Shown: positions 1 to 47,414 of the stretch, in pieces
How the letters are laid out: every line of letters starts with the position of its first letter
Position numbering within the stretch: position 1 is the stretch's first letter
NCBI GenBank assembly: GCA_022448105.1
Contig: JAKVAV010000022.1
Location: 1 to 47,414 of the forward strand
DNA length: 47,414 bases
Reading direction: 5' to 3'
From: Flavobacteriales bacterium
GTDB taxonomy: Bacteria; Bacteroidota; Bacteroidia; Flavobacteriales_D; Cryomorphaceae
Notes under the pieces: model-generated
Database searches by the model: none
The model's input: only the letters and a program-made list of their open reading frames with translations
What the model was told of the DNA's origin: nothing
Translations under genes and position numbers: made by a program

Positions 1-221
1 TAGGTCGAAAAGAGTGGAAAATAAAAAGTAGTTACCATAGGCGTAGCTTAGCAGAAACCGCAATGATGAGGTTTAAAACGATTTTTGGCTCTACACTTTA
101 TTCTCGAATATTTGAAAAACAAAAAACCGAAGCAGCAATAAAAATTAAATGTTTAAATAAAATGACAGCCATAGGTAGGCCCATTTCTAAAAAAATAGAA
201 TGTAGCTTAAATGAAAGATAG
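1..221 (+). CDS. IS5/IS903-group transposase, C-terminal fragment
   Basis: This reading frame enters from outside the window and stops at TAG 219-221. It is too short and start-less to be found as an ordinary ORF. Its 72 visible residues contain YHRRSLAETAMMRFK, which fits the Y(2)R(3)E(6)K signature of IS4/IS5-type DDE transposases and includes the catalytic Glu. The tail (CLNKMTAIGRP) resembles the conserved end LNRMT-LG-P of IS903-group enzymes. The protein would cut and join IS ends in the DDE reaction. Whether the N-terminal part with the two Asp residues is intact cannot be seen. It is oriented against the cassette array to its right. Confidence 0.85.
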   Translation, partial: GRKEWKIKSSYHRRSLAETAMMRFKTIFGSTLYSRIFEKQKTEAAIKIKCLNKMTAIGRPISKKIECSLNER

Positions 222-263
222 TTGCACATGGTCTATCTAATTATTTTTTTATGCAACAACGCC
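1..263 (+). mobile_element. Right end of an IS5/IS903-type insertion sequence
   Basis: The transposase 3' end is followed by about 40 bases ending in ATGCAACAACGCC (251-263). The reverse complement GGCGTTGTTGCATAAA closely resembles the terminal inverted repeat of IS903-group elements (GGCTTTGTTGAATAAA, from memory), so the IS probably ends at 263. Immediately to the right is half of an attC-like site, which suggests insertion into a recombination site. The left end and any target duplication lie outside the window. Confidence 0.65.
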
Positions 264-339
264 GAAATAAACTCAAAATTGGAAGTTTAATTTAATGGAA
301 TTACTTGAGGCCATTGACGCTTGCTGCTATGTTGTGTGC
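264..339 (-). other. attC-like site of cassette 3, interrupted by the IS
   Basis: GTTGTGTGC at 331-339 is the 3' box of cassette 3; it is the reverse complement of that cassette's 5' box at 1361-1369, and the match extends to 10 bases. The adjoining arm CGCTTGCTGCTAT (318-330) has no complementary partner before the IS end at 263, so the other arm was probably separated by the insertion. Confidence 0.6.
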
Positions 340-392
340 AGTTCATTTTTTATTGAATGTTAGACTGTCAATTTCTATTTTAAATTCTCTGA

Positions 393-734
393 CTATTTTT
401 TATTCTTGAAATAGAAAGTTATTAGTCCAATTAAACACAATGTAATAATAGAACTTTGGCCAAGAAAGGGGAAACTAGAATGAACAACATATCTATTCCA
501 CTTTTTCAGTTTAATTGAATCTCCTTTCTTTAGTTGTTTCTTGTTTTTTTCGTTTATTGTCAATCGATAAACAGAGTTATCAATACTGACTTTAGTTTTT
601 TGTTTTCCATAGCTTACTTCAATAATTTCCCCATTAACAGTTTCTCCATATAAAAGAGTCAACCTTCGTATTCCAAGATCAACAATAAATGCTATTAAAA
701 TTAAAAAACCTATTTGAATAATTTTTTTTTCCAT
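393..734 (-). CDS. Small two-TM membrane protein of unknown function
   Basis: The 113-residue product has a hydrophobic segment at about residues 5-24, a charged beta-rich middle (about 30-85) and a second hydrophobic segment at about 93-107, ending in KNKK. The predicted topology is a small inner-membrane protein with its middle domain outside the cytoplasm, slightly reminiscent of DUF3592-like proteins, but no family is recognised. It starts 17 nt downstream of the oxygenase stop, without an attC-like site between them, so the two genes form one cassette and probably one transcript. The gene is very AT-rich, like the other cassette genes. Confidence 0.6.
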   Translation of the reverse strand: MEKKIIQIGFLILIAFIVDLGIRRLTLLYGETVNGEIIEVSYGKQKTKVSIDNSVYRLTINEKNKKQLKKGDSIKLKKWNRYVVHSSFPFLGQSSIITLCLIGLITFYFKNKK

Positions 735-751
735 ATAGAGTGAATTTGCTC

Positions 752-1318
752 TTATTTAGGTTCGATGCTTTTAATTTGCTTATACATGACATCTGACCTT
801 AAAACATATTTTGAACCAGTTATCACAGGAAGCCCTTCATGTTTTAATTCATGAATAAAACACAATGCCATTCCAGAACTAGGGTTGATAATATTTTCTT
901 CAAAAGCAGTTTCTCCTCCTTTAAAATCATGATTAAGATAAATCATAAAAGTTATTCTACTTTCTTCATTTTCACTTCTTTTGAATCTTCCATCAATATG
1001 CTTTTTAAATCTTTGATTGGATTCATATTTATAGAATCTAAATTTTTCATTTAATCCACTTGCTTTCCAGGTCTGATCTAATATACTTGGACAATACTTA
1101 GCTAACCTTTTCCAATACTTTTCTGCCAAATTATTATCATCATATATCAGCCTTAGATTATTCCTTATTCCCTTTATCATTTTAGGACCATTAGCTAGAT
1201 TTACCTTAGCTTCTTCGAAACCTCTCATTTCACTAAAAAGTATTAAATCATCACATTCTGTTTTTGAAACGAAATGTTCAATAGTCCAGATTGAATCAGA
1301 GATTTGATTTAGTTTCAT
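752..1318 (-). CDS. 2-oxoglutarate/Fe(II)-dependent oxygenase (prolyl 4-hydroxylase-like fold)
   Basis: The 188-residue product matches the catalytic core of P4H-type dioxygenases. The HxD pair is His107/Asp109 in KKHIDG, the distal iron ligand is probably His160 (LKHEG), and Arg174 in YVLRSDVMY would bind the 2-oxoglutarate carboxylate. The strand ITFMIYLN (about 122-129) and the GGET turn are also typical. Such enzymes hydroxylate protein side chains or small molecules; the substrate is unknown. It is the first gene of cassette 3, and its start lies about 43 nt inside the cassette's 5' box. There is no signal peptide, so it should be cytoplasmic. Confidence 0.85.
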   Translation of the reverse strand: MKLNQISDSIWTIEHFVSKTECDDLILFSEMRGFEEAKVNLANGPKMIKGIRNNLRLIYDDNNLAEKYWKRLAKYCPSILDQTWKASGLNEKFRFYKYESNQRFKKHIDGRFKRSENEESRITFMIYLNHDFKGGETAFEENIINPSSGMALCFIHELKHEGLPVITGSKYVLRSDVMYKQIKSIEPK

Positions 1319-1360
1319 TTATCTGATTTTAAGAGATTTATCCAAAATTTCACGGACCTT

Positions 1361-1494
1361 GCACACAACGTTATGTGTATGAGTAGTAGCGGATTTCTAT
1401 TCACAAACCTTTCAGTTTTGCACTGACCTTTCTTTTATGTTTATACTTTCGTTTTATCACTTAAACCGCTATTACTTATACACCGTGTTGTATG
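1361..1494 (-). other. Long attC-like site between cassettes 2 and 3
   Basis: A 134-base element is bounded by GCACACAAC (1361-1369) and GTTGTATG (1487-1494). Inside are complementary arms: TGTGTATGAGTAGTAGCGG (1374-1392) pairs with CCGCTATTACTTATACACC (1466-1484) with about 16 of 19 positions matched. They flank an AT-rich 73-base centre. The mispaired outer boxes belong to two cassettes: GTTGTATG is complementary to the start of cassette 2, and GCACACAAC to the end of cassette 3. Structure and size resemble long chromosomal-integron attC sites. Confidence 0.75.
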
Positions 1495-1500
1495 ACGTAT

Positions 1501-1968
1501 TTATTTCTCACATTCCTTTTTTAGTTGTTCAAGCCAATATAACATATCTTCTGCTAATTTTTCGTTCATTTTCTTCTTCATTAAGTTGATAATCCAACCT
1601 TCCATACTTTCTTCCACCCTGACTCTTGTGCCATTTTCAGTTGGTTCTAAATACCAATTGTGAATCGCACTTGCACCAAACGCTTTTCCTTGCCAACCAA
1701 GAATTTTATTAGGTGTAAGAGAATGGATTTTTGATTTGATTTTACTTCCATTAGTTTTCCAAGTAAAAGTATTTCCAACTTCTAAATTATCGTTTAGTAT
1801 TGGCTTTTTTATTCTTTCATTCCATTTGTCCCAACTTTCAATATTGGTCAAAATATGCCACACTTTTTCGAGTGTGGCTTTAATTACGATTTCGTTTTTT
1901 TGTGCTACTGGTGCTTCTTGATTGATTGTCATTTGTGATTGATTTTGCGCTTTGACGTTAATAGTCAT
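1501..1968 (-). CDS. SRPBCC (START/polyketide-cyclase-like) family protein
   Basis: The 155-residue product contains a single SRPBCC domain from about residue 24: EIVIKATLEKVWHILTNIES is the typical first strand and helix, then W-NP-like segments and a C-terminal long helix rich in Lys and Glu. These domains bind hydrophobic ligands in a deep pocket; the ligand is unknown. An alternative start is the second Met (1932), which begins just before the domain. The gene is the second in cassette 2, 98 nt downstream of the Crp/Fnr-like gene, with its own probable promoter and an FNR-like box in the gap. Its stop codon lies six bases from the attC-like box. Confidence 0.75.
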   Translation of the reverse strand: MTINVKAQNQSQMTINQEAPVAQKNEIVIKATLEKVWHILTNIESWDKWNERIKKPILNDNLEVGNTFTWKTNGSKIKSKIHSLTPNKILGWQGKAFGASAIHNWYLEPTENGTRVRVEESMEGWIINLMKKKMNEKLAEDMLYWLEQLKKECEK

Positions 1969-2026
1969 TGCTGTTAAAAAAAATTAGAATTAATCTCTGC
2001 ATCATTTTTATTAAATTTTGATAATG

Positions 2027-2034
2027 CAAAGTTG
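2027..2034 (-). promoter_or_regulatory. Probable promoter -7 element of the SRPBCC gene
   Basis: On the minus strand the sequence is CAACTTTG, close to the Bacteroidota -7 consensus TAnnTTTG. It would put transcription start near 2020-2024, about 55 nt ahead of the SRPBCC start codon. The FNR-like box is centred at 2063.5, about 40-43 bases upstream, the position expected for class II activation. Confidence 0.4.
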
Positions 2035-2056
2035 GGAACTAATTTTTTGTGTCGGC

Positions 2057-2070
2057 TTGACATAAATCAA
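2057..2070 (-). promoter_or_regulatory. FNR/CRP-type operator upstream of the SRPBCC gene
   Basis: TTGACATAAATCAA fits the FNR half-site arrangement TTGAT-N4-ATCAA with one mismatch. It overlaps the stop codon of the Crp/Fnr-like gene and precedes the SRPBCC gene. The regulator encoded just upstream carries the ExxSR recognition motif that reads this half-site in FNR, so local control is likely. Confidence 0.6.
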
Positions 2071-2645
2071 GAAGTGTATTTCGTTTGCTTTTTTCGTATT
2101 CGGCTTAATGTCTCGGCTGTCATTCCAAGCATTGAAGCTATTTGATTAAGTGGTACTTCATTAAATAAACTTGGGTTGAAGGCAAATAGTTGATTGTATC
2201 TTTCCTCTGCATTAAGTGCCAAATGGGAAACCACTCTGTTTTCTAATACGGTAAAGCACTTGGCTAAAAACATCTTTTCTAACTTATCCCATCTTGGTAC
2301 TCTTGCTGAAATTTTGTTGTAATCTTCCTTCGAAATCACCAAAAGTTCTACATCCGTCATTGCTTGGTAGTTTACCTTTGATTTTTTGTCGAACAGAAAC
2401 CCTGATAAATCAACAGCAAAATATCCGCTATTAGAAAACCATTTTGTTACTTCTTTGTCATTTACATATAAGAATTCTCGAAGTATTCCCTTTTCCACAA
2501 AACCCATTAATTTCACGTATTGACCTTCTTTCAAGAAATAATCTCCTTCTAAAATTACTTTTGGCTTAAAAAATTCTTTTATCTGTTGAAATTCACTTTC
2601 AGTAAATCCAAAGGTTTGAATTATATGTTTTTTTAGTTCAGACAT
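2067..2645 (-). CDS. Crp/Fnr family transcriptional regulator
   Basis: The 192-residue product has an N-terminal cyclic-nucleotide-binding-like beta roll (about residues 20-115), a dimerisation helix (about 118-145) and a C-terminal winged helix (about 160-190). The recognition helix TAETLSRIRKK contains E178-x-x-S181-R182, the triad by which FNR contacts TTGA half-sites. The four-Cys iron-sulfur cluster of FNR is absent (a single Cys, Cys130), and no Arg/Ser cAMP pocket is evident, so the signal is unknown. It is the first gene of cassette 2. The FNR-like box at 2057-2070, just after its stop codon, suggests that it controls the SRPBCC gene of the same cassette. Confidence 0.85.
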   Translation of the reverse strand: MSELKKHIIQTFGFTESEFQQIKEFFKPKVILEGDYFLKEGQYVKLMGFVEKGILREFLYVNDKEVTKWFSNSGYFAVDLSGFLFDKKSKVNYQAMTDVELLVISKEDYNKISARVPRWDKLEKMFLAKCFTVLENRVVSHLALNAEERYNQLFAFNPSLFNEVPLNQIASMLGMTAETLSRIRKKQTKYTS

Positions 2646-2668
2646 CTATTTTTTGTCTCGTCTATATG

Positions 2669-2724
2669 GCATACAACGTTTTGGCTAAACTGCGTTTTAA
2701 TGCAGTTTAGGTGGTGTTACCTGC
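2669..2724 (-). other. Short attC-like site between cassettes 1 and 2
   Basis: A 56-base element contains the perfect hairpin CTAAACTGC (2685-2693) / GCAGTTTAG (2702-2710) with an 8-base loop. Its outer boxes are GCATACAAC (2669-2677) and GTTACCTGC (2716-2724). The left box matches the far end of cassette 2 and the right box the start of cassette 1. The TAA stop of the cassette 1 gene (2717-2719) lies inside the right box, as is common in integron cassettes. Confidence 0.75.
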
Positions 2725-3202
2725 TGTATTTTCCTTGCTTCATTTCATTTTCGATATAGTCTTTCAGAAAATCAGCGATCTGATGAAGTAATCCCTCACA
2801 TATCACTAGATCTTTCTCAAATGAATACCTCCAATCTACAAATGCATTTTTTAACTTGCACAAATCATTTTTAAAGTCACGGTCGTATTTTCTCAAATAT
2901 TTAGCAGATAAGTTGACTTTGTCTATAGGTTTTAATTTTTCGAATATTTTGTCAAATGGATGACCGTGGATTGTTTTTCGAGTAAGAGTTGCCAAATTAG
3001 TATTAGCCTTTTTTGATAAGGTGGTTTTTGTATTCAAACACTTTAAATACAACTCTACGGAAAATGCTAGATTAACTATAATTGGTTCAGTAAAATAGTT
3101 ATCCAACCCCTTGGCTGTCATGTAAAATTTATTTGCAGTTAAGTATATTAAAGGTTCAATACCTTCATAAACTTTATCTTCTTTCCATTCGAATTTCTCC
3201 AT
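2717..3202 (-). CDS. HEPN-like protein of unknown function
   Basis: The 161-residue, largely helical product has a segment NLAFSVELYLKCL (about 44-56) followed by HGHPFDKIFEKL (about 79-90) and KNAFVDWRYSFE (about 118-129). This order of motifs is seen in HEPN-superfamily proteins of Bacteroidota; the assignment rests on recalled patterns and is tentative. Many HEPN proteins are RNases or nucleotidyltransferase partners in defence and toxin systems, but no nucleotidyltransferase partner is adjacent and the catalytic R-x4-6-H motif is not clear. It is the only gene of cassette 1, the cassette next to the recombinase. Confidence 0.6.
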   Translation of the reverse strand: MEKFEWKEDKVYEGIEPLIYLTANKFYMTAKGLDNYFTEPIIVNLAFSVELYLKCLNTKTTLSKKANTNLATLTRKTIHGHPFDKIFEKLKPIDKVNLSAKYLRKYDRDFKNDLCKLKNAFVDWRYSFEKDLVICEGLLHQIADFLKDYIENEMKQGKYSR

Positions 3203-3205
3203 ATT

Positions 3206-3289
3206 GCAGGTAACTTGTTTATAATCGAATAAAACTTAGTATTATGAAACCATATGGGTTCGGTAATCTAAGTTTTGGTTTTGTTATGG
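3206..3289 (-). other. Recombination site between recombinase and first cassette (attI-like or attC remnant)
   Basis: The 127-base gap between the recombinase stop and the first cassette gene holds a 9-bp perfect inverted repeat AAAACTTAG (3231-3239) / CTAAGTTTT (3268-3276), around ACCATATGGG. Outer boxes are GCAGGTAAC (3206-3214), complementary to the 3' box of cassette 1, and GTTATGG (3283-3289), close to the integron R' core GTTRRRY. By position it is where new cassettes would be inserted. Confidence 0.55.
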
Positions 3290-3329
3290 AAGGAAGTTTT
3301 TTCGGTGTATTATCATTCATGAAGCTAAT

Positions 3330-4457
3330 TTACAATTTTAGCCCGTCAAATGGACTCTCTATCTTGCCCAAGCTTTTAGTGCTTACATACGTATAAATCT
3401 CGGTGGTCTTTGAACTCCTGTGTCCAAGCAACTCCTGAATGTACCTTAAGTCCACTCCTCCCTCCAGTAAATGAGTAGCATAACTGTGTCGTAACATGTG
3501 ACTGTTGACATTCCGCATTATGCCAGCCCGCCTAGCCGCCCTTTTTAAAACATTGTTTACCGAAGTGCGACTATACTCTCCGTTTTGCCCCTCAAAAAGC
3601 CTGTCCGATGGCTTGTATGCCTCCAAATAAGTGTCCAATACAGTACATAGCCCAGTGCCCAAAAATACCCTTCTTCCCTTGCGACCTTTACCAAAAATAA
3701 TTACCGTACCTCGGTTGAAGTCTATATCCGATAAACGGAGATTTATTAACTCGCTAACCCTTAGACCTAGGCCGTATTGTAAACTTAATAGTGTTTTGTG
3801 CTTTAAGTTAGGAGTGCTCCTGAGTATACAGGCAACTTCCTCCTTGCTAAATATTTTAGGTAGCCTCTTATCCCTTTTAGGGTGGACCAATAAGTCGACT
3901 TCTACTTTTTTCTGAAAACGATCCCGGTAAAAATGCTTTATGGCACTGATGAATTGTGAATGATAACTGCGCGAATAGCCCTGAGCGTATAAATGGTCGC
4001 TCAAAAATGAATTAATGTGGTCGTTGTTGATCTCTGATGGGGCGATCTCCTTGTAGTAACTCAAAAACATGCGTAAGGCATGCTCATAACTTATAATCGT
4101 ACTCAGGCTCATGCCCCTCGCTTTTAGAGAACTAGAAAAATGCGCTAACTCCTGCTGGGCATAAGATGTGAGGTCAATATCAATCCTCTCTTTTACGAGA
4201 TGCTGGGGCGTTTTGTTCTTGTCGAAAAATGCCGACCCATCTACCCAAGCTTTGCGCTTGAAAGCCTCAAATATAGCCTTCATATTCTCTCTCTTATTGT
4301 CGAGATACCAGCATTTATGGGTGCGCGAATACAATGCCCTCATCGATTTACAGATGCTTATAAGCTCAGAGTCTTTCTCAAAAAATATAGCAATTCTCTC
4401 AGCACCTCTGTGGTTTAGACGCTTTAATAACACCTTCTTTTCATAGTATCCAGCCAT
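3330..4457 (-). CDS. Tyrosine recombinase/integrase of the cassette array
   Basis: The 375-residue product is a complete tyrosine recombinase. An N-terminal extra module (about 1-70, with HKCWYLDN) is followed by a SAM-like core-binding domain (about 98-180) and the catalytic domain (about 200-360). Catalytic residues visible are Arg233 (GLRVSEL), Lys257, His320/Arg323 (HMLRH), His346 (LLGH) and Tyr355 (IYTYV). The end KIESPFDGL resembles the SPLD ending of integron integrases, but the extra IntI-specific segment before HxLRH is missing. The gene reads toward the cassettes, as in 'inverse' integrons. It may excise and insert the cassettes; XerC/D-like or mobile-island roles are alternatives. 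Confidence 0.9.
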   Translation of the reverse strand: MAGYYEKKVLLKRLNHRGAERIAIFFEKDSELISICKSMRALYSRTHKCWYLDNKRENMKAIFEAFKRKAWVDGSAFFDKNKTPQHLVKERIDIDLTSYAQQELAHFSSSLKARGMSLSTIISYEHALRMFLSYYKEIAPSEINNDHINSFLSDHLYAQGYSRSYHSQFISAIKHFYRDRFQKKVEVDLLVHPKRDKRLPKIFSKEEVACILRSTPNLKHKTLLSLQYGLGLRVSELINLRLSDIDFNRGTVIIFGKGRKGRRVFLGTGLCTVLDTYLEAYKPSDRLFEGQNGEYSRTSVNNVLKRAARRAGIMRNVNSHMLRHSYATHLLEGGVDLRYIQELLGHRSSKTTEIYTYVSTKSLGKIESPFDGLKL

Positions 4458-4577
4458 AGTAGCGTTTTTTTAGAAATAAAATCAAGATCAAAAACAGAGC
4501 TCTCATAGCTTTTCTCTCGCTCCCTGAAATTTGAAATCTGTTTGCAATCTAATGCGTACCCAGTCAAACACAAAGAA

Positions 4578-4600
4578 ATAAACGTTTATAAACGTATATA
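4578..4600. promoter_or_regulatory. Palindromic element between recombinase and zinc-ribbon gene
   Basis: ATAAACGTTTAT (4578-4589) is a perfect 12-bp palindrome, and its half ATAAACGT recurs immediately (4588-4595) as ATAAACGTATAT. The paired motif lies in the divergent control region of the recombinase and the zinc-ribbon gene, about 25 bases upstream of the TACATTTG element, and could be an operator. No regulator is identified. Confidence 0.35.
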
Positions 4601-4620
4601 GCCGTTAAGAACGAATCATG

Positions 4621-4628
4621 TACATTTG
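4621..4628 (+). promoter_or_regulatory. Promoter -7 element of the zinc-ribbon gene
   Basis: TACATTTG matches the Bacteroidota -7 consensus TAnnTTTG exactly and lies 20 bases upstream of the ATG at 4649, giving a short 5' leader. Confidence 0.5.
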
Positions 4629-4648
4629 ATTCATAACCAAAACAATAC

Positions 4649-4999
4649 ATGAAAAGAAATTGTAAAATTTGTAAGAAACCCATAGTCGGACGTTCTGATA
4701 AAATCTATTGCTCCAATTACTGTAAAAATTTCTACCACAAGAAATTGCGCTACGCTACCAAAATGGCTGCCATAGAAATTAATGGTTTCCTCAAAAGAAA
4801 TTATGCCATCCTACTCGAAACCCTAGGCAAAAATAAAACCCAAATTAAAGTGTATCGAAATACACTAGAAAGGAAAAAATTTAGGTTCAAGTACCATACT
4901 CATTTGCACGTCAATTCAAGAAACAAAACCTTTTACTTCGTCTACGACCTCGCGTGGATGGAATTTTCAGACGATGAAATTCTGATCGTTCGCAAATGA
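4649..4999 (+). CDS. Small zinc-ribbon protein conserved in Bacteroidota
   Basis: The 116-residue basic product begins with a Cys4-like zinc ribbon: CKICKKPI at residues 5-12, then YCSNYCKN at about 20-27. A basic helical middle (about 35-70) and a C-terminal beta segment FRFKYHTHLHVN...YFVYDLAWM follow. This domain order is familiar from uncharacterised Bacteroidota proteins. A nucleic-acid-binding role is plausible but unproven. It is divergent from the recombinase and sits just outside the array; a link to cassette mobility is conceivable only by position. Two small hairpins follow the stop codon. Confidence 0.75.
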   Translation: MKRNCKICKKPIVGRSDKIYCSNYCKNFYHKKLRYATKMAAIEINGFLKRNYAILLETLGKNKTQIKVYRNTLERKKFRFKYHTHLHVNSRNKTFYFVYDLAWMEFSDDEILIVRK

Positions 5000-5362
5000 A
5001 AATGACTAAAAAACATTAGTCAATCAAGAACCGCTTGATTCAAAGCCCGCTAGCATTCCAATTGCCCCTGTATCTGAAAAACAACCAGCGCCAGTGCAAA
5101 ATCTCTAGAGGATCTCGAACCTAAGTTTACGCTGCATCTGAATCTTCGCCATAAGGCACCAGTCAATCCCCACCCCTCGCTAAAGCCTCACTCCAATTAA
5201 TGCCCTCTCTTTATTGAATGTATTAATCAAGATTATCCGTTAAAATTGCCCTGAACAACTCGCCGCTAAAGTCACAAAAAACCTTTTCAAATATTGATAA
5301 AAACTTTAGATAAAATTTGTACGCATTTGTAAAAGAGATCAATAAATAATTATTGCGCTTTC
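5000..5362. other. Intergenic stretch, two small hairpins only
   Basis: No gene is visible. Two adjoining inverted repeats follow the zinc-ribbon gene: TGACTAA 5003-5009 / TTAGTCA 5016-5022 and AATCAAG 5022-5028 / CTTGATT 5034-5040. Neither is followed by a T run, so termination by them is uncertain. The rest shows nothing recognisable. Confidence 0.5.
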
Positions 5363-6589
5363 TTACTTTGGTTTAGAAAGCTCATACCTCTTAAGCTCTA
5401 ACTCTTTGCGTACTCCTTGCCGATCTATAGTCAACTTGATTCTCGGCCTGTCTTCCAATCTAAAAGCCTCGTCCACCATTAGCTTACAGATCACTTCCAA
5501 TTCACTATTTTCCAGATCAAACTCTTCCACCTCTACTATGCGATCACCAATAATTAACTTGTCTTTCGCGTCAGAGTCCAAAAAGATGGAACCTACTTCA
5601 AAATGGCCATCGCTCATATTAACCCCAAATCCATGTGTCTCAAGATTCAAAATAAACTCGCTTATGGGCTTCAAATAAATCCGGTTCCCCTCCCAATCAA
5701 GTATAATATTAAATTGTTCAAGTACTTCAGTGCCAAAAGTGTTTGAGTGTTTGTCAAAACTTATTACTGAGCTTGGAAGCTGCATTGAACCCATTGAAAT
5801 ACGGTCTACCCTTACATGAAAAATAGAATCAGCTTTGCTGGCCCCTCCAATGCCATAACTAGTTGAACCTAACTCTATGGATTCCTTCAGGTTGTGGAGG
5901 CCTCTCATTTCTTTCAAAATACTCAAGGGAAATAAAAAACCTCGATTAGAGCCAGTATCAAAGATTATATTCTTTGCCTCAACATCATTTATAACGAAAT
6001 TCACTTTTGGTGTTCCCTGCGTCATCTGCACAAATCCAATTTCGAGGTAACTGGAGTCCAGAGGTAAGGCACCTAGGCTATCGCTAAAGATGATTTCTTG
6101 ATTTTTGTAGTCCAAGTTCCAAAAGGCTTGCCTCATTAGATTCGCACCTATGATGCCATCAACGTCCAAACACCTAAATACATCTGAGGTATGCATGTCC
6201 TGCACGATGGCTCCCGTGTTCTGGAAAGTAATGTCCCCAATTTTGATTTCTTCGATACATACATAATCCATGTTTTTGGATACATTGCCCCCCGAATCTG
6301 TAATGTCATTTTTGAGTTTGGTTTCTAGCTGAAACTCCTCTCTAAATTCACTCGATATTACATTCGGCGCACCAGTGTCAAATAGAAACCACCCCTTTTT
6401 TCCATTGATTTCCGCCTGGATTACCGGAAGGCCTATCCGCCGCTCAAAAGACACAGTTTCTAAAAAGCTTTCTTCCTTGACAAAGCCTGCCTGCATCAAC
6501 TTTGACGTATTTCGCAGTGAGCAACTGTTTGCCAAGAAAAAAACAGCTAGGAAAACACTTATTCCAAATGGAAAGCCCTTAGAAGTCAT
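5363..6589 (-). CDS. Two-domain retropepsin-like aspartyl protease lipoprotein with PDZ-like tail
   Basis: The 408-residue product starts with a signal peptide ending in a lipobox (FLANSC, Cys23), so it should be a periplasm-facing lipoprotein. Two aspartyl-protease half-domains are seen: LFDTGAPN (Asp71) and IFDTGSNRG (Asp211), each after a beta-rich segment. A PDZ-like region (about 318-400, FGVNMSDGHFEVGSIF then IIGDRIVEVE) follows. This is the layout of clan AA periplasmic proteases of Bacteroidota. The substrate is unknown. It is single, divergent from aqpZ, with about 240 bases between their starts. Confidence 0.85.
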   Translation of the reverse strand: MTSKGFPFGISVFLAVFFLANSCSLRNTSKLMQAGFVKEESFLETVSFERRIGLPVIQAEINGKKGWFLFDTGAPNVISSEFREEFQLETKLKNDITDSGGNVSKNMDYVCIEEIKIGDITFQNTGAIVQDMHTSDVFRCLDVDGIIGANLMRQAFWNLDYKNQEIIFSDSLGALPLDSSYLEIGFVQMTQGTPKVNFVINDVEAKNIIFDTGSNRGFLFPLSILKEMRGLHNLKESIELGSTSYGIGGASKADSIFHVRVDRISMGSMQLPSSVISFDKHSNTFGTEVLEQFNIILDWEGNRIYLKPISEFILNLETHGFGVNMSDGHFEVGSIFLDSDAKDKLIIGDRIVEVEEFDLENSELEVICKLMVDEAFRLEDRPRIKLTIDRQGVRKELELKRYELSKPK

Positions 6590-6830
6590 TTTTACTTTTT
6601 TCTTGCAAACTAACTTATTCTAAAATGGCAAACTATTTTAGAAGGCCCTATTTCGCAATCTTTAGCAAGATTTGGGAAAAGTACGGTGATTGCATCACAC
6701 TGGTAAATTTTCTAGAAAGCACAGGATTTCTCAACCTGAAAGATTGCAAGACTGGACGTATCAAGTGCCTCAACGAGATAGTTGGTCGAAAATTTTTATT
6801 TTCAGCCATATTCTATCTAAAAACCTAATC

Positions 6831-7523
6831 ATGAAAAAACTATTTGCAGAATTTTTTGGTACCGCGTGGCTCGTCCTTGGCGGGTGTGGGAGTGCAGTTT
6901 TAGCGGCAGCTTACCCCGAATTGGGAATTGGCTTTGTTGGAGTTTCAATAGCTTTTGGTCTAACCGTCCTTACCATGGCCTACGCCATAGGGCATATTTC
7001 AGGGTGTCATCTTAATCCCGCTGTAACACTTGGCTTGTGGTCAGGAGGGAGGTTCCCGGCCAAAGAGATTCCAGGATATATCGCGGCGCAGGTTTTAGGC
7101 GGGCTAGCTGGGGCCTCTATTTTGTACCTCATCGCCAGCGGTAAGGCAGATTTCGAAATGGGTGGTTTTGCTGCCAATGGTTATGGCGCAAATTCGCCTG
7201 ATGGCTATGGGCTTACTGCGGCTTTGACCACAGAAATTGTCATGACCTTCTTCTTCTTGATAATTATCCTCGGAACGACTCATTCCAAGGCTCCTGCAGG
7301 ATTTGCCGGTGTAGCCATCGGTTTGGGTCTTACCTTAATTCACCTGATCAGTATTCCCGTGACCAACACTTCAGTGAATCCTGCCAGAAGTACCAGCCAA
7401 GCATTGTTTGTGGGAGATTGGGCTACGGAGCAACTTTGGCTCTTTTGGGTAGCACCCATCGTAGGAGCGCTGATTGCCGGATTTGTCTATAAGTTTATTT
7501 CTCCAGAAGGATCGGCAGATTAA
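6831..7523 (+). CDS. aqpZ: Aquaporin Z
   Basis: The protein is a six-helix inner-membrane water channel of 230 residues, the usual AqpZ length. Both half-helix motifs are present: HLNPAVT and [26 protein letters not shown] matches the AqpZ selectivity-filter region with its His, and [10 protein letters not shown] is the typical first helix. The frame is open 141 bases further upstream, but the ATG at 6831 gives the standard N terminus [14 protein letters not shown]; the upstream extension is polar and unrelated to the family. A strong hairpin terminator follows 30 bases after the stop. Confidence 0.95.
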
Positions 7524-7553
7524 CACTCATTCTTGCCCTTTAAAAACCAATAA

Positions 7554-7581
7554 AAAGCCCTAGAGAATGCTCTAGGGCTTT
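7554..7581. terminator. Bidirectional terminator between aqpZ and the GH16 gene
   Basis: A perfect 12-bp stem AAAGCCCTAGAG / CTCTAGGGCTTT encloses an AATG loop. Both flanks are A/T-rich, so it can serve the two convergent genes. Confidence 0.85.
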
Positions 7582-7601
7582 GGTTTTAAAATTGTCTCGA
7601 T

Positions 7602-9224
7602 CTATTCTGCCTTTATGAAAGAAGAAGAGCTGTGGCTATCCTTACTTCTGTAGTTGATTATATAAGCACCTTTGGCCAGTTCTGACAGGTCTACGACTGT
7701 TTTTTCTCCAGTTACCTGGACCGATAAGACACGAACCCCCGCGAGCGTATGAACCTCCACTTGGGCCGCTGGATCAGTAGCTGAAGCCTCCACCACTAGG
7801 AAGTTCTCAGCAGGATTAGGATAAATCTTTAGATCTTTTTGTTCCTCCGATATAGCCGACATTGTTCCAGATTCTTGGTAAACCCTAATGTAGTCCATGA
7901 CCATTTCACTTTCCTCAAATGCATCTTCTACAAATTGCTCCAAAGCAATGTTGATGAGTAAATATTGATCAGCATCGTAAGGCCAAGTATCTGAATTTTG
8001 AATCGCGGGCGAGTAGGTGTAGTAGTTCACCCCGTCTAGATAGAACTTTATCTCAGTAGGAGACCATACCATTTCATAGTTGTGAAATTCTTCCGAAACA
8101 TCGTTGTCGTATATGGTACCATAGTTTTCTGTAGCTCCAAAAGACGAAGGGGTATGAAGAGCAGCAGAAATCGTATTTTGGTTGCTTCCCCAGTGTTCCA
8201 TAATGTCTATCTCTCCGCATGCCGGCCAGCCTGTCGTTCCAAATTCTTCCGCCCAATATCCTCCATTTTCAGCTATATTCTTGCCCAGCATCCAAATGGC
8301 CGGCCAAGTTCCTTCTCCACTTGGCATGATGGCTCTCGCAACCACTCTTCCATAAGTGAAGGCAAATTTTGAATTTAGCCTGGCTGAGGTAAACGGTTTA
8401 AGTACACCCTGGTCCACATAAAACTCTCGCTTGGCCACAATGTGTAAGCTCCCATCTTCGATAAAAGAGTTGTCAGTTCTATCGGTGTAGTGTTGCTGCT
8501 CGTTGTTGAACCATCCTATTCCATTTGGAATTATGGTTTGATGAAACCATTTATCAGAGTCTACCGCGCCCTCGCCCTCAAATTCATCTGCCCATACTAG
8601 CTCTGTATAAGCCGAAAGGGTAGGGTTGACCGCAGGGTCCAATACTCCGTCGTATGAAAAATTGTCGATGTAAGCAGTGACCTGATCTGTGTTGCCTTCA
8701 CCATTGATCTGGAGAACCAATCTATTGAAATCAAACCTCTCCGTTGGTGGTGAAAAGAATGCCAGAAAGTTAATGAAGTCATCATTCAAAAAATCAAAGG
8801 TCAACTCTTGCCATGCATCAAGAACTATTGGTTTGATAATTTCAGTTTGGGTAGTCCAAGGCTGATTGTTATTTCCATTCTGGAGCTTAAGGGATACTTG
8901 ATTGGGTTGATCGCCACTCACATCGGACGAAGAGACGTAAATCCATGTGCTGAAAGTGTGATTTTCTCTGAGGTCGAAATTGATTGGTACATCTAGTTTG
9001 ATGTTGGCATAATCCGCGCCCCAATCTTCATACCGTAGGACCGTTGCACTCGAATTAAACCCTCCTTGAAAAGGATTTGGAAAATTAGAATCTACATTGG
9101 CATTGTCGCCTGTCCATGGTATATCTGTAGCCTCCTCAAAGTCGTAAGATAATTCTATAACTTGTGCCGTAACAGCGGAGATCGCTAGAGATAATAAAGC
9201 CGCTAGAGTAAAGATTTTTCTCAT
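7602..9224 (-). CDS. GH16 beta-glucanase (laminarinase-like), T9SS-secreted
   Basis: The 540-residue product carries a signal peptide (MRKIFTLAALLSLAISAVTAQ), an N-terminal beta-sandwich of carbohydrate-binding type (about 25-195), a GH16 catalytic domain (about 210-450) and a T9SS sorting domain (about 465-540, KIYPNPAENF). The catalytic motif is GEIDIMEHWG with nucleophile Glu338, Asp340 and acid/base Glu343. Substrates of this family include laminarin and mixed beta-1,3/1,4-glucans; laminarin is likely in a marine Bacteroidota but is inferred. The frame extends 18 codons upstream, but the start at 9224 gives a clean signal peptide. Confidence 0.92.
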   Translation of the reverse strand: MRKIFTLAALLSLAISAVTAQVIELSYDFEEATDIPWTGDNANVDSNFPNPFQGGFNSSATVLRYEDWGADYANIKLDVPINFDLRENHTFSTWIYVSSSDVSGDQPNQVSLKLQNGNNNQPWTTQTEIIKPIVLDAWQELTFDFLNDDFINFLAFFSPPTERFDFNRLVLQINGEGNTDQVTAYIDNFSYDGVLDPAVNPTLSAYTELVWADEFEGEGAVDSDKWFHQTIIPNGIGWFNNEQQHYTDRTDNSFIEDGSLHIVAKREFYVDQGVLKPFTSARLNSKFAFTYGRVVARAIMPSGEGTWPAIWMLGKNIAENGGYWAEEFGTTGWPACGEIDIMEHWGSNQNTISAALHTPSSFGATENYGTIYDNDVSEEFHNYEMVWSPTEIKFYLDGVNYYTYSPAIQNSDTWPYDADQYLLINIALEQFVEDAFEESEMVMDYIRVYQESGTMSAISEEQKDLKIYPNPAENFLVVEASATDPAAQVEVHTLAGVRVLSVQVTGEKTVVDLSELAKGAYIINYRSKDSHSSSSFIKAE

Positions 9225-9291
9225 CTGGTTCAATTGCTTTCTGATTTCACTATTTAGGTGAGCTGGGAAAATACCCAAAGGGTAACTAGGA

Positions 9292-9299
9292 CAAATATA
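9292..9299 (-). promoter_or_regulatory. Probable promoter -7 element of the GH16 gene
   Basis: The minus strand reads TATATTTG, an exact TAnnTTTG match, about 68 bases upstream of the chosen start at 9224. No clear -33 TTTG is seen at the right spacing. Confidence 0.4.
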
Positions 9300-9435
9300 C
9301 TATTCCGCAGGACCAATTTCTTGGCTCAAGGCGGATGATGTATCTAAGTAGTGGTGACAAAAAGTCAAAAAGTTGAACTCCCAACCCAACCTTTTCTCCA
9401 GTGGAGTCGTGAGTAGAGAAACAATCTTAAATAAA

Positions 9436-10668
9436 ATGAAAAATCTAATACCAGCAATTGTACTTTCATTACTATCTAGCTTTTCCTTCGGGCAAGAGCT
9501 CGTCATCGATGGACTATTACTAGCCGATGGACAAGGCGTAGCCGAGCAATCTGTTTTTCTGACCGTGGCCTCTTGGCCTGCAGAGGGTGAACTCGTGGCG
9601 AGTGCCACTACCGCAGACGATGGAACCTTCAATATGGAGATTAATGAGCCAGGTTTCAGCAATAGCTTGCTGTACTTCAGTAGCCCGGGTTGCCCCGAAT
9701 TTAGCAACGCATATCTCCAGTTTATTTCCGGAGATTCCATTTCGGTGGTATTGACCTGCGATTCTTCTTTCAATGAGACCGAACTAGTCTACATTGGCGG
9801 GGCTTCCTTAGATGGCGCACTCGAATGGCAATTTTCATCAAGCGTTTTTGGTACCCCTGTATCTTACCTGTGGGAGCTAAATGATCTTGGCGCTACCTAT
9901 GACACTCCAGATATTTTTCACACTTTCTCCAGTCCAGGTACCTACAATATAAGCCTGACTTGTGAATTTGCATCTGGAAATGTTGTATCAGATGAATTGA
10001 ATATTTGCGTAACCTCCGGAAATGGATTCGATCCAGATACCCTTTGCTCAGCCAATTTCTACCCTGTGCTGGATTCCTCTGTCACTAATATTGGCGAAGA
10101 AGCTGTCTATTTTGTTAATGCCTCTACCGGTGCAGATTTGACTTACTTCTGGGATTTTGGGGATGGAAATACAAGCTCTGAACAATACCCAATTCATCAA
10201 TATGAAGTAGATACCGCCGAGTATGTCGTTTGCTTGACGGTCTCTAATCAGTTTTGCGATGATACGCAATGCATCACTGTGGAACAAGGTGGATTGATTA
10301 ATGGAATTATCCAAGATACCAATGGAAAGAACCCAATTTTTGATGCGAAATCCGAAGGATATACCCTTGTCGTTTTACCCATCAATGGTGATGCCCTGAG
10401 CACAAACAACAAGCTAGAACAAACCCGCCTTGGCGTCTACCCTAACCCCTCCGAAGGTGAAGTAAATCTATCTCTCGAAATAGATAGAGCTCAAAGCGGA
10501 AGAATAATAATCATAGATCAAACAGGAAGGCAGGTACACCAAGAAACGGTCAATATGGTGCAAGGTGTGAATACTGTTCGAACCAATCTAGACCTCCCGC
10601 CTGGACTTTACATCGTCAGATATAGTGGATCGACGAATGAAGCAATTTCAAAATTTGTGATTCGCTAA
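9436..10668 (+). CDS. Secreted PKD-domain protein with T9SS sorting domain
   Basis: The 410-residue product starts with a signal peptide (MKNLIPAIVLSLLSSFSFGQ). Then come a beta-sandwich resembling carboxypeptidase-regulatory domains (about 20-105), two PKD-like Ig domains (one with YLWELND, one with YFWDFGDGNTSS, about 120-285) and a C-terminal T9SS sorting domain (GVYPNPSEGEV...GLYIVRYSG). No catalytic motif is seen; it is probably a surface or extracellular adhesive/binding protein. The frame is open upstream, but the ATG at 9436 gives the signal peptide. It is divergent from the GH16 gene and may serve the same polysaccharide use, which is inference. Confidence 0.85.
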   Translation: MKNLIPAIVLSLLSSFSFGQELVIDGLLLADGQGVAEQSVFLTVASWPAEGELVASATTADDGTFNMEINEPGFSNSLLYFSSPGCPEFSNAYLQFISGDSISVVLTCDSSFNETELVYIGGASLDGALEWQFSSSVFGTPVSYLWELNDLGATYDTPDIFHTFSSPGTYNISLTCEFASGNVVSDELNICVTSGNGFDPDTLCSANFYPVLDSSVTNIGEEAVYFVNASTGADLTYFWDFGDGNTSSEQYPIHQYEVDTAEYVVCLTVSNQFCDDTQCITVEQGGLINGIIQDTNGKNPIFDAKSEGYTLVVLPINGDALSTNNKLEQTRLGVYPNPSEGEVNLSLEIDRAQSGRIIIIDQTGRQVHQETVNMVQGVNTVRTNLDLPPGLYIVRYSGSTNEAISKFVIR

Positions 10669-10700
10669 ACAGTTAATTGGTTAATAACTGGCAACAGTAA

Positions 10701-10728
10701 GTGCGGCAGGATGCTTTTCTTGCCGCAC
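10701..10728 (+). terminator. Hairpin downstream of the PKD gene
   Basis: GTGCGGCA (10701-10708) pairs perfectly with TGCCGCAC (10721-10728) around a 12-base loop. It is followed by CTTTGC, not a clean T run. It may end the PKD transcript or act at the start of the sigma operon, whose ATG is 14 bases further on. Confidence 0.45.
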
Positions 10729-10742
10729 CTTTGCACTAATAA

Positions 10743-11294
10743 ATGGCAGTAGGAGTAGACCTTATTTGTAAATGCAAAAGTGGAGATCAAGCTGCCATTA
10801 AGGACCTCTATGAGCAGTCTGCGGGCTGGATGCTGGGGGTCGGACTGAGATATCTGAGTGATAGAAATGAGGCCATGAGCGTCGTGAATACAAGTATTTT
10901 GGCCGCGCTGGGAGGATTAAAAAAGTATGATTTCAACCGGAATGAAAGTTTTGAAGCATTCTTGAAAACTATCCTCATTAGAAAGTTGCTCGACTACATA
11001 AAGAAAGAAAAAAGAAAGCGTTGGGATGATGAATTGGTGGAATCACAGGGTGGTGTGGTCATAAATAATGGACTGTCTAATTCAAGACAAGCTGAGCTTT
11101 ACGCCATGATACAAAAGCTACCCATAAAGACAGCCACCGTTTTTAACTTATTCGCCATTGAGGGATATAAGCACTCAGAGATAGCAGAAATGCTCCATAT
11201 TAGCGAGGGAACGAGCAAATGGCATTTGAATGAAGCGCGAACCAAATTGCAAAAAATGGTTGCCGAATGGGATCAAATTAAACTAGCGAAATGA
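10743..11294 (+). CDS. ECF-type RNA polymerase sigma factor
   Basis: The 183-residue product has a region 2-like N-terminal part (about 10-90, ending in FLKTILIRKLLDYIKKEKR) and a region 4 helix-turn-helix (about 120-175, LPIKTATVFNLFAIEGYKHSEIAEMLHISEGTSKWHLNEARTKL in pattern). It directs RNA polymerase to its own promoter class. The stop overlaps the next start by 4 nt (ATGA at 11291), the usual coupling of a sigma factor to its membrane partner. Region 2 is poorly conserved compared with housekeeping ECFs, so promoter specificity is not predicted. Confidence 0.9.
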   Translation: MAVGVDLICKCKSGDQAAIKDLYEQSAGWMLGVGLRYLSDRNEAMSVVNTSILAALGGLKKYDFNRNESFEAFLKTILIRKLLDYIKKEKRKRWDDELVESQGGVVINNGLSNSRQAELYAMIQKLPIKTATVFNLFAIEGYKHSEIAEMLHISEGTSKWHLNEARTKLQKMVAEWDQIKLAK

Positions 11295-12640
11295 ATAAGG
11301 ATGATATAGACGAGTTATTTGCTTCCGAACTTGAAGGGGTTCGAGCTCCAGTTAGTGAAGCCGATTGGAAAGCCTTTCAAGCTCAAGCTACTAAAGGGGG
11401 CTTTTGGACAAGCAAGTGGTTCCTATCGCTGGTAACTATATTGATTGTATCGGGAAGCGTAGCTGCTTTCATCATTTCCGCACCTTCAGCGAAGGGTAGA
11501 TACCAAAAAAGAACAGAACATTCTTCGTTTTTGGAGGAAGATGAAATTTTAATAGAACCCCGTCAGACTGGGATGCCCAGTAATGGAGGAGAAGTATCGA
11601 ACAGTTCCTCAAAGATTGCCGAGAGCGTAAATCAGTCAAATCAAGTTGCGACTCTCAGTGAAGATCATATAGTGAATACTCCCGTCCAAGAAAATTTAAA
11701 TCCTAACATTAAATCTAGTACCTCAGATCAAGAGTTTACCGGCTTCGAAAACAAAAGTTTTGAAGGCGCTGCCGCCAAATATGTGAGCAACCAAGAAAAG
11801 AATCTCCCCGGTATCAAACCTCTGAATCAAACGTCTGCTTTGACTTTTGGCCTTAACAACAGGGGGGCCTCCGTCGCACTTGAAGAGAACGCAATGGCTG
11901 GGCTGAAGTCTGATCAGCCGAATCAACTTAGTCGAGAACAATCGCTTGTAAACCCATCAAAAATCACAGAAAGTGCATCAACCGGAGAAAGTCAATCCGA
12001 ATTTTCTACAAGACTAGAGTATTTGGAGTCACTACTACCATCTTTTGATTCATCTCTTCCTTTATTTAACTCAGAGAGAAAAGAAATTAGTCAACGCAAG
12101 GACAAAATGCTTCAATGGTTCTTATTTGTTAGACCCTCCATCGATCGTGTTTGGGGAGGCTCCTTTAGTGCCGGTATTGGCGGAATTTATGATGTGAATA
12201 AGTGGAGATTTAGCGCAGCCGCTGGTTACTTTAGATCAGGTAAGCTCAATTGGAACCAGGAAAGGAGAGAGGTTTATTTTGGTTTTAATAGGTATGAAAG
12301 CGTAGAAAAACTCACCACTAAGCGTATTGAGTTTATTCAAGTTCCGCTTGATATTTACTACAGAATTGGAGGGAATTATTCCATTTTTGCCGGCGGAGAC
12401 GCGATGATTAAATTATCCGCTCAACAGACCTTTAAAAACTCCAATGACTTCATAGATGAAGGGTTTATCTATTCTACCACTGCTCCCAATGTTCTAGTCA
12501 ATGTGCGTTCAGGTGTTAGTCTCGATATTAGTGAAATGATGAGCTTAGATTTGGGTGTTGTTTGGTCCCCATTTACTTGGGAATCAATTGATAATACTCC
12601 TTTGGGAGCCTTTGCGCAATTAAAATATACGTTTGAATGA
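11291..12640 (+). CDS. Sigma-linked membrane protein with C-terminal beta-barrel domain
   Basis: The 449-residue product has a short cytoplasmic N terminus (MNKDDIDELFASELEG) like Bacteroidota anti-sigma partners, one transmembrane helix (about 42-62), a long Ser/Asn/Gln-rich linker (about 65-265) and a C-terminal region of alternating beta strands (about 275-449, VRPSIDRVWGGSFSAGIGG...PLDIYYRIGGNYSIFAGGDAMI) resembling OMP_b-brl domains. The layout suggests an inner-membrane anchor tied to an outer-membrane barrel across the periplasm. A role as anti-sigma/sensor for the upstream ECF factor is inferred from the operon. It overlaps both neighbours by 4 nt. Confidence 0.75.
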   Translation: MNKDDIDELFASELEGVRAPVSEADWKAFQAQATKGGFWTSKWFLSLVTILIVSGSVAAFIISAPSAKGRYQKRTEHSSFLEEDEILIEPRQTGMPSNGGEVSNSSSKIAESVNQSNQVATLSEDHIVNTPVQENLNPNIKSSTSDQEFTGFENKSFEGAAAKYVSNQEKNLPGIKPLNQTSALTFGLNNRGASVALEENAMAGLKSDQPNQLSREQSLVNPSKITESASTGESQSEFSTRLEYLESLLPSFDSSLPLFNSERKEISQRKDKMLQWFLFVRPSIDRVWGGSFSAGIGGIYDVNKWRFSAAAGYFRSGKLNWNQERREVYFGFNRYESVEKLTTKRIEFIQVPLDIYYRIGGNYSIFAGGDAMIKLSAQQTFKNSNDFIDEGFIYSTTAPNVLVNVRSGVSLDISEMMSLDLGVVWSPFTWESIDNTPLGAFAQLKYTFE

Positions 12641-13725
12641 GCAGATGTCTTTTTATAATGCTGGCACTATTCTCTTTGCTTTCCTGCAGCAAAGATGACT
12701 TACCAGATGATGTCATCGGAACACCCGAGTTTGTCAGTAATCTCTTCATTGACGGGGAGCAAGTAGACTTTGTAGCAGGGATTAACGGCCTCCAACTTTT
12801 TAGTAATGTAGCCGATTCTGACAGTGTCATCGTCTTTTCTAGCGGATACCAGCAGCAAGATTGTGACGCATGCCCACCAAATATTGCACTGTCCCTATAC
12901 TCTCCGAAAGATTTCGTTTGGGATGCCTCAACCGATTGGGAGTCTGAGTTGCAATCTTGGGACTTAGCACTTCAAATAGAAGCAGAGGGAAACGATGAAC
13001 TTTTTGTTTCACTCGATCCGGGAAATCCGCAGGCTCTGGGTTATTGGTTTATTAATGGTCAGCAAAAAAACCCTACCCCTACCAATACCTTTACTGCCCC
13101 GATTGACGGCCCAGGAGATTATACTATTCTTTTTCAAGATTCAACCGGCAATTGCGCTAACGGTCCCGCATCAAGCCTGTCTTGGGACGGCTTAACTGCG
13201 CCTTGCTATGGCTTTATCGCGACAGAAGATAATTTTAACTACGTCGTGACACCGTCAAATCCTAATGACCCCCTTCAGTCATTTGTTTGGATACTCAATG
13301 GAGATACGCTCGATTCCGATAGTAACTCAGTGGCCATCAATGTTTTTCAGGGTACACTCTGCGTCAATTACGAAAGTAGTACATGCGCATTTGAAAATTG
13401 TGTGCAGCTTTCTCCAGTACCCTCTCTTTGTGTGGCCAATTCTTTGATCATTGGAGATTCGATTGTTACCGGTGCTTCCGTAGACAACATCGCTCTGGTG
13501 GATTTAGATTACACCGATCCCACGGGCATAACTTACACCACCGAAGGTGATCAGCAAGTCAGTCAAATTGCACTTGCCTCTATTTCGCCATATCAAGAAC
13601 CTACGTCCCCAGAATTAACACTCCTCAAAGCCACTTACCAACTATCATGTACCCTCTACTCATCAGCTGGGAACACCCTAAACCTGGAAGGAAGAATCGA
13701 AGTAGCTTGGCAATTGCCAGAGTAA
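12637..13725 (+). CDS. Lipoprotein of unknown function in the sigma operon
   Basis: The 362-residue product has a signal peptide with lipobox LLSCS (Cys17) and is rich in Asp, Ser and Cys (CDAC, NCANGP, TCAFENC), which suggests disulfides or metal contacts in the periplasm or on the surface. The middle (about 130-235) has the spacing of Ig/PKD-like beta domains (GYWFINGQ..., GDYTILFQDSTGNC). No enzyme motif is found. It overlaps the barrel-fusion gene by 4 nt (ATGA at 12637), so sigma factor, membrane partner and lipoprotein are one operon. Confidence 0.75.
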   Translation: MSRCLFIMLALFSLLSCSKDDLPDDVIGTPEFVSNLFIDGEQVDFVAGINGLQLFSNVADSDSVIVFSSGYQQQDCDACPPNIALSLYSPKDFVWDASTDWESELQSWDLALQIEAEGNDELFVSLDPGNPQALGYWFINGQQKNPTPTNTFTAPIDGPGDYTILFQDSTGNCANGPASSLSWDGLTAPCYGFIATEDNFNYVVTPSNPNDPLQSFVWILNGDTLDSDSNSVAINVFQGTLCVNYESSTCAFENCVQLSPVPSLCVANSLIIGDSIVTGASVDNIALVDLDYTDPTGITYTTEGDQQVSQIALASISPYQEPTSPELTLLKATYQLSCTLYSSAGNTLNLEGRIEVAWQLPE

Positions 13726-13733
13726 ATTCTTTC

Positions 13734-13741
13734 TAGCTTTG
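13734..13741 (+). promoter_or_regulatory. Promoter -7 element of the small acidic protein gene
   Basis: TAGCTTTG is an exact TAnnTTTG match, 19 bases before the ATG at 13760. A perfect palindrome TGGCAATTGCCA (13708-13719) lies just upstream, within the end of the previous gene. Confidence 0.45.
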
Positions 13742-13759
13742 CGCAAAATTCTAACGCTT

Positions 13760-14101
13760 ATGGCATACGGAGATACATTAAATCGCGGAGCTATTTCTAT
13801 TGTCCCAAAACAGGCGTATCACGATTGGGCAAATGCAGCCCTTCCTGAAGACGAGCCGACCAGCCCCGCCGAAAGCGATGAAGCAACCATCTATTTGGTC
13901 GATGGCAACTGGAAGAGCATCGATGAACCCCTTCAAAAATACTGGGAAGATATATTTGCCAACGAGCTTTTTCTTACCACTTCCAATGAGGATCTCTGGC
14001 CCGATGAGATAGATCTGGAGATGTTTAAAGAATGGTTTTCCTTCAGCATTGGTTCAATTCTTGTCGACCTTGAAGATGGAGATCTAAGGAGCGAGGATTA
14101 A
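13760..14101 (+). CDS. Small acidic conserved protein of unknown function
   Basis: The 113-residue product is strongly acidic and has no signal peptide. Its N-terminal part contains AISIVPKQAYHDWANA (about 11-26), then ATIYLVDGNW (about 42-51), then a helical region with WEDIFANELF and a Trp-rich LWPDEIDLEMFKEWFSF, ending IGSILVDLEDG. This motif order (I-PKQ-Y-DW, TIYL, two Trp-rich helices, V-DL) recurs in unnamed cytoplasmic proteins of several phyla. No function is known to me. The frame starts at a TTG seven codons earlier, but that codon overlaps the promoter element, so ATG 13760 is preferred. Confidence 0.75.
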   Translation: MAYGDTLNRGAISIVPKQAYHDWANAALPEDEPTSPAESDEATIYLVDGNWKSIDEPLQKYWEDIFANELFLTTSNEDLWPDEIDLEMFKEWFSFSIGSILVDLEDGDLRSED

Positions 14102-14136
14102 TGAGATTCTCATCATATCTAAAAGAAAAATAAAAC

Positions 14137-14165
14137 AAAAGAGCCCCGAAAAAGGGCTCTTTTTA
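14137..14165 (+). terminator. Intrinsic terminator
   Basis: AAAAGAGCCC (14137-14146) pairs with GGGCTCTTTT (14154-14163) around a 7-base loop and ends in a T run. It closes the transcript of the small acidic protein. Confidence 0.85.
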
Positions 14166-14169
14166 TTTT

Positions 14170-14727
14170 ACTCAATGCAGAGAAGTGATCCCCGCAATTC
14201 GAACGAGCTTTTCAGCTCAATTTAAACCGATGCAAAGAACCAAAATCTTACCCTCTTTTTCCACCCAGCAGATGTTAAATTTTAGTAAGTGGGCGCCTCT
14301 CTTTTTCCCTTTCTCTTCGCTTTTGTGCCAACGTTGAGACGTTCTTATTGAATATCAGGATGATGAGTTCATCGCTCGCCAATTAAATGTGAAGTACTTT
14401 CGCGATCTTGATCAATACTCAAAGTGCCTCAAGTAAGGCAGGTATATACCAAACCTTGAGCATTAGCATCTCCATGAAAAGCGTTGGAAATAAACGCCTA
14501 AGAAGTCAGTTCTTGATAAGTATTCAGGAGAAGTCTCCCCTAAAAATCGCAATAAGCATAATGCCTACTCAAGTAATCAGAAAAATGGAAGGAGTAAATC
14601 CTAATATGATTTTGCGCTTCCTGCCAATGTATACAAAAGGAGGGAGCATTGAAGAATGCCTTCCTAGGAAGTGCACTAAGGGTGATTAAAATAGTGGCCA
14701 AAAATGAGACCGTAAGCCGCTGATAAG
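14170..14727. other. Gene-poor stretch
   Basis: No convincing gene is seen on either strand. A 63-codon minus-strand frame (14540-14731) overlaps the mscS stop by ATGA and has a hydrophobic N terminus (LTVSFLATILITLSAL), so a small membrane protein or a decayed gene end is possible but weak. The rest shows no motif. Confidence 0.4.
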
Positions 14728-16302
14728 TCAATCTGCTTTGGGTATGGTCGTATCTCCTCCATCTCGATCCGCGCGGTAATGAGGTGAAAGAATTTCTACC
14801 CTCTCCTCTGCAAAAACATCCTGAATGTGGCCGTATAACTCACTGTAGGTTTTGGCAGCTTTATTTGCAGCGTCGGTGTAACAATTGATTTGGTAACTTA
14901 CGTAAAAGTCATCAAGACTCGTCTGTAAAACAAATGGCTGAGGTTCGTTTAGAACAGCTTCTGTCCTTGAAGCTGCCTGTATCAGCATCGAGTGAACTTT
15001 TCTCCAAGGAATGTCATATCCAATGGTAACGGAGGTGTTCAGTATCAACCCATCTTCTTGAGTATTGGCCGTAAAGTTATAGGTGTTTCCATTTAGGATA
15101 GAAGAGTTGGGTATTGTGACATCCTCGTTTTTTATCGTCCTTAGCCGTGTAACTAAGAGGGTTTTTTCGATCACATCTCCCTGGGCATCTCCAATCTTTA
15201 CGCGGTCGCCAATTTGATAAGGACGCATGTAAGTGATGACCAAGCCCGCAATAATATTGCCAATGGCCGAACTCGATCCCAAAGAAATGAGTAGACCAAG
15301 GAAAACACTCACTCCTTTGAAAACATCTGACCCACTACCGGGTATAAGCGGGAAAATCGCTACAAAAGCGAAAATGATGACCAGAAATTTGAAAAGATTA
15401 TACGTGGGCTTTGCCCATTCCGTGTAAAACCCACTAATTTCTAAACTGCCTCTTTCAATTTCTATTGAGAGATATCTGAGGAACTTTATAGCTGACTTGG
15501 CAATCAGTATGATCACCAAAATGGCAATAAACTGAGGGATGTAATCGATTAAAGCATTGCCAAAAGCAGTTAGAGGGTCTAAAACGTACCCTATTAGTGT
15601 TCGCGCTATTCCCTCAGTACTCGGAAAAATGCTGAAACCAAGCGGGAGTAAAGCGTAAACCAGAATAATGATAAATACCCATTTTACAAATCTGAGGACC
15701 AGTCGAATCAAATCAGCAAGCCTCGACATCGTGAAAAATCGATTCCTGGGGTTGGTATATGTTTTGATCCTTTTTTGAATCTGTTTGTAAATCCAAAGAT
15801 TACCCTTTGAAATTGCCTTATTCAGCAACTTAATCATAAGGAAAAACGATAGAATTAGCCCCGCTAATAAGGCAATTCTTTTTCCGATATCCGCAATCGA
15901 GTCAACTCCCAATCTGTTGATAGCGTGGCTTTTGACCGCTGCGATCATCTCTCTACTGAGGTCTTGAAGATCGCCCCCCTTTACAATGGTGTCATTGGGA
16001 TAGATCGAAAAAACCGACTCCCCGTTGTATGTAATCACATACGTATCACCATTTTTGAAGGAATCAAACGAGTCAAACTTAGTATCATGAGAATTAATGA
16101 TTTCCTCAATTTTTTGAGTGATTCCTTCGGCACGCTCCGCAGCACTTGCATAATCACCATGATCTACTATCTCAAACAGTACTTTTCCCTCATGAGTGAT
16201 TGGTATAGGAGGCGGGACAGCCTTCAGTTGTAATGAGTCTGTGGCAAATCCTCCTACACTGAGAAAACAACAAAATGTGAGGAAAATGAACTTTATTTTC
16301 AA
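14728..16302 (-). CDS. MscS-family mechanosensitive ion channel
   Basis: The 524-residue product has a signal peptide (about 1-20), a periplasmic domain (about 21-135), several transmembrane helices (about 140-340) and the MscS core. The pore-lining helix GLLISLGSSSAIGNIIAGLVI is followed by the beta-domain motif QIGDRVKIGDAQGDVIEKTLLVTRLRT and IPNSSIL. It would release solutes on hypo-osmotic shock. The gene is longer than E. coli MscS (286 residues) owing to the periplasmic domain and additional helices, resembling YbdG/YnaI-sized members. It lies 57 nt downstream of the universal stress protein gene and is probably co-transcribed with it. Confidence 0.9.
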   Translation of the reverse strand: MKIKFIFLTFCCFLSVGGFATDSLQLKAVPPPIPITHEGKVLFEIVDHGDYASAAERAEGITQKIEEIINSHDTKFDSFDSFKNGDTYVITYNGESVFSIYPNDTIVKGGDLQDLSREMIAAVKSHAINRLGVDSIADIGKRIALLAGLILSFFLMIKLLNKAISKGNLWIYKQIQKRIKTYTNPRNRFFTMSRLADLIRLVLRFVKWVFIIILVYALLPLGFSIFPSTEGIARTLIGYVLDPLTAFGNALIDYIPQFIAILVIILIAKSAIKFLRYLSIEIERGSLEISGFYTEWAKPTYNLFKFLVIIFAFVAIFPLIPGSGSDVFKGVSVFLGLLISLGSSSAIGNIIAGLVITYMRPYQIGDRVKIGDAQGDVIEKTLLVTRLRTIKNEDVTIPNSSILNGNTYNFTANTQEDGLILNTSVTIGYDIPWRKVHSMLIQAASRTEAVLNEPQPFVLQTSLDDFYVSYQINCYTDAANKAAKTYSELYGHIQDVFAEERVEILSPHYRADRDGGDTTIPKAD

Positions 16303-16359
16303 GGAGTAGGTCTAATGATCATACCACTAATGTATTGTTTTTAAAAACAAACAAATCAA

Positions 16360-17178
16360 TCACATACCAATAAAAGTGTAATGCCCCCTGACTCTGCCTA
16401 CATCACTTGCATTGATGATGAGTACCGGTAATTGAAGAGGGTTGGTGATAAGAACCTGAGAAAAACGATCAAACTGAGGCAGTATGCTTTCACTGAAATG
16501 AGCTACCGCAAAGAAGTCTGCATTATTGATCGCTCCGTATTCAATGACTTCCGTTGCAAATGACTTCTTTCCAGGTAGAGTGGCAACAGAATGTTTCACC
16601 CCTTCTTTAGTCAGATGATTATTTGCATGAGCGGTGTTAATTCTGATTTTTTTATCGAGCCATTCATCTTCTTCTGGTTCGTGAACAATGTGAACTTCAG
16701 CATCGAACCTTTTGGCGACTTTTGCGGCAAAATCAACAATCTGAAGACTTTCCTTCGTGAGGTTAACTGGGAGTACAATTCTTTTTATAGTCCCTGCCGG
16801 TCCCTTTCCTTGAGTAATGATAAATGGGAATTTCCCACTTGTAATAACTTTAATCGCATTTGAACCAACCAACTTCTGTAACCCCTTTTCTCCATGAGTG
16901 CCCATCACCAGAAGCTGGGCGTCTCCCTCTTGGGCTTCTTTGGTGATATCTTTAAAAATAGTTCCAACTTTTACCCTAGGCTCCACTCGGTTCCGGTCCT
17001 CTGGCAGTAGCTCTTTAACTATTGCTGATAATCTATCTTCCGCATCGGAAATGTCCCTCTCTTTATCAACTACGTGAAAAAGCTCGATGGATGCATTAGC
17101 AATTTTTGCATATGCAAGGGCATGATCAAGAGCGGTTCGGGTAATCGATGTAAAATCGAAGGGGACGAGAATTTTCAT
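16360..17178 (-). CDS. Tandem universal stress protein (UspA family)
   Basis: The 272-residue product contains two Usp folds. The first (about 1-140) begins MKILVPFDFTSITRTALDHALAYA and has the nucleotide-loop pattern MGTHGEKGLQKLVGSN, close to G-2x-G-9x-G(S/T); the second (about 145-265) lacks a clear loop (AVAHFSESILPQF), so only the first may bind ATP. It is cytoplasmic. A GTG two codons upstream is an alternative start, but the ATG at 17178 gives the usual family N terminus. Its co-directional neighbour mscS suggests a joint role in stress. Confidence 0.9.
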   Translation of the reverse strand: MKILVPFDFTSITRTALDHALAYAKIANASIELFHVVDKERDISDAEDRLSAIVKELLPEDRNRVEPRVKVGTIFKDITKEAQEGDAQLLVMGTHGEKGLQKLVGSNAIKVITSGKFPFIITQGKGPAGTIKRIVLPVNLTKESLQIVDFAAKVAKRFDAEVHIVHEPEEDEWLDKKIRINTAHANNHLTKEGVKHSVATLPGKKSFATEVIEYGAINNADFFAVAHFSESILPQFDRFSQVLITNPLQLPVLIINASDVGRVRGHYTFIGM

Positions 17179-17344
17179 TTGCACGGGTTAAAGAAACGTA
17201 AAGAAAACTCTTTTAGAACAAAGATCAACTACCATTCTAACCTTATTTGTTTCAACCCCTTCGGAGGCAAATTTTGAATGTAAAAATTTGTAAATGCTCC
17301 CTCGACCCTTCCAATTCACTGTCCAATAAGCTTTCTTTGTGTAT

Positions 17345-18208
17345 ATGTTCAACAGGATCAATTTTAGACAAACACTGTTCGTCATTGCAGCCGTTTTGAG
17401 TTGCAACCTTTTCTCTTTTGGTGCCTCTGATTTTGGAAACAAAGTGAATTTGGCGTTGCGCCAAACAGGTGATGCCCTTTTGCGTGCACAAGGTGATTCC
17501 ACTTCTTATATTCCTCCTATCCAGGAGCTGGATGGAAGTGAATTCGTGCTGGAGATTCCCTTAGGTTTTGATTACGGTATACTTCCTGAATTTCTCGAGT
17601 CAGCCCTCTACGACTATCATATATCGAGGCCGTATGAGGTGATGGTAAAGTCTTGCGAAACTGGTTTTCTTGTTCTCGGTTACAATAAAACAGCCGTTGA
17701 GAGGGACTCAGTTGCATGTCGCGATCGACATGAGGTTCCCGACTGTGCGCTAATTCATGTCAAGTTTTCAAAAAATGAAGATAGAAAGACTGAAAAGAAC
17801 TTTGGCAGTCTCGCTTGGCTCTTCATTCCTATTGCAGGAGTAGGCAGTTTCTTCTTCCTGAAGAAGAAAAAGCAAGAAGAATTGCCAGCTGAGAATGACT
17901 CGAGTTTGAAAATTGGAAAACTAGTTTTTAGTCATGAAAACATGAAGATCACTTTCGAAAGTGGGAGTGAGGCTGAGTTGACCTATCGTGAGAGCAAGCT
18001 CTTGCTCTATTTTGCCGAGAGGAGAGGAGAAGTACTGAATCGGGAAGACATTCTTTCTGCTGTCTGGGAGGATGAAGGGGTGATAGTTGGACGAAGCCTC
18101 GATGTTTTCGTTTCGAGATTGAGAAAAATTTTGGCCCAAGACCCTTCGGTCAACATCAAAACTATTCATGGGGTTGGCTACCGAATGGAGGCCTCCAATA
18201 ACCTGTGA
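17345..18208 (+). CDS. Membrane-bound winged-helix transcription regulator (inverted ToxR topology)
   Basis: The 287-residue product has a signal-anchor (about 5-25), a periplasmic domain (about 27-150: LNLALRQTGD-like start, GFDYGILPEFLESALYDYHISRPYEVMVKSCETG), a transmembrane helix (about 156-176: LAWLFIPIAGVGSFFFL) with a basic KKKK stop-transfer, and a C-terminal OmpR/PhoB winged helix (about 190-287: LTYRESKLLLYFAERRGEVLNREDILSAVWED...VSRLRKIL...IHGVGYRM). DNA-binding is thus at the C terminus and the sensor outside, the reverse of ToxR. It has no receiver domain. It may sense a periplasmic signal and control the adjoining lipoprotein and sulfatase genes; this is inference. GTG 17339 is an alternative start. 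Confidence 0.85.
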   Translation: MFNRINFRQTLFVIAAVLSCNLFSFGASDFGNKVNLALRQTGDALLRAQGDSTSYIPPIQELDGSEFVLEIPLGFDYGILPEFLESALYDYHISRPYEVMVKSCETGFLVLGYNKTAVERDSVACRDRHEVPDCALIHVKFSKNEDRKTEKNFGSLAWLFIPIAGVGSFFFLKKKKQEELPAENDSSLKIGKLVFSHENMKITFESGSEAELTYRESKLLLYFAERRGEVLNREDILSAVWEDEGVIVGRSLDVFVSRLRKILAQDPSVNIKTIHGVGYRMEASNNL

Positions 18209-18236
18209 TTTGGGCGATCTCTCTACTTTTAGTACC

Positions 18237-19571
18237 ATGAATTTTAGCAACAATAACCTTTCTGCTGGGTTTGTTTTGGCCCTTTTTTGTCTACTGGTGG
18301 GCTGTGGAACCACACCCCATAGTAAAAAAACTTTCTCCAATCGGCCCGCTCAATATGAGGTTGAAGTAATCAATCTCACAGACGAAAAATATCCCGATAA
18401 TCCCGATATCGGATTCCGGTCATCCCGATACCAAGAAGAATACTTCAAGGTTTTAGCGCTAATTATTCCAGATTCTCTGACAAGTTATGATGTTGATTTT
18501 AAATTCACTTCACTCGATGGTGATGTCATTAGCTTCAATCGACTCAACTTAGCTGAGTTTATTCCTACGATTCCTCATGGGTATGAACAAGACGAGTACT
18601 TGACAGATCTCTCATTGGTCAATCAAGAGTGGAACAGAAACCAAGTTAGTTTTTCCACGGATGAATTTGATTCAACAAACCCTCATATCGTCAGGGTAGA
18701 CATTGCTCGAAATTGCCTCAATGCTTATCTCTGGGAAATTATAGTCTACGAAAGAGAAGACGATAAAATTCTCCCAATGGCTCACGGCTGGTTTGACTTT
18801 CCCGAGCATCTTTACGCTGAGCTCTTCACGCTAAAAAATGGAATAAAGTACTCTAGAATTAAACAATCACTGGAACACTGGATAGATCCTGAAAGTAGAT
18901 TTGTGGACGATTCAGTTTTCAGGAAAATCAAGGGAAAACAAAGTATTCCCATAAATGACTTAAGTGACGAGATGTATCCGATTTCTGGCGCTCGAAAAAA
19001 GAAGCTAAAGGAGATCATTTATCCGACTTCCTTTTCGACCATGCGCGATCTCCAAACTGATTCAGCCCTGTTTGCGACCTTCACACCTCCAGGATTTTAT
19101 AATCGGAAAGACCCCAGAACTACCCAGCTTGGCAGGTTCTACACGGTTATTGAAGCTGAATTGTCTAGTGTTGTTAGCGAGGTGAGTGGCGAAACCCTTG
19201 ATCAAATAAAGGTCCTGTTTATGCATAAAAATGGGACGCTTAGAACCAACCTGACCATTGGAGGGGTTGATTTTGAAGAATTCCCAATTCTGGCGGTTGC
19301 CGAGGCAAACCGGGGTTGGAAAAGTTCAATGGGATTCGGAAATCATACTTTTTACGAGTCTTATGGTGATCACTTAAATGAGTCGACACAATCCAATCCT
19401 TATTATGCATACTTAACTGATCATGAAGGCAATTGGCTCGATAGTCATGCCATCGGAATTGATGGCCCGATTTTTCACTTTACCGATTCATCCAGAACCG
19501 AACTCCATCTTTGGTTGCTCTCTTTCGAGAGGCACGCTCTCGTTGGACATTACCAAATACAGCTGAATTGA
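18237..19571 (+). CDS. Large lipoprotein of unknown function
   Basis: The 444-residue product begins MNFSNNNLSAGFVLALFCLLVGCGTT, a lipoprotein signal with Cys at about 23. It has no known family motif. Sequence features are Ser/Asp-rich beta segments, an ARKKKLKEIIYPTSF segment near the middle, and Trp-rich C-terminal strands (GRFYTVIEAELSS..., HLWLLSFERHALVGHYQIQLN). The beginning of the frame (18168) overlaps the regulator gene and lacks a signal, so the start at 18237 is preferred. It follows the membrane-bound regulator by 28 nt and precedes the sulfatase by 78 nt; co-regulation is plausible. Confidence 0.7.
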   Translation: MNFSNNNLSAGFVLALFCLLVGCGTTPHSKKTFSNRPAQYEVEVINLTDEKYPDNPDIGFRSSRYQEEYFKVLALIIPDSLTSYDVDFKFTSLDGDVISFNRLNLAEFIPTIPHGYEQDEYLTDLSLVNQEWNRNQVSFSTDEFDSTNPHIVRVDIARNCLNAYLWEIIVYEREDDKILPMAHGWFDFPEHLYAELFTLKNGIKYSRIKQSLEHWIDPESRFVDDSVFRKIKGKQSIPINDLSDEMYPISGARKKKLKEIIYPTSFSTMRDLQTDSALFATFTPPGFYNRKDPRTTQLGRFYTVIEAELSSVVSEVSGETLDQIKVLFMHKNGTLRTNLTIGGVDFEEFPILAVAEANRGWKSSMGFGNHTFYESYGDHLNESTQSNPYYAYLTDHEGNWLDSHAIGIDGPIFHFTDSSRTELHLWLLSFERHALVGHYQIQLN

Positions 19572-19649
19572 AGCGAATTCCCAGAGTGAGGAGACCATTC
19601 ATTCAAAACCCTTACATTCATATCATTAATTACTGACAATTTAGAATTT

Positions 19650-21206
19650 ATGAAGACGACTACACTTTTTTTAATAACTATTTGTTTGTCTCTCTTGGGA
19701 CAAGCCCAAAAAAAGCCAAATGTCTTGGTGATTTGGGGCGACGATATTGGCACTTGGAACATTAGTCACAATAACCGCGGAATGATGGGTTATCAGACTC
19801 CTAACATTGATCGAATAGCCAAAGAAGGCTTGAGTTTCACAGACTATTATGGTCAGCAAAGTTGTACCGCGGGTCGTGCCGCCTTCTTGGGAGGAAATGT
19901 TCCTGTAAGAACCGGAATGACGAAAGTAGGAATGCCCGGAGCCGATGAAGGATGGCAGATGTCTGACGTGACCATCGCCACCGTTATGAAAAGTTTGGGA
20001 TACAACACAGGCCAGTTCGGAAAGAATCACCAAGGTGATCGCGACGAACACTTACCTACAATGCACGGGTTTGACGAGTTTTTTGGAAACCTCTACCATC
20101 TAAATGCAGAAGAGGAGCCCGAGAATGAAGACTATCCTACAGATTTGGTTCTGGCCAACGGAAAAACTTTTCTAGAGGTTTACGGACCAAGAGGTGTCAT
20201 TCATAGCTGGGCTGATGGTAAAGGCGGACAGCGCATCGAAGATACCGGAGCGCTCACGAAGAAGAGAATGGAGACGATTGATGATGAGACCATTGCTGCT
20301 GCAAAAGAGTTCATCAAAAATCAGGTAGAATCAGATCAACCTTTTTTCACTTGGTGGAACGCGACTAGGATGCATTTTCGTACACATGTACGCGAGGATC
20401 ACCGCAATCAGGGTAATGATGAATACACTGACGGTATGATCGAGCACGACAATCATGTGGGTGAGCTTCTCGACCTGCTCGACGAACTCGGCATAGCGGA
20501 TAACACGATTGTATTGTATTCCACAGATAACGGTCCTCACTACAACACATGGCCCGATGCAGGAACCACTCCTTTTCACGGAGAAAAGAACAGCTCTTGG
20601 GAAGGTGCTTTCCGAGTTCCGACCTTTGTGCGTTGGCCTGGCAACTTTCCAGCTGATGTGACCCTAAACGGAATAGTGGCTCACGAAGATTGGTTGCCGA
20701 CACTGGCCGCCGTGGCCGGCGATGATAAAATCAGCGAGAAGCTTCGAAAAGGAGTTTCCTTAAACGGACGTGATTACAAAAATTACATTGATGGTGTAAA
20801 CCAATTGGAGTACCTCAAAGGTGATGTGGAAGAGTCACCTCGTAAAGGATTTATCTATGTGGACGACGGAGGCTCGATTGCAGCTCTTCGCTACAAAGAT
20901 TGGAAAGCCATGTTCCTAGAGAATAGAGCAGACCAACTCCAAATTTGGCTTGAGCCTTTCGTAGAACTGAGAGCCCCGTATTTATTCAATTTGAGAAGAG
21001 ATCCATTTGAGAAAGCTTTGGTTGGATCAAATACCTACTACGACTGGTACATTGATCGAGCCTATGTGCTTATGGCCATGCAAGGTTATGCCTTTAACTT
21101 TCTTACCACCTTCCAAGAATATCCGCCGAGTCAGACTGCTGGCGATTGGAGTTTAAGCAAAGTAGAAAAACAGATTACCAAAATGGTCAAACCGACAAAT
21201 CAATAA
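19650..21206 (+). CDS. Type I sulfatase (arylsulfatase-like, S1 family)
   Basis: The 518-residue product has a signal peptide (MKTTTLFLITICLSLLGQAQ) and the S1 sulfatase fold. Metal ligands start at GDDIG (Asp31/Asp32). The formylglycine motif is Cys72-T-A-G-R76 (C-x-A/P-x-R), so an FGE-type maturase is needed for activity; none is in the window. The C-terminal metal site includes STDNGPH. It hydrolyses sulfate esters; the substrate (for example an algal sulfated polysaccharide or an aryl sulfate) cannot be read from the sequence. It lacks a T9SS domain and is likely periplasmic. A strong terminator follows. Confidence 0.92.
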   Translation: MKTTTLFLITICLSLLGQAQKKPNVLVIWGDDIGTWNISHNNRGMMGYQTPNIDRIAKEGLSFTDYYGQQSCTAGRAAFLGGNVPVRTGMTKVGMPGADEGWQMSDVTIATVMKSLGYNTGQFGKNHQGDRDEHLPTMHGFDEFFGNLYHLNAEEEPENEDYPTDLVLANGKTFLEVYGPRGVIHSWADGKGGQRIEDTGALTKKRMETIDDETIAAAKEFIKNQVESDQPFFTWWNATRMHFRTHVREDHRNQGNDEYTDGMIEHDNHVGELLDLLDELGIADNTIVLYSTDNGPHYNTWPDAGTTPFHGEKNSSWEGAFRVPTFVRWPGNFPADVTLNGIVAHEDWLPTLAAVAGDDKISEKLRKGVSLNGRDYKNYIDGVNQLEYLKGDVEESPRKGFIYVDDGGSIAALRYKDWKAMFLENRADQLQIWLEPFVELRAPYLFNLRRDPFEKALVGSNTYYDWYIDRAYVLMAMQGYAFNFLTTFQEYPPSQTAGDWSLSKVEKQITKMVKPTNQ

Positions 21207-21210
21207 TTAA

Positions 21211-21236
21211 AAGCCGCTCAATTGAGCGGCTTTTTT
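21211..21236 (+). terminator. Intrinsic terminator after the sulfatase gene
   Basis: AAGCCGCTCAATTGAGCGGCTT is a perfect palindrome (21211-21232) followed by TTTT. Confidence 0.9.
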
Positions 21237-21239
21237 GCT

Positions 21240-21815
21240 TCTAGCTCGTGTGAAAATCTCATGTCCTACTTCAGGCCAGTATGCAGACACCAGAGATGAG
21301 CTTTATCTGAGCGAGAAAACCTTAAGCTCATTTGCATTCTTTGTGATCAGTCTGCTTATTCCCTCAAAGGATTCGAAGTGAGTTCAACAAATAGCAGGGC
21401 TTTCCATTTGTTGGCTGGTCGAATTTGAAAGTGGTGGTATTTATGCCAAAGCGTACTGGTAAAAATCCAAAACCCTCTCGCAATCACTAATTTTAACTAT
21501 TTCCTGAACTTCGCGTAGGTTAGAGAAATTTTCTGAGCCAATACCGCTCGAGAGAATTTTTGGTTTGAACCTCTTGTTTTGCAGGTATGAAACGAAACAA
21601 AAAGAGATGCAGGCATAGCGTATCTTTTATAGCCGAGAAACCTTGAAAGACCAATGGGTGGCCCATGAAGTTCCTTTTTCTAGCTTCAAGCAAAGGAATT
21701 TTTATCACGACCACCAGGAATTGCCTTTTTTGTTTGAATTGGTCAATTCACTCATAGAACATTCTTATTTCAAGATAGGAAGTGATTTCCGTCCTTTGGA
21801 GAAAATAATCAGCCT
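21240..21815. other. Gene-poor stretch
   Basis: No convincing coding region; short frames on both strands (about 21520-21714 and 21643-21834) have compositions of chance frames and no start-site support. No RNA gene or repeat is recognised. Confidence 0.4.
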
Positions 21816-22073
21816 ATGCGACTGCCAATCATAAAACACCTCAATGAATTTGTAAAGGAAAATGATGTCGATTACATCGAAGAGGCCATTGCTGTCATCG
21901 AAAACCTTGCTGAGGCCAAGGGCATAAAAGACGAAGAGCTGGAAGTAATGGGAGAACTTATTTCAAATATGTACGGAGCACTTGAGGTACAAAAGCTAAT
22001 CAATGAAGAGGGTATGTCTGACAAAGACGCCCTTAATGCATTCATGAAGAGAGTGCAAGGAGCTGTCAACTAG
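21816..22073 (+). CDS. Small conserved Bacteroidota protein (DUF6952-like)
   Basis: The 85-residue acidic, helical product MRLPIIKHLNEFVKENDVD... contains ELEVMGELISNMYGALEVQK and SDKDALNAFMKRVQG, a pattern I recognise from a small family found widely in flavobacteria (DUF6952, name from memory). Its function is unknown. It has no signal peptide. It converges with the ABC permease-peptidase gene across a 49-base gap. Confidence 0.85.
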   Translation: MRLPIIKHLNEFVKENDVDYIEEAIAVIENLAEAKGIKDEELEVMGELISNMYGALEVQKLINEEGMSDKDALNAFMKRVQGAVN

Positions 22074-22122
22074 ACTAGATTTTTTAGTTACTAGCTAACA
22101 GCTACTTGGCAACAGCTCAAAA

Positions 22123-25100
22123 TCACAAACTAATCCTCTTCACGTTGTCGTCAGTGATCCTCTCGATCAATATTCTTCTAGGATCAATGGCGGCTTTGGC
22201 AGGGAGGCTGTCTACAATCATTCTTACCGTAGATTCTTGCTGATCAAACCTAGCCCTTCTCCAAGCCATAAGTTCTTCTTCTTCGTTGTCCGCGTAAACC
22301 CCTACATCTACCCATTCTTGCAGTTGAGCTTCAGTTTCATTCCCCAGTGTGTCCGCATAAGCCTTTCTGGCGAAGATGTCCATTTCAATTTCGTAGCGAC
22401 CGTTCTCTAATTTTTTAGCCCTAGCGTCCTTGAGTCTAAAATCATAAAGTGTGATCTCTTTAAACCAGTCGTCAATGAGGTAATGCAATGAATCAGGTAC
22501 TCTAGGTTCCAAGTGTCTTAAGAAATCGTACGCCGTCGGGTAGGGTGGTTCTGCATACCGAAACTCTTCTAAGAAACCTCTAAGTGCAGCATTTACTGAA
22601 TCCTCGCCGATGTAATCCTGCAAGGCATAGAGAATCACAGAACCTTTTCCGTAGTGTATGTACCCTTGATTTTCTACTTTGTAAAGCGGGAGTTCTCTTT
22701 CTCTTTCCCCAGTTCTTCCCCGCAGGTAGCGGTTGAAGTCGTATTTTAAGAAGTTTTTCATTTTGAGGTCGTCTGCCCCTCGTTTCATGGTCATCAGACT
22801 CGAGTACTCGGCAAAGCTTTCAGTGAGCATAGTGCCGCCTTGCATTTCGGCAGGAGTCTCTTGATGTGCCCACCATTGGTGGGCCATTTCGTGGGCAATT
22901 ACTGCCTCGACTACATTGTTTTCGCTTTCATCCTCCAGATTGGTTATAAAACCAAAACTTTCAGAATAAGGCATAGTTCCAGGAAAGGCTTGAGCAAAAG
23001 TTGAGTAGCGAGGGAATTCAACAATTCTCGCTTGCTTGTGATAATAAGGTCCAAAGTTCTCTTCGAAATAGCCAATTGATTTCTTGACCGCGCTAATGAA
23101 CTTCGGCACATTCACGTCGTGTTCTGGATGGTGGTAAATTTCAATGTCTATACCGTTGTAGTTTTCTCTAGCTACTTCATAGCGAGCAGAAAGAAAACTG
23201 TAGAAATTTAAAGACGGCTGATCGAGTTTGTAGTGGAAGTACTTTCTTCCACCTTCTTCCCATTCGTTGACCAAGGAGCCCGGAGCGACTGCAATCTGAT
23301 CGGCTGAAGTAGATACGATTGATTCTACTTCCACCCAGTGGGAAATATCAGATGTGATATAATTGTGATTGCATAATTCATTGCAATTCTTCTGGAGGTC
23401 TGGTGTCCGTCTCTTGCGGGGAAGACCGTGCTTCTTGCGATCACTCTTGTCGCTTAGTTCGGCATTTGCAGAATAACCCATTCCCGGAAGGATACTTCCA
23501 TTACTCAAGAAAGTACCGTTTGAAATAATTCGAGTATTACCCAGGCCATTAGTAAAACCCTTCGTGACGTATGAATTGGTGATTTTTATCTCTTTCTTTT
23601 CACCAGGCTGCCAAGGCTCTTGCATGGCATAAATCTGAAAACCGAGCACGCTATCATTGAGAACTAAATCTGCGCCCGGGATCATGATCTCCGTATCCCA
23701 TGATTGATCAAGATTCATAAAAATGGAATCAAGAGCGACGTCTTCATCGTTTTCAAATATGGCATTCGCCCGCACAAAAACATCGCGTTCATCAGGAAAG
23801 ATATCAATCTCGTATTTGATCGACTTCATTTCTGGAAGAGGATAGTTTTCGTACTTCTTATAATTGAGTTCATAGTCTACAGCTTCTTGCTCCCGAACAT
23901 CGGCGCTTTTGTATGAATTTATAATTTGCGTATTGTAAAACACCCAGCTGCCTACTAGCATCCAAAAGGCGATGATTGTCAAGGAAATTATTCTAAAACT
24001 TCCTGTAAAACTCGCCTTTGCGATTTTCAATTTTTCTCTAAAACCGGAAACGGCACTTCGAGGCCAAAACATGGCCGAAATGATCAGTAGAATTAAAGAA
24101 AACAGGAGCCAGTATGCATTAAACCAATGAGTCCCTTCTACACCGGGACCGAACCCGCTCATGTCGGAATAGAAAATACCTGGAGAAGCCCCCGGCTGTA
24201 GCATATTCGACCTGTACTCTAAAACACTATCTATGATGATGCTCCAGGCGAAGAAATATATGATTCCGATAAAGTAACCGACATAACGATTTTTTACCAA
24301 GGTCTGGATCACCACAAAAATGGAAGCTAGAATAATGTAACCCGGCAAAAGATCAACGAAGAAATCAACCAAATAAATATCGAGTTCAATCTTGGTAAAT
24401 CCCCTCATAAGCTGAGAGATAATTCCCATAAAAATGAAGATGAATTGAAGTAAAGTGGCAGCGGCCACCAACGAACTCATTTTTGCCAAAACAGAGGCGA
24501 AAGTGCTATGCGGTGTTGCGTTGATTACTTCATGAACGTTAGACATGCGATCCCGCCATACCAATTCTCCAGCAAAAAAGACAACTATTATAACCACGAA
24601 TAAGGATGTAGAAGAATCGATATCGCCCACCACCTTGTATGTTACCGGGTAACTTTGAAGACCGTAGTACTCATATCCCTCTATAAGGCTTATGAATAGC
24701 AAGACAACTCCAAAGAATGAAAGGATTTTAAAAGAAGAGCTCTTGATGATGCTGATAAAACTTGTTTTGAAAAAACTCAAAAACTGAATCCATCCAAGTT
24801 TGGCTGTAAAGTCCTGTACAACATCAGGTTTTAAGGTGCTCGCTTTTTCTACTTCCTTATCTATGACCTCTTTATTGGCCTTTCGGTATTTCAATTTTTC
24901 ACGAAATGAGAAGGCTTTGTAAGAAAAGAAGGATACAACGATTCCAAAAGAGATCCATACCAATCTATTTTGAAGAATAATCCCCTCGAGCGCGGGACTC
25001 ATAGTATTGCGCTCGGCAGGTGTAAAGTATTGGCTATAAACGTCGTAAGTTCCAATTCCGAATATGTCAACCAGTCCTGCAATGGTTTGGTTATCCAAGT

Positions 25101-25704
25101 CTGATAATAGCGTTAATGAAACGAAATATCCTACGATTAAGGCTAAAGCACCTACAAATGAAATGATGGTACTTTTGAATTTGTGACCCAAAAAGAAAAT
25201 GACTCCACCAGTGATGAACATGTTTGGCAGGACAAAATAAAAGTAATTGGAAAAGACAGTTTCGGCGTAAAATGATCCGATCCGGTCGGCGTCTAACCAT
25301 CCTGCTGCTGGGCCAATTAAGGCTCCTAACCAGGCTCCAAAGAAAACACCTAATAGAGGTAGGGTTGATAGAATGAGTGCCCCCAAGAACCTTCCCCAGA
25401 AATACCCACTCTTTTTGATGGGTAGCGAAAACATGATCTCATTAAATTGATTCTCGTGATCGCGAAGTGCTGCATTATTAAAGAACGCTGCTGCGAAAAG
25501 TACTCCGATCAGGCTAAGGAACAAGACATAATTGGTAAGCGTGTGCGGACTGTTTTTGTAGATGTTTCCTACGGCTCCCCCAATTTGTACATTGTCACTT
25601 GCAACTGCTCCAAATACAATGAGGGTGACCAGAAAAAAGAAAACATAAATCATCGGACTCTTGAAGGCCGAACGTAGCTCGAGCTTAAAAAATTCTCTAA
25701 ACAT
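22123..25704 (-). CDS. ABC-2 permease fused to an M1-type zinc aminopeptidase
   Basis: The 1193-residue product has two ABC-2 type membrane portions (about 1-260 and 310-590, roughly a dozen helices) and a C-terminal extracytoplasmic M1 peptidase (about 630-1190). The zinc motif HEMAHQWWAHQ is followed about 20 residues later by the third ligand in TESFAEYSS; the gap is one residue longer than the usual HExxH-x18-E. The neighbouring upstream gene (3 bases away) supplies the ATPase. The fusion is known in Bacteroidota; the exported or processed substrate is unknown. It converges with the small protein gene at 22073. Confidence 0.9.
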   Translation of the reverse strand: MFREFFKLELRSAFKSPMIYVFFFLVTLIVFGAVASDNVQIGGAVGNIYKNSPHTLTNYVLFLSLIGVLFAAAFFNNAALRDHENQFNEIMFSLPIKKSGYFWGRFLGALILSTLPLLGVFFGAWLGALIGPAAGWLDADRIGSFYAETVFSNYFYFVLPNMFITGGVIFFLGHKFKSTIISFVGALALIVGYFVSLTLLSDLDNQTIAGLVDIFGIGTYDVYSQYFTPAERNTMSPALEGIILQNRLVWISFGIVVSFFSYKAFSFREKLKYRKANKEVIDKEVEKASTLKPDVVQDFTAKLGWIQFLSFFKTSFISIIKSSSFKILSFFGVVLLFISLIEGYEYYGLQSYPVTYKVVGDIDSSTSLFVVIIVVFFAGELVWRDRMSNVHEVINATPHSTFASVLAKMSSLVAAATLLQFIFIFMGIISQLMRGFTKIELDIYLVDFFVDLLPGYIILASIFVVIQTLVKNRYVGYFIGIIYFFAWSIIIDSVLEYRSNMLQPGASPGIFYSDMSGFGPGVEGTHWFNAYWLLFSLILLIISAMFWPRSAVSGFREKLKIAKASFTGSFRIISLTIIAFWMLVGSWVFYNTQIINSYKSADVREQEAVDYELNYKKYENYPLPEMKSIKYEIDIFPDERDVFVRANAIFENDEDVALDSIFMNLDQSWDTEIMIPGADLVLNDSVLGFQIYAMQEPWQPGEKKEIKITNSYVTKGFTNGLGNTRIISNGTFLSNGSILPGMGYSANAELSDKSDRKKHGLPRKRRTPDLQKNCNELCNHNYITSDISHWVEVESIVSTSADQIAVAPGSLVNEWEEGGRKYFHYKLDQPSLNFYSFLSARYEVARENYNGIDIEIYHHPEHDVNVPKFISAVKKSIGYFEENFGPYYHKQARIVEFPRYSTFAQAFPGTMPYSESFGFITNLEDESENNVVEAVIAHEMAHQWWAHQETPAEMQGGTMLTESFAEYSSLMTMKRGADDLKMKNFLKYDFNRYLRGRTGERERELPLYKVENQGYIHYGKGSVILYALQDYIGEDSVNAALRGFLEEFRYAEPPYPTAYDFLRHLEPRVPDSLHYLIDDWFKEITLYDFRLKDARAKKLENGRYEIEMDIFARKAYADTLGNETEAQLQEWVDVGVYADNEEEELMAWRRARFDQQESTVRMIVDSLPAKAAIDPRRILIERITDDNVKRISL

Positions 25705-25707
25705 GGC

Positions 25708-26589
25708 TTAAACGGTTTCTGACTGGTTAATCTTTACAAAAAATACGTCCTCGAGATTGGGCTCAACTGAAGTGAAGCCTTCTCCGGGAGAGCTATCGCT
25801 TAAGACATGAATTTGCGGCTTGCCAGCTACCATTTTGTCCGAAATTACGCGGTGTATAGTTTTTAAGCTGTCCAACTCGTCTCTTTCAACTGACTTCATC
25901 CAAACCTGGCCCCTGAGGTCGTCCAGAGCATCGGTGGGTGTTCCTTTGTACACAATCTCACCAAAATTCATAATCGCAAATTCGGAACATAGCTCTCTCA
26001 CATCGTCTACAATGTGTGTGGATAGAAGTACAATTACTTCTTCACCGACATCGGCGAGTAGGTTGTGAAATCGGTTCCTTTCTCCAGGATCGAGACCTGC
26101 AGTCGGTTCATCTACAATGATCAGGCGAGGACTACCGATGAGTGCTTGCGCGATTCCCACCCTTTGCTTCATTCCTCCAGAAAAACCCTTAACGCTCTTA
26201 TTGCGTTTATCATAGAGGTTTACCTTCTGGAGCAGGTATTTTACCAATTCCTTCCTTTCTTTTCCATTTGAAATACCTTTTAAAGTAGCCACATGATCAA
26301 GCAGCTGTTCTGCGGTTACCCTCGGATACACGCCAAACTCCTGAGGCAAGTAACCCAGAGCCTTGCGGACCTCACCCGGCTGATTGATCACATCAATTTC
26401 ATCGAGGGTAACCGATCCAGCGTCTGCTTCTTGAAGCGTGGCTAAGGTTCGCATCAAGCTGGACTTTCCTGCACCGTTTGGCCCAAGTAGTCCAAACATT
26501 CCATTCTTGATTTCAAGGTTGACATTGTTGAGGGCTCTTACCCCGTTTGGATAAATTTTACAAAGGTTTTCAATTCTTAAAGTGGCCAT
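25708..26589 (-). CDS. ABC transporter ATP-binding protein
   Basis: The 293-residue product carries Walker A GPNGAGKSS (about 36-44), the Q-loop YLPQEFG, the ABC signature FSGGMKQR and Walker B LIIVDEPTAGLDP followed by the H-loop STH. It is of the CcmA/NatA-like ABC-2 exporter type and should drive the permease-peptidase fusion encoded 3 bases downstream. Its C-terminal about 80 residues are a small extra domain. It is divergent from the sensor kinase gene. Confidence 0.95.
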   Translation of the reverse strand: MATLRIENLCKIYPNGVRALNNVNLEIKNGMFGLLGPNGAGKSSLMRTLATLQEADAGSVTLDEIDVINQPGEVRKALGYLPQEFGVYPRVTAEQLLDHVATLKGISNGKERKELVKYLLQKVNLYDKRNKSVKGFSGGMKQRVGIAQALIGSPRLIIVDEPTAGLDPGERNRFHNLLADVGEEVIVLLSTHIVDDVRELCSEFAIMNFGEIVYKGTPTDALDDLRGQVWMKSVERDELDSLKTIHRVISDKMVAGKPQIHVLSDSSPGEGFTSVEPNLEDVFFVKINQSETV

Positions 26590-26781
26590 ATGTTTAATTT
26601 TAGATTTGCCAAAATAGACAGGAGTATTTTTAATTCTTAAGCTTTTTTGAAGATTTAACCATTAGATCCATCACTGGTCAATGCAGCTTTTGAATGGAGA
26701 AGAATAAGTTGATGTTAAGTTTGAGACGGACCAGTTAGGAATTATGTTACTCAACTCAATGTGATTCCCTAAATTTATTTC

Positions 26782-28173
26782 ATGGATTTAATCAATGCTT
26801 TTAAACAAAGTGAAGCACTTGCTCATCTAAACAGCGCTGACCTGCAGTTTCTGGCAGAGAAGGGTACAACAAGAAAATTTCAGAAAGGAGAATATATTTT
26901 CCAAGCCGGAGAAGAGGCAAAGGAGTTTATCTATGTGCTTTCGGGCCGTTTCAGAATTTTCTTAACGCAAAATGGGGAAACTCGAGAAGTGGGCACCCTG
27001 TCTCGTTTTGATCTCGGCGGCGTGCTGCCATATAGCCGGATGACTCATTCAGTAGGTACAGGAGAGTGCAAAGAAGCAGGTGAATTATTCGTCTTAAATA
27101 GGTCGTTTTTCAGAGAAATGATCGTCGATCATCATCCATTAGCGGAAGCGCTGGTCCACCACATGGCGTCTCGCATCAGAACCTTTACTAAACTGCGTAT
27201 GCAAGATGAAAAGCTCATTTCGCTCGGAAAATTATCGGCAGGTTTAGCTCATGAGCTGAATAACCCAGCCAGCGCCATGGTGAGAAGCTCGGAAGAACTG
27301 AGTAAGCATCTAAAACTGCTCCCTGACGGATTTAAAAGAGTGATGAACTCAAACCTCGACCCGCAAAAAGTAGACTTGGTCAACGACTGGCTTTTCAAAA
27401 TTCTCGGTAATGAAAGGCCAACATTAAGCCTTATGGAAAGGAATGACCGAGAAGACGAAGTTTCTGATTTGCTCGAAGAGTTTGAGGTTGAAGATGCCTT
27501 CGAACTCGCGGAAGAAGCGGTTGATTACGGGCTCTGCGGTGATGACATAAAAATGCTTCACAAGCACACAGGGTCGGGAGATTTTGCCACGGTGTTGGAG
27601 TGGGTAATAAATAACCTGAGTACGGAACGCATGGTCGGTGAGATTCACACTTCCGCAGAACGTATTTCTACTTTGATAAAGAGCATTAAAGAATATAGCC
27701 ATATGGATCGGAGTCGCGACCGTCAGGATGTAGACATTAATTCGGGATTGCAAAGCACAGTCACCATGCTTCGTCATAAAGTCAAGCATGCAAAAATTGA
27801 AATTGAAGAGAACTATTGCTCAAGCATACCCCATCTTTCGGGAATGCCAGGAGAGCTCAATCAAGTGTGGACCAATATTATTGATAATGCCATCGATGCA
27901 ATGGAAGACGGAGGTATGTTGTCGGTCAGCACCGATTGGTATGAACCAAATATTTGCGTGCAAATCTCCGATACTGGTCCAGGAATTCCCGAGGAAATTA
28001 GGAATCAAATTTTCGATCCATTCTTTACGACCAAATCAGTGGGAAAAGGAACAGGTCTTGGTCTAGATATCGTCAATAAAATTGTAACTAGACACAATGG
28101 CCGAATTGAACTAGATTCAAAGCCTGGAAGTACCACATTTAATATCATTTTACCAGCAGTAGACGCACTATAA
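26782..28173 (+). CDS. Histidine kinase with N-terminal cyclic-nucleotide-binding-like domain
   Basis: The 463-residue product has a cNMP-binding-like beta roll (about 10-125), a short linker (about 130-145), the dimerisation/phosphoacceptor domain with H-box LSAGLAHELNNPAS (His157) and a HATPase domain (about 340-460: N-box IIDNAIDAM, G1 DTGPGIP, F-box FDPFFTTK, G2 GTGLGL). No transmembrane segment is seen, so it is a soluble cytosolic kinase. Phosphate would pass to the receiver of the next gene, whose ATG overlaps this stop by 1 nt (TAATG). The input ligand is unknown. Confidence 0.92.
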   Translation: MDLINAFKQSEALAHLNSADLQFLAEKGTTRKFQKGEYIFQAGEEAKEFIYVLSGRFRIFLTQNGETREVGTLSRFDLGGVLPYSRMTHSVGTGECKEAGELFVLNRSFFREMIVDHHPLAEALVHHMASRIRTFTKLRMQDEKLISLGKLSAGLAHELNNPASAMVRSSEELSKHLKLLPDGFKRVMNSNLDPQKVDLVNDWLFKILGNERPTLSLMERNDREDEVSDLLEEFEVEDAFELAEEAVDYGLCGDDIKMLHKHTGSGDFATVLEWVINNLSTERMVGEIHTSAERISTLIKSIKEYSHMDRSRDRQDVDINSGLQSTVTMLRHKVKHAKIEIEENYCSSIPHLSGMPGELNQVWTNIIDNAIDAMEDGGMLSVSTDWYEPNICVQISDTGPGIPEEIRNQIFDPFFTTKSVGKGTGLGLDIVNKIVTRHNGRIELDSKPGSTTFNIILPAVDAL

Positions 28174-29837
28174 TGGCAAAGCAACCTTTGATTTTCGCCG
28201 TCGATGACGACCCTCAAGTACTAAGAGCAGTAACCAGAGACTTAAAGAAAAAATACAGAAAAGAATACCGAGTGATCAGCACTATAAGTGCTAATGAAGC
28301 TCTTGAAACCCTCGTTGAGTTCAAGAAAAAAGGAGATGAGGTAGCCCTGTTTTTGAGCGACCAACGCATGCCAGAAATGCAAGGTGTAGACTACCTTGAA
28401 AAGGCAGCAGAAATCTATCCAGGTGCCCGAAGGATACTCCTGACAGCATATAGCGATACTGACGCGGCTATAAAAGCAATTAATGAGGTGCAGCTTGACT
28501 ACTACTTAATGAAGCCGTGGGATCCGCCAGAAGAGAAGTTCTACCCGATTATTACCGACCAGCTCGAAGAATGGAAGGCTACTAACGGAGCAGCAGTGGA
28601 GGGGATTCGATTACTCGGATACCAGTACTCGCCCAAATCACACCACGTGAAAGACTTTCTCTCTGGGAATCTATTTCCCTATAAATGGCTGGACGTGGAA
28701 AGTGATCCCTCTGCTCACGAAGCAATGATGCTCCATAAAATAAATCCCAAATCTTTACCTGCCGTCATCTTCGATGATGGAGAAGTAATTACTGGTGACG
28801 ATTTGGCGCCAATCGCCAAAAAACTTGGGCTTCAACCTACTGCGAAAGAGGAACTTTACGAGGTTGCTATTATTGGGGCAGGTCCCGCCGGGTTGGCCGC
28901 TGGAGTATACGGTGGAAGTGAAGGACTCAAAACTGCACTTATTGAAAAACGCGCACCAGGTGGCCAAGCAGGAACGAGCTCGAGAATAGAAAATTACCTC
29001 GGTTTCCCAAAAGGGCTGAGCGGTGCAGACTTGAGTAGAAGAGCCATTTCTCAAGCGACGAGGTTTGGAATTGACTTCTTGGTGCCACAATCTGTCGATG
29101 AGATCAACTTTGAATCCAACTATAAGAATCTAAGTATGATTGATGGTTCTAAACTCAATACCAAAGCCGTTATTGTGACTACCGGTGTGTCCTATAGAAT
29201 GCTTCAAGCCGAAGGACTTGACAAGTTTACAGGAGCAGGAGTCTACTACGGTGCAGCAACTACGGAGGCAACGGCCTGCAAGAATCAAGACGTTTACGTG
29301 GTGGGTGGAGGAAATTCTGCAGGTCAAGGAGCCGTTTATCTGTCCAATTTTGCCAGACATGTGCATATTCTCCTCCGACGAGATAACTTGCGTGATACCA
29401 TGTCGAGCTACTTGATCGATCAGATAGACGGAATTGACAATATAACGGTTCAACCTTTCCGCGAAGTTCAAAAAGCGGAAGGGGAAGGAAGGTTAACTCA
29501 GCTGACAATTTTGAATAATCAGGATAATGAGACCCGCTGCGTTGATGCGGGTGCGCTTTTTATCTTTATTGGAGCTAAGCCCTACACCGAGTGGTTGCCC
29601 GACACCATACTTAAGGATCGAAGAGGGTTTCTGTTGACGGGACGTGACCTCATGAACCATCCAGAGTTTAAGTCGAGTTGGCCATTCAAGCGCGAACCTT
29701 ATGCTTTGGAGACCTCTGTTCCTGGTGTTTTTGCAGCAGGTGACGTACGTTCAGGTGCCATGAATCGGGTCGCTTCAGCGGTGGGTGAGGGAGCCATGGC
29801 AGTTTCGTTTACACACAAGTACTTGGCGGAAATTTGA
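28173..29837 (+). CDS. Response regulator fused to thioredoxin-reductase-like flavoprotein
   Basis: The 554-residue product begins with a receiver domain (about 1-130; acidic patch Asp11-13, phosphoacceptor Asp63 in LSDQRMP, conserved Lys in LMKPWD). A glutaredoxin-fold-like middle (about 145-215, GYQYSPKSHHVKDFL...YKWLDVE) has no CxxC. The C-terminal half (about 227-554) is a TrxB-like FAD/NAD(P) domain with IIGAGPAGLAAGVYGGSEGL and VVGGGNSAGQGA. At the position of the TrxR CxxC the sequence is TTEATACKNQD, with a single Cys, so classical dithiol reduction is not expected. It is coupled to the upstream kinase. Output is probably redox- or flavin-linked, which is inference. Confidence 0.9.
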   Translation: MAKQPLIFAVDDDPQVLRAVTRDLKKKYRKEYRVISTISANEALETLVEFKKKGDEVALFLSDQRMPEMQGVDYLEKAAEIYPGARRILLTAYSDTDAAIKAINEVQLDYYLMKPWDPPEEKFYPIITDQLEEWKATNGAAVEGIRLLGYQYSPKSHHVKDFLSGNLFPYKWLDVESDPSAHEAMMLHKINPKSLPAVIFDDGEVITGDDLAPIAKKLGLQPTAKEELYEVAIIGAGPAGLAAGVYGGSEGLKTALIEKRAPGGQAGTSSRIENYLGFPKGLSGADLSRRAISQATRFGIDFLVPQSVDEINFESNYKNLSMIDGSKLNTKAVIVTTGVSYRMLQAEGLDKFTGAGVYYGAATTEATACKNQDVYVVGGGNSAGQGAVYLSNFARHVHILLRRDNLRDTMSSYLIDQIDGIDNITVQPFREVQKAEGEGRLTQLTILNNQDNETRCVDAGALFIFIGAKPYTEWLPDTILKDRRGFLLTGRDLMNHPEFKSSWPFKREPYALETSVPGVFAAGDVRSGAMNRVASAVGEGAMAVSFTHKYLAEI

Positions 29838-30025
29838 GTTGGTAGTTAGGCGCTTTAACCAGATAGAATCCATTTAAGTAAAGCAGCCCTTGAGGGTGTG
29901 TGTTGCTCAGAATGACAAATGTACACTAGGCGACACAATTCAATATTGATAGGGTGCGCTTATTCAGCAACATTGTATTCATTTAACAAGCGAATAAAAT
30001 AGCGCTAAAAAGATTCTATAAAACC

Positions 30026-30952
30026 ATGAAACGACTATCCATTTTATTACTACTGGCTGTCTATGGATGTATTGGCATTGACGAAGAAGATGCTCCGATC
30101 GTTGGAGAGTCAATTGACCTTGAAATTGAACAATTGGCCCTGCTTGTTGGCGATACGGCCAAAGTCGAGGCTGTTTTTTTTAACCGGTACGGCATCGAAG
30201 AAAATCAACAAATATTTTGGGAATCTGATGACGAAGATGTCGCTTCGGTGGATATTAACGGAACCGTAGTAGGTCATGTCGCTGGGCAGTCTAATCTAAT
30301 TGCTTCTGTAGGAGCGACCGTGAGCAGACCATTGCAAGTCACCGTAGTTGAAGATGTAAATGCCGTAGCTCAAGTCACCATCTCATCTCCTTCAGGACTC
30401 CAGATCGATATGGGTCAACAGGCAGTCATAGAAACGATAATTTTTAATATTCTCAATGAAGAATTAAGTGGCTTTGAAATCACATTTCAATCGCTAGATC
30501 CAGACGTTATTTCAGTCGATCAAGAAGGCACCGTAACTGGATTGGAGAATGGCTTGGGAAGAATTGTGGCTATTGTCGAAGGCGTTTATAGTAATACCCT
30601 AGAAATTCGGGTGGGAGCGACTAGCCGCCAAGGGAATTTTGTCGGCGCAAATGGCTATGAATCTTCAGGTTCGACTGAGTTGTTTTTCGATGGTAATGGT
30701 GACCTCATTCTTGAACTCAAAGATGATTTTGAGACCGATTTTGCTCTTGGTACGTTCATTTATCTCAGTAACTCTACATCGGGTTCGGTTACTCGAAATG
30801 AAGGTCTAGAACTGCAGGAAATTGGAAGTGGAGGGAACCATGTTTTCAATGTTTCAGATATAGCATCTGATACCTCTATCGATGACTTTCAATATGTAAT
30901 TGTACTCTGTAAACCTGCAACCATAACCTTTGGATATGCTCAACTTGACTAA
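30026..30952 (+). CDS. Lipoprotein with Big2-like domains and a DM13 domain
   Basis: The 308-residue product has a lipobox AVYGC (Cys at about 15), one or two bacterial Ig-like Big2 repeats (about 25-110 and 112-195; WESDDEDVASVDINGTVVGHVAG is the standard Big2 pattern, repeated as LDPDVISVDQEGTVTGLENG) and a DM13 domain (about 202-308: GNFVGANGYESSGSTELFF... VIVLCKPATITFGYAQL) with its conserved Cys. DM13 domains are linked to redox or electron-transfer proteins at the cell surface. It is followed after 1 base by an outer-membrane protein gene, so the two are co-transcribed. Confidence 0.85.
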   Translation: MKRLSILLLLAVYGCIGIDEEDAPIVGESIDLEIEQLALLVGDTAKVEAVFFNRYGIEENQQIFWESDDEDVASVDINGTVVGHVAGQSNLIASVGATVSRPLQVTVVEDVNAVAQVTISSPSGLQIDMGQQAVIETIIFNILNEELSGFEITFQSLDPDVISVDQEGTVTGLENGLGRIVAIVEGVYSNTLEIRVGATSRQGNFVGANGYESSGSTELFFDGNGDLILELKDDFETDFALGTFIYLSNSTSGSVTRNEGLELQEIGSGGNHVFNVSDIASDTSIDDFQYVIVLCKPATITFGYAQLD

Positions 30953-30953
30953 T

Positions 30954-31796
30954 ATGAAAACAACGATTGTATTCCTCGCTCTCTTCGTTTCCTCGGTGGC
31001 CTCTTTTGCCGGCGGAGGATGGACTTACAAAAAAGGAAAAGGATTTGTGAAAATTAGCCAAACCGCAATTTACGGAGATCAGCTTTTCAATCCAGATGGT
31101 GAGGTCATCGATATCCGTACTATAGGGTATTATGCTACCTCTGCTTATGCAGAATATGGAATTTCCGATAAGATAACTGCCATTGCCTATGCTCCGTTTT
31201 TTACTAGGAATACCTTAAATGCGATTGAATTTATTCAAACGAAAGAAGAAATACCGGGAGATGAACTGAATTCTTTTGGAGATATTGATCTTTCCATACA
31301 GTATGGATTTTACCAATCTGACACGTGGGTGGCCTCTGTAAGAGTGCTTTTTGGATTGCCTACCGGCAAAGTGAATGGAGGAGAAACAGGTATTCTCCAA
31401 AGTGGTGATGGCGAGTTTAACCAGATGATTCGGTTTGATTTGAGCCGACCGATTTCAGATAAATCCTGGATTTCATTTTATGCAGGTTTTAACAATCGTA
31501 CCAACGATTTTTCGGATGAATATCGTCTTGGAGGTGAATACGGCACCCGTTTAGGGAGCTCGTTTTACACCATACTTAAACTTGATGTTGTGCAGTCCTT
31601 CTTTAATGGAGAAGCGGATGCTTCTCAAGGGGGAACTATTTTTTCTAACGATACAGAATTCATTAGCCCCGCAATTGAACTGGCATATGAGCTCGACAAC
31701 CAAATCGGATTCTCATTTTCTGCAGGAGGAGCTTTTGCTGCCAGAAATATTCTGGCTGCGCCAAATTTAGCAGTAGGAGTATACAAGAAGTTTTAA
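30954..31796 (+). CDS. Outer-membrane beta-barrel protein (transporter-like)
   Basis: The 280-residue product has a signal peptide (MKTTIVFLALFVSSVASFAG) and alternating strands characteristic of OmpA- or transporter-type barrels (YGISDKITAIAYAPFF, DIDLSIQYGFYQ, WVASVRVLFGLPTGKVNGGE), ending in aromatic Phe (GVYKKF), a C-terminal signature of outer-membrane barrels. No narrower family is certain; it resembles phenol-degradation-type transporters. The gene directly follows the DM13 lipoprotein. Its stop overlaps the end of the convergent regulator gene by 4 nt. A start 8 codons upstream was rejected because ATG 30954 gives the signal peptide. Confidence 0.8.
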   Translation: MKTTIVFLALFVSSVASFAGGGWTYKKGKGFVKISQTAIYGDQLFNPDGEVIDIRTIGYYATSAYAEYGISDKITAIAYAPFFTRNTLNAIEFIQTKEEIPGDELNSFGDIDLSIQYGFYQSDTWVASVRVLFGLPTGKVNGGETGILQSGDGEFNQMIRFDLSRPISDKSWISFYAGFNNRTNDFSDEYRLGGEYGTRLGSSFYTILKLDVVQSFFNGEADASQGGTIFSNDTEFISPAIELAYELDNQIGFSFSAGGAFAARNILAAPNLAVGVYKKF

Positions 31797-33280
31797 TTGG
31801 ATCCCGAGAGGATTAAATCGACTTGTTCCTGAATGGCCTTTTCGGTTTGTTCCTTTTCGAGAATTATTGGAGCGGATATTCTTTCGTTACAGTCTTTGAC
31901 CGAGCACCGTTCACAAGTGTTTCCCACGACTCTTTGACTAATCTTAGGTGAGGATTCAAAGTTGATTTTTTTCTTCTGTCGGTTGTTCATCCCGATGCCG
32001 ATGCAAACGCTTCGCTTCCAATTTTTATTGAAAGGATCGGCATTGCTAGCAGCTATCACGAGGTGTTCGGCTCCAGTTTCTTCAAACTCGTTGCGCTGGA
32101 TACCTATGGTGATTCCGGACTTAGCAGTGCCTGAATTCTTTTCCGAGAGTAAATCGGTACTTATCCATCGTCGACAATAGTGCTCGCGGTCTTGATGGGC
32201 TCTAGGCTGATAGCCAGAGCCTATATGGTACTCTTTGGTCAAGCTAATGCTTGAAGAAGGAAGTCTCCGGCCAAATCGCAAAAAGAACATGTCTGTAATC
32301 CCAAAATGCCTTGGAAGAAGATTTGTCAGTCTTTGAAAGAAGGTTTCTGCTGAGTTGGTATAACTGAGCATCAATTGCAAAAATTCAGAGGAGCTCCATC
32401 TTTCCTTGGTAAAGAGTTCTTTCAGTTCGCCAACGAGTTTCTTCTCGTTGAGAATCAGCGCTCCTGCGAAGTATGATGCTTTGAAATTATTGAGCACATC
32501 TTCAAAACCTTCAAATTTGATCCATGAAAACGTTAATGGACGAGCGGTAATTTCTAGGTGACAATAGCCGAGCTCCTTGGCTAAAATAAATACGCGCTGC
32601 GTTTCGGTAACTTCTTTTGCAATCATCAGTCTCTTCTCCTTGGGGTTGAACACACTTCTGATTTGACCAAGATGATCACCAGGATTTAAACTTTCATAAT
32701 CAATAATGTAGCCAAATTCTTCGTCTAAGATTTCTTCAAGCTCGATGCTTTCAATCTTCTTGTCGATGTCGATCTGATATCTTTTGATGAAAGCCCGAAC
32801 CTCGGCTTCTAGTTCAGTAAAATGATTCTGGTGAGATTCCTGATATGACCGAAGGGCGCTCAAGAAAAAATCCTCTCTGCTGATATTTCTAATCCTCGCA
32901 ATTTCGAAAAGTGTCCCAATGAAGGTTGTGGTTTTATCTGGAGCGCTCGCGATAATATCGAGAAGCCGACCTTCGTCAATTCCAAAAAGGTTTAGTGGTA
33001 TTTCCTTGAGTACTCCACTGAGAATAATGTCACTCAGCGGTGCCATTTTTCCCGTGAGCTTCATATTTACCATATCCTCAAAAGAGGTTTCAAGAGCTGC
33101 TCCGAGAGCTACTATCTTATCTGGCTTGGGGTATTTTTTACCCTTCTCAATTTCGTTGAGATAGGACTTTGATAAGCCTGTTTTTTTGGCAAGTCCAAAT
33201 AAACTCAGACCATTTTTATCTCGAAGCTGCTTGAGCTTAAGCCCAAAAATAAGTCTGATTTGCTCTTCCGAAAGTGCCAT
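31793..33280 (-). CDS. RamB/ScfR-type transcriptional regulator (XRE HTH, IrrE-like and DUF2083-like)
   Basis: The 495-residue product has an XRE helix-turn-helix (about 9-65, LRDKNGLSLFGLAKKTGLSKSYLNEIEKGKKYP), a middle IrrE-like segment in which HExxH is degenerate (LAKELGYCHLE, so no peptidase), and a C-terminal Cys cluster CERCSVKDCNE. Members of this family (RamB of Corynebacterium) control isocitrate lyase and malate synthase with acyl-CoA-type signals. Here the gene is divergent from aceB-aceA, so control of the glyoxylate bypass is highly likely. A candidate operator GCGAACGTTCGC (33351-33362) lies between the two. Confidence 0.9.
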   Translation of the reverse strand: MALSEEQIRLIFGLKLKQLRDKNGLSLFGLAKKTGLSKSYLNEIEKGKKYPKPDKIVALGAALETSFEDMVNMKLTGKMAPLSDIILSGVLKEIPLNLFGIDEGRLLDIIASAPDKTTTFIGTLFEIARIRNISREDFFLSALRSYQESHQNHFTELEAEVRAFIKRYQIDIDKKIESIELEEILDEEFGYIIDYESLNPGDHLGQIRSVFNPKEKRLMIAKEVTETQRVFILAKELGYCHLEITARPLTFSWIKFEGFEDVLNNFKASYFAGALILNEKKLVGELKELFTKERWSSSEFLQLMLSYTNSAETFFQRLTNLLPRHFGITDMFFLRFGRRLPSSSISLTKEYHIGSGYQPRAHQDREHYCRRWISTDLLSEKNSGTAKSGITIGIQRNEFEETGAEHLVIAASNADPFNKNWKRSVCIGIGMNNRQKKKINFESSPKISQRVVGNTCERCSVKDCNERISAPIILEKEQTEKAIQEQVDLILSGSN

Positions 33281-33350
33281 TATATCTATGAATATATGCG
33301 AATATACCCTTTTTGAGTAAGAATATTAATTAGCGGAAAATACATAAATG

Positions 33351-33362
33351 GCGAACGTTCGC
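33351..33362. promoter_or_regulatory. Candidate operator of the RamB-like regulator
   Basis: GCGAACGTTCGC is a perfect 12-bp palindrome in the divergent region between the regulator and aceB. Its centre is about 40 bases upstream of the start predicted from the TACATTTG element. Two GAATAT repeats (33290-33305) with 10-base period lie nearer the regulator. Confidence 0.45.
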
Positions 33363-33385
33363 TTGTTTTTTACAATTTACCATCT

Positions 33386-33393
33386 TACATTTG
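33386..33393 (+). promoter_or_regulatory. Promoter -7 element of aceB-aceA
   Basis: TACATTTG is an exact TAnnTTTG match, 24 bases before the aceB ATG at 33418. The TTG codon 27 bases before that ATG lies in this element, so the in-frame start at 33391 is unlikely. Confidence 0.55.
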
Positions 33394-33417
33394 TATCGTA
33401 CCGAACAACATCATCTT

Positions 33418-35019
33418 ATGAATACACTAGCTGAAATCGACAAAGAGAAATTGATTGTAAACGCGAAAATGAATGAGGCAAAAGATTTCATTCTTACAGG
33501 TGATGCGATGCAATTTATCACCGAGCTGCACAAGAGATTTGATGCCGATCGTAAAATGCTCCTAGAAAAGCGAGATGAGGATCAGATGAGACTTGATTCA
33601 GGAGTTGATCCTACATTTCTCGACAATACTGCCCACATCCGATGTAGTGAATGGAAAGTTGGTCCTATTCCTGAAGACCTAATGGATCGGAGGGTAGAGA
33701 TTACTGGGCCAGTTGATCGTAAGATGATCATCAACGCACTCAACTCTGGTGCGAAAGTATTCATGGCCGATTTAGAGGATAGCAATTCACCTACATGGGA
33801 TAATGTGATTGAGGGTCAGAAGAATCTTTATGATGGAGTTCGTAAAGAAATTTCATTCATCAATCCGGTAAATGGGAAAAACTATTCTTTAAATGACGAA
33901 ACGGCTACCTTGATGGTTAGACCGAGAGGGTTGCACTTGGAAGAGTTTGGGATCGAGTTTAAGGGAAAACCCGCTTCTGGATCGTTGATCGACTTCGGTC
34001 TTTATTTCTTCCACAACGCTAAAGAGCTTCTGAAAAGAGGTTCTGGGCCATATTTCTACCTTCCAAAACTAGAGCATTACCGAGAGGCGCGATGGTGGAA
34101 TGAAGTATTTGTTTTCGCACAAGAGTATATGGGAATTCCGGTTGGAACTATACGAGCTACCGTTCTTATCGAAACCATTCTCGCTTCATTTCAGCTCGAT
34201 GAGATTCTTTACGAATTGAGAGAGCACAGTGCCGGTCTTAACTGTGGAAGATGGGATTACATCTTCAGCTTTATTAAAAGATTTAGAAATAGACCTAACT
34301 ATATTTTCCCAGACAGGGATTTGTTGACCATGGAAGTTCCTTTTATGAAAGCTTATTCGCAAAAAGTGATTCAGGTTTGTCACAAAAGAGGTATTCACGC
34401 CATGGGAGGAATGGCGGCTCAAATTCCGGTTAAGAATAATCCAGCAGAGAATGATATGGCGATGGAAAAAGTACGTCGCGATAAGCTGCGCGAGGTACAT
34501 GATGGTCATGACGGAACTTGGGTCGCACACCCAGCTCTTGTCCAAGTGGCCATGGACATTTTCAATGAGCACATGCCCGAACCGAATCAAATTGAAACAC
34601 GCACTCCAGAAGGGATCATCCGCGCTGAAGAGCTCATCGCAGTTCCTCAAGGTGCAATAACCGAAGCTGGCGTTCGCAAAAACATAAATGTTGGGATCCA
34701 GTATCTAGCCGCGTGGCTCTCTGGAAATGGAGCGGCCGCAATTCACAATCTCATGGAAGACGCTGCGACTGCTGAGATCAGCCGAGCCCAACTATGGCAA
34801 TGGCTTAAGCGTAGGGCTGAATTGAGCGACGGATCGAGATTGGATGAATATTACTTCGATAAGCTTTACACCCAAGAAGTGCAAAAACTTAGAATCGAAA
34901 GAGCCATGAATCCAGCTTGGAAGCCGAAGCTGGAGTTAGCCGCTGACAAATACCACGAACTCATCACCGCGGAAGATCTTGATGAATTTTTAACTACTGA
35001 ATCACTAGACCTGCTATAA
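33418..35019 (+). CDS. aceB: Malate synthase A
   Basis: The 533-residue product condenses glyoxylate with acetyl-CoA to malate, the second step of the glyoxylate bypass. It has the typical size of malate synthase A, with hallmarks GAKVFMADLEDSNSPTWDN, MVRPRGLHLEE, GTIRATVLIETILASFQLDEILYELREHSAGLNCGRWDYIFS and the C-terminal GSRLDEYYF segment. The ATG at 33418 matches family N termini and lies just behind a promoter element. It is 33 bases ahead of aceA in the same operon. Control by the divergent RamB-like regulator is inferred. Confidence 0.97.
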   Translation: MNTLAEIDKEKLIVNAKMNEAKDFILTGDAMQFITELHKRFDADRKMLLEKRDEDQMRLDSGVDPTFLDNTAHIRCSEWKVGPIPEDLMDRRVEITGPVDRKMIINALNSGAKVFMADLEDSNSPTWDNVIEGQKNLYDGVRKEISFINPVNGKNYSLNDETATLMVRPRGLHLEEFGIEFKGKPASGSLIDFGLYFFHNAKELLKRGSGPYFYLPKLEHYREARWWNEVFVFAQEYMGIPVGTIRATVLIETILASFQLDEILYELREHSAGLNCGRWDYIFSFIKRFRNRPNYIFPDRDLLTMEVPFMKAYSQKVIQVCHKRGIHAMGGMAAQIPVKNNPAENDMAMEKVRRDKLREVHDGHDGTWVAHPALVQVAMDIFNEHMPEPNQIETRTPEGIIRAEELIAVPQGAITEAGVRKNINVGIQYLAAWLSGNGAAAIHNLMEDAATAEISRAQLWQWLKRRAELSDGSRLDEYYFDKLYTQEVQKLRIERAMNPAWKPKLELAADKYHELITAEDLDEFLTTESLDLL

Positions 35020-35052
35020 ATCAACAACTAAGAACTTTAAAATACCACCCAA

Positions 35053-36330
35053 ATGAAAAATCAAACAGAAATCAATCAAATCGAGAAAGACTGGGCCACT
35101 AATCCAAGATGGAAAGGCATCAAGCGCCCTTACACAGCTGAAAAAGTAACACAGCTAAGAGGCTCATTCAAAATTGAGTACAGTATTGCTCAACATGGAG
35201 CCGAAGTCCTTTGGAGAAAGTTGAATGAGAACGAGTACGTTGCTGGACTCGGCGCTCTTACGGGAAACCAAGCAATACAAGAAGTCGCAGCAGGATTGGA
35301 AGCAATATATCTAAGCGGATGGCAAGTGGCCGCAGATGCAAATCTTGCAGGACAAATGTTTCCTGATCAAAGCCTTTATCCAGCTAATTCTGTGCCAGCG
35401 GTAGTTGAGAAAATCAACAATGCCTTACTGAGGGCTGATCAAATCCAAAGTGTTAAAGGTGAAGGCGAAAAAGAATGGTTAGTTCCCATTGTTGCCGATG
35501 CAGAGGCTGGTTTCGGTGGAAATCTCAATGCCTTCGAATTGATGAAAGAAATGATCAAAGCTGGTGCAGCTGGTGTGCACTTCGAGGATCAATTGAGTAG
35601 CGCTAAGAAGTGTGGACATTTAGGTGGGAAAGTTTTGGTTCCGACCCAAGAAGGCATTAACAAACTGATAGCTGCAAGACTTGCTGCCGATGTCGCCGGT
35701 GTTTCAACCTTGATCATCGCAAGGACTGATGCAGATGCTGCAAACCTATTGACTTCTGATATTGATGAAAGAGATAGAAAATTCCTTACAGGTGAGAGAA
35801 GCCCAGAAGGATTTTTCTTTGTAAAAAACGGTATAGATCAAGCGATTGATAGAGCACTGAGCTATGCACCATACGCTGATCTACTTTGGATGGAAACTTC
35901 AAACCCAGACTTGGAACAAGCAAAAGCTTTTGCTGATGCAGTTCACGATAAATACCCCGGTAAATTGTTGGCATATAACTGCAGCCCAAGTTTCAACTGG
36001 GCAGCGAAATTGAGTAAAATCGAGATGGAGGTATTTCGCGAAGAACTGGCCAAGATGGGTTTTAAGTTCCAGTTTATCACACTTGCCGGTTTTCACGCAC
36101 TCAACACGAGTATGTTTGAATTGAGTAAAGCATACAAGGAAAGAGGAATGGCCGGGTACAGCGATTTGCAAGAAAAGGAGTTTGCTTTGCAAAAAGATGG
36201 ATTCGCAGCTGTAAAACACCAAGCCTTTGTGGGTACGGGATACTACGATGAAGTTCAAAACATTGTAACCGCCGGAACAGCATCTACGAAGGCCTTGGTA
36301 GGGTCGACCGAAGAGGCACAGTTTGCATAA
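35053..36330 (+). CDS. aceA: Isocitrate lyase
   Basis: The 425-residue product cleaves isocitrate to glyoxylate and succinate. It contains the family signature KKCGHLGGK (Lys185-Cys187-His189, with Cys187 as the catalytic residue), [11 protein letters not shown] for metal binding and HFEDQ. Length is typical for bacterial enzymes. It is the second gene of the aceB-aceA operon, so both committed enzymes of the glyoxylate bypass are made together, allowing growth on acetate or fatty acids. Confidence 0.97.
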
Positions 36331-36354
36331 CTGCTGAACGGTATAAGGTAATGG

Positions 36355-36395
36355 CTCACTCCTCTTCTGCAAATTGTTTGTTAGAATGGAGTGAG
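36355..36395 (+). terminator. Possible terminator after aceA
   Basis: CTCACTCC (36355-36362) can pair with GGAGTGAG (36388-36395) over a 25-base loop, followed by TTTCTCTTC. The long loop and broken T run make it weak. Confidence 0.35.
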
Positions 36396-36479
36396 TTTCT
36401 CTTCTCATAAAAATTAAAGGATGGTGAACTCATCTTCTTTATCACTAATTAAAAATATGGTGTGGAGATTAAAAGGAAG

Positions 36480-37238
36480 TCACTTCTCATTCAACTCCCA
36501 ACTATACTCCAAATAATCCACCTTCGCATCGGGGTTCGCCTTCACTTTGCTGTACCGATTCACATATTCCGCTCTGCTGCTGGCTACGTCTTTAAAGTCA
36601 CCCCAGTACCAGCTCAATAGTTTAGATAGCTCGAGCTTATCAGCAGAAATCTTGTTTTTAGCTGGATTGTTAAAGAAATACTTCGCCTCTTCCTCCAGCT
36701 GCTGATCAAGTCTTTCAGCGGTGAAAGCTTTGTTACGAAGACGAGGGCAACTCACCGCCGCACAGACTAGCGCGAAGTGTATTCGTGGTTCAGAGAACTT
36801 TTCTCGAATAATGCCGTGCTCGATATTGTTGAGGTCATAGGTTTCGCCCTCGATTTCTATGAATTTCAAATCCCAAGGAGAGTTGATAAATGGAATACTG
36901 CCCGCGATGTCTTTGATCGATTTTACAGGATAATAATCAATGATCAACTTCACTGTGAAGGCATTATAGGTATTGATCCAGTAGGCCAGTTCTTCGTCCT
37001 CACTCCAGTTTTCCTTATTTGGATGATTTTTGCTCAGGAGATTCAGGTAACTATTGAATTCAAGGCTATCTCGGATGAAACCTCTGTAGTTAACTAAGCC
37101 AGTATTGTCTACATGTTTTTGGAGAAGAGCATCCCAGATGTCGTGGGAAATAGGAGAGGAGTCGGAGGTTATATCGTCAATGCCGATACAAGCTGAAAAG
37201 ATGAGCAATGAGAGTGAAAGAGAAATATACTTTAGCAT
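36480..37238 (-). CDS. DUF547 lipoprotein
   Basis: The 252-residue product starts with a lipoprotein signal (MLKYISLSLSLLIFSAC, Cys17), then the DUF547 domain: LAYWINTYNAFTVKLIIDYYP, SPWDLKFIEIEGETYDLNNIEHGIIRE and HFALVCAAVSCPRLRNKAF with the conserved Cys pair. The domain function is unsettled (a papain-like fold has been suggested for relatives). The ATG at 37238 gives the clean lipoprotein signal; the frame is open eight codons further upstream. It converges with aceA. Confidence 0.85.
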   Translation of the reverse strand: MLKYISLSLSLLIFSACIGIDDITSDSSPISHDIWDALLQKHVDNTGLVNYRGFIRDSLEFNSYLNLLSKNHPNKENWSEDEELAYWINTYNAFTVKLIIDYYPVKSIKDIAGSIPFINSPWDLKFIEIEGETYDLNNIEHGIIREKFSEPRIHFALVCAAVSCPRLRNKAFTAERLDQQLEEEAKYFFNNPAKNKISADKLELSKLLSWYWGDFKDVASSRAEYVNRYSKVKANPDAKVDYLEYSWELNEK

Positions 37239-38173
37239 TTGAACGAATTCATTTTTGGCCAATTAGTGATTCCAGCCCTTGGCGAATAAACAATGTTTAA
37301 TCAGTCAACCCTAGCCCAAATTCTATTCCAAAGGTCTAATGTCAAATAAACGACAAATAAAAAAGGCATTTTGAATTTTTAAAAACCTTAAAAATCAATA
37401 GGGCTGCTTTATTGGTTCTTTAGATTATCGGCTAATTTTTATTTTTCTGAATCTAAACCATCATCAAGTAAAGTTTTTAAAAATAAAAATCAATAACCTG
37501 TAATCTCAAGATGCTAGGTTCTCCATCTCCAGAAACTGCTTCTTAGAACTTGAGTTCGTTCGCAGGTATCACCGAACAAAATTTCGTGGCTATGTCAACG
37601 CGAGTTATTCCTTTTGCGCGCTTATCTGGTTTGCGGTGCAAAGCCACACAGAGCTTTGTTTTAGTTTGTACTAAGTTGATTTTGGCCAGTTCGAATAGCT
37701 TTTAATTTCATATTAAATCGATGCTCTCATAGTTTTTCATGAACCGCTTTAACGGTATTTGTGCTGTTGTCAAATTTTAAATCCTTCCATATACCTTAGA
37801 CGAACCTTCATGGAAATAAAGAGACAGGCAACTATTGTTGGATGTATTCTGAAAACCTTCCAACCATTATATTCCTCCTTTCCTGATTTTTTTACGCCCC
37901 AATCTGGTCATCGTGATCAAATTCTTCCAGATAGACTTTCCTCTTCCCTTAGATTCCCTCCGCACCGTGGTTTATTATTAAAAAGTTGATGGATTAAAAT
38001 AGTGATGACTCAAAGGTTAGAGAACTTTTAGCTAAGGGATGAATAGCCTGTTAACAGTGGCCTATTACCATTGCGCCAATTGGCATTACAGCAAACATCT
38101 GCACATTCCAGCAAAGATTTACTGGATGCTGCCAAGATTTAATAATTCTCTTCGTCAAAAAGTGCTAGGCGCT
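37239..38173. other. Gene-poor stretch of about 0.9 kb before the his operon end
   Basis: AT-rich DNA without a convincing gene on either strand. A 76-codon plus-strand frame (37759-37989) has no start support or recognisable domain. No tRNA, repeat array or IS terminus was seen. It may hold a decayed gene or a regulatory RNA, but nothing in the sequence proves either. Confidence 0.4.
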
Positions 38174-38767
38174 TTACTCTTTACTATTCCTATGTTTTAG
38201 GACCTGCTCAATATCAGATAGTTGAAGGTTTTTTGCTTTTAATAATACCAAAAAGTGGTAAAGTAAATCTGCCGCCTCACCTTTGAAAAGATCCACATCG
38301 TCGTCTTTAGCTTCAATCACCACTTCAATTGCTTCTTCACCTACTTTTTGGGCAATTTTGTTGATTCCTTTTTCAAAGAGATAACTCGTATAAGATTCTT
38401 CGGGAGATTGTCCCTTTTTCTCTTCAATAATTGACTCCAGTTCATAGATAAATCCTTTGGCAGGACTATTTCCAAAACAAGTGTCATCCCCTTTGTGACA
38501 GGTGGGGCCAACGGGTATAGCTTGCACAAGGATAGTATCGTTATCGCAATCTTCTTTCATGGAAACCAGCTTGAGGTGATTTCCAGAAGTTTCTCCCTTG
38601 GTCCAAAGCCTGTTTTTACTTCGGCTAAAAAATGTCACTAGGCCAGTATCTAAGGTTCTTTCGAGAGCTTCTTGGTTCATGTAACCCAGCATTTGCACTT
38701 CTTTTGTGCGTGCATCTTGAACAATGGTGGGAACCAGTCCGTCTCCTTTTTCGAAGTCAATTTTCAT
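38174..38767 (-). CDS. hisIE: Bifunctional phosphoribosyl-AMP cyclohydrolase / phosphoribosyl-ATP pyrophosphatase
   Basis: The 197-residue product fuses HisI (about 1-105: [20 protein letters not shown], and the zinc ligands [17 protein letters not shown]) with HisE (about 110-197: [29 protein letters not shown], with the acidic metal site [11 protein letters not shown]-like). It performs steps 2 and 3 of histidine synthesis. It is the last gene of the operon, and its start overlaps hisF by 4 nt. Confidence 0.96.
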
Positions 38768-39510
38768 CTGATAGGAATGTTTTGTTGTCTAAGTTTTGTC
38801 TTTAGTTGAGGTATAGGGATTTCTCCAAAATGAAAAATGCTCGCGGCTAGAGCTGCGTCGGCCATCGTAAATATTTCTGTGAAATCTTCAATCTTTCCCG
38901 CTCCACCAGAGGCGATGATGGGAATCTTCGTCTCAGTGGTGATTGCTTCGGTGAGTTCCACATCAAATCCACTTTTGGTTCCGTCCTTGCGCATTGAGGT
39001 GAGCAGTATTTCTCCAGCTCCTCTTTCTTCTGCCTCTTTTGCCCATTCAATAGCGTTGAGCTTCGTTTCTGTTCTGCCGCCGCGGGTGAAAACCTTCCAC
39101 TCTCCGTGCACCTTATTTGCATCAAGACCAAGCACAAGGCATTGGTTTCCATAAAGATCAGCAATCTCCGAAAGCAGTTCTGGCTTCTTCACCGCCGCTG
39201 AATTTACGCTCACCTTGTCTGCTCCTGCTTTGAGTAAATCACCCACGTCTTCCAGTTCTGAAATCCCTCCTCCAACGGTAAACGGTATATTGATTTCCTC
39301 TGATATCCGCTCTACCAATTCAATCAGCGTTTTTCGCTTATCCACAGTAGCGGTGATATCTAAAAAAACGAGCTCATCGGCACCTTCCGTGCTGTATGCT
39401 TTTGCCAACTCGACAGGATCGCCTGCATCACGAAGGTTTACGAAATTGACTCCTTTCACCGTGCGGCCATCTTTTATGTCGAGGCAGGGAATAATTCTCT
39501 TCTTCAACAT
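38764..39510 (-). CDS. hisF: Imidazole glycerol phosphate synthase, cyclase subunit
   Basis: The 248-residue TIM barrel begins [24 protein letters not shown] with the catalytic Asp of the first strand, and carries DKVSVNSAA and [15 protein letters not shown]. HisF uses ammonia from HisH to form IGP and AICAR. It overlaps hisIE by 4 nt and hisA by 7 nt. Confidence 0.97.
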
Positions 39511-40220
39511 AGCTGTGAAAGTTCTTTTAGTTCAATTCGGCCTTCGTAGATGGCCTTCCCAATAATGGCTCCATGAAGTTTCATCTCTTTGAGTTTTTCT
39601 AAATCATCAATACTTCTAATGCCGCCACTGGCAATGAGTTCAATGCCTTCTATTTCGCTGAGAACCTTTTCATAGAGTTCAAACGATGGTCCCTCGAGCA
39701 TGCCGTCTTTTGCCACATCGGTGCTGATGACTGTTTTTAATCCTTTTTCAATGTACTCCCTAACAAAGTCATAGACGTACTCGTCCACCGTCTCGGTCCA
39801 ACCGGAAATGGCGATCTTCTCGTCTTTGACATCTGCTCCGAGAATCAGGTGTTCCTGCCCATATCGATTAATCCATTGTTCAACCAGACCTCGGTTTTTA
39901 ATGGCAATACTGCCGACGGTTACTTTTTCTGCTCCCGATTCAAAAGCTATTTTGATGGACTCATCAGATTTTATTCCTCCACCAAAGTCCACTTCTAATG
40001 AAGTCTTTGAGGCAATTCTTTCTAAAGTCTTGTAGTTTATTACCTCTCCTTGTTGGGCTCCGTCCAGATCTACCAAATGAAGGAAAGTAATCCCGTATTC
40101 TTCAAATCTCATCGCCATGTCTAAGGGGTCGCTAGCGTATTCCTTTTTTGTGCTAAAGTTTCCTTTCGTAAGCCGCACGCATTTCCCATTAATGAGGTCA
40201 ATCGCGGGTATTATTTTCAT
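39504..40220 (-). CDS. hisA: Phosphoribosylformimino-AICAR ribotide isomerase
   Basis: The 238-residue TIM barrel begins [20 protein letters not shown] with the catalytic Asp, followed by [13 protein letters not shown], the second catalytic Asp segment [13 protein letters not shown] and [10 protein letters not shown]. It catalyses the Amadori-type isomerisation (step 4). It overlaps hisF by 7 nt and hisH by 4 nt. Confidence 0.97.
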
Positions 40221-40801
40221 GAATTCATGTTTAAGAAGTTTGACAATATCTTAGAACCAATTTCTCCTGATTTTTCTGGGTGAAATTGAACGCCAAAGAA
40301 ATTCCTTTCTCGAAGAGAGGCTGAAAATGGAATGAGATATTCACATTTCGCAGAAGTCTGAGAGCCCATCTCTACAAAATAGGAATGAACGAAATAAACA
40401 TTGGATCCCTCTGTGATTCCCTCAAAAAGAGAACCTTTAGGATCAATGAGTTCATTCCAACCCATGTGTGGGATTTTTATCTGACCTTCAAATTTCCTTA
40501 CCCTTTCGGTAAAGATTCCCAATCCGCTTACATCACCTTCATTGCTGTGACTGCACATTAATTGCATCCCTAGGCAAATCCCGAGAACAGGCTGTTTAAG
40601 ATTTTTAATCACCTCGTCTAAGCCCGATCTCTGGAGCTTCTCCATGGCGGGTTTGGCATGTCCAACACCCGGAAAAATCACCTTGTGAGCACCTTTGATT
40701 TGCTCAGAATCAGAGGTAATAAGACTTTCGGCACCTAGTCTGTTTAGAGCGTTATAAACTGACTTAACGTTTCCAGCTCCATAATCAATGATAGCTATCA
40801 T
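40217..40801 (-). CDS. hisH: Imidazole glycerol phosphate synthase, glutaminase subunit
   Basis: The 194-residue class I glutamine amidotransferase has the nucleophile motif [10 protein letters not shown], the start [16 protein letters not shown] and the His/Glu dyad in [13 protein letters not shown]. It supplies ammonia to HisF. It overlaps both neighbours by 4 nt. Confidence 0.97.
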
Positions 40802-41886
40802 AAACTGCCTTTTGTGCTAGGGATTCTATAATCGCCAGTATCGGTTATCGCCATGCGAATAGCTCTCGACCAGGCTTTAAAAATTGACTCGATCTTGTGG
40901 TGTTCGTTTTCACCTTCAGCTTTTATGTTCATGTTGCATTGAGCCGTATCTGAGAAACTTTTAAAAAAGTGAGAGAACATTTCGGTTGGCATCTCTCCAA
41001 TTTTCTCTCGATTGAACTCAGCTTCCCAAATGAGCCATGGTCTTCCGCCAAAATCAAGGGCAACTTGAGCTAAACAATCGTCCATAGGAAGAGTAAATCC
41101 GTATCTCGATATTCCCTTTTTGGAGCCAAGAGCCTCCCTAAACGCTTGACCTAAAGCCAAACCGGTGTCTTCGATGGTGTGGTGCTCGTCTATTTCGAGG
41201 TCGCCTCTTACTTTGATTTCCAAATCAATGCCTCCATGCTTAGCTAATTGATCCAGCATGTGGTCGAAGAAGTGAATTCCTGTGCTCACTTTTCCTTCGC
41301 CATTTCCATCAAGGTTGAGATTGACCAGAATATCGGTCTCAGAAGTCTTTCGGATAACGGATGATCTTCGGAATTGACCTTTTAAATACTTGTAGATTTC
41401 ATTCCAACTCTCTGTAGATAAGGTGGCTTCATCATTTGACTCCGGTGAAATGAAAATTGATTTTGCTCCAAGATTTTTGGCCAACTGAATATCGCTGGTG
41501 CGGTCTCCTAGAACGAAGGAGTTTTCCAGATCGAAATCGCCTTTTATGTAATGCGTGAGCATCGCCGTTCCTGGCTTTCTGGTTGGAGCGTTATCTTTTG
41601 GCCTTGTTGGATCGATCAGAATCTCATCAAACGTTATTCCCTCATCTTCTAGAATCTGAAGCATCTTGTTATGAGGAGGCCAGAAGTTTTCTTCCGGGTG
41701 AGAATCAGTTCCCAAACCGTCTTGGTTGGTAACCATAACGAGGAGATAATCAGTCTCTCTTGCAATTCGTGCAAGATTAGTGATAGCACCTGGTAAGAAC
41801 CTTAGTTTCTCAAAACTGTCGATCTGTTCGTCTTCGGGTTCCTCTATAATAGTTCCGTCGCGGTCAATGAATAATACCTTTTTCAT
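40798..41886 (-). CDS. hisB: Bifunctional histidinol-phosphatase / imidazoleglycerol-phosphate dehydratase
   Basis: The 362-residue product joins an N-terminal HAD phosphatase (about 1-165, [11 protein letters not shown] with the catalytic Asp pair) and a C-terminal IGP dehydratase (about 170-362) with the metal-binding pattern [17 protein letters not shown], ...[17 protein letters not shown]... and [10 protein letters not shown]. It performs steps 6 and 8. The fused arrangement is that of enterobacteria and many Bacteroidota. Confidence 0.97.
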
Positions 41887-42917
41887 GAGTAAAATGCTTT
41901 AATGTTTTCCAACAAAACTTTGTTCTCAGTCGGTGTTCCAATCGTGATGCGAATGGCGTTTTCCACCTGATTTGATCGGTTTCGGAGTATGATACCCTTA
42001 TCAGCCAATTTTCTGTAAAGCTCCACTGCTCTTTCCATCCTAACCAGTAAAAAGTTTGCAGAGGAAGGATAAACTTCTTTCACTTCGTCGATTTCAACCA
42101 GGCTACGCTTCAATAATTCACGTTCTTTCAATATCAAATCTATTTGATCCTGAACCTTATCACTATTCTTAAGCTCTTCTAATGCGTAGGACTGAGTGAG
42201 TTCGTTGATATTATAAGGGGGCTTGATTTTGTTAATAACCTCTATAATTTCCTTACTTGCGAAGGCCATTCCCAGCCTTATCCCCGCAAGTCCAAACGCT
42301 TTTGAGAATGTTTGTAAAACGACGAGGTTAGGGAATTCATTCAGTCTTTTTGTCCAGGAAGTCCCTTCAGAAAAATCAGCATAAGCTTCGTCGATTACCA
42401 CAATTCCAGAACTAGTATTCAGAATCGTCTCGACTATCTCAATTTTGATCGTATTCCCGGTCGGATTATTCGGAGAGCACAAAAACGTAAGTTTTGGGTA
42501 TCCAGATTTGACTAGAGTCAAATCTGGTTGGAAATCACTATCGAGCTTAACCTCCTCAGCTTCAATATTATTGATCTCAGCCGAAACTCTGTACATGCCA
42601 TAAGTAGGGGTGAAGATGAGAATCTTATCATCTTGAGGCTCGCAGAATGCTCTCATGAGTAAATCTATGGCCTCGTCACTTCCATTTCCTAAAAAGATCT
42701 TTGATGGGTTCACGTCTTTTAAGTCAGCGATTTTCGCTTTCAGCTTTCGTTGGTAAGGATCAGGATATCGATTCAATCCGTTATTCTCAAATGGATTTTC
42801 ATTTGCATCTAGGCTAATTGACGCTTTCCCTTCAAACTCATCTCTCGCGCTTCTGTATGGCGCAAGGCTCATGACATTTCTTCTTACCAGTCTTTCTAAG
42901 TCAAATCCTTCTTTCAT
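41883..42917 (-). CDS. hisC: Histidinol-phosphate aminotransferase
   Basis: The 344-residue PLP enzyme is of the aspartate-aminotransferase fold I class II type. It has the N-terminal LDANENPF motif, [36 protein letters not shown] and the Schiff-base Lys in [16 protein letters not shown]. It performs step 7. Overlaps of 4 nt with both hisB and hisD. Confidence 0.97.
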
Positions 42918-44194
42918 GACAATCTAAGTGTTACCGCGTTTTTGTGAGCTTGGAGTCCTTCCGCTTCAGCCAGCAGTTCCACCGCTCTTCCGATATTCTC
43001 AATTCCCTCTTGAGATATCTCTTGGAAAGTCACTTTTTTGACAAAGCTATCTAAGGAAACTCCTGAATAGCTTCTCGCAAAACCGTTGGTGGGAAGGGTG
43101 TGGTTGGTACCGCTCGCATAGTCGCCAATGCTCTCACAACTCCATTTGCCAATAAAAACACTTCCCGCTGTTTTCACTTCTTCTGCCAACGCTGACGCAT
43201 TTTCGGTATTGATGATGAGGTGCTCAGGAGCGTAAGAATTTGAAAAATCCATCGCTTCTCGATCATTTCCGAAAATGGCGACCAAGCTATTTTCCAGTGC
43301 TTTTTGGGCTATTTCCTTGCGTGGAAGAGCATTCAATTGAGATTCAATTTCACTTTTAATGTCCGCTACAAGTTTTTCAGTGGGGCCATTTTGATCTGTT
43401 ATTACTAGTACGACTTGACTGTCGGTACCGTGCTCAGCTTGACTGAGCAAATCGGCGGCTACAAAACGAGGGTCTGCTTTTGCATCAGCAATGACCAGAA
43501 CTTCGCTAGGTCCAGCGGGCATATCAATAGCGGTTCCTTCTTCTTGGACTAGCTGTTTAGCTTTGGTAACGAAGCGATTTCCCGGACCAAATATCTTGTC
43601 ACATTTGCGCACAGACTTCGTTCCGTATGCCATCGCTGCGATGGCTTGAGCACCTCCAATTTTCACAATCTTCCCTATTTCTAGTCTTTTTGCGATGAAA
43701 GTGATAGCGGGATTCACATTTCCATTTTCGTCGGGAGGAGTGCATACCACGATGTTTTCGCATCCAGCGAGTTTTGCCGGTATGGCAAGCATCATCAATG
43801 AAGAGAGAAGGGGAGCGGTACCACCGGGAACGTAAAGTCCCACTGTTTGAATCGGTAAGCTCTTACGCCAGCATTTCACTCCTGTCAAGGTTTCAACAAC
43901 TTGCGTAACTTCTTTTTGAGAGATATGAAATTTCTCGATGTTTTTGATCGCGATATCTATGGCCTCTTTTAGCTCTGCCGAAAGGTTAGCTGGCTCACCA
44001 TCTGTCTCGAAAACGAAACTGTCCTCAGAAAGTCGATCGAATTTTTTAGCGTATTTCAAAACTGCCTCATCGCCACTTCTTTTTACTGTTGAAAGTATTT
44101 CACGAACTGTCTCTTCAATAGATTCGGTTTCGAAATCTGGTCGTTTGATTAACTCCAACCAGTCCTTTTGATCAGGGAATTTTACAGTTTTCAA
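42914..44194 (-). CDS. hisD: Histidinol dehydrogenase
   Basis: The 426-residue product performs the last two oxidations (histidinol to histidine). It shows VPGGTAPLLSSLMMLAIPAKLAGC, KIFGPGNRFVTKAKQLV, DMPAGPSEVLVIAD, DLLSQAEHG and NHTLPT with the zinc and catalytic residues. I prefer the TTG at 44194: it overlaps the hisG stop as TTGA, as the other genes of the operon overlap by 4 nt, and gives the family-like start MKTVKFPDQKDWLELIKRP. The alternative ATG at 44218 adds eight residues and overlaps hisG by 28 nt. Confidence 0.93.
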   Translation of the reverse strand: MKTVKFPDQKDWLELIKRPDFETESIEETVREILSTVKRSGDEAVLKYAKKFDRLSEDSFVFETDGEPANLSAELKEAIDIAIKNIEKFHISQKEVTQVVETLTGVKCWRKSLPIQTVGLYVPGGTAPLLSSLMMLAIPAKLAGCENIVVCTPPDENGNVNPAITFIAKRLEIGKIVKIGGAQAIAAMAYGTKSVRKCDKIFGPGNRFVTKAKQLVQEEGTAIDMPAGPSEVLVIADAKADPRFVAADLLSQAEHGTDSQVVLVITDQNGPTEKLVADIKSEIESQLNALPRKEIAQKALENSLVAIFGNDREAMDFSNSYAPEHLIINTENASALAEEVKTAGSVFIGKWSCESIGDYASGTNHTLPTNGFARSYSGVSLDSFVKKVTFQEISQEGIENIGRAVELLAEAEGLQAHKNAVTLRLS

Positions 44195-45042
44195 AGTACC
44201 ATTTTTTCTATTGGACAAACGAGTATGCCTTCTGCTCCGGCAGCTCTTAATTGGTCAATGACTTCCCAGAACTCATCTTCTTTCACCACCGAGTGTAAAC
44301 TGCTCCAGCCTCCCTTGGCCAAGGGAAGTATAGTCGGACTCTTCATTCCAGGTAAAAGTTCGATGATTCGGTCAACCGATTTATTTGGAGCATTCAACAA
44401 AATATACTTGGATCTGTCGGCGGTATTCACTGCTCTGATTCTGAAGAGAAGACGCTCCACAATTTGGGATTTTTCGTTGCTCAGATTTTCAGAAGTGACC
44501 AGCAATGCTTCACTGTAGTCTACAGTTTCTACCTCCTTAAGACCATTTGCCAAAAGAGTGCTTCCAGTGCTAACGATGTCGCAAACAGCATCGGCTAAAC
44601 CTATACTTGGCGCAATTTCTACGCTTCCGCTGATCTCTTCTATTTCTGCCTCAAGGCCTTTTTCCTTGAGGAATTCCTGAACGATCCGAGGGTAAGAGGT
44701 GGCAATTTTTTTCCCGTTAAACCATACTAATCCAGTATAGTTCAATTCTCTCCTCACTGCGAGTGAAAGTCTGCATTTAGCAAATCCGAGTCGCTCCGCT
44801 ATGGCCAATTGCTTCGCTTTTTCTTTTACAACATTTTCCCCAACAATTCCAATGTCAGCTACTCCGTCTGCTACATATTGGGGGATATCATCGTCGCGGA
44901 GATAGAGTACTTCCAAGGGGAAATTGGAGGCCTCACTTTTTAGTTTTCCGCCATTGGAGACTTTTATCCCACAATTTTTAAGCAGCTCAATGCTCTTGTT
45001 ACTAAGTCTACCACCTTTTTGGATGGCCAATTTTAACTTCAT
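44191..45042 (-). CDS. hisG: ATP phosphoribosyltransferase (long form)
   Basis: The 283-residue product catalyses the first step. It has the bilobal catalytic core (MKLKLAIQKGGRLSNKSIELL, VADGVADIGIVGENVV, VEIAPSIGLADAVCDIVSTGSTL) and a C-terminal regulatory domain (about 205-283), so it is a HisG-L enzyme sensitive to histidine feedback without HisZ. It heads the operon and follows the attenuator by 20 bases. Order of the operon is hisGDCBHAF(IE). Confidence 0.96.
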   Translation of the reverse strand: MKLKLAIQKGGRLSNKSIELLKNCGIKVSNGGKLKSEASNFPLEVLYLRDDDIPQYVADGVADIGIVGENVVKEKAKQLAIAERLGFAKCRLSLAVRRELNYTGLVWFNGKKIATSYPRIVQEFLKEKGLEAEIEEISGSVEIAPSIGLADAVCDIVSTGSTLLANGLKEVETVDYSEALLVTSENLSNEKSQIVERLLFRIRAVNTADRSKYILLNAPNKSVDRIIELLPGMKSPTILPLAKGGWSSLHSVVKEDEFWEVIDQLRAAGAEGILVCPIEKMVL

Positions 45043-45062
45043 CGATCTTATTTTTAGGCATT

Positions 45063-45094
45063 AAAAAAGCCCCTCCGAAGACGGAGGGGCTTTT
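45063..45094 (-). terminator. Attenuator terminator of the his operon
   Basis: On the minus strand AAAAGCCCCTCCG, loop TCTT, CGGAGGGGCTTTTTT forms a strong hairpin followed by T6, located between the leader peptide and hisG. Confidence 0.9.
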
Positions 45095-45119
45095 GTAAGT
45101 TATATTTTACACTACAGCA

Positions 45120-45179
45120 CTACCGTTCTTCGGGGTGAACCGATGAAAACGCATGATGCTGATGTGTATGATTTCTCAT
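45120..45179 (-). CDS. hisL: Histidine operon leader peptide
   Basis: A 19-residue frame, MRNHTHQHHAFSSVHPEER, lies 26 bases ahead of the attenuator hairpin. Five of its 19 residues are His, four of them in the first nine codons, as in hisL of enterobacteria. Stalling of the ribosome at these His codons under histidine shortage would expose the segment at 45123-45133 (CCGAAGAACGG on the minus strand). That segment can pair with CCGTCTTCGG in the terminator (45075-45084), a helix of ten pairs with one bulged A, which breaks the terminator. Finished translation would cover it and let the terminator form. This is a complete two-state attenuator, inferred from sequence. Confidence 0.85.
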   Translation of the reverse strand: MRNHTHQHHAFSSVHPEER

Positions 45180-45186
45180 TAGGTTG

Positions 45187-45223
45187 CAAATTTAAGTTGA
45201 TCAAATCGGATCTACCAAATTTA
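45187..45223 (-). promoter_or_regulatory. Probable his operon promoter
   Basis: TAAATTTG (minus strand, 45194-45187) matches TAnnTTTG; a TTTG at 45219-45216 lies 21 bases upstream. With this pair the transcript would begin almost at the leader ATG. A second TAAATTTG (45223-45216) could instead give a longer leader. Confidence 0.45.
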
Positions 45224-45322
45224 TTTGACCAGTATAACTTTTAGTGGTCGATTTTGTTCAAATCAAAAAGAAAAAATAAAAGTGTTTTGACTGAATTCTT
45301 CATTTGAATCATGCAAAATTCC

Positions 45323-45352
45323 AAAAAGGCTGTCCTCAAAATAGAACAGCCT
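45323..45352 (-). terminator. Terminator of the 45385-47178 gene
   Basis: On the minus strand AGGCTGT ... ACAGCCT, with a 12-base loop, is followed by TTTTT. Confidence 0.75.
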
Positions 45353-45384
45353 CGCCTATATTTATGAATTAGTCTAATTCATAA

Positions 45385-47178
45385 TTACCTCAAGATTTGC
45401 AGCTTGATTGTTTCTTGAGCATCCCCTACAAGTAGGTTTATGAAGTAAATACCTTCGCTGAGGTCGTTTATATCAATGTATGCTCTATTCAATCCAACAG
45501 AGCGATTTCCAAGGTCGATAGTTTTCACTATTTGACCTACGACATTTACCATTTCAATGGTCACTCGATCTGCAGCAGTCAATTCTAGATCAACTGTAAA
45601 CTGATCATTTGTGGGGTTTGGATAAACTTTGGCGGATTGCTCAATTGATAAGCTTTTGTCGCCCAGAATAATTGAAGGAAGAGGCTCACATTGTCGTCCT
45701 TCCACTTCATCCGCAAAACGCTGAAGCGTTTCGATTTCGGTCTCATTGTCATCGTACGAATCTCGTGCAAAAATATATGCAAGGTCAATGTATTGAATAT
45801 CTCCTGGTGCAAAGGTAAATGGCCCGGATGAACCTAGCATTCTTCTCTCTCCTGGTAGCATTGCTTCGTTTTGTTCAGTCCAGCCGTCATCCCCTGTATA
45901 ATTGGGATCTGTTCCGTCAGTACCTACAAATAATGGATCTGAACCCCCAGAAAAATGATATCGAGTAGAAAGATTGTCAATGCCGTACCCAGTTCCTCCA
46001 TATGATAGACTTAGGCCATCTCGCCATCTTGAATTCATGTAGTTATAATATTCGATTGGTGTTTGTGGAGCCTGCATAAAGGCAGGTCCAACGCCTTCTG
46101 CGTAGAAGATAGAATTGCTCAACCCCAGACGTTCATTGTCAATAATTCCGTCATTATAGCCTGTTGTTTCATTTCCATAAAATGCCTGATTCAAAGGAGT
46201 ATCTAAGCCATCGTCATCAGCAAATACTCCACCGAGAATTTTCACACCAAATGCAGGTAGATCATCGGCATATCCTGGTCCGGAAAAATTTTGTTCATCA
46301 AATGAATCTCCATTGTAGACATAGAACATACTCCTTCCAACATCAGATGCGATGTAATCGTCAATAGGGTTTCCTAAATCTAAATCGGTGCAAATTGCAG
46401 AGTAAGTATCATTTGTAAGAGTGTTGTCCCTGTTTATGAGTTTGTATTGAACAAACAAAGTATTAAACTCAGCTTCAGATTCGGATTCATATCCATAAAC
46501 ACTTGTATGGATCTCCAACCCTATGCTCGAAATGTTTTCTGATAAAGAGTTGAGGCCAAGAGTATTCCATATGAAGTATGTAGAGAAATCTCCACATATT
46601 GCCGGATGATCTCCACTTGTAGGAGTGTAAACTCCATCATTATTGCGGTCTACATATGGAGCTAAATGATCTGCATATCCCGCAGCGCCCTCTGCTGGCC
46701 AGGTCAAAAAAGCTTCCGGAATTTCATAATCGGGAAAGTTAATGTCCACATCGCAATTTGAATCATTGAAGCAGTCGAAATAGTATTGGTGTTCATCAAT
46801 TTGAGCGGACGTAATAAACCAAACCCGATTGTATTCTGACACGTCTTCAGTGCTATTGGCGGCTCCGTTTAATTTTAATGGACCCCAATTTTCATTGCAC
46901 ATTTCATTCGCATCTTGGCAATGTCTGTGAAAGGCTATTTTTAAGTCTCCACTTGGCGATACTCCTCCCAGCCATATCGTTGATGTAAATACAGAGTGAT
47001 TTCCCTCTCCTGCTGGAACTTCTAATCCCGGTAAACCCTGAGAACGATTGTTGAAAAGGCTACCATTTGTCGTTTGAGCCCACCTAAAATTATTTCCTTC
47101 GAAAAAGAATGTTGGTTGTGAAAATGCGTAGAGCTGGATGAGTAGGAAAAGTGTAAGACTTGATAGATTTCTTATCAT
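45385..47178 (-). CDS. Large secreted protein with T9SS sorting domain
   Basis: The 597-residue product has a signal peptide (MIRNLSSLTLFLLIQLYAFSQ), a long Asn/Asp/Gly-rich body with aspartate-rich loops such as DRNNDGVYTP and FADDDGLDTP (calcium-binding-like) and a C-terminal sorting domain (about 515-597: KVYPNPTNDQFTVDLELTAADRVTIEMV...LSEGIYFINLLVGD). No catalytic motif is seen; it looks like a surface or extracellular structural protein of Bacteroidota. A homologue or gene with the same C terminus lies directly upstream at the window edge. The his leader lies beyond its terminator. Confidence 0.85.
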   Translation of the reverse strand: MIRNLSSLTLFLLIQLYAFSQPTFFFEGNNFRWAQTTNGSLFNNRSQGLPGLEVPAGEGNHSVFTSTIWLGGVSPSGDLKIAFHRHCQDANEMCNENWGPLKLNGAANSTEDVSEYNRVWFITSAQIDEHQYYFDCFNDSNCDVDINFPDYEIPEAFLTWPAEGAAGYADHLAPYVDRNNDGVYTPTSGDHPAICGDFSTYFIWNTLGLNSLSENISSIGLEIHTSVYGYESESEAEFNTLFVQYKLINRDNTLTNDTYSAICTDLDLGNPIDDYIASDVGRSMFYVYNGDSFDEQNFSGPGYADDLPAFGVKILGGVFADDDGLDTPLNQAFYGNETTGYNDGIIDNERLGLSNSIFYAEGVGPAFMQAPQTPIEYYNYMNSRWRDGLSLSYGGTGYGIDNLSTRYHFSGGSDPLFVGTDGTDPNYTGDDGWTEQNEAMLPGERRMLGSSGPFTFAPGDIQYIDLAYIFARDSYDDNETEIETLQRFADEVEGRQCEPLPSIILGDKSLSIEQSAKVYPNPTNDQFTVDLELTAADRVTIEMVNVVGQIVKTIDLGNRSVGLNRAYIDINDLSEGIYFINLLVGDAQETIKLQILR

Positions 47179-47275
47179 AGAATGGAATTTATTAGTTAAA
47201 CCGAAAATAGATAAGAGGCATTGAGTATAAAAACCGAATTACGGTAATTCTTAACAGGTCAAATCAAAACGAAAA

Positions 47276-47304
47276 AAAGCCGTCACATTTGATGTGACGG
47301 CTTT
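47276..47304 (-). terminator. Terminator of the gene cut by the window edge
   Basis: A 13-bp perfect stem AAAGCCGTCACAT / ATGTGACGGCTTT has a 3-base loop and, on the minus strand, a run of T. Confidence 0.85.
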
Positions 47305-47325
47305 CGGAAATAATCTGTATTCTAC

Positions 47326-47414
47326 TTATCGCACAATCTGTACTTTAAGCGTTCCTTGAGAATCTCCCACGAGTAGGTTCATGAAGTAAATACCTTCGCT
47401 GAGGTCGTTTACAT
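47326..47414 (-). CDS. C-terminal end of a second T9SS cargo protein (partial)
   Basis: The frame enters at the window end and stops at TAA 47328-47326. Its 28 visible residues (VNDLSEGIYFMNLLVGDSQG...LKVQIVR) are nearly identical to the end of the neighbouring 597-residue protein (INDLSEGIYFINLLVGDAQE...LKLQILR). This is a T9SS sorting-domain tail. Whether the bodies are also paralogous cannot be seen. Confidence 0.85.
   Translation of the reverse strand, partial: VNDLSEGIYFMNLLVGDSQGTLKVQIVR

Follow-up and report, generated by a model that had tools for sequence, protein, structure and literature searches.

The histidine biosynthesis operon of the window, the whole analysed stretch of 47,414 nucleotides, appears to be governed by a leader-peptide (ribosome-mediated) transcription attenuator. 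Sequence comparison and RNA folding together indicate that this element is real, conserved and most likely working, at a probability of roughly 93%. Upstream of hisG we found a short ORF rich in codons for the product of the operon, an intrinsic terminator, an antiterminator exclusive with it, and an alternative pairing that covaries. The His frame, the terminator and the pairing between the leader end and the terminator are conserved together and change together among relatives. The original prediction had proposed ribosome-mediated his attenuation in a particularly simple form with two structures; comparison strongly supports the switch, but not the simplicity. The features are collected in Table 1.

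Table 1. Features of the his operon and its leader in the window.
Feature	Position	Strand	Basis or property
hisD, hisC, hisB, hisH, hisA, hisF, hisIE	38174..44218	-	overlapping or adjacent ORFs; names from sequence
hisG	44191..45042	-	TIGR00070 and TIGR03455
Intrinsic terminator, AAGCCCCTCCG TCTT CGGAGGGGCTT and U tract	45063..45092	-	-24.4 kcal/mol, z -7.0
Segment 3, CCGTCTTCGG: top of terminator 5' arm, loop and first 3 bases of 3' arm	45075..45084	-	partner of segment 2
Putative protective hairpin enclosing segment 2	45109..45167	-	-20.5 kcal/mol, z -3.85
His leader peptide ORF, MRNHTHQHHAFSSVHPEER, stop included	45120..45179	-	sequence and conservation
Segment 2, antiterminator strand CCGAAGAACGG, end of leader ORF	45123..45133	-	pairs with 45084-45075
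Codons 4-9 with His codons 4, 6, 8 and 9 (likely sensing)	45153..45170	-	folding by ribosome position
Predicted Bacteroidota sigma-A -7 box, TAAATTTG	45187..45194	-	match to TANNTTTG
Possible -33 TTTG box, 21 nt upstream of -7 box	45216..45219	-	sequence

The first gene of the operon, hisG, was matched by TIGR00070 at 2e-55 and also by TIGR03455. It is followed by hisD, hisC, hisB, hisH, hisA, hisF and hisIE, these genes being named from their sequences. The 151-nt leader region folds with a z of -6.8, which 0/200 shuffles equalled. Within it, the leader ORF runs on the minus strand from an ATG at 45179-45177 to a TAG at 45122-45120 and comprises 19 codons, five of which (4, 6, 8, 9 and 15) encode His; the ORF had been predicted with these five His codons, and both its coordinates and its sequence were right. 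Dinucleotide-shuffled hisG upstream regions contained at least four His within eight codons in about 0.6% of cases. We then surveyed 246 distinct hisG upstream regions from the order, class and phylum of the window and from named genomes, scoring as His-rich any short ORF with at least three His in eight codons. Such an ORF was present in 95.9% of the 246 regions, compared with 3.3% for the antisense strand and 5.4% for dinucleotide shuffles.

The predicted intrinsic terminator behind the leader was recovered as a GC-rich hairpin with a U tract, beginning 27 nt past the leader ORF. A terminator was located downstream of the His ORF in 205/236 loci having that ORF. Retention of the terminator without the His-rich frame or the pairing was not seen among the surveyed relatives.

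Segment 2 at the end of the leader ORF and segment 3 in the terminator form 10 pairs with one bulged A, in agreement with the ten pairs and single bulge that had been read from the window. The stability of this duplex was -19.5 kcal/mol compared with a mean of -9.2 kcal/mol for shuffled leader ends, 0.1% of which were as good, and the duplex ranked first of 205 in its row of cognate and swapped combinations. Across loci, cognate duplexes between leader end and arm had a mean of -14.9 kcal/mol, as against -11.2 kcal/mol when arms were swapped between genomes (permutation sd 0.2); calculated on 176 distinct arms, the advantage of cognate over permuted duplexes corresponded to a z of -17.6. When a wide region was searched, the best partner of the arm was at the ORF end in 93.6% of loci, compared with 53% for shuffled arms.

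Compensatory changes in both segments, which comparison of hisG upstream regions had been expected to reveal, were found in relatives and also within the window's own family. This family (L001-L004) contains four complementary pairs, CCGAAG/CTTCGG, CCGAA/TTCGG, CCGGGG/CCCCGG and CTCAAGCG/CGTTTGAG. In the flavobacterial version, one scored pair was C-G in 31 cases, T-A in 12, T-G in 2 and C-A in 0 (p 3e-9). The arm base changed 8 times on the HisG tree; independent pairs on this tree gave 4 changes in the same direction, 0 opposite and 2 unchanged, too few for significance (sign test p 0.125). A weaker leader-arm duplex was present in the closest relative, L002 (-12.6 kcal/mol, with 6.4% of shuffles as good).

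We folded the RNA downstream of the ribosome with the ribosome placed at each codon, at the stage at which the terminator still lacks its 3' arm. In the window, upstream pairing of the arm and loop had a mean probability of 0.77 when the ribosome was placed at His codons 4-9, which fell to 0.32 with placement at His 15 and to 0.03 with placement at the stop codon; the antiterminator segment was predicted to be free when His codon 4, 6, 8 or 9 occupied the A site. More antiterminator was obtained with a stalled ribosome than with a stop-codon ribosome in 201/204 loci. The folding thus bears out the proposal that early stalling frees the segment whereas the segment is hidden once the ribosome reaches the stop codon. 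Because His codon 15 overlaps the masked zone, as reflected in the drop of availability from 0.77 to 0.32, four of the His codons would be useful rather than five. For the finished leader RNA at equilibrium, the terminator won at every ribosome position (P ~0.99), and equilibrium folding was for that reason rejected as evidence for the switch. The choice must therefore be kinetic. A kinetic decision is generally held for the trp and his attenuators.

The claim that only two alternative structures are needed was not supported. A third hairpin, mutually exclusive with the other structures, joins ACACAUCAGCAU in the His region to GUGCUGUAGUGU downstream of the stop codon, and the two-structure model also fails at equilibrium. 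Compared with shuffles, pairing of the His codons with the post-stop sequence had a z of -4.2 in the window and a median z of -1.86 in relatives. This protective hairpin is the counterpart of the 1:2 hairpin in the classical model. As it is transcribed first, untranslated RNA would terminate. At equilibrium, however, the untranslated window RNA at the intermediate stage favoured the antiterminator (0.77) over the protective hairpin, and the hairpin would thus have to act kinetically, by folding first.

In the mechanism we propose, transcription would begin a few nucleotides upstream of the leader ORF. A shortage of charged tRNA-His would make the ribosome stall at His codons 4-9, leaving segment 2 free to pair with segment 3 before the 3' arm is made, and this antiterminator pairing would let the polymerase read into hisG. 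With ample histidine, the ribosome would reach the stop codon and cover segment 2, allowing the terminator to fold and transcription to end. Without translation, the early-formed protective hairpin would hide the segment and also favour termination. We infer that the peptide is translated, that the polymerase and the ribosome are sufficiently close to each other in this organism, that the choice is kinetic and that the element responds to histidine.

The predicted -7 box sits 7 nt upstream of the leader start, and the possible box further upstream has the TTTG of the -33 consensus cited in PMC7366714. In 181/234 loci a -7 box lay no more than 60 nt ahead of the leader start, compared with 5% of shuffles, and the distances from box to leader start formed two groups of 4-10 and 15-21 nt. 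Placing the box at -12 to -5, the convention of PMC9723704, puts the predicted transcription start of the window at about 45182 and leaves a 5' UTR of about 3 nt, that is, nearly leaderless initiation; 22 loci are predicted to be exactly leaderless by the same convention. About half of the box-bearing loci are predicted to have a leaderless or nearly leaderless leader ORF. This kind of initiation is uncommon in the phylum: leaderless or very short 5' UTRs account for 5.5% in PMC9723704, and 5' UTRs under 10 nt for 3.7% in PMC7366714. The predicted 5' UTR of about 3 nt therefore counts against the attenuator explanation. A scan for E. coli-type promoters gave no more hits than shuffles; that promoter type is not right for this phylum.

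Many relatives carry a further, fifth segment that pairs with the 5' arm and loop of the terminator. It was found in 80/149 loci with room for it (L004, L010, L057, L074 and 76 other loci; GTCTGAGTAAATC/GATTTACTCAGAC is an example pair), compared with 2.1% when arms were shuffled. The segment ends mostly 13-16 nt before the hisG start and occurs in 66 distinct complementary versions, in which the loop bases covary. The region of the hisG start codon (ATGAGTAAAC) is a second possible partner of this segment, and cognate combinations pair better than swapped ones in a comparison uncontrolled for phylogeny. When the helix between arm and segment was forced, the hisG start codon opened relative to the terminator state in 61/80 loci; the terminator state was more stable than the arm-segment helix state in 73/80.

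Such a segment, together with a terminator that ends only 24 nt from the hisG ATG, could be taken to mean that the switch acts mainly on hisG translation, with alternative hairpins opening or closing the hisG start. This is improbable for the window, as its hairpin has a proper U tract and no fifth segment was found in a search downstream of it (-4.6 kcal/mol); the nearest relatives L002 and L003 also lack the segment, the downstream duplexes in the three loci being -3.5 to -5.0 kcal/mol. Attenuation of transcription by the leader peptide is the preferred reading.

That the hairpin merely ends the upstream gene or terminates constitutively, with the His-rich frame a coincidence, is highly improbable. 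The hairpin is strong, canonical and on the minus strand, like the gene upstream (45385-47178, minus strand), but this gene has a separate terminator of its own (45352-45323; -16.6 kcal/mol, z -5.6), and the leader hairpin is therefore not simply the end of that gene. Coincidence of the His frame is refuted by conservation, given its recurrence in nearly all relatives and its covariation with the terminator. Regulation through a protein or tRNA, such as a repressor, T-box or riboswitch, with the short ORF uninvolved, is no more credible. Systems of this kind govern his genes in Firmicutes and Actinobacteria (PMC9413887). Against them, an Rfam search of the window, covering the T-box and known riboswitches, returned zero families at threshold, and a permissive search returned sub-threshold leader families only, the window's own match being to Thr_leader (33.8 vs a cut-off of 55). 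What is conserved is instead the cluster of His codons together with its distance from the stop codon, a median of 6 codons. The least credible alternative, that the small peptide is itself functional and the terminator a separate element, draws on the capacity of His-rich peptides to bind metals, but the peptides are dissimilar between genera outside the His cluster, their only conserved part, and yet the RNA pairing of the last codons is kept. A model for the leader peptide was not found in NCBIfam. The evidence as a whole thus points to leader-peptide attenuation.

In 29 loci, including L026-L032, L038, L040, L043, L047 and L115-L122, a His-rich leader was present but no intrinsic terminator was found. 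The His codons of these leaders extend to the stop codon or close to it, the median distance of the last His from the stop being 1 codon, compared with 6 in the other loci (p 6e-14). Directly after them, the sequence up to hisG is pyrimidine-rich and poor in G (6.4% vs 17.5%, p 2e-15). By analogy with the tna leader, these leaders would suit Rho-dependent termination that is blocked by a stalled ribosome. A joint reading of both variants, which we put forward tentatively and with somewhat less than even odds, is that the terminator arm and loop act as a hub coupling transcription to the control of hisG translation in relatives, and that the terminator-less families are Rho-dependent in a tna-like manner. 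In relatives with the fifth segment, capture of the hub in the terminator would leave the hisG start sequestered, whereas a free hub would let the start open.

The element in the window is a case of classical leader-peptide attenuation, a kind of control that is already well known. Predicted amino-acid attenuators were reportedly extended to some Bacteroidetes/Chlorobi by Vitreschak et al. in 2004 (FEMS Microbiol Lett 234:357). Like the his attenuator of Enterobacteria (Rfam RF00514, His_leader), the window has a His-rich ORF before hisG, a terminator, an antiterminator that is freed by stalling and a protective hairpin involving the His codons. It differs in having segment 2 within the last part of the ORF and in its Bacteroidota promoter; Shine-Dalgarno use is not expected in the phylum, in contrast to Enterobacteria. 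The window has no match to RF00514 at the gathering score, and its relative L010 reaches 31 bits against a cut-off of 49. Bacteroid-trp RNA (Rfam RF01692), the trp leader of Bacteroidetes (PMC2864571; described in PMC6414381), likewise combines an amino-acid-rich leader with a terminator in the same phylum, but concerns another amino acid and operon and gave no Rfam match in the window. In Flavobacterium psychrophilum, amino acid biosynthesis operons have been reported to show strong signs of leader peptide attenuation in their upstream regions (PMC9723704); the main text of that paper describes no element and does not name histidine. According to Naville and Gautheret 2010 (PMC2965389), leader peptides had been demonstrated only in Proteobacteria and Actinobacteria.

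The his element is one of a set of amino-acid leaders in this genome. Upstream of trpE (L274, about 878-997) we found a Trp leader, MTKRVQNTWWWSSFQSGTKL, with a terminator and a sub-threshold match to Rfam Trp_leader. A prephenate dehydratase gene (L277, about 690-850) is preceded by a Phe-rich leader, MAMTIFTFDSDFSFYFIE, and a terminator, and a gene for aspartokinase/homoserine dehydrogenase (L275, minus strand) by a Thr-rich leader, MRTQTTISINSFSSFGATALRITEATTTTTTTPLGV. The duplexes between leader and terminator of the trp and phe loci were marginal by shuffling (11% and 4%, respectively), so that these are called leaders by peptide and terminator rather than by proven pairing. An Ile/Val/Leu leader was not found upstream of ilvD in the same genome. 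As for the distribution of hisG itself, the gene was present in 94/399 genomes of the window's order, where histidine auxotrophy looks common, and in 309/371 good genomes of the phylum sample.

The survey indicates that control of histidine synthesis by ribosome stalling is near-universal among histidine-making Bacteroidota, despite the different promoters of this phylum and its absence of Shine-Dalgarno signals. A further implication is that the coupling of transcription to translation in Bacteroidota is tight enough for attenuation. The two variants in relatives, the fifth segment and the terminator-less class, would be new if confirmed, and if the hub reading is true, one leader controls both transcription and translation. 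For the specialist, the value of the finding would lie in this near-universality in histidine-making Bacteroidota and in the two variants.
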